Shown here in pieces: positions 1-28,997 of a stretch of 28,997 nucleotides of DNA; within the stretch, counting starts at the first letter, position 1; each line of letters opens with the position of its first letter. The notes beneath the pieces were generated by a model that was not told where the DNA came from, did not search any database, and saw nothing but the letters and a program-made list of their open reading frames with translations. The stretch comes from a virus. The translations under genes and the position numbers were made by a program. The stretch spans positions 1 to 28,997 of the IMG/VR virus record IMGVR_UViG_3300010151_000101. One strand, given 5' to 3'.

Positions 1-1
1 C

Positions 2-550
2 TCTACGATTACAACTACTACGTACAACACGAGTACTAGTACGGTTGTTAGTACTGCCATATCTACAACAACAGTTTACAATACGGCTAGAAGTACTAAC
101 ACTACTTATAATACGAGTAAAAGCACTACAACTACGTATAATACAAGTACTAGTACAACCACGACTTATAATACTAGTACTAATACCACAACGACATATA
201 ATACAAGTACGTCAACAGTTGTAAGTACCGCTATATCTACGACAACAACATGGTCTACTACTAAAAGTACAACAACAACTTATAATACAACTAAATCAAC
301 GACAACTACCTTTAATACGTCAACTGATACAACCACGATATACAATACAGCAACAACAACTACGTGGAGTACTAGTAAAACAACGGCTACTGTAGTATCA
401 ACACATAAATTGACTTCAACGGTATATTCAACAGGTAATAATACTACAACCACATATAATACCAGTACTACAACAACATACACTACTACTAAAAACTTTT
501 ATAATACTTATAGAACAGATTGGTCTACAGGACGATATGACTATAACTAG
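2..550 (+). CDS. C-terminal part of a Thr/Ser-rich decapeptide-repeat protein (probable fibre/adhesin), 5'-truncated
   Basis: The frame is open from base 2 to a TAG at 548-550, giving 182 residues with no start in the window. Well over half of the residues are Thr or Ser, with regularly placed aromatic residues. The repeat unit is close to TTTTYNTSTS, and every unit carries Y/W/F/V followed by N/S/T and Thr. The repeats stop near residue 162. The last 20 residues are richer in aromatics and basic residues (NFYNTYRTDW, then RYDYN) and could be a capping or binding tip. I do not recognise a named family. Thr-rich short-period repeats usually form beta-solenoid or fibrous folds, and a surface fibre or adhesin on the virion is the likeliest role, by inference. 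It lies upstream of the glycosyltransferase-like and packaging genes on the same strand. Cys and Met are absent in the visible part. Confidence 0.7.
   Translation, partial: STITTTTYNTSTSTVVSTAISTTTVYNTARSTNTTYNTSKSTTTTYNTSTSTTTTYNTSTNTTTTYNTSTSTVVSTAISTTTTWSTTKSTTTTYNTTKSTTTTFNTSTDTTTIYNTATTTTWSTSKTTATVVSTHKLTSTVYSTGNNTTTTYNTSTTTTYTTTKNFYNTYRTDWSTGRYDYN
11..487 (+). repeat. Degenerate tandem 30-bp (10-codon) repeat array
   Basis: Translated in the frame starting at base 2, the array has key hydrophobic/aromatic residues at positions 8, 16, 26, 36, 46, 56, 66, 74, 84, 94, 104, 114, 122, 132, 142, 152 and 160. The spacings are therefore 8, then five of 10, 8, four of 10, 8, three of 10, 8. At DNA level the units are 30 bp or 24 bp and have diverged mainly at third codon positions (Thr as ACA, ACT, ACC or ACG). 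This indicates selection on the protein rather than recent slippage. Confidence 0.85.
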
Positions 551-562
551 GTAGAAAGTGGT

Positions 563-607
563 AAAAATGTGTAATAATATATAATAACAACAATTAAATT
601 TAATAAT
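563..607 (+). promoter_or_regulatory. A/T-rich leader shared with the one at 20222-20263 (candidate phage promoter or 5' UTR)
   Basis: This is the 57-base gap between the repeat protein and the next gene. It contains AAAAATGT, then AATAATA, then ATAACAACAA and TAAAT directly before the ATG at 608. The same blocks in the same order and at almost the same distance from the ATG (ATAACAACAA starts 24 and 26 bases upstream) occur before the gene at 20264. There is no Shine-Dalgarno. Function is inferred from the repetition and position alone. Confidence 0.3.
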
Positions 608-1516
608 ATGGAAATGTTTAACAAGAAGGAACTAGATAAAAGAATAGGTCCCCTTAAAAAAAGTAAAAATCTAGATGAACTAGAACAAGTTGAAGGCTAC
701 ACAATAAGAAAATGTAGTGAAAGAGATATAGAGCATAGTTATGATGTTTTGGCAGAAGAAATGCCTTATTTCAAAACGATGGCATATACTGAATTTGCTA
801 CTAATTTTTACATGCAACCGTTAAATGTAAAGCTTAGAAACGAAATGATGATTGATGCTTTTAACGATAATGTAAAAAATCCAGATGATTGGTCGTCTTA
901 TCTAATAGATAATGTACTAAAAAAATCTGTTAATAAATATCAAAATAGAAAAGAAAAATTTGATGACTGGCCAGCTAAAGACTATTTAGTTGTACTACCA
1001 GGATCAAACAAAGTAAAAACAAATATTTGTTTAAATAGATTAAAGTTTATATCTAAAAAACATGGTAATAATGTATATTTTAAACCACATCCAATTACAA
1101 CTCATCAAATAGTTGGTGAATTAAAAGATTTCTTTGGAGAAGAAAATATATTACCAAAAGATCTAGACATGTACTATTATATGCAGAAAGCTAAAAAAGT
1201 ATATACTACTCATTTAAGTGAGAGTGCTATTTATGCTGCTGTATTAGGCAAAAGAATAGAACCAATTGATATATGGAATAATATAAATCATGGGTCATTT
1301 GCTTGTATAAATAATCATTTATTTACAAATCAAGATAATGTAAAAAAATACATTAATAGATGTTTTTCTAGTCCTAAATCTGGCATGATAAATCCAGTTA
1401 TAGATAAGAATTGGAAAGAAAAAGTGGATAAATATATGGATTATATTTGTAAAAAACGAGAGGTTTATAAAGATTGGTTTATAGATACTAGGAAACCAAA
1501 ACAAGAAAAGAAGTAA
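608..1516 (+). CDS. Putative glycosyltransferase, GT-B capsule/sialyltransferase-like
   Basis: The protein has 302 residues. The half from about residue 125 looks like the C-terminal domain of a GT-B glycosyltransferase. A beta strand ends in LPGSNK, followed by KPHP at 159-162 and by HLSESAIYAAVLGK at 202-215. A KPHP-type motif followed by a Ser-Glu-x-Ala segment and a Gly-Lys turn is typical of capsule-synthesis, polysialyltransferase-like and CDP-glycerol transferase families, in which these residues bind the nucleotide-sugar. The N-terminal part is not recognisable to me. No signal peptide or membrane segment is visible, so it should be cytosolic. The start at 608 follows an A/T-rich leader; an alternative ATG lies at 614. 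Possible roles are decoration of a virion protein (the Thr/Ser-rich product next door is an obvious candidate) or alteration of host surface sugars. The fold call is moderate and the substrate unknown. Confidence 0.5.
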   Translation: MEMFNKKELDKRIGPLKKSKNLDELEQVEGYTIRKCSERDIEHSYDVLAEEMPYFKTMAYTEFATNFYMQPLNVKLRNEMMIDAFNDNVKNPDDWSSYLIDNVLKKSVNKYQNRKEKFDDWPAKDYLVVLPGSNKVKTNICLNRLKFISKKHGNNVYFKPHPITTHQIVGELKDFFGEENILPKDLDMYYYMQKAKKVYTTHLSESAIYAAVLGKRIEPIDIWNNINHGSFACINNHLFTNQDNVKKYINRCFSSPKSGMINPVIDKNWKEKVDKYMDYICKKREVYKDWFIDTRKPKQEKK

Positions 1517-1518
1517 AA

Positions 1519-1540
1519 AGCGTGAAAATAGCGTGATAAT
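1519..1540 (+). promoter_or_regulatory. Tandem 11-bp direct repeat, candidate operator
   Basis: AGCGTGAAAAT (1519-1529) is followed immediately by AGCGTGATAAT (1530-1540), with a single mismatch. The pair lies 3 bases after the TAA of the glycosyltransferase-like gene and about 40 bases before the next ATG. The spacing of about one helical turn would place both copies on the same DNA face. The rest of the gap to 1579 is A/T-rich (TAAAT/TAAAA runs) with no Shine-Dalgarno. It could also be a promoter element. Function is inferred. Confidence 0.3.
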
Positions 1541-1579
1541 ATAAAAGTAAAATAAAGTTAAATTAAATAAAATAAAATT

Positions 1580-1846
1580 ATGGCAAAGAAAAAAGCAGCT
1601 GCTACTAAGGTAACAGCAGAAGAATTAAAAAACATACAAGATAAAGTTAACGATATAAATCGTGTACAAATGGAAGTTGGTGGTTTAGAAGTACAAAAAA
1701 ACCTTGCCATTGAACGATTAAAACAAGGACAAAGCGCTTTAAATATTGTTCAACAAGGTTTAGAAAAAAAGTACGGTAAAGTATCAGTTAATATTAATGA
1801 TGGATCTTTAAAACCGATTGTAGATGAAGCTGATAAGAAAAATTAG
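1580..1846 (+). CDS. Small coiled-coil protein of the packaging cluster, function unknown
   Basis: The protein has 88 residues. It opens with a Lys/Ala-rich stretch (MAKKKAAATK) and continues as a heptad-like helix from about residue 15 to 68 (ELKNIQDKVNDINRVQ, then EVQKNLAIERL). It ends with YGKVSVNINDGSL, which may form a small beta hairpin. Short coiled-coil proteins of this kind commonly sit just before terL in marine phages; no biochemical role is known to me. The gene ends in TAG at 1844-1846 and overlaps the next gene by 23 bases, so the two are probably translated together. Confidence 0.6.
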   Translation: MAKKKAAATKVTAEELKNIQDKVNDINRVQMEVGGLEVQKNLAIERLKQGQSALNIVQQGLEKKYGKVSVNINDGSLKPIVDEADKKN

Positions 1847-2042
1847 TATCGGTAAAGATTATAAGAACGAAGCTATGCACTATGCCGTTGGCCAAGAGGT
1901 CTACGGCGGGCATACAATCACCAATATTATTGAAGAGGATAAAAAGTTTAGCATTTATATCGAAAAGAATGATGAAGAAATTCCTTGGAAAGATTTTAAT
2001 AAAAATATGGCTATAGCAGTTGAATATAATTTAGAGTATTAA
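1824..2042 (+). CDS. Small conserved-type phage protein, unknown function
   Basis: The protein has 72 residues. The ATG at 1824 lies inside the preceding gene and the TAA overlaps the next ATG by one base, which supports a co-translated cassette. The protein looks globular and mixed alpha/beta, with VGQEVYGGHTITNIIEEDKKFSIYIE as two likely beta hairpins and a C-terminal acidic or aromatic end. No catalytic motif, signal peptide or membrane helix is visible. The stretch coding for residues 17-35 is richer in G+C than its surroundings. I do not recognise the family. Confidence 0.6.
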   Translation: MKLIRKISIGKDYKNEAMHYAVGQEVYGGHTITNIIEEDKKFSIYIEKNDEEIPWKDFNKNMAIAVEYNLEY

Positions 2043-2638
2043 TGCGAAGTATAGTTTATTTTATTGTAAAACCTAAAAGTTCTCGATATAATAATACTAA
2101 AGATGTTGACGGTAAGGAATTAATATTAAATTCTGAAATATATACACATCAAAGCGTTAGTAGAGAAGCTATAGTCACTGCTGTTCCGACAATAATAGAT
2201 ACAGAAGTTAAAAAAGGTGATGAAGTTATTGTTCATCATAACATATTTAGAAGATATAATGATGTTAGGGGTATCGAAAAAAATAGTGCAAGTTATATAG
2301 GTGAAAATAAATATTTTGTTAATAGTGAACAAATATACGCTTATAAAAGAGATAATAAATGGAAAGCACTAAAAGGTTATTGTTTTGTAAAACCAATTAA
2401 ATCTAATAACGATTTATCAATAAATAAAGAAAAACCACTTGTTGGTGTTGTAAAATTTTTAAGTCCAGAATTAATAGATTTAGGTTTTAGAAAAAATGAT
2501 TTAGTAGGTTTTTCACCAAATAGTGAATATGAATTTACTATTGATAACGAAAGACTATATAGAGTAACAACCAATTCAATCACAATTAAATATGAGTATC
2601 AAGGAAAAGAAGAGGAATATAATCCAAGCTGGGTATAA
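2042..2638 (+). CDS. Tandem GroES-like co-chaperonin protein
   Basis: The protein has 198 residues in two halves, each resembling a GroES fold. In half 1 (about 5-103) a VKPKSSR strand is followed by a long loop, then KKGDEVIVHHN at 57-67 and KYFVNSEQIYAYK at 90-102. In half 2 (about 112-186) a YCFVKPIK strand is followed by a shorter loop, GVVKFL, KNDLVGF at 151-157 and RLYRVTTNSITIKYE at 171-185. Each copies the GroES order: first strand, mobile loop, basic-Gly/Asn-Asp-x-V strand, then the final 'ylv..sdI.ai' strand. Phage co-chaperonins such as T4 gp31 help GroEL fold the capsid protein, and the location in the head cluster fits that job. Function is inferred from the pattern. The GroEL-binding hydrophobic tripeptide is not obvious in either loop. 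Confidence 0.55.
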   Translation: MRSIVYFIVKPKSSRYNNTKDVDGKELILNSEIYTHQSVSREAIVTAVPTIIDTEVKKGDEVIVHHNIFRRYNDVRGIEKNSASYIGENKYFVNSEQIYAYKRDNKWKALKGYCFVKPIKSNNDLSINKEKPLVGVVKFLSPELIDLGFRKNDLVGFSPNSEYEFTIDNERLYRVTTNSITIKYEYQGKEEEYNPSWV

Positions 2639-2867
2639 AGCTGTTGAAGAATTAGTTAAAGTTGCTAAAGAGCCAATTGTAGATTCAGATGATGATATTT
2701 CAGCAGACAGATTAAAAAATGCCGCAGCTACAAAGAAATTAGCTATATTTGATGCTTTTGAAATATTATCTAGAATTCAAGATGAAGAAAATTTATTAGA
2801 TAATAAACCTAAAGAAGAACAGAAAATTAAAACTTTTAGTGGTTTTGCAGAAAAACGATCTAAATAA
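2592..2867 (+). CDS. Small helical protein directly before terL, candidate terminase small subunit
   Basis: The protein has 91 residues and starts 47 bases inside the preceding gene in another frame. The ATG at 2592 is followed by a coherent amphipathic sequence (MSIKEKKRNIIQAGYKAVEELVKVAKE). After an acidic linker (DSDDD) comes a second helix (RLKNAAATKKLAIFDAFEILSRIQDEE) and a basic tail (GFAEKRSK). Its TAA overlaps the terL ATG by one base, the usual place for a small terminase subunit. A helical protein with a basic tail would suit DNA recognition or oligomerisation. No clear helix-turn-helix is visible, so the terminase small subunit label is positional only. Confidence 0.4.
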   Translation: MSIKEKKRNIIQAGYKAVEELVKVAKEPIVDSDDDISADRLKNAAATKKLAIFDAFEILSRIQDEENLLDNKPKEEQKIKTFSGFAEKRSK

Positions 2868-5092
2868 TGTACGAACAAACATTATATAAAATTATTGAGC
2901 CAGTTAGAATAAATACAGTTAAAAGGCTTAACAAAGGTAAAAAATGGAAATACGGATATAACAAAGAGCATGATATTGTTGTTATAAGTAAAACAGGTAG
3001 AATAGGTGAAATTTATGAAATTCAAAATTTAAAAATAGCATTACCTGAAGAAACAAATGTTTTTAAAAGAGATAAAAGTAAAGAAAAACAATACTGGGAA
3101 CAATTACAGTTACCAAAAGTTTTTAAAAATATAAAAAGTATATTTGATTGGAAAACATATCCTGACACATTTAAAGAAGAATGGTTTGATTATATAGATT
3201 CCGAATTTAAAAGAAGAGAAGAAGGTTATTGGTATTATAATAAAGGAATACCAACTTACATAACAGGCACACATTATATGTATCTACAATGGTCAAAGAT
3301 TGATGTAGGTGCTCCAGAATTTAGAGAATCAAATAGATTATTCTATTTATTTTGGGAAGCTTGTAAAGCTGATAAAAGATGCTATGGAATGTGTTATTTA
3401 AAAAATAGACGTTCTGGGTTTTCTTTTATGTCTAGTGCTGAGACTGTTAATTTAGCTACTTTAGCAAGTGATGCAAGATTTGGAATATTATCTAAATCTG
3501 GTTGGGATGCTAAAAAAATGTTTACTGACAAGGTTGTACCTATTTCAGTTAATTATCCTTTCTTTTTTAAACCGATTCAAGATGGTATGGATCGACCTAA
3601 AACAGAATTAGCATATAGAGTACCAGCAGTAAAATTTACTAGAAAAAAATTACAAACCAACGAAAGAATGGAAGAGATGGTTGGGTTAGACACAACTATT
3701 GATTGGAAGAATACTGGTGATAATGCTTATGATGGAGAAAAATTAAATCTATTAGTACATGATGAAAGTGGTAAATGGGAGAGACCTGAAAATATTCTTA
3801 ATAATTGGAGGGTTACAAAAACATGTTTAAGATTAGGTAGTAGGATTATTGGTAAATGCATGATGGGTTCTACATCTAATGCATTGGACAAAGGTGGTGA
3901 TAATTTTAAAAAACTTTATAATAGCTCAGATGTTACAAAGAGAAATCGAAATGGACAAACTAGTTCAGGACTCTATTCTTTGTTCGTACCTATGGAATGG
4001 AATTACGAAGGATTCATTGATGTGCATGGAATACCTGTATTTGATACGCCTGAAGAAGAAACATATGGACCTCACGGAGATTTAATTGATGTCGGTGTTA
4101 TTGAACATTGGCAAAATGAAGTAGATGGATTAAAAAATGATCAAGACGCTTTAAATGAATTATACAGACAATTTCCAAGAACTACTGAACATGCTTTTAG
4201 AGATGAAACTCAAAATAGTATTTTTAACCTTGTTAAAATATATGAGCAAATAGATTATAATGAAGACTTGGGTAATTCAATTGGATTATCAACTGGAAAT
4301 TTTCAATGGGTTAATGGTGTAAAAGATACAAAAGTTATATTTTATCCAAATCCAAAAGGAAGATTTAAAGTTAGTTGGACGCCACCAGCTAATTTACAAA
4401 ACAACGTTATAATAAAAAATGGCAGAAAACATCCTGGTAATGAACATATAGGTGCTTTTGGGTGTGATAGTTATGATATATCAGGTACAGTAGATGGTGT
4501 AGGATCTAAAGGCGCTTTACATGGATTAAGTAAATTTTCCATGGAAGATTGTCCTCCTCATCAAATGTTTTTGGAATATATAGCAAGACCACAAACTGCA
4601 GATATATTTTTTGAAGATGTTTTAATGGCATTAGTATTCTATGGAATGCCAATATTATGTGAAAACAATAAACCTAGACTTTTATATTATTTAAGAAGAA
4701 GAGGTTATAGAGGGTTTAGTATGAATAGACCTGATAAAGTTTGGAATAAATTATCTACAGCAGAAAAAGAAATAGGTGGAATACCAAATTCTAGTGAAGA
4801 TATTAAACAATCACACGCGGCTGCCATAGAAATGTATATACAAGAACATGTAGGATTAAAAAGAGATAATACGTATGGTACTATGTATTTTACTAAAACA
4901 TTGAATGATTGGTCTCGTTTTGATATAAATAAACGAACAAAATTTGATGCAACAATAAGTTCAGGATTAGCTATAATGGCTTGTAATAGACATTTATATG
5001 CTCCTAACGCAAAAATAGAAACACAAAAACTTGACATTAATTTTGCTAAATACAAAAATGATGGCATTACTTCAACATTAATAAAAGATTAA
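2867..5092 (+). CDS. terL: Terminase large subunit (packaging ATPase and nuclease)
   Basis: The protein has 741 residues and is the motor that pumps DNA into the prohead and cuts concatemers. The ATPase region has KNRRSGFS at 179-186 (a deviant P-loop, see findings). A Walker B strand NLLVHDE ends with D299-E300, the acidic pair that binds Mg2+ and activates water, and GSTSNA near 340 fits the coupling motif. The nuclease domain has GAFGCDSYDISG with D534 and D537 as likely metal ligands of the RNase H-like fold. The N-terminal 110 or so residues are an extra domain preceding the aromatic-rich GIPTYITGTHYMYLQW segment that is characteristic of TerLs from marine and crAss-like phages. The start overlaps the upstream stop by one base, and the portal gene begins 4 bases after its TAA. 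The protein is full length. Confidence 0.95.
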   Translation: MYEQTLYKIIEPVRINTVKRLNKGKKWKYGYNKEHDIVVISKTGRIGEIYEIQNLKIALPEETNVFKRDKSKEKQYWEQLQLPKVFKNIKSIFDWKTYPDTFKEEWFDYIDSEFKRREEGYWYYNKGIPTYITGTHYMYLQWSKIDVGAPEFRESNRLFYLFWEACKADKRCYGMCYLKNRRSGFSFMSSAETVNLATLASDARFGILSKSGWDAKKMFTDKVVPISVNYPFFFKPIQDGMDRPKTELAYRVPAVKFTRKKLQTNERMEEMVGLDTTIDWKNTGDNAYDGEKLNLLVHDESGKWERPENILNNWRVTKTCLRLGSRIIGKCMMGSTSNALDKGGDNFKKLYNSSDVTKRNRNGQTSSGLYSLFVPMEWNYEGFIDVHGIPVFDTPEEETYGPHGDLIDVGVIEHWQNEVDGLKNDQDALNELYRQFPRTTEHAFRDETQNSIFNLVKIYEQIDYNEDLGNSIGLSTGNFQWVNGVKDTKVIFYPNPKGRFKVSWTPPANLQNNVIIKNGRKHPGNEHIGAFGCDSYDISGTVDGVGSKGALHGLSKFSMEDCPPHQMFLEYIARPQTADIFFEDVLMALVFYGMPILCENNKPRLLYYLRRRGYRGFSMNRPDKVWNKLSTAEKEIGGIPNSSEDIKQSHAAAIEMYIQEHVGLKRDNTYGTMYFTKTLNDWSRFDINKRTKFDATISSGLAIMACNRHLYAPNAKIETQKLDINFAKYKNDGITSTLIKD

Positions 5093-5095
5093 TAT

Positions 5096-7525
5096 ATGGC
5101 TGAGTCAGTTATAAAAAAGATTTTCCCAAGTCAAATCGCTAGCGATTTAGAAAAAGTAACTCCAGAATATGGTCTGAAGGTTGCTAAAGCTATTGAATCC
5201 GAATGGTTTGATACTGATTATGGCGTTGATAGGTATAATTCAAACCAAAATTCTTTTCATAGATTGAGACTATACGCTAGAGGAGAACAATCAATACAAA
5301 AATATAAAAATGAATTATCTATTAATGGTGATTTATCATATTTAAATTTAGATTGGAAACCAGTACCTATTATACCTAAATTTGTAGATATAGTAGTTAA
5401 TGGTATTGCAGAAAGAACATATGATGTAAAAGCATATTCCCAAGATCCGTATGGAGTTAGTAAGAGAACTAAATATATGGAATCTGTAATACAAGATATG
5501 CAAGGTAGAGAGTTAGCTAATTTTGCTGAACAGGCTTTTGGTATAAGTGTTAGACAGAATAAAAAAGAAGATTTACCAGATACTAAAGAAGAATTAGAAT
5601 TGCATATGCAACTTAATTATAAACAAGAAGTTGAATTAGCAGAAGAACAAGCTTTAACAACTTTACTTGAAGGTAATAGATATGATTTAATATCTAAAAG
5701 AGTATATTATGATTTAACTGTATTAGGTATTGGTGCGGTTAAAAATACATTTAATACATCAGAAGGTGTTAAAGTAGAGTATGTAGATCCAGCTAATCTT
5801 GTTTATTCTTATACAGATTCACCTTATTTTGAAGATGTATATTATATTGGTGAAGTAAAAACAGTACCTATTAATGAAATAAAGAAAGAATTCCCTCAAT
5901 TATCAGATGAAGATTTAGAGGAAATGACTGGACAAGGTTATCAAAATAAGGGAGTTTTTGGTAGTGATTTAAAAAATGATACAAACGCAGATAGCAATCA
6001 AATTCAAATATTATATTTTAACTGGAAAACATATGCTAATGAAGTATATAAAGTAAAAGAATTAGCCACTGGAGCTGATAAGATTATTGTTAAAGATGAT
6101 AGTTTTAATCCAATGGTAGATGCTGAATTAGAAGCTAGATTTGGTAAATTAGAAAAATCAATAGAAGTTTTATATGAAGGTGCTTTAGTATTAGGTACTG
6201 ATAAATTACTTAAATGGGGATTAGCTAAAAACATGTTACGACCTAAAAGTAATTATACTAAAGTTAAAATGAATTATGCTATTTGTGCACCTAGAATGTA
6301 CAAAGGTAAAATAGAATCATTAGTTGGTAGAATTACAGGTTTTGCTGATATGATTCAATTAACTCATTTAAAATTACAACAAGTATTAGCTAGAATGGTA
6401 CCAGATGGTGTTTATTTAGATGCCGATGGTTTAGCTGAGATTGATCTTGGAAACGGAACAAATTATAATCCACAAGAAGCATTAAATATGTTTTTCCAAA
6501 CGGGTAGTGTTATTGGTAGATCAATGACATCGGATGGTGAAATGAATGCTGGTAAGGTTCCAATACAAGAAATACAAAGCGGTAGTGGTGGCCAAAAAAT
6601 GCAATCATTAATTGGTACATATAATTATTATCTACAAATGATAAGGGATGTAACCGGATTAAATGAAGCAAGAGACGCTAGTACACCAGATAAATATGCT
6701 TTGGTTGGTATACAAAAATTAGCAGCAGCAAATTCAAATGTTGCAACTAGACATATATTACAAGGTGGTTTGTTTTTAACTGCTGAAACAGCTGAAGGTT
6801 TATCACTTAGAATATCGGATATTATTGAATACTCTAATACACGAGACGCATTTATTCAATCAATAGGTGCTCATAATGTTGGTACTTTACAAGAAATGAA
6901 AAATCTTCATTTATATGATTTTGGTATATTTATTGAAATAGCACCAGATGAAGAAGAAAAACAAATGCTTGAAAATAATATACAACAAGCAATTTCTCAA
7001 CAAGGTATTGAATTAGAAGATGCTATTGATCTTAGAAATATTAAAAATGTAAAACTAGCGAATCAATTATTAAAAATACGTAGAAAACAAAAACTACAAA
7101 GAGATCAACAAATACAGCAAGAAAATATAAAAGCGCAAGCTGATGCTAACGCTGAAGCACAAAAAGTAGCTGCACAAGCCGAAGTTGAAAAGAATAATGC
7201 ATTAGCACAAAGTAATTTACAATTAGAAGAAGGTAAAGCTAGATTGAAACAAGTTGAAATGGATAAAGAAGCTGAACTTAAAAAAGATTTAATGAACCAT
7301 GAGTTTCAACTGAATATGCGATTAAAACGAATGGAAAATCAAATTACTAATAAAAAAGAAAAATATAAGGAAGATCGTAAAGATGATAGAACTAAAATTC
7401 AAGCATCTCAACAATCTGAATTAATAGATCAAAGGACTAAAGGAACACCACCTAAAAAATTTGAATCTGCAGGTAACGATGTATTAGGTGGTGGTTTTAA
7501 TTTAGGACAATTTGATCCTAAATAA
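5096..7525 (+). CDS. Portal protein
   Basis: The protein has 809 residues, placed between terL and the scaffold gene. Residues 1-140 form an N-terminal part with WKPVPIIPKFVDIVVNGIAERTY, a typical portal segment. The central region includes the helix around KIESLVGRITGFADMIQL and a conserved stretch from VPDGVYLDADG to IRDVTGLNEARD that looks like stem, wing and crown helices. From about 655 to 770 there is a long Gln/Ala/Lys/Glu coiled coil, the kind that forms the inner barrel of podoviral portals. It ends with a Gly-rich tail. Portals form a dodecamer at one capsid vertex, act as the DNA channel, and bind TerL and the neck. The length is on the long side for portals, as expected for barrel-bearing portals of crAss-like or P22-like type. 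Confidence 0.92.
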   Translation: MAESVIKKIFPSQIASDLEKVTPEYGLKVAKAIESEWFDTDYGVDRYNSNQNSFHRLRLYARGEQSIQKYKNELSINGDLSYLNLDWKPVPIIPKFVDIVVNGIAERTYDVKAYSQDPYGVSKRTKYMESVIQDMQGRELANFAEQAFGISVRQNKKEDLPDTKEELELHMQLNYKQEVELAEEQALTTLLEGNRYDLISKRVYYDLTVLGIGAVKNTFNTSEGVKVEYVDPANLVYSYTDSPYFEDVYYIGEVKTVPINEIKKEFPQLSDEDLEEMTGQGYQNKGVFGSDLKNDTNADSNQIQILYFNWKTYANEVYKVKELATGADKIIVKDDSFNPMVDAELEARFGKLEKSIEVLYEGALVLGTDKLLKWGLAKNMLRPKSNYTKVKMNYAICAPRMYKGKIESLVGRITGFADMIQLTHLKLQQVLARMVPDGVYLDADGLAEIDLGNGTNYNPQEALNMFFQTGSVIGRSMTSDGEMNAGKVPIQEIQSGSGGQKMQSLIGTYNYYLQMIRDVTGLNEARDASTPDKYALVGIQKLAAANSNVATRHILQGGLFLTAETAEGLSLRISDIIEYSNTRDAFIQSIGAHNVGTLQEMKNLHLYDFGIFIEIAPDEEEKQMLENNIQQAISQQGIELEDAIDLRNIKNVKLANQLLKIRRKQKLQRDQQIQQENIKAQADANAEAQKVAAQAEVEKNNALAQSNLQLEEGKARLKQVEMDKEAELKKDLMNHEFQLNMRLKRMENQITNKKEKYKEDRKDDRTKIQASQQSELIDQRTKGTPPKKFESAGNDVLGGGFNLGQFDPK

Positions 7526-7550
7526 TTGTTTAATTTTATAATATTATATT

Positions 7551-8789
7551 ATGGCACAAAAAAAGAAAGAAGAAAAGGTAGCTGAAGAAGTTATCGAACA
7601 AGGTGGCGACATGAAAATGAAAGCACCTAAAAAACCTAAACCAACAAAACCTAAACAACTTGTTAGTACAGAAGAAGAATCTGATACTATTAAAGTAGAT
7701 TTAGATAAGTTGAAAGAAAATAAACCTAAAGAAGAACCTAAAGAAGAGGTTAAAGAAGAGGTTAAAAAAGAAGAGGTTGTTGAGGAGATTAAAGACGAGA
7801 AAGAAGAGGAAAAGAAAGAGGAAAAAGAAGAAGCACCTGTTGTTGAAGAAATAACAGATGAAAAAGTTGAAGAAGAAGAAGAAGAAGAAGTTCCTACTGA
7901 AAAAGAAGTTGTTGAAGAGATTAAAGAAGCTGAAACAACTGGACAACCATTACCGGAGAATATTCAAAAAGTCATGGATTTTATGAATGATACTGGTGGT
8001 AGTTTAGAAGATTATGTTAACATTAATCAAGATTATAGTAAACATGATGACATATCTTTATTAAGAGAATACTACAAACAAACTAAATCTCATTTAGATG
8101 ATGATGAAATTAGCTTTTTAATAGAAGATAATTATTCATTTGACGAAAATAATGATGATGAGATTGATGTTAAGAGAAAGAAATTAGCGCTAAAAGAGCA
8201 AGTTGCCAACGCTAAAACCCATCTGGACGGGTTAAAGTCCAAATACTATGAGGAGATCAAAGCCGGTGTTAAGTTAACACCTGAACAACAAAAAGCTATG
8301 GATTTTTTTAATAGACATGATTCTGAGCAAAAAGAATTAGAAAAAGCAAATGACATTGCAACAAAAACGTTTTTAAATAAAACTAATCAAGTTTTCAACA
8401 AAAATTTCAAAGGTTTTGAATATAATGTTGGGGATAAACGATTTAGATTTAATGTTAAAGATGTTGATAAAGTTAAGACAACTCAAAGTGATATTAATAA
8501 TTTTGTTAGTCAATTCGTTGATCAAAAAACAAAATTAATGGATAATGCTTCAGGTTATCATAAATCTTTATTTACTGCAATGAATTCAGATGCAATTGCT
8601 AATCATTTTTATCAACAAGGTAAAACCGATGCTATAAAAGAAAGTATTGCAAAATCTAAGAACATAAGTATGGATCCTAGATCGCAACACACTAAAATAG
8701 AGACAGGTGGAACTAAGTATAGAGTAATTAGTGGTGATGATTCAGATAAGCTTAGAGTTAGGAATTTTAGAACAAATAAAATAACTTAA
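7551..8789 (+). CDS. Probable head scaffolding protein
   Basis: The protein has 412 residues and lies in the standard place for a scaffold, after the portal and before the major capsid protein. Residues 1-55 are basic and Pro/Lys-rich. Residues 58-125 are an almost pure Lys/Glu tract (KEEPKEEVKEEVKKEE and similar), either disordered or a single alpha helix. Residues 135-260 are helical with acidic loops, including KRKKLALKEQVANAK and LKSKYYEEIKAG. The C-terminal 60 residues are basic with a helix (FYQQGKTDAIKESIAKSKN), which suits capsid-protein binding as in other scaffolds. There are no Cys residues or enzyme motifs, and no protease signature is visible. The DNA for the Lys/Glu tract is nearly all purine and so gives false antisense frames. 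The role rests on composition and position. Confidence 0.7.
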   Translation: MAQKKKEEKVAEEVIEQGGDMKMKAPKKPKPTKPKQLVSTEEESDTIKVDLDKLKENKPKEEPKEEVKEEVKKEEVVEEIKDEKEEEKKEEKEEAPVVEEITDEKVEEEEEEEVPTEKEVVEEIKEAETTGQPLPENIQKVMDFMNDTGGSLEDYVNINQDYSKHDDISLLREYYKQTKSHLDDDEISFLIEDNYSFDENNDDEIDVKRKKLALKEQVANAKTHLDGLKSKYYEEIKAGVKLTPEQQKAMDFFNRHDSEQKELEKANDIATKTFLNKTNQVFNKNFKGFEYNVGDKRFRFNVKDVDKVKTTQSDINNFVSQFVDQKTKLMDNASGYHKSLFTAMNSDAIANHFYQQGKTDAIKESIAKSKNISMDPRSQHTKIETGGTKYRVISGDDSDKLRVRNFRTNKIT

Positions 8790-8807
8790 ACTTTAAATTA
8801 GAACAAA

Positions 8808-10319
8808 ATGGCAATAGCAAGTTCAGGTGCAGCACTCGAGCACCTACAACCAAGACCAGTCAAAGATTTATTTGCTGGCAACTACTTGGCGATCGGAACA
8901 GATTTCGATTTTCAAGACCAGTTCTTACCCGAGGTATATGAGAAAGAAGTAGAAAGATTTGGCAACAGATCTGTCTCTGGATTTCTTAGAATGGTAGGAG
9001 CAGAAATGCCTATGGCTTCAGATGAAGTCGTATGGACAGAACAAGGTAGAATTCACGTAGCAGTTAATAATGCAAAAATTAACGCTGCTGGTGATGCTGC
9101 TTTGAACAAAATCACATTCGTTACAGAAACCACAGGATCAGGCGCTTTAAGTGCTGCTGACCAATGTGCTTTATTTAGCGTAGGTGATACTATCATACTT
9201 AGTAAAGGTACTTCCTCTACTATGAAAACTACTAAATGTATTGTTAAAACCGTAAACACAACTGATATTATCGCTGTTCCTTATTTAGGACCAGACCTAG
9301 GAGCTAATGCTGCTGGAAATTGGGATAATACAGCTGCAACTACTGGAATTTCAATAATCGTTTATGGTTCTGAATATGGTAAAGGATCTATTAATGTTGG
9401 AAACACAAAAGATGCTAAGTTTACTTCTTATAGTAATAAACCAATTATTTTAAGAGATAAATATGCAGTTAATGGTTCTGACACAGCTCAAATTGGATGG
9501 GTTGAAGTTACTTCAGAAAACGGTGCAAACGGTTATCTTTGGTATCTAAAATCTGAACACGAAGCAAGATTAAGATTCGAAGACCAATTAGAAATGGCAA
9601 TGATAGAAGGTGAAAAAGCGGCTCATTCATTCACGGTAGATCCAGGTGCTGGTTCTAACAGTTTTACTGTTAAAGGTACTGAAGGTTTATTCGCTGCAAT
9701 CAACTCAAGAGGTTTAGTGTATAATGACGCTGACTTTGGTAGTGCTGATGCAGATGATGGAGTTGCAGAATTTGATGCAATCCTAAAAGAGTTAGATAAG
9801 CAAGGAGCAATTGAAGAAAACATGATTTTCTCAAGTAGAAATCTTAGTTTAGCTATCGATAATATGCTTGCAAATCAAAATTCTTATGGGTCTGGTGGTA
9901 CTTCTTATGGAGTATTCAACAACTCTGAGGATATGGCTCTTAATTTAGGTTTCTCTGGTTTCAGAAGAGGTTCTTATGACTTCTACAAAACTGACTGGAA
10001 ATACTTAAATGATGGAGTAACTCGTGGAGCAATCGGCGATGTAGATGGTGTTATAGTACCAGCTGGTACTTCAACTGTTTATGACCAAAATATGGGCAAA
10101 AACGTTAAAAGACCATTCTTACACGTTAGATATAGAGCTTCTGAGGCTGATGATAGAAAAATGAAATCATGGATCACTGGATCTGTTGGTGGAAATTATA
10201 CAAGTGACGAAGATGCAATGAACGTTCATTTCTTATCTGAGAGATGTTTATGTGTTCAAGCAGCTAATAACTTTGTATTATTAAAGCAAACTGATTCAAC
10301 TTATGGTGACAATTCTTAA
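8808..10319 (+). CDS. Major capsid protein (HK97 fold, crAss-like type)
   Basis: The protein has 503 residues. The N-arm (MAIASSGAALEHLQPRPVKD) leads into GTDFDFQDQFLPEVYEKEVERFGNRSVSGF, then a mainly beta region (100-250) with a Thr/Ala/Gly-rich insertion, the long helix around SEHEARLRFEDQLEMAMIEGEKAA (the spine-helix position), and a C-terminal A-domain with FSSRNLSLAIDNML and HFLSERCLCVQAANNFVLLKQ. Order and length fit the roughly 500-residue capsid proteins of crAss-like phages. The gene uses more C-ending codons (TTC, GAC, AAC) than its neighbours, as expected for the most highly translated virion gene, and is followed directly by a strong terminator. Position between scaffold and neck genes supports the call. 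Confidence 0.87.
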   Translation: MAIASSGAALEHLQPRPVKDLFAGNYLAIGTDFDFQDQFLPEVYEKEVERFGNRSVSGFLRMVGAEMPMASDEVVWTEQGRIHVAVNNAKINAAGDAALNKITFVTETTGSGALSAADQCALFSVGDTIILSKGTSSTMKTTKCIVKTVNTTDIIAVPYLGPDLGANAAGNWDNTAATTGISIIVYGSEYGKGSINVGNTKDAKFTSYSNKPIILRDKYAVNGSDTAQIGWVEVTSENGANGYLWYLKSEHEARLRFEDQLEMAMIEGEKAAHSFTVDPGAGSNSFTVKGTEGLFAAINSRGLVYNDADFGSADADDGVAEFDAILKELDKQGAIEENMIFSSRNLSLAIDNMLANQNSYGSGGTSYGVFNNSEDMALNLGFSGFRRGSYDFYKTDWKYLNDGVTRGAIGDVDGVIVPAGTSTVYDQNMGKNVKRPFLHVRYRASEADDRKMKSWITGSVGGNYTSDEDAMNVHFLSERCLCVQAANNFVLLKQTDSTYGDNS

Positions 10320-10332
10320 TCATCTAAATAAT

Positions 10333-10373
10333 TAAAGGTAAAGGGTGCTTCGGCACCCTCCACCTTTATTTTT
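10333..10373 (+). terminator. Intrinsic terminator after the capsid gene, UUCG tetraloop
   Basis: The outer stem TAAAGGT (10333-10339) pairs with ACCTTTA (10362-10368). After a two-by-two internal loop the inner stem AGGGTGC (10342-10348) pairs with GCACCCT (10353-10359) and closes a TTCG loop (10349-10352). The right arm is followed by TTTTT (10369-10373). The structure starts 13 bases after the capsid stop, in the only G+C-rich intergenic patch of the window. It should end or attenuate transcription between the head genes and the downstream neck/tail genes. Confidence 0.9.
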
Positions 10374-10398
10374 AATAACTTTTTAATTTTATTATATC

Positions 10399-11166
10399 AT
10401 GAAAAACACAAAACAAAAAACCGATCTTGAAAAAGATTGGGCAATTAGAGATAGATTATATCTTCTTTCTTCTAATAGAAGACCATTAGTTTTCTCAATA
10501 CCATCTAAACATGGAAAAAGACCATTATTATGGTGGGACGAAGAAACTGGTACAAATAGAGAATTAAGATATGCAACTAATCAAGATTCACCTTTTGTAG
10601 ATGAACAACAAGGAAGATCTACATTAGGAAGAATAATTTTTAGAGATGGAGCGCTACATGTTTCAAAAAGAAGACCGGCGTTACAAAAACTACTATCACT
10701 TTATCATCCATTAAAAGATGTTCTATATTATGAACATGATGATCAAACAATAGCGATTAACCAAAATGAACGATTAAATATGGAAGTTGATGCTTTAATG
10801 ATCGCTAGAGAAATGGATCCAGGTAAAGCAGAAGCTATATTAAGAGTGGAATTAGGTAGTGAAGTTACTAAAATGACATCTCAACAGTTATATAGAGATT
10901 TATTATTATTAGCTAGAAGAAATCCAGATTTATTTATGGAATTAGCTCAAGACGATAACGTTGAGTTAAGAAACTTTGGTATTAAAACAGTGGAAGCTGG
11001 TTTAATTAAACTTTCACCAGACAATAGAGTATTTACTTGGGCAAGTAATGGTAGAAAAATAATGACTGTACCATTAGATGAACATCCATATTCTGCATTA
11101 GCAGCCTTTTTCAAAACTGACGAAGGACTTGAAATGTATAAGAATATAGAAAAAAGATTAAAATAA
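10399..11166 (+). CDS. Conserved-type phage protein between capsid and neck genes, unknown function
   Basis: The protein has 255 residues. The N-terminal half is beta-rich and aromatic (RDRLYLLSSNRRPLVFSIPS, RPLLWWDEETG, GRIIFRDGALHV). The C-terminal half (130-255) is helical, with acidic and Arg-rich helices (EVDALMIAREMDPGKAEAIL, YRDLLLLARRNPDLFMELAQ) and a last segment PYSALAAFFKTDEGLEMYKNIEKRL. There is no signal peptide, membrane segment or catalytic motif. It resembles a conserved family found in uncultured marine phages near the capsid gene, whose role I do not know; a minor head or head-completion protein is the positional guess. It is the first gene after the terminator, so it needs its own promoter or read-through. 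The 25 bases before its ATG are A/T-rich, with no -10/-35-like pair I would trust. Confidence 0.6.
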   Translation: MKNTKQKTDLEKDWAIRDRLYLLSSNRRPLVFSIPSKHGKRPLLWWDEETGTNRELRYATNQDSPFVDEQQGRSTLGRIIFRDGALHVSKRRPALQKLLSLYHPLKDVLYYEHDDQTIAINQNERLNMEVDALMIAREMDPGKAEAILRVELGSEVTKMTSQQLYRDLLLLARRNPDLFMELAQDDNVELRNFGIKTVEAGLIKLSPDNRVFTWASNGRKIMTVPLDEHPYSALAAFFKTDEGLEMYKNIEKRLK

Positions 11167-11181
11167 TTAATCACTTTATAG

Positions 11182-11207
11182 AGTAGTCATCTCTATGGGT
11201 GACTACT
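11182..11207 (+). other. Stem-loop in the gap before the first neck gene
   Basis: AGTAGTCA (11182-11189) pairs perfectly with TGACTACT (11200-11207). With two G-U pairs the stem extends inward over 11190-11192 and 11197-11199, leaving a CTAT loop (11193-11196). No T run follows on the + strand, so it is not a standard terminator. It sits 19 bases before the ATG at 11227 and could be an RNA processing or stability element, or a translation control element. The remainder of the 60-base gap is A/T-rich. Confidence 0.5.
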
Positions 11208-11226
11208 ACTATAAATAAAAGAAATT

Positions 11227-11955
11227 ATGGTTTATATAGACACAGTATATCAAAGAGTATTAGCTGTAGCAAATAAAGAACAAAGAGGTTATATAACTCC
11301 TTTAGAATTTAACTTATTAGCAAATCAAGCTCAAATGGATATTTTTGAGCAATATTTTTACGATCTTAACCAATTTAGTAAAGTACCAGGTAATGATAGT
11401 ACTTATGCTGATATGGTAGATTTGTTGAAAGAAAAAATTGATATATTCGAAAGATTTAGACAGGATGTGACAATGGGTTCTGGTGGAGTTGGTACATTAC
11501 CAACTTATTACAGAATGGGTGAATTATCTTATAATAACACCACATTAGGAGCAGACTCAAATCACAGTGGTTATATTGAAATTGAAAAAGTAGATCAAAA
11601 CGATTTAAACCACATATTAAACTCACCTTTAACACAACCATCACTAGAATATCCTATTTATATACACACTAGTGAAACAGCAATTCAGGTTTATCCAACA
11701 ACAATAACTTCAGCCGTAACATGTAATTTAATTGCAAGACCCGCAACAGTAAGATGGGGTTGGACAATTGTGAATGAAAAACCATTGTATAATGCTAGTG
11801 CAACCTATACAACTAATTTTGAATTACACGAATCAGATGAAACTGAATTAGTTATAAAAATATTAGAATTAGCTGGTATAACAATAAAAGATCCAGGTTT
11901 ATATCAATTAGTTGATAAAGAAGAAACAGAAACAGTACAACAAGAAAAACGATAA
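11227..11955 (+). CDS. Neck/head-tail connector (ring) protein
   Basis: The protein has 242 residues. The N-terminal helical pair (YIDTVYQRVLAVANKEQRG, TPLEFNLLANQAQMDIFEQYFYDLNQF) is characteristic of an adaptor protein family in marine and crAss-like podoviruses. It is followed by a helix through residue 80, then a beta-rich middle (YIEIEKVDQNDLN, YPIYIHTSETAIQVYP, CNLIARPATVRWGW). The C-terminal helix (ESDETELVIKILELAGI) is acidic. Such proteins form rings under the portal and connect it to the tail. Position, three bases before the next structural gene, supports this. I infer the ring role from order and secondary-structure pattern. Confidence 0.65.
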   Translation: MVYIDTVYQRVLAVANKEQRGYITPLEFNLLANQAQMDIFEQYFYDLNQFSKVPGNDSTYADMVDLLKEKIDIFERFRQDVTMGSGGVGTLPTYYRMGELSYNNTTLGADSNHSGYIEIEKVDQNDLNHILNSPLTQPSLEYPIYIHTSETAIQVYPTTITSAVTCNLIARPATVRWGWTIVNEKPLYNASATYTTNFELHESDETELVIKILELAGITIKDPGLYQLVDKEETETVQQEKR

Positions 11956-11958
11956 AAT

Positions 11959-13074
11959 ATGCCACTATTTACAGGAACACAACAGCAATATTATACAAAC
12001 ACCCTTACATATAATGGTAACGGTAGTACAACAGCGTTTGATTTAAATACTGATATTAATCTTGTTGGTTTTGATCCATTACCAGCTTATGTAGCTGATT
12101 TTACTGTATATTTTGATGGGACAGAACAAAGTTCAACTTTATATGATGCTACTCCTTATAATAGTAGTACAGGTATTTTAACATTTGATTCAGCACCCGC
12201 TAATGGAGTTGTTATAACAATAACTCAAACAACAGCAAATGAAAGTTTAGGTAATTATCAATCTATAAAATTAAAAGACTTAGTCAATAACTTTATAATA
12301 AGTTACGTTGGTGAAGATAAAATAATACCTAAAGTAAGAAAAACTGATGTGTTATTTCATGCCCAAAGAGGTATTCAAGAATTAAGTTATGATACATTAA
12401 GATCTTCAAAATCCCAAGAAATAGAAATCCCACCAGCTTTAACAATGGCGTTACCACATGATTATGTTAATTATGTAAAACTTTCATGGAAGGATGATAA
12501 CGGTATAGAAAAATTATTATTACCAGCTCGAAAAACAAGTAATCCATTAGCTATACTACAAGACAGTAACTATAAATATTTATTTGATAATGATGGTGTC
12601 TTGTTAGAAGCACAAGATTCTGATACATGGAATGAATATAAAGGATTAGATGATAATGTGGGTAGTACTGGAGATGGTAAAGATTATATAGATGAACCAA
12701 CTTCAGCTGGTAGAAGATATGGTTTAGAACCTGAACACGCAACCGCGAATGGATTATTTTATATAGATCAAAAGAGAGGTAAAATATATTTTAGTTCTAG
12801 TATGAATGGTAAAACAATAACGTTAAAATATATTAGCGACAGTCTTGGTACTAGTGATGAAATAGAAGTTCATAAATTTGCTGAAGAAGCTGTATATAAA
12901 TGGATTGCACATGCTATATTAGCAACTAGAATGAATATTCCTGAGCATTTAGTTCAACGATTTAAAAGAGAAAGGTACGCCGCTATAAGACAAGCTAAAT
13001 TAAGATTATCTAATCTCAAATCAGAAGAATTAGCTCAAGTAATGAGAGGTAAGTCGAAACAAATAAAAAGTTAA
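11959..13074 (+). CDS. Neck/tail-tube protein with an extra N-terminal beta domain
   Basis: The protein has 371 residues in two parts. Residues 12-92 form a small beta domain: YNGNGSTTAFDL, VADFTVYFDGTEQ, GILTFDSAPANGVVITI. This pattern (Gly-Thr-Phe start, V.V..dG, then 'itF..aPa.G..I.I') recurs in phage tail-fibre N-termini. Residues 103-371 are a connector core with LKDLVNNFIISYVGEDKI, FHAQRGIQELSYDTLRS, MALPHDYVNYVKLSW and a C-terminal helix bundle rich in Arg (RMNIPEHLVQRFKRERYAA). The core corresponds to tail-tube-A or ring-type proteins of short-tailed phages. The next gene, for the large tail protein, starts 3 bases after the stop. The ring role is inferred; the two-part structure is visible. 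Confidence 0.65.
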   Translation: MPLFTGTQQQYYTNTLTYNGNGSTTAFDLNTDINLVGFDPLPAYVADFTVYFDGTEQSSTLYDATPYNSSTGILTFDSAPANGVVITITQTTANESLGNYQSIKLKDLVNNFIISYVGEDKIIPKVRKTDVLFHAQRGIQELSYDTLRSSKSQEIEIPPALTMALPHDYVNYVKLSWKDDNGIEKLLLPARKTSNPLAILQDSNYKYLFDNDGVLLEAQDSDTWNEYKGLDDNVGSTGDGKDYIDEPTSAGRRYGLEPEHATANGLFYIDQKRGKIYFSSSMNGKTITLKYISDSLGTSDEIEVHKFAEEAVYKWIAHAILATRMNIPEHLVQRFKRERYAAIRQAKLRLSNLKSEELAQVMRGKSKQIKS

Positions 13075-13077
13075 TAT

Positions 13078-16000
13078 ATGCCTGAGATTAAACACCATTT
13101 TCGTGCAGGTAAAATGAATAAAGACCTGGATGAAAGACTTGTTCCTAACGGAGAGTATAGAGATGCACTAAATATTGAAATAGCCACATCGGATGGTGAT
13201 GATGTTGGTGCGCTACAAACTGTATTAGGTAATAATAGAGAAGATGTTACAAGTTATGTTAGTGGTGTTTATAATACTATCGCTGCTAGAATGGGTGATA
13301 TATGGACAATTGATGGTAAATGTATTGGTCATTGTTTAGATACTCAAAATGAAAAAATATATTATTTTGTAGCAGATGCTAATTTTGGTGGTATATTTGA
13401 GTTTGAACAAAAAAATCCAGAAATATCTTCAACAAAATCAGGTGTTATAAAACCAGTATTGCTTGATAGAACAACTGGTGTAACTTTATTACAGTTTTCT
13501 ACTTCTAATCGAATAACTGGTATTAATGTTGTTGATGGTATATTATTTTGGACAGATGGTGTATCGGAACCTAAAAAAATAAATATACAAAAATTTAAAG
13601 ATTATACGAATGATGATCTATCACAAACCACTCAAATTGATGGATCAAATTTCGCAGAAGAACATATTACAGTTATAAGAAAAAATCCTACCCTAGCACC
13701 TGTTTTAAACATGTTGAGAACTAAACATGCGATGCCTATAACTACAACGATAGATTATTTATTTACTGATGATAATGGCGATCCATTTGAAAGTGGTGAC
13801 GTGTTATCGGCGTTACAATTTACTCCTACGCCAGCATATGAAACTGGTGATCCAATAAAATTAACGTATACAGATCCAACAGATAATACTGAGTATGAGA
13901 TTAGAGCCTCAATACAATCAAGTGGTACAGTATTTGATGTTATTTTGGATTCAGTTCCATTCGATGTTCCTAGTAGTACTGTGGTTTGGGATGTTGAATT
14001 AATAGACGAAGATCCATTATTTGAAACTAAATTTCCTAGATTTTCATATAGATATAAATATGATGATGGGGAATATTCTTGTTATGCTCCTTGGTCAGAA
14101 ATTGCTTTTCTAGCAGATGATTTTGATTATGAACCTAAAAAAGGTTATAACCTTGGTATGGTAAATCAATTACGATCTTTAAAAATTACAAATTTTACTA
14201 AAAATAGTAGTGGTACAGTAACAGTACCATGGGACGTAGTAGAAATAGATATATTATATAAAACGTCAGATGCTAACAATGTATACACTGTTAAAACATT
14301 AAAAAAAGTTGGTGTAAATAATCAACCAGATCCAGAATGGACAGCAGACTCACTAGAGGTAACATCTGAAGTTATTCATAAAGTGGTATCACCAAATCAA
14401 TTATTGAGACCTTGGGATAATGTTCCATTAAAAGCTAAAGCACAAGAGCTAACAGCAAATAGATTAATGTATGGTAATTATACAGAAAATTTCAATATGT
14501 TAGATTATAATAATGAAAATATATCCCCAATATTTGAATTTAATATAACAAATAGATCAGATCAACCAACTAATACAGATGAGGGATATAAATCTATAAA
14601 AAGTCAAAGAACATATCAGTTAGGTGTTGTTTATAGAGATGATTATGGTAGAGAAACACCTGTTTTTACAGATCAACAAACTGGTGCGTTGAAGTTACCT
14701 AAAGCCTTTGCAACTGGTTATAATCAAATTACAGCTAGCATAACAACTAATCCACCATCGTGGGCTAAATCATATAAATACTACGTCAAAGAAACATCAG
14801 CTGAGTATTATAATTTAGCTATGGATAGATATTATCCAGCTGAAGATGGTAATATTTGGTTAAGTTTTCCATCAGCAGAAAGAAATAAAATAACTGAAGA
14901 ATCTTTTATTACACTTAAAAAGGAACATGATAATAGTATTTTTGTTTCAGAAACTGCTAAATACAAAGTGATAGCAATAGAAAATGAAGCTCCTGAATTT
15001 ATAAAAAGATCATGGGTTCATAAAGCTATAATAAGATCTGGTGTGGCTGCATATGATAAAGCGGCTGATGATGATGGTGATATGAATTGGGATACTTTTA
15101 CAGGTGGTCCATTTTTTACTTTTAGTTCAGCACCACAGGAAAATAGAAATTTTGTTGATATACCAAAACCTTTATGGGATGGTGGTCATTTAAGTTCTTA
15201 TGCTCAAGAACTTCATTCTATGCCTGATTTAGCTATGCGATTTAAAACATCAAGTGCAAAATCACAATGGTATGAAATAAAAGGTATGTCTTTAATTAAT
15301 GCTTCTGCTGATGAAGAAAGTAATTTTTGGAGAATTGAAATTAAAAAGAAATTTGAAGGCGATGTTGCATTTGTAACAACAGATAGTGATGGGAATGGTA
15401 CAAAAGATACAGTTACTGGTGGTGTTGATGTTATTATCGCACAAAGAGAAATTAAAAATAAACCAGAATTTGCTGGTAGATTTTTTACTAAAATATATAG
15501 GGATTCGGTTTTAAATGACTATATAATGATGGAGCAAGTGGAAGAAGAGCCGTTTGAGAAGTATTTAATTGATTTACCAAACGACACTAATACAGCCACA
15601 CCTATAGTAAACACTTATGGAGGGAATAAAGCAGCGGGTCTTGTTAGATTTTGGCTTCAATATAGTTGGCAGCCAGAAGATAAAAGAGCAGGTTGGTTTA
15701 TTGACAGAAGTAAGTATGTTTGTAATTCTGATAATAGTTGGAGGAATCAAAGTTGCCGTGATAAACATTTTTACGTTGCAAATTCTCAACAAAATGAAGA
15801 AGGAAATTCATATCTTAATTCATTAAATACACCTGGGGCGAGCAACGAATTTGATAGAGGAATGAATAAACAAGGATATTCTACTTGGGAAGAAGCTAGA
15901 GATGAAACTGGTAAAGGTATGGTAGAAGGTTCAAGATTTATGGATATATCTTTTCACAATTGGGGAGTTAGAGATGGTAAGAAAAGTAGATGGACAAGAG

Positions 16001-17721
16001 TTTATGACCGATTTGAATCAAGTTATCACCCTGAATTTTATAGTGTTATCCAGGATGGATTACAATCAACTGGATCTGTTTTTAGAATGGCCCAAGATAC
16101 AGCTTTAATTGAATATAAAATTATAGGTTGGACTAGATCATATTATACATGTTGGACCCATTCATCAAGCGGTTGTAAAGAAGGACGAGGTAAGTATGCA
16201 ACACAAAGGATTATAAGATGGACGTTGTTATTAGATAAGCCATTAGAAGAGACTACAATTGATGCTATGGCTATACTTGGTAATAGTATGGTATTTATAG
16301 AACAATTAGGTGACGATGATGATCAGGGCGATTTTACATCTAACAATCCAGCTATATGGGAAACAGAACCAAAAGAAAATATTGAATTAGATATATATCA
16401 TGAAGCTAGTAATGCTTATGATATAACGAACCCCGGTACAGCCACAGCAGCTCATACTCCCGATCAAAGATTAGATTGGTATAATTGTTTTAGTTTTGGA
16501 AACGGTGTTGAATCAGATAGAATTCGTGATGATTATAACGCGGTACAAATGGATGATGGGCCTAGAGTATCCGCGGTGTTTGCAGAACAATATAAAGAAG
16601 AGATTAGAACTAATGATATAATATATTCTGGAATTTTTAATTCAAGATCAGGTACTAATAGAACAAACCAATTTATTCAAGCAGAATCTATAACAAAAAG
16701 TTTAAATCCTTTATATGGAGGTATTCAAAAGTTACATGCTAGAAATACAGATTTAATTGCTTTATGTGAAGATAAAGTATTAAACATACCTTGTAATAAG
16801 GATATATTATTTAATGCTGATGGTAATCCAAATGTTACTAAATCTAGTAAAGTTTTAGGAACTGCACAACCTTACGCTGGAGAATATGGAATAAGTAAAG
16901 ATCCAGCATCTTTTGCTTCATATGGTTATATGGCATACTTTACAGATAAAAGTAGAGGAACTGTTATAAGAATGGAAAGAAATGGATTAATACCAATAGC
17001 AGAATATGGTATGACAGATTACTTTAAAGATAAAATGAGGAATTGTGTTGATATTGTTGGTAGTTATGACGATAATAGAGACTTATATAATTTAACTTTA
17101 AAAACCGATGAAACAAGTGGTGGTTGCACTAGTAATACATCTAACAATGTTACCATATCATTTAGTGAAAAAACAAAAGGTTGGACGAGTTTTAAATCTT
17201 TTATTCAAGAAGATGGTGTTAGTTTAAATAATAAATACTACACCTTTAAAGAAGGTGATATGTGGTTACATCATAATAACCAAACAAGAAATAAATTCTA
17301 TGATGATCAATATCAATCAGAATTTATACTATTATTAAACGATGCACCTAGTACAATTAAAAGTTTTAATACATTAAACTACGAAGGCAGTCAAGGTAAC
17401 GTGATAGTGGACAATTCTGGTACTAACGTCTTAAATCCAGATGGGATTAATCAAGATGTATATTATAATAATACAACTAAAGTCGGTTGGTATTGTGATT
17501 ATATAAAAACAGATCAAACATTAGGTGGTCAAGAAGGCAAAGTTCCTGAGTTTTTAGATAAAGAAAATAAATGGTTTAATTATATTCAAGGAATTGAAAC
17601 TACAAAAGATAATTTAGATCAAAATGAATTTTCAGTTCAAGGTATAGGACAAATTGTAGAAGATGGAACTGGATCTTCAGGAACAAATTATGTATTAACT
17701 ATAACTCAATCTCAATTATAA
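13078..17721 (+). CDS. Giant beta-rich tail protein (crAss-like muzzle / tail stabilisation type)
   Basis: The protein has 1547 residues. The N-terminus (residues 1-55: KHHFRAGKMNKDLDERLVPNG, then YRDALNIEIATSDG and VGALQTVLGN) is the hallmark of a widespread family of very large podoviral tail proteins, equivalent to the muzzle protein of crAss-like phages and analogous in position to T7 gp12. VVDGILFWTDG...EPKKINI at 151-170 is a beta-propeller blade motif. Further blades and beta sandwiches follow, with a return to propeller-like motifs near 1230-1330 (ALCEDKVLNIPCNKDILF, GYMAYFTDKSRGTVIRM). Acidic Asp-Gly-Asn loops occur at 230-235 and 769-777. No enzyme motif is evident. It probably forms the distal tail tube and its closed exit. 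Its stop overlaps the next ATG by one base. Confidence 0.72.
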   Translation: MPEIKHHFRAGKMNKDLDERLVPNGEYRDALNIEIATSDGDDVGALQTVLGNNREDVTSYVSGVYNTIAARMGDIWTIDGKCIGHCLDTQNEKIYYFVADANFGGIFEFEQKNPEISSTKSGVIKPVLLDRTTGVTLLQFSTSNRITGINVVDGILFWTDGVSEPKKINIQKFKDYTNDDLSQTTQIDGSNFAEEHITVIRKNPTLAPVLNMLRTKHAMPITTTIDYLFTDDNGDPFESGDVLSALQFTPTPAYETGDPIKLTYTDPTDNTEYEIRASIQSSGTVFDVILDSVPFDVPSSTVVWDVELIDEDPLFETKFPRFSYRYKYDDGEYSCYAPWSEIAFLADDFDYEPKKGYNLGMVNQLRSLKITNFTKNSSGTVTVPWDVVEIDILYKTSDANNVYTVKTLKKVGVNNQPDPEWTADSLEVTSEVIHKVVSPNQLLRPWDNVPLKAKAQELTANRLMYGNYTENFNMLDYNNENISPIFEFNITNRSDQPTNTDEGYKSIKSQRTYQLGVVYRDDYGRETPVFTDQQTGALKLPKAFATGYNQITASITTNPPSWAKSYKYYVKETSAEYYNLAMDRYYPAEDGNIWLSFPSAERNKITEESFITLKKEHDNSIFVSETAKYKVIAIENEAPEFIKRSWVHKAIIRSGVAAYDKAADDDGDMNWDTFTGGPFFTFSSAPQENRNFVDIPKPLWDGGHLSSYAQELHSMPDLAMRFKTSSAKSQWYEIKGMSLINASADEESNFWRIEIKKKFEGDVAFVTTDSDGNGTKDTVTGGVDVIIAQREIKNKPEFAGRFFTKIYRDSVLNDYIMMEQVEEEPFEKYLIDLPNDTNTATPIVNTYGGNKAAGLVRFWLQYSWQPEDKRAGWFIDRSKYVCNSDNSWRNQSCRDKHFYVANSQQNEEGNSYLNSLNTPGASNEFDRGMNKQGYSTWEEARDETGKGMVEGSRFMDISFHNWGVRDGKKSRWTRVYDRFESSYHPEFYSVIQDGLQSTGSVFRMAQDTALIEYKIIGWTRSYYTCWTHSSSGCKEGRGKYATQRIIRWTLLLDKPLEETTIDAMAILGNSMVFIEQLGDDDDQGDFTSNNPAIWETEPKENIELDIYHEASNAYDITNPGTATAAHTPDQRLDWYNCFSFGNGVESDRIRDDYNAVQMDDGPRVSAVFAEQYKEEIRTNDIIYSGIFNSRSGTNRTNQFIQAESITKSLNPLYGGIQKLHARNTDLIALCEDKVLNIPCNKDILFNADGNPNVTKSSKVLGTAQPYAGEYGISKDPASFASYGYMAYFTDKSRGTVIRMERNGLIPIAEYGMTDYFKDKMRNCVDIVGSYDDNRDLYNLTLKTDETSGGCTSNTSNNVTISFSEKTKGWTSFKSFIQEDGVSLNNKYYTFKEGDMWLHHNNQTRNKFYDDQYQSEFILLLNDAPSTIKSFNTLNYEGSQGNVIVDNSGTNVLNPDGINQDVYYNNTTKVGWYCDYIKTDQTLGGQEGKVPEFLDKENKWFNYIQGIETTKDNLDQNEFSVQGIGQIVEDGTGSSGTNYVLTITQSQL

Positions 17722-19856
17722 TGGCAGGTTTATTAAATTGTACAGTATCACAAAACGGAACAGCAACAATAGCAGGTGGATCACCTGTAGGTGTCAAGGT
17801 TCTGCGAATGATTATATCACCAAACTCTGGATATGTTATAGATTATTCAAAATTTACCGTTGGTAATGGTTTTCCTACATCACCTGGAACTTTTACTAGA
17901 GGTTTTAATGATGTTTCTTTTGATCAATCTGGTACAGACAATGATGAAGCAATTAATAAAGTTGTACTTTCAAATTCTGGAGTAGCAGCTACAGTTGGAA
18001 ATACTGTTTTAGTAGATATATATTTAAATGAAACATATGAGATGCCAGCTGCCGCAACTGGTTTAACTATTGATATAGATGGTGAAGCAATACCTATTAA
18101 TGTGCAGTCAGTGTTAACTGTTATTGAACCTAAACCACATAGTGGTGATTTTCAAACCATCACAACAGCGTTTGAAACTACAGAAAATAGTACAAATTAT
18201 GGTATAACTCAAACTAGTCAAAATGATGATACTCCATCAACTGGTTTAAGAACTACCGTATATACCATTAGTGATACAATTGATACTAATAAAATTGTAT
18301 TTACTAAAACATATGCGGCTGATGCAAATTATTATTATAGTGTAACACCTTATTGGGAAAATGTATCAAATATAGTTCAACCTCCATTTGAAATAACAGA
18401 AGCTGTAACAACTAACGCTGATGGACATGATACAAGAAATATTTTTACTGTAAAATATAAAATGCCTTCAACCACTCAAATTGGAACATTAAAGTTTTTT
18501 GCTGATGAAGATTTATTACCAAACGCACAAACTCTTGAAATACGAAATTATACTATAGCAGATACAGATATACAAATAGAAGGTGAAACAAGAAGGTTAA
18601 TTATATATGGCGTTACTGGTGCTAAAGTTAATTTATCAATAGTATCTGGTAGTGATACATATGATTTTGATGATAATACATTTACTAGTGCAGCTACAAG
18701 TTTAACTAATGCTGTAATAGGTGCACAATTTCCAACTGATGGAACAGGTTATTATGAAGTTGATATTGTATTTCCTACAAACGCCACAAGCAGTGTAGTT
18801 CCTTATGTACTTACTTTTACAGCTGGTACTTCTTCAGTCTTAGGATCTGATTTACCAACAAACCCATTAACAATAAATCAACGTGCTTTATGTACTGCTA
18901 CATTTAATATCATTGAATCTAATTCTTCATGGACACCAACGAGTCTTGGTACTGCTTTAACACAAGTAGCTGGTGGAGGTAAATCCAATAATAGAGTTCC
19001 TGGAACATTCACAAACGCGTTCACTGTAACAGATGATGCAACGTTTTATTTAAGAAGACAACCATTAGCTACTGATATAACTAATGTAACTGCTAATAAT
19101 ATGTTATTCCAACTTCCCAAAGTGACTACAGATAAACCTACTAATCACGGTGCTGGTAGTGCTGGTATGACAAGTTTAGTAATAACACAATCTGATGCAC
19201 GTATAGATTTACACCCAACAGTGGATACCACATGTTCTATAGATCTTGGTGCTTTAGTTAATTCGCCTCCAACATCAAATGCTTTAGCTATTAATGTGGA
19301 TTATGAAACTGCTAGAACATTTAGTTTATCAGCATCAGATCCAGAAGGTGATACATTAACGTATTCAACAGTTGGTTCACCTAGTAGCGGTTCGTTAAGC
19401 GCTTTGAATACTGCTACTGGTGCTATAACTTATACACCTAATGGTAGTTTTTCTGGTAGTGATACATTTACATACAAAGTGAATGACACATATGAAGATA
19501 GTAACACAGCAACAGTTACATTGACGGTTGCTGGTAGTGGTGGTAGTGCTGTAGCTAGATATGCATTAGAAATATATAACTCAAGTGGTTATTTAACTGG
19601 GACACACTATATAGATGGTACTCAAGTATGTGAGAGTGGTAGTTTAACAGGTAGTGTTTGTTTAGGATTTGGAAGTTTAACTAATAAATGGTTTAGATAT
19701 GTTACTGTTGCAGCTGGTTGTGGTAGTACTGTATACGGTAGAGGTAAACTAACAGGAGCTGTATCAGATGGAGTACCAACAGCTTATGTAAATGAAAATA
19801 CCTATTTCAACAACAGTGATGATTCATATAACAACGCTAATGGAACAAGCTGTTAA
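17721..19856 (+). CDS. Tail-associated protein with an Ig-like (cadherin/Big-type) domain
   Basis: The protein has 711 residues, mostly beta, with Thr/Ser/Asn-rich linkers. Residues 1-500 appear to be several beta-sandwich modules without a name I can give. Residues 514-605 are a clear Ig-like domain: NSPPTSNALAINVD, SASDPEGDTLTYS, GAITYTPNGSFSGSDTFTYKVND, ATVTLTV. This is the Big/cadherin-like module used for adhesion in bacterial and phage surface proteins. After a Gly/Ser hinge (GSGGS) the last 100 residues form a separate unit with four Cys (637, 647, 667, 711), a likely receptor-contacting tip. It is translationally coupled to the muzzle-like protein (1-base overlap), which supports a place on the tail. 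There is no signal peptide. Confidence 0.68.
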   Translation: MAGLLNCTVSQNGTATIAGGSPVGVKVLRMIISPNSGYVIDYSKFTVGNGFPTSPGTFTRGFNDVSFDQSGTDNDEAINKVVLSNSGVAATVGNTVLVDIYLNETYEMPAAATGLTIDIDGEAIPINVQSVLTVIEPKPHSGDFQTITTAFETTENSTNYGITQTSQNDDTPSTGLRTTVYTISDTIDTNKIVFTKTYAADANYYYSVTPYWENVSNIVQPPFEITEAVTTNADGHDTRNIFTVKYKMPSTTQIGTLKFFADEDLLPNAQTLEIRNYTIADTDIQIEGETRRLIIYGVTGAKVNLSIVSGSDTYDFDDNTFTSAATSLTNAVIGAQFPTDGTGYYEVDIVFPTNATSSVVPYVLTFTAGTSSVLGSDLPTNPLTINQRALCTATFNIIESNSSWTPTSLGTALTQVAGGGKSNNRVPGTFTNAFTVTDDATFYLRRQPLATDITNVTANNMLFQLPKVTTDKPTNHGAGSAGMTSLVITQSDARIDLHPTVDTTCSIDLGALVNSPPTSNALAINVDYETARTFSLSASDPEGDTLTYSTVGSPSSGSLSALNTATGAITYTPNGSFSGSDTFTYKVNDTYEDSNTATVTLTVAGSGGSAVARYALEIYNSSGYLTGTHYIDGTQVCESGSLTGSVCLGFGSLTNKWFRYVTVAAGCGSTVYGRGKLTGAVSDGVPTAYVNENTYFNNSDDSYNNANGTSC

Positions 19857-19871
19857 ACTAAATAAAAAGAT

Positions 19872-20216
19872 ATGCCAATAACATTAACATTAACAGGACA
19901 ACAAATACAAGATTCGGTACAAAAGGGTGATATAATATATTATGCTACGCCTAGTGGTAATAATATTAATCAAGGAGATATTATCAGACTTGGCGTGTGT
20001 GATAGTATTAATTACGCTACTAGTGTAATAGTAGTTGATCCCTTATATGTTAGTACAACACCAGATGATGGGGATTATGTATTCTATAGTAAAGATAATA
20101 GAGTTAATATGATGACAATGATAGGATATTATGCGGAAGTTAAATTTATAAATAAATCAACAACTGAAGCAGAATTATTTGCTGTTTCTTCGGAAATATT
20201 CGAAAGTAGTAAATAA
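19872..20216 (+). CDS. Small beta-rich virion-cluster protein, unknown function
   Basis: The protein has 114 residues. It shows strands such as MPITLTLTG, GDIIYYATP, GDIIRLGVC, YATSVIVVDP, DYVFYSKD and MIGYYAEVKFIN, so it is a compact beta barrel or sandwich. The end (TTEAELFAVSSEIFESSK) reads like the end of a virion 'state-of-structure' module seen in marine phages, where differences between structural proteins are small and unnamed. It lies between the Ig-domain tail protein and the internal-virion block, 15 bases after the former. A minor tail or head decoration is possible. I do not recognise a family. Confidence 0.6.
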   Translation: MPITLTLTGQQIQDSVQKGDIIYYATPSGNNINQGDIIRLGVCDSINYATSVIVVDPLYVSTTPDDGDYVFYSKDNRVNMMTMIGYYAEVKFINKSTTEAELFAVSSEIFESSK

Positions 20217-20221
20217 TTAAT

Positions 20222-20263
20222 AAAAAATGTAATAATAATAACAACAACTAAATATAAAAAAAT
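20222..20263 (+). promoter_or_regulatory. A/T-rich leader matching the one at 563-607 (candidate promoter of the internal-protein block)
   Basis: AAAAAATGT, AATAATA, ATAACAACAAC and TAAATATAAAAA are found in the 47-base gap before the gene at 20264. The same blocks in the same order precede the gene at 608. It is the only sizeable gap in the tail/internal-protein part of the window, so a separate transcription start here would make sense. There is no Shine-Dalgarno. The role is inferred from the repetition. Confidence 0.3.
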
Positions 20264-21106
20264 ATGTTAGCACAAGCAGGAGCGCAGGCAATACAGGGGA
20301 TGATAGGTATAGGAACCAGTTTAATTGGTGGGCGCGCAAGAAGACAAGAGATGGAAGCGTCTCAACAAGGTTTTGATAAAGCTAAAGCACGTATGGAAAA
20401 TCTAGATACATCTAATTTGTATGCTGGTTTAGAAAATCCATATGAAGACCTTACTGTCAATACACAACAAGCTGATTTTCTAGCGCAACAACAAAACGCT
20501 GCTTTATCAAGTACTATGGGTAATATGCAAGGTGCAGCAGGTGGAAGTGGTATTGCGGCTCTAGCACAAGCAATGGCAAATCAACAATCTCAAAACCAAC
20601 AACAAGCGTCAGCTAGTATAGGTGCTCAAGAAGCTAGAAATCAATCAATGGTAGCTCAAGGAGCAGCACAGATACAATCAATGGAACGACAAGGTGCTTC
20701 ACAAGCTAGAAACCTAGAAATGGGTAAAAGTAGATTTATATTTGATCAGGCTGGTATGCGATTAGGAGCGGCACAACAAGCGGTACAAGGAGCTACAGAT
20801 CAACTTATGGCTGGTGTAGGTGGTGTAATGACTGGTGGATTAACAGGGTGGTCACAAAGTGGTGATGGAACTAGTTTTGGAAAAGCCATGTCAGATAGAA
20901 GATTAAAGAAAAATATAAAATTAATAGGATATTCATCTAGTGGATTAAAAATCTATGCTTTTGAATATATTAATAAATTATTTGGTAATGGAATGTTTCA
21001 GGGAGTTATGTCTGATGAGATACCTCAATATGCTGTTAGTAAAAACAATGGTTATGATATGGTAGATTATTCCAAATTAGACGTAGAATTTAAACAAATA
21101 AAATAA
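20264..21106 (+). CDS. Internal-virion-like protein (T7 gp14 position) with C-terminal S74 self-cleaving chaperone
   Basis: The protein has 280 residues. It starts with an apolar Gly-zipper-like segment (AIQGMIGIGTSLIGG, 9-23) followed by RARR, then about 150 residues very rich in Gln, Ala, Ser and Met. This is the composition of podoviral core/ejection proteins that line the DNA path and enter the host envelope. At 210 begins SDRRLKKNI, the signature of the intramolecular chaperone of endosialidase (peptidase S74). S210 and K215 are five residues apart, as in the catalytic Ser-Lys dyad of that family. Autocleavage before S210 would release about 71 residues, including YAFEYI and FQGVMSDEIPQYAV, typical of the family. 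The gene overlaps the next by one base. The S74 call is firm; the gp14-like role is inferred. Confidence 0.75.
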   Translation: MLAQAGAQAIQGMIGIGTSLIGGRARRQEMEASQQGFDKAKARMENLDTSNLYAGLENPYEDLTVNTQQADFLAQQQNAALSSTMGNMQGAAGGSGIAALAQAMANQQSQNQQQASASIGAQEARNQSMVAQGAAQIQSMERQGASQARNLEMGKSRFIFDQAGMRLGAAQQAVQGATDQLMAGVGGVMTGGLTGWSQSGDGTSFGKAMSDRRLKKNIKLIGYSSSGLKIYAFEYINKLFGNGMFQGVMSDEIPQYAVSKNNGYDMVDYSKLDVEFKQIK

Positions 21107-22440
21107 TGGCAAACGGAAATCAATATAGTAAACAAGGTAGACCACCAAACCCATATTCACCTGGATACAAAGGATATGGATATGAGGGATATGGTGGACG
21201 TGGTTTTAATCAAGGACGACAAAATCCATATAGGCATATTACATATGGAGTACCTAATGTTATAACACCTTTAATGCAGTATCAACAAGATGTTAAGAAT
21301 GCTAAAAACAAACAAAATTCTGAATCAAATGATGAAATAAATGGATGGATTAAAAGCATGACTGATATAATGGGTAACGTAAACTCATCTTTAGCTAAAG
21401 TTCCACCAAATATGTATGCGAGTTTTCAAGATCAAATTCGAAGTGAATATAATGATATAACCTCAATAATGAGGAGGATTGATGGTAAAGACCATGACGA
21501 TCCTGATAGAATACAAGGATTATATGATATAGAAGTAATGAAAAACAAATGGACAAATACTAATACACAGTTAGAATCATTTTTAAAAACTAAAGTTAAT
21601 TTTGTAGAAGCAAAACAAACAGGTGCTATATCAGATTATTATGAAGAAAACCCAGATGATAAAAGTTTATTTTCAAAAATATTTACCGATAATGCTATGT
21701 ATGATAGAGATGATGCTGGTAATATATTGTTTAGTGTTGGTTATAATAAATATTTACCAAATGGTTCATCTGAAATTATAGAAAGACAAATTGGTTTAAA
21801 TGATTTACCAGATTTAATAAAGAAAGATTTTGACTATGCTACATCAAGTTTACAAACAATACAAAATTTAACTAAAGCAAAACAACCTTTATCTGAGATT
21901 AATGAAAATCTTTATAGACAAAAATTATATCAAGAACTTAGTAATCCTAGAAGATTAAAATCTTGGTTAACAGATGATTTTATAATTCCAGGTGGTTTTG
22001 GTATAGATGAATCGATATTAAACGATCCTGCTAGATTTGAAGAATTAAGAGATATAGCTGTAGATCAAACTTTAGAGTTATATAAAAATGCTGCTCAAAA
22101 AGGTTATGACCAAGAACAAACAAGACTAAGAAAGATAAAAGAAGGTGGTGGTAGTACTTTTCCTATTAGTATTGCTAGATTTATGGCAAACAATCAAAAC
22201 AGAACAGATTTAACAAAAGAAGATTGGCAAATGAATGTGTTCGCTGGTAGTGATTGGGTATTATCTGAATCCGCTGATGGATATGTATTATGGGATAAAA
22301 CCCTTAATAAAGGCGCTATAACAACAGAAAGTTCTAAGAGTTCAGCATATTTAACAGCAAATTTAATTGGTGCTATTTCTATTCCTAATTTACATGTTAA
22401 AACATTAGAGAACTTTATTAAAAACGTTTTTAATAAATAA
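21106..22440 (+). CDS. Internal-virion-like helical protein (T7 gp15 position) with Tyr/Gly-rich N-terminus
   Basis: The protein has 444 residues. Residues 7-47 are low complexity, rich in Gly, Tyr, Gln, Arg and Pro (for example YKGYGYEGYGGRGF at 21-34), and very likely disordered. From about 50 the protein is helical and soluble: MQYQQDVKNAKNKQN, INGWIKSMTDIMGNVNS, RSEYNDITSIMRRIDG, KKDFDYATSSLQTIQNL. The end, from about 370, is mixed and aromatic (WVLSESADGYVLWDKTLNKG). No enzyme motif is visible. The gene lies between the S74 protein and the giant protein, with a 1-base overlap upstream and a 6-base gap downstream, so a co-packaged core or ejection protein is the best guess. I do not recognise a named family. 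Confidence 0.55.
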   Translation: MANGNQYSKQGRPPNPYSPGYKGYGYEGYGGRGFNQGRQNPYRHITYGVPNVITPLMQYQQDVKNAKNKQNSESNDEINGWIKSMTDIMGNVNSSLAKVPPNMYASFQDQIRSEYNDITSIMRRIDGKDHDDPDRIQGLYDIEVMKNKWTNTNTQLESFLKTKVNFVEAKQTGAISDYYEENPDDKSLFSKIFTDNAMYDRDDAGNILFSVGYNKYLPNGSSEIIERQIGLNDLPDLIKKDFDYATSSLQTIQNLTKAKQPLSEINENLYRQKLYQELSNPRRLKSWLTDDFIIPGGFGIDESILNDPARFEELRDIAVDQTLELYKNAAQKGYDQEQTRLRKIKEGGGSTFPISIARFMANNQNRTDLTKEDWQMNVFAGSDWVLSESADGYVLWDKTLNKGAITTESSKSSAYLTANLIGAISIPNLHVKTLENFIKNVFNK

Positions 22441-22446
22441 AACAAT

Positions 22447-25400
22447 ATGCCAAACGGAAACGATGAAAATCAAAGATTATTGGATTATTGGAATTCAATA
22501 GGTACACAACCTATTGAAAATAATAATGTTATACCTGAACCAGAAAAAAAAGAATTTGATTTTTGGGGAGATCATGATACCGTTATTGGTTTAGGTCCCA
22601 GTGTATCCCTTGGTACACCTGCAATAGAAAAAATAGCAAAAAAGGAAAAGGAGAAAGAAAATAAAAGAGTTAATGATGCTTTACATATAAAACAAAAAAA
22701 AGTTGCTGATCCTGTTATATCAGATTGGTTAAATAATCCAGATAATATTACAGCATCTACTAACATTGTAGATGAACCCAATTGGAATCATATATATATG
22801 GGATATGATGATCCAGATAAAGGGGATGCTAAATCAAGAAAAGATATAGCTAAAGAAATCAAAAAAATATTTGGCGTAGAAAATTGGTATGGAGGTTGGG
22901 AAGCTAAAGAGGGTTTTGATAAACTTACCGAAACTGATCTTGATAAACTTATTAAAGATGGTATAAAAAATAAAGCCCATAAAGAACAAGCGGTTAAAGT
23001 TGAAGAAGCAAAATTAGAATATGTTGAGTTAATAAAAGAAAAAGCAATTAACGATTCTAGATATAATAATTTATCTTCTATTGAAACATTATACCGATTA
23101 AAAGACTATCAATCTCTCGATCCTGATGAGAAAAAAGTAGCAGATCTTATTGTAGAATTAAAAGAAATAAGAGATAATCAAAATCCTTCCGAAAATCAAA
23201 ATCAAATAATTTCACAAAAACAATCAGAAATACAAGCAGCTATTGATAAATTAAGCTGGAGACAAGATGGTGATCAATATATTGATTACTCTACTGGATC
23301 TACATTCGAAAAAATGTCTGAATCCGAAAAATCAACTAACTTCACATACACACAAGAAGAATTAGCAGCATACAAGAAAGCTATAGAAGATGGTACAATT
23401 ACAGCTACAACTCAAGAAGATCATATTAATAATTCATACAATCAAGAACTACTTAATTTAAATTATAGTGATTTAAAAGGTGAGGAAATATTAGACGTTA
23501 CTATTAACGATCATCAAGCTTGGAGATTATTACAACGCTTGGGGCATAAACCGACTGGTCGTAATAAAAATGGATTTGAATTTCAAATTCCCTTAAGTGT
23601 ATTAGGAGAAAATTATTACGATATAATAGAAGGAACAAGTAATCCATCTAATCTTGGTGGTTATAATATAGAAACATTAACAAGTGAAGATAAAGAATTT
23701 TTCGGAATAAAAGATTATACTGAATTAAGTTTTGATAGTGCTTGGGGTCATACTGGACTAACTAGTGAATCTAAAAACCAAAACAATACTACATGGGAAA
23801 AAGCTTGGAGTGGTGAAGCAGAATTTGCAGACAAAGATTATTCAAGAGCATTTAAATTAATGGTAAGAGATTATAGAGATGATAGAAGAGCTATATTAGG
23901 TAGAAAAGAAGTTTTAAAAGATATGGCTTTACTTAATATAAATCCAACAACTAAAATACAAGGTGGTTTGGAGAAAACAGGAGATTTCTTTATAAGAGGT
24001 GGAGAACAAATTGTTACAGGTTTTATGGGTGATGCTGAACAGTGGTTAGGTGTTGAAGATACTAAAGATGTTAACTGGAGTAATAGAAGAGAAAAAGATA
24101 TACTACAAAGTGTTGAAGATGTATATGGTAAAGTACTAACTGATGATATGAAAGAAGAAGTTAGACGTAGTTTTGGATATGGTGTATGGGAAAGTTTTAC
24201 AGGATTTGTACCAGCTTTAACTGAATTTATGTTAATAGATGCTGCGGCTAAAAAAGTAGGTGTAATTACAGGTTTACCTAAATTAGCAAAATCTTTATAT
24301 AAAGTCTCAAGAGGAGCTGGAGTTGGTGTCAGAGGATCACGAGCAATTGCTCACACAACAAACCATTTGTTACATGCTATGTATGAAGAAGCTAAAATGA
24401 GAATTGCTTTTGATGAATACTATCATCTAGGTGGTGGTACTGCCTTTTATGGAATGGGCAAGATACTACCATTTGTAAAATTTGGATCACCTATGTGGAA
24501 AAATTTTGCAAATAATTATGTAAGAGGGGGTACGGCTGGTATGTTATCTGTTCAAGCCGCTTCAAATCTAGAGGCTGCTGTAGATGATTTACGTGGAAAT
24601 GAAACTTGGCAAACACATCTTAATCAAGAATATTTTAATGAAGAAGGTGGATTTGCATTTAAGAAAGTATCACAACAGATGCTTACAGATTTCTTTGTGT
24701 TTGGTGGTTTAGGTATTAGAGGTATGATAAAAGAAGGTCAAAAAGTAGGTAAACCTTTCTCACTTGGTATGATACCAGTTAGAGGTAAAAAACTTCCTAA
24801 TTCTAGTTTATTACCAGCTCAATGGAGAGGTAAGGTATGGTGGAAAGGTTATGAAGATATTAAAAATGAATCACAGGAACTTTACAATAAAGCACTAAAT
24901 CAAGTTGAATATTATAAAGGACTTAATGAAGATCCAAATTCATTAGGTGGTTTTGCAAAAGAATTAAAAGCGGCAGAAGCACAAGCTAAAAAATGGGGAG
25001 AACTATGGTCACAATCTGAAATAATGCTTCAAAAAGCTTGGAAAGAAGATATGTGGCAAGATAATAAAAAAGCAACTGAATTATTAAATGAACAGTGGAG
25101 TGGTGTTAAAAATCTTGTTAAATCTCAAACTGGTAAAGACATGGAGTTTGTTGCTTCTAAAGAACCACCAGATTGGGTTACTGATCAAACGGCAACAGCC
25201 GAAGTTAATAAAACAACGGGTCAAGTTTGGGTTAATACTAAACTAGCAGAACCTGGAAAAATACCACATGAGATACTTGGACACATAGCAACATTAGGTT
25301 TTGGTACTAAACAAAAAAGACAATTAAGAACCGCTTTAGAAAAAGCGTTTGGTAATAAAAAATTATATATACAAGGTAAAGAAAGAAGTTTAACTGAAAC

Positions 25401-28400
25401 AATTGGTGAAGAATATTTACTTTCTCCAGAAAAACGTAAATCAATTATTAATGATGATAAGCTATCTACTAAAGAAAAAGCTAAAAAAATAAAGGAAGAA
25501 GAAGAAAAACTACAAGATGAAGAATATATAGCTTTTACATTTGAAGCTTTAGCAAATCCTAGAAATTATAGTAAATTTGTTAGTTCTGATAAATACACTG
25601 ACTATGGTTCTTTTATGCAAAAGTTTATTCAAAGCACTGGTATAAGAAATTATGAAATAAAAACTAAAGAAGATTTAGTTAATTTTATGTATGCTATGGC
25701 ATCAGGTGTTAAAAACCAAAAGTTGTCTAAACAGATGTGGGATACTTTTCAAAATATCCATAAAGAAAATTGGTTAAAAGAACCTATAGAAACTGATATG
25801 AGAACCAAAGAATCTAAAGCTGAAGAGTTTTTAGAATTATCTCCAGCTTCAAAAGATCTTAATATTAAACAATCTAGTGATCTTCAAAAAAAATATGAAA
25901 CTTTACTTAAAGAAAGGGGTATAGATGAAACAATAAAAGAATTAATAGGTAAACCAGATCCTAATACACCAGAAACATCTGTATCTAAAGAGTTTGATAA
26001 AATACTATATAACGCTATAAATGAATATAATAGACATATGATTCGTAAAGGCGCTGAAAATAGACAAGTACTTGATCCCACAGAAAGATACATGTTAGCA
26101 AATGAATTGTTGACTGATATGACGAAACAAGGTGAAGCTGAAGAAGCTGGTAGAGATAGGAAAGAAAGAGGTTTACGAGGTATAATAAAAGAATATTATA
26201 ATTATAAACCAAAAAAAGGTGAAGTAAAACAACCGCTCTCTCAAACAATAATGGAACATCTTAAAGTACGTATTTTTAAAATAAAACAAGGTACGGAAAT
26301 GGACCAACAAATAAAAACTGTTAGTTTGTCAGATCCTGATATAATGAGAATGGTTGAAAACAAAACTGGTGAATCAATGTATGATTTTGAAATTGGGAGA
26401 CCTAAAGATATAAAATCTGAAGAATTAATATCAGTAAGCGACAAAGCAAAAGCACCATCAAGAATAACTAAAGAAAATGTTATAGACTATATTACAAGTA
26501 TTAAAAAAGGAAATATAGTTGAAAATTTAAGTTTTATGAAATTACATGAAGCTTTTGAAAATCAAACTAAACAAAGTTTGTATGATGCTATAGGTATAAC
26601 TCCTGATATGAAACCAGCTGAGTACATCCCAAAAGCGATGGATTGGTTTGATAATGTTTTAGGGGAAAAGAATGCTCATATATTATTACCAGAAACATCT
26701 AGTCCTACTTTTTACCAACCAACTAATGTAAATAAAAGTGGTTTCAAAAAGGTATACACAAAAACAAATGAAAAATATACATCTTTAGATATACCTGATT
26801 GGGTTAGAGTAAAATCAAATACACAAAACTTTAAATATGAGAAAAATGATTATGTTAAAGGTTTAAATAGAAGTATTATATTTGATAAAAGAGATAATGT
26901 AGCAAAAAAAGAAGCTTTTGAAATATTTTTAGACAACCTAACTAAAACAAAAACATCTCAAGATTTTAGAACTAATTTAAACAGCCCAGATGTTCAAGCT
27001 GCAATAAAATCAAGAGCACCAGAAAAATGGGTTAAATTAACATACGAAGACATATGGAATAAATACTTACATGATGTTGTTAGAGGTGCTACTCCAGAAG
27101 GAGCTCAATCAAAAGATTTAAATAGAAAAAATAAAGAAGAAATTAAAGTATGGAAAGAATTTGAATCTAAAATAGCTACTCATAGTTGGAGTAATTATGA
27201 TGATATAGGTAAAGCTTGGGAAGATCTTAAACTCAAGATGTCTATTAAAGAACAAGCTATATTAGATAAACATTGGGATGTTTTATTAGGAAGTCAAGGA
27301 TATAAAGTTAGTAAAAATACTAAACAAGAAATGATTAATAGAGCTAAGGTGTTAAGAAAGCTTGGTATGTTAGAAGATAAAAAACCTATAGTACCTGAAA
27401 TATTCTTGGGAAAATATAAAGATATTAATAAAAGAATTGAAGATATATTTATTAAAAAAGGTTTAATAAAAGAGGACGAACTTGTAAAAAAATCAGGTTT
27501 TCCAAGATTAAATATAAACGAAACCATACAAGATAGATTAAATGATAAAGATTTTGTAAAAAAATACAAAGAGGCAGTACAAGAAATTTATAAAACACTA
27601 GATCCAAGAGTTGCAAAATGGTTTGTATATAGTATAGGTGGTAGTCAGTGGAAATTTTTAGGAAGTGATAAAGCAATGAGTGCTACTGAAAGAGACGCTA
27701 TATTTAAAGATTTAAAAGGAGCTAAAGGAAGATTAAGTTTTAATCCTAATCATGTTAGATTGGTTGATAATGGAACATTTAAAAACGGAAATAAATCTAA
27801 TCTTGGTTATATAAAAGAATTAGCAAAAGCTGACATATCTACCCCTGCTAAAAGAAGAGCTTTTATTAATATGATAAAGAAAAAATACTTAACAGCTAAA
27901 AATACTACATACGAGAATACAGTTAAAGCTAATAGAGGTTTACAAAGATATATATATGGTAAACTGTTTGATTATTATAAAGGTCAAAAAGATAAGGTAA
28001 ATGCTATAAATAATATACAGTTTTTATTACAATTACAATCTGACATCAGTCAAGGATTCGCTAGAGGAACAGCAACTCACACAGCGTTAACAGTTCACAA
28101 AACAGATGTAATGCACAGTGAACACGAACTTCAACTTGTTAATTTTAATGGTAATACATTAATAAACATGATTTCAAATGCTGGTTCTAAAACGAGATTT
28201 TATAAAAACTTTGATCCTTTATCAAGTGTATATGAACAAAGTATAATTCCTAAAAGATTACAGCAGTTAATAGATTCCCCTGGGCAAGGTGGAAAAGTAG
28301 ATAATTTCTATAGAGAAGGTTACAACACTGATGTAACAGCTAAAGTTGAATATATGAGATTTCAATTAATAGCTGAAACCACAGTTGATTTAAAAACTGG

Positions 28401-28997
28401 TAAGACATATAAAGAGCTTATTGAAGAAGCTAATAATATAAAACAAGGTGTCGATGTTATAAATAAAATAAAGAAGAATCTTCAAAAGAAATTAGATAAC
28501 GCTGTTGGTAGTAGTAAACAATCTAAAGTTTTAAGTTCGCCAGAAATAGCTAAGAAATTACAAGAAATAGACGAAGCACTACGTTTAGCTAAAGATCCTA
28601 ATACACCAAGGAAAGGATTAAGTGTATTTGATTTTGATCAAACACTAGCTAATACAAAAGAACAAGTGTTAGCTAAAATGCCTGATGGTACATTAAAAAG
28701 ATTATCTGCGGCACAATTTGCTAGACAAGCAGAAGCATTAGAAGCTAAAGGAGCTAAGTTTGACTTTTCACAATTTGAAAAGGTAGTAGGTGGTACCAAA
28801 GGACCACTAGCTAATCTTGCATTAAAAAGACAAGGTAAATTTGGAAGTGAAGATATATTTATATTAACCGCTAGACCACAGGAAGCGGCAAATGCTATAC
28901 ACAAGTTTTTAAAAGGTATCGGTTTAGAAATCCCTATAAAAAATATTAAAGGTTTAGAAGACGGTACCCCACAAGCAAAAGCGTTGTATATATTAGA
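22447..28997 (+). CDS. Giant multidomain (polyvalent) protein with zincin metallopeptidase and HAD domains, 3'-truncated by the window
   Basis: The frame runs from the ATG at 22447 to the window edge, 2183 codons without a stop. Residues 1-340 are hydrophilic and helical. Residues 500-770 contain Gly-rich apolar segments (GFVPALTEFMLIDAAAKKVG near 586-605, GGTAFYGMGKILPFVKFG near 663, DFFVFGGLGIRGM near 749) suited to membrane contact. Residues 905-1045 look like a zincin metallopeptidase: strand TGQVWVNT, then IPHEILGH with H941, E942 and H946, and EEYIAFTFE (1025-1033) as the possible third ligand. A long helical and mixed stretch follows. From 2058 a HAD domain has FDFDQT (D2062, D2064, T2066), ILTARP (T2141) and K2178. 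Phage polyvalent proteins combine such enzymes and are packaged and injected. The position after two core-like proteins matches T7 gp16. No lytic transglycosylase or RNA polymerase motif was found. Confidence 0.8.
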   Translation, partial: MPNGNDENQRLLDYWNSIGTQPIENNNVIPEPEKKEFDFWGDHDTVIGLGPSVSLGTPAIEKIAKKEKEKENKRVNDALHIKQKKVADPVISDWLNNPDNITASTNIVDEPNWNHIYMGYDDPDKGDAKSRKDIAKEIKKIFGVENWYGGWEAKEGFDKLTETDLDKLIKDGIKNKAHKEQAVKVEEAKLEYVELIKEKAINDSRYNNLSSIETLYRLKDYQSLDPDEKKVADLIVELKEIRDNQNPSENQNQIISQKQSEIQAAIDKLSWRQDGDQYIDYSTGSTFEKMSESEKSTNFTYTQEELAAYKKAIEDGTITATTQEDHINNSYNQELLNLNYSDLKGEEILDVTINDHQAWRLLQRLGHKPTGRNKNGFEFQIPLSVLGENYYDIIEGTSNPSNLGGYNIETLTSEDKEFFGIKDYTELSFDSAWGHTGLTSESKNQNNTTWEKAWSGEAEFADKDYSRAFKLMVRDYRDDRRAILGRKEVLKDMALLNINPTTKIQGGLEKTGDFFIRGGEQIVTGFMGDAEQWLGVEDTKDVNWSNRREKDILQSVEDVYGKVLTDDMKEEVRRSFGYGVWESFTGFVPALTEFMLIDAAAKKVGVITGLPKLAKSLYKVSRGAGVGVRGSRAIAHTTNHLLHAMYEEAKMRIAFDEYYHLGGGTAFYGMGKILPFVKFGSPMWKNFANNYVRGGTAGMLSVQAASNLEAAVDDLRGNETWQTHLNQEYFNEEGGFAFKKVSQQMLTDFFVFGGLGIRGMIKEGQKVGKPFSLGMIPVRGKKLPNSSLLPAQWRGKVWWKGYEDIKNESQELYNKALNQVEYYKGLNEDPNSLGGFAKELKAAEAQAKKWGELWSQSEIMLQKAWKEDMWQDNKKATELLNEQWSGVKNLVKSQTGKDMEFVASKEPPDWVTDQTATAEVNKTTGQVWVNTKLAEPGKIPHEILGHIATLGFGTKQKRQLRTALEKAFGNKKLYIQGKERSLTETIGEEYLLSPEKRKSIINDDKLSTKEKAKKIKEEEEKLQDEEYIAFTFEALANPRNYSKFVSSDKYTDYGSFMQKFIQSTGIRNYEIKTKEDLVNFMYAMASGVKNQKLSKQMWDTFQNIHKENWLKEPIETDMRTKESKAEEFLELSPASKDLNIKQSSDLQKKYETLLKERGIDETIKELIGKPDPNTPETSVSKEFDKILYNAINEYNRHMIRKGAENRQVLDPTERYMLANELLTDMTKQGEAEEAGRDRKERGLRGIIKEYYNYKPKKGEVKQPLSQTIMEHLKVRIFKIKQGTEMDQQIKTVSLSDPDIMRMVENKTGESMYDFEIGRPKDIKSEELISVSDKAKAPSRITKENVIDYITSIKKGNIVENLSFMKLHEAFENQTKQSLYDAIGITPDMKPAEYIPKAMDWFDNVLGEKNAHILLPETSSPTFYQPTNVNKSGFKKVYTKTNEKYTSLDIPDWVRVKSNTQNFKYEKNDYVKGLNRSIIFDKRDNVAKKEAFEIFLDNLTKTKTSQDFRTNLNSPDVQAAIKSRAPEKWVKLTYEDIWNKYLHDVVRGATPEGAQSKDLNRKNKEEIKVWKEFESKIATHSWSNYDDIGKAWEDLKLKMSIKEQAILDKHWDVLLGSQGYKVSKNTKQEMINRAKVLRKLGMLEDKKPIVPEIFLGKYKDINKRIEDIFIKKGLIKEDELVKKSGFPRLNINETIQDRLNDKDFVKKYKEAVQEIYKTLDPRVAKWFVYSIGGSQWKFLGSDKAMSATERDAIFKDLKGAKGRLSFNPNHVRLVDNGTFKNGNKSNLGYIKELAKADISTPAKRRAFINMIKKKYLTAKNTTYENTVKANRGLQRYIYGKLFDYYKGQKDKVNAINNIQFLLQLQSDISQGFARGTATHTALTVHKTDVMHSEHELQLVNFNGNTLINMISNAGSKTRFYKNFDPLSSVYEQSIIPKRLQQLIDSPGQGGKVDNFYREGYNTDVTAKVEYMRFQLIAETTVDLKTGKTYKELIEEANNIKQGVDVINKIKKNLQKKLDNAVGSSKQSKVLSSPEIAKKLQEIDEALRLAKDPNTPRKGLSVFDFDQTLANTKEQVLAKMPDGTLKRLSAAQFARQAEALEAKGAKFDFSQFEKVVGGTKGPLANLALKRQGKFGSEDIFILTARPQEAANAIHKFLKGIGLEIPIKNIKGLEDGTPQAKALYIL

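What the first reader, a model, noticed from the sequence alone, without database searches (positions are those of the whole stretch)
25141..25600. Zincin metallopeptidase domain inside the giant protein
IPHEILGH with H941, E942 and H946 has the H-E-x-x-G-H form described for phage polyvalent proteins, preceded by a beta strand and followed by an acidic helix containing E1025, E1026 and E1033. Packaged metallopeptidases could process virion proteins during ejection or cut host targets at the start of infection, including defence proteins.
Basis: partly seen in the sequence, partly recalled or inferred. Interest (0 to 1): 0.65.

Follow-up and report, generated by a model that had tools for sequence, protein, structure and literature searches.

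The report
Zincin domain in giant phage protein
A giant protein, probably packaged and injected by a virus of Bacteroidota bacteria, carries a real zinc-peptidase-type domain that almost all its relatives share, but near relatives have repeatedly swapped a key zinc-binding histidine for glutamine, so whether this copy still cuts proteins is open.

Summary
The giant ORF (22447 to the window end, >=2183 aa) has PHEILGH (H941, E942, H946; DNA 25267-25284), a strand before it, and a helix with E1025, E1026 and E1033. The window is a 29-kb fragment of a podovirus whose terminase is nearest to Flavobacterium, Cellulophaga and Maribacter phages. A survey not selected for the motif found HExxH in 37 of 38 giant proteins at this locus in related viral contigs; the 38th is cut off just before it. 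A family profile built without the window scores the window domain at 23.7 bits (best of 2000 shuffles: 10.0). Two AlphaFold models (mean pLDDT 66 and 69) have the zincin order of strands and helices; most of the best structural matches are zincin-type folds, at modest Z. The HEXXXH form is known from polyvalent proteins (Iyer 2017) and from active M49 peptidases. Unexpected: the nearest homologous clade mostly has QExGH (12 of 15 rows; at least three H/Q changes), while the catalytic Glu and Glu helix stay invariant. Fold and family are well supported; activity here is plausible, not shown; anti-defence targeting has no direct support. Most likely: a zincin of an injected giant protein that processes it or a virion partner.

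The parts
22447..28995 (+). Giant virion-type (probable ejection) protein, >=2183 aa, runs off the window end; colinear relatives L089 and L091 are about 3000 aa
23863..24732 (+). Conserved N-terminal region (res 473-762) shared with L089/L091/L099-L104 giants at 25-29% identity; holds the most hydrophobic stretch (583-601)
25027..25710 (+). Zincin-fold domain, about res 861-1088: N-terminal helices, three strands, HEILGH helix, insert, Glu helix
   Evidence: AlphaFold; profile; BLAST; structural matches
25222..25236 (+). Strand preceding the motif (QVWVN, res 926-930)
25267..25284 (+). HEILGH motif: H941, E942, H946 (HExxxH; one residue longer than HExGH/QExGH of homologues)
25519..25545 (+). 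Glu-helix motif EEYIAFTFE (E1025, E1026, E1033), invariant in homologues as EEYxMxxxE; source of the expected third zinc ligand
28549..28995 (+). HAD-type phosphatase-like domain (FDFDQTLAN, ILTARP), incomplete at the window end; about 50-56% identical to other giants

Best explanation
Residues about 861-1088 form a zincin-fold domain that is an old, near-constant part of the giant protein these Bacteroidota podoviruses probably package and eject with their DNA. In this copy H941, H946 and a helix glutamate (E1026 or E1033) probably hold zinc, with E942 as general base; the extra residue in HEILGH is taken up by a bend in the helix, as in M49 peptidases. Most likely it cleaves the giant protein itself, or an internal virion partner, during or after ejection, separating the N-terminal region from C-terminal enzyme domains such as the HAD phosphatase. 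Shown: sequence, homology, positional conservation. Supported by prediction: fold, strand/helix placement. Inferred: packaging, zinc, catalysis, substrate.
For: HExxH at res 564-1313 in 37 of 38 related giants chosen without regard to the motif, the 38th truncated before it, against 5.9% expected by shuffling; also in cultured Elemovirus, Gundel_1 and the ctfjg026 genome. Profile without the window: 23.7 bits vs best shuffle 10.0. BLAST HSP 473-1104 to L100 passes through the motif. Two AlphaFold models agree on topology; best VIA-align rows are mostly zincin-type folds (LF-type, PPEP, selecase, minigluzincins, IrrE, MATCAP; Z 3-6.6), and BFVD matches are giant phage proteins, several named polyvalent. 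E942, E1025, E1026 and E1033 are invariant. M49 enzymes with hexa- and pentapeptide motifs keep nearly the same zinc site and both are active (PMC5805324). Auto-processing by such domains is proposed in PMC5512222.
Against: 12 of 15 homologous rows have Gln at the first His, with at least three H/Q changes, so catalysis is not needed in much of this clade. N4 vRNAP, which carries an HExxH domain, is packaged unprocessed (PMC5512222). AlphaFold confidence is moderate; no Foldseek match reaches E 0.001; Z below 8 is not diagnostic alone. No Pfam, PHROG or NCBIfam model hits the domain. The positional homologues of phi18:3, phi38:1 and Panino lack the motif.
Confidence: 0.5

Rival explanations
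1. The domain keeps the zincin fold but no longer works as a peptidase; it is a structural or binding module of the giant protein (packing, folding, docking), and HEILGH in the window is one stage of active-site drift.
For: Repeated His-to-Gln at the first zinc ligand in the nearest clade while architecture is kept; the window's motif has an odd spacing relative to those relatives; in N4 vRNAP the region with the HExxH domain is required for encapsidation (PMC5512222).
Against: The catalytic Glu, second His and Glu helix stay invariant even in Gln rows, unlike free decay; the window keeps all predicted ligands; HExxH is kept in the whole wider lineage.
Confidence: 0.3
2. It is an injected effector that cuts a host protein early in infection, for example a defence or regulatory protein.
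For: Polyvalent proteins carry zincins for which host targets were proposed (PMC5512222); best structural matches include secreted zincin effectors and IrrE/PprI-type regulators.
Against: No target and no defence link in the window; the domain is nearly universal at this locus across diverse phages, which fits a constant virion-linked task better than host-specific targeting; Gln replacements.
Confidence: 0.15
3. Chance motif in a coiled, unrelated region.
For: The motif alone arises in 5.9% of shuffles.
Against: Homology, register, positional conservation and fold.
Confidence: 0.04

Closest known systems
Zincin-like MPTase domains of polyvalent proteins, HEXXXH type (Iyer et al. 2017, PMC5512222)
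   Same: Domain inside a giant multi-domain phage protein; HEXXXH motif; three strands, N-terminal helix, motif helix and Glu helix.
   Different: Here the HEXXXH copy sits in a clade with HEXXH and QExGH, so the extra residue looks like a local insertion; whether it belongs to their HEXXXH clade was not testable (their alignments are not held).
C1 domain of N4 virion RNA polymerase (PMC12633501; MPTase in PMC5512222)
   Same: HExxH domain in a ~3500-residue protein ejected by a podovirus.
   Different: No RNA polymerase domain was recognised in this giant; HExxxH instead of HExxH; no sequence match found.
M49 dipeptidyl peptidase III (HEXXGH; PMC5805324)
   Same: Same HEXXGH hexapeptide; a family in which penta- and hexapeptide forms both work.
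   Different: No M49 second motif or overall similarity detected; analogy for the motif only.
LF/PPEP-type and minigluzincin folds (PDB)
   Same: Best structural rows of the model.
   Different: Z at most 6.6, 8-16% identity; fold-level resemblance only.

Membership tests
Zincin superfamily | Two His and a catalytic Glu in a helix motif | tested here: met
   H941, E942, H946 at the start of predicted helix 941-951, with non-standard i,i+5 spacing
Zincin superfamily | Downstream helix with a third-ligand Glu | tested here: met
   EEYIAFTFE in helix 1008-1036, invariant in homologues; which Glu is the ligand is not resolved
Zincin superfamily | Core fold: N-terminal helix, three-stranded sheet, two helices | tested here: met
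   Order of elements in both models and zincin-type structural rows; moderate pLDDT
Zincin superfamily | Bound zinc and hydrolase activity | not testable with these tools
   needs protein
Polyvalent-protein MPTase, HEXXXH clade | HEXXXH motif in a giant multi-domain mobile-element protein | tested here: met
Polyvalent-protein MPTase, HEXXXH clade | Grouping with the published HEXXXH clade | not testable with these tools
   published alignments not held
Pfam/PHROG/NCBIfam metallopeptidase families | Match to a curated model | tested here: not met
M49 dipeptidyl peptidase III | Overall M49 domains and second motif | tested here: inconclusive
   no Pfam match to the window protein; only the HEXXGH form is shared
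N4-like virion RNA polymerase | RNA polymerase domain in the same chain | tested here: inconclusive
   no RNAP model in 2183 aa by Pfam, PHROGs or NCBIfam, but the protein runs off the window

The most novel reading that the evidence does not exclude
Giant virion proteins of Bacteroidota podoviruses carry an ancestral zincin whose first zinc ligand is repeatedly replaced by Gln (QExGH) while the base and Glu helix stay fixed: either a Gln-liganded metal site or a conserved pseudo-peptidase with a new job, with the window's HExxxH as a third configuration of the same site.
Probability: 0.3. Interest if true: 0.6.

Novelty: new variant of a known kind. Interest (0 to 1): 0.42.

Why it matters
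Zincin domains are the commonest domain in polyvalent proteins (PMC5512222), yet the papers read here name no proven substrate for one in an ejected giant protein. This locus offers a natural comparison: near relatives with HExGH, HExxxH and QExGH in the same protein, plus cultured phages with the intact motif (Elemovirus on Flavobacterium sp. BAL314, Gundel_1), so the question whether such domains work as proteases or as structural parts becomes testable.

Tried and rejected
Direct tblastn of the giant (E up to 0.01) and of the domain (E up to 10) against 50,697 phage records: no match. Single-sequence scans of viral contigs with the window protein: none. Sequence searches of solved structures: nothing meaningful. 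Foldseek against PDB: no match at E 0.001 or better; top rows by E-value were not zincin peptidases. An early small-profile test did not separate the window from shuffles; the larger profile did. DNA pattern for PHEILGHI in viral contigs: two hits, both PHEIFGH in short ORFs, unrelated. Scan of bacterial genomes with the family alignment: no relative. Third-ligand candidates E984/E988/E989: one three-row alignment favoured them; larger alignments and BLAST put E1025/E1026/E1033 in register. Gapless versus gapped alignment of HEILGH to HExGH is not settled (gapped and in BLAST, gapless).

Full report
What is there. The window is a 28,997-base viral contig. Its terminase is 64% identical to that of an uncultured podovirus genome (ctfjg026), 45% to Elemovirus (Flavobacterium) and 32-41% to Cellulophaga, Maribacter and Tenacibaculum phages. 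Gene order is terminase, portal, putative scaffold, capsid, tail genes, a 280-aa and a 444-aa protein, and then the giant ORF, which runs off the end at 28995. Colinear relatives suggest a full length near 3000 aa.

The observation. The motif is PHEILGH, spacing HExxxH. By chance a shuffled version of this protein shows HE..H or HE...H in 5.9% of trials, so the motif needs support from elsewhere.

Support 1, position. Eighty viral loci were fetched by the tail protein, not by the giant. In each locus the longest ORF of at least 900 aa beyond the tail gene was scored. Of 39 such ORFs, one (L014) is a shorter neighbouring gene directly after the tail gene and one (L077) ends just before the place of the motif; the other 37 all have HExxH, at residues 564-1313. 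A few are near-duplicates. The giants of Elemovirus (HEIFH), ctfjg026 (HEFGH twice) and Gundel_1 (HEFGH) have it too; those of phi18:3, phi38:1 and Panino do not.

Support 2, homology. The giants L089, L091, L099-L104 and L110-L124 share the window's architecture: region 473-762 (25-29% identity), zincin, and in several the C-terminal HAD domain (48-56%). A BLAST alignment of window 473-1104 to L100 (E 5e-10) runs through the motif, with HEILGH against QEI-GH and DEEYIAFTFEALANP against PEEYVMNVVEFLSQP. A profile of the family without the window gives the window domain 23.7 bits; the best of 2000 shuffles gives 10.0. An earlier, smaller profile had not separated it from shuffles.

Support 3, fold. 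Two AlphaFold runs with different alignments gave the same order of elements, mean pLDDT 65.7 and 69.3. VIA-align's best rows are mostly zincin-type folds: LF-type domains, PPEP, selecase and other minigluzincins, IrrE/PprI, MATCAP, with Z 3-6.6. Matches among predicted viral proteins are giant phage proteins, several annotated as polyvalent, and one is the Gundel_1 structural protein, which has its own HEFGH. No Foldseek hit reached E 0.001, Z values under 8 are not diagnostic alone, and model coordinates could not be measured, so the zinc-site geometry is untested.

The twist. In the nearest clade the first His is mostly Gln: 12 of 15 homologous rows read QE[VIAFM]GH; L089, L124 and the distant L105 read HE[VI]GH. 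On a maximum-likelihood tree at least three H/Q changes are forced by well-supported branches; the window and L105 are long branches, so their place is unsure. With HExxH in the wider lineage, His is the likely ancestral state. In the six-row alignment A8 the Glu of the motif, the second His and the Glu-helix residues are invariant, so the site is not simply decaying. The window keeps both His but with an added residue.

Can HEXXXH work? Iyer and colleagues describe HEXXXH MPTases in polyvalent proteins with a probable bend in the helix (PMC5512222). In M49 peptidases the HEXXGH hexapeptide is the norm and a natural pentapeptide member has an almost unchanged zinc site (PMC5805324). So the spacing is compatible with activity but does not prove it.

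Mechanism. Packaging is inferred: the positional homologue in phi18:3 was found by MS/MS according to its record, and those of Elemovirus and Gundel_1 are annotated as structural. Processing of the giant, or of an internal partner, around ejection is the most economical role, since the domain sits between a conserved N-terminal region and C-terminal enzyme domains and is nearly constant across diverse phages. The Gln lineages and the unprocessed packaging of N4 vRNAP keep a structural role as the main rival. Host-defence targeting is possible but unsupported.

Verdict. Zincin fold and family: about 0.9 likely. Zinc-dependent peptidase in this copy: about 0.55. New variant of a known kind.

Noticed in passing
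window 28549-28995; L091, L099, L038, L063, L089: C-terminal HAD-type phosphatase-like domain in the giants. In L089 a P-loop kinase (AAA_33 E 4e-14; Zeta toxin and polynucleotide-kinase models) lies inside the HAD domain, a kinase-phosphatase arrangement reminiscent of Pnkp RNA-repair enzymes; a packaged RNA-repair enzyme would be a possible counter to tRNA-cutting defences.
   Followed up: partly
window 2042-2638: GroES/Cpn10-like protein (Pfam Cpn10 E 5e-4, just under cutoff) upstream of terminase; related phages have an annotated co-chaperonin GroES at the same place.
   Followed up: partly
window 2-550: Highly repetitive Ser/Thr/Asn/Tyr-rich ORF (STSTTTTYNT repeats), open at the window start; no Pfam match.
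   Followed up: no
window 17721-19856: 711-aa protein with a bacterial Ig (Big_9, E 3e-15) / cadherin-like domain, probably a tail or adhesion part.
   Followed up: no
Gundel_1 giant (L108:109-7557): Weak GNAT acetyltransferase match (E 0.002, below cutoff) upstream of the HEFGH zincin in the same chain.
   Followed up: no
P0003 (ctfjg026 giant, L002:741-12320): Two separate HEFGH motifs (res 1615 and 2500) in one 3859-aa protein.
   Followed up: no
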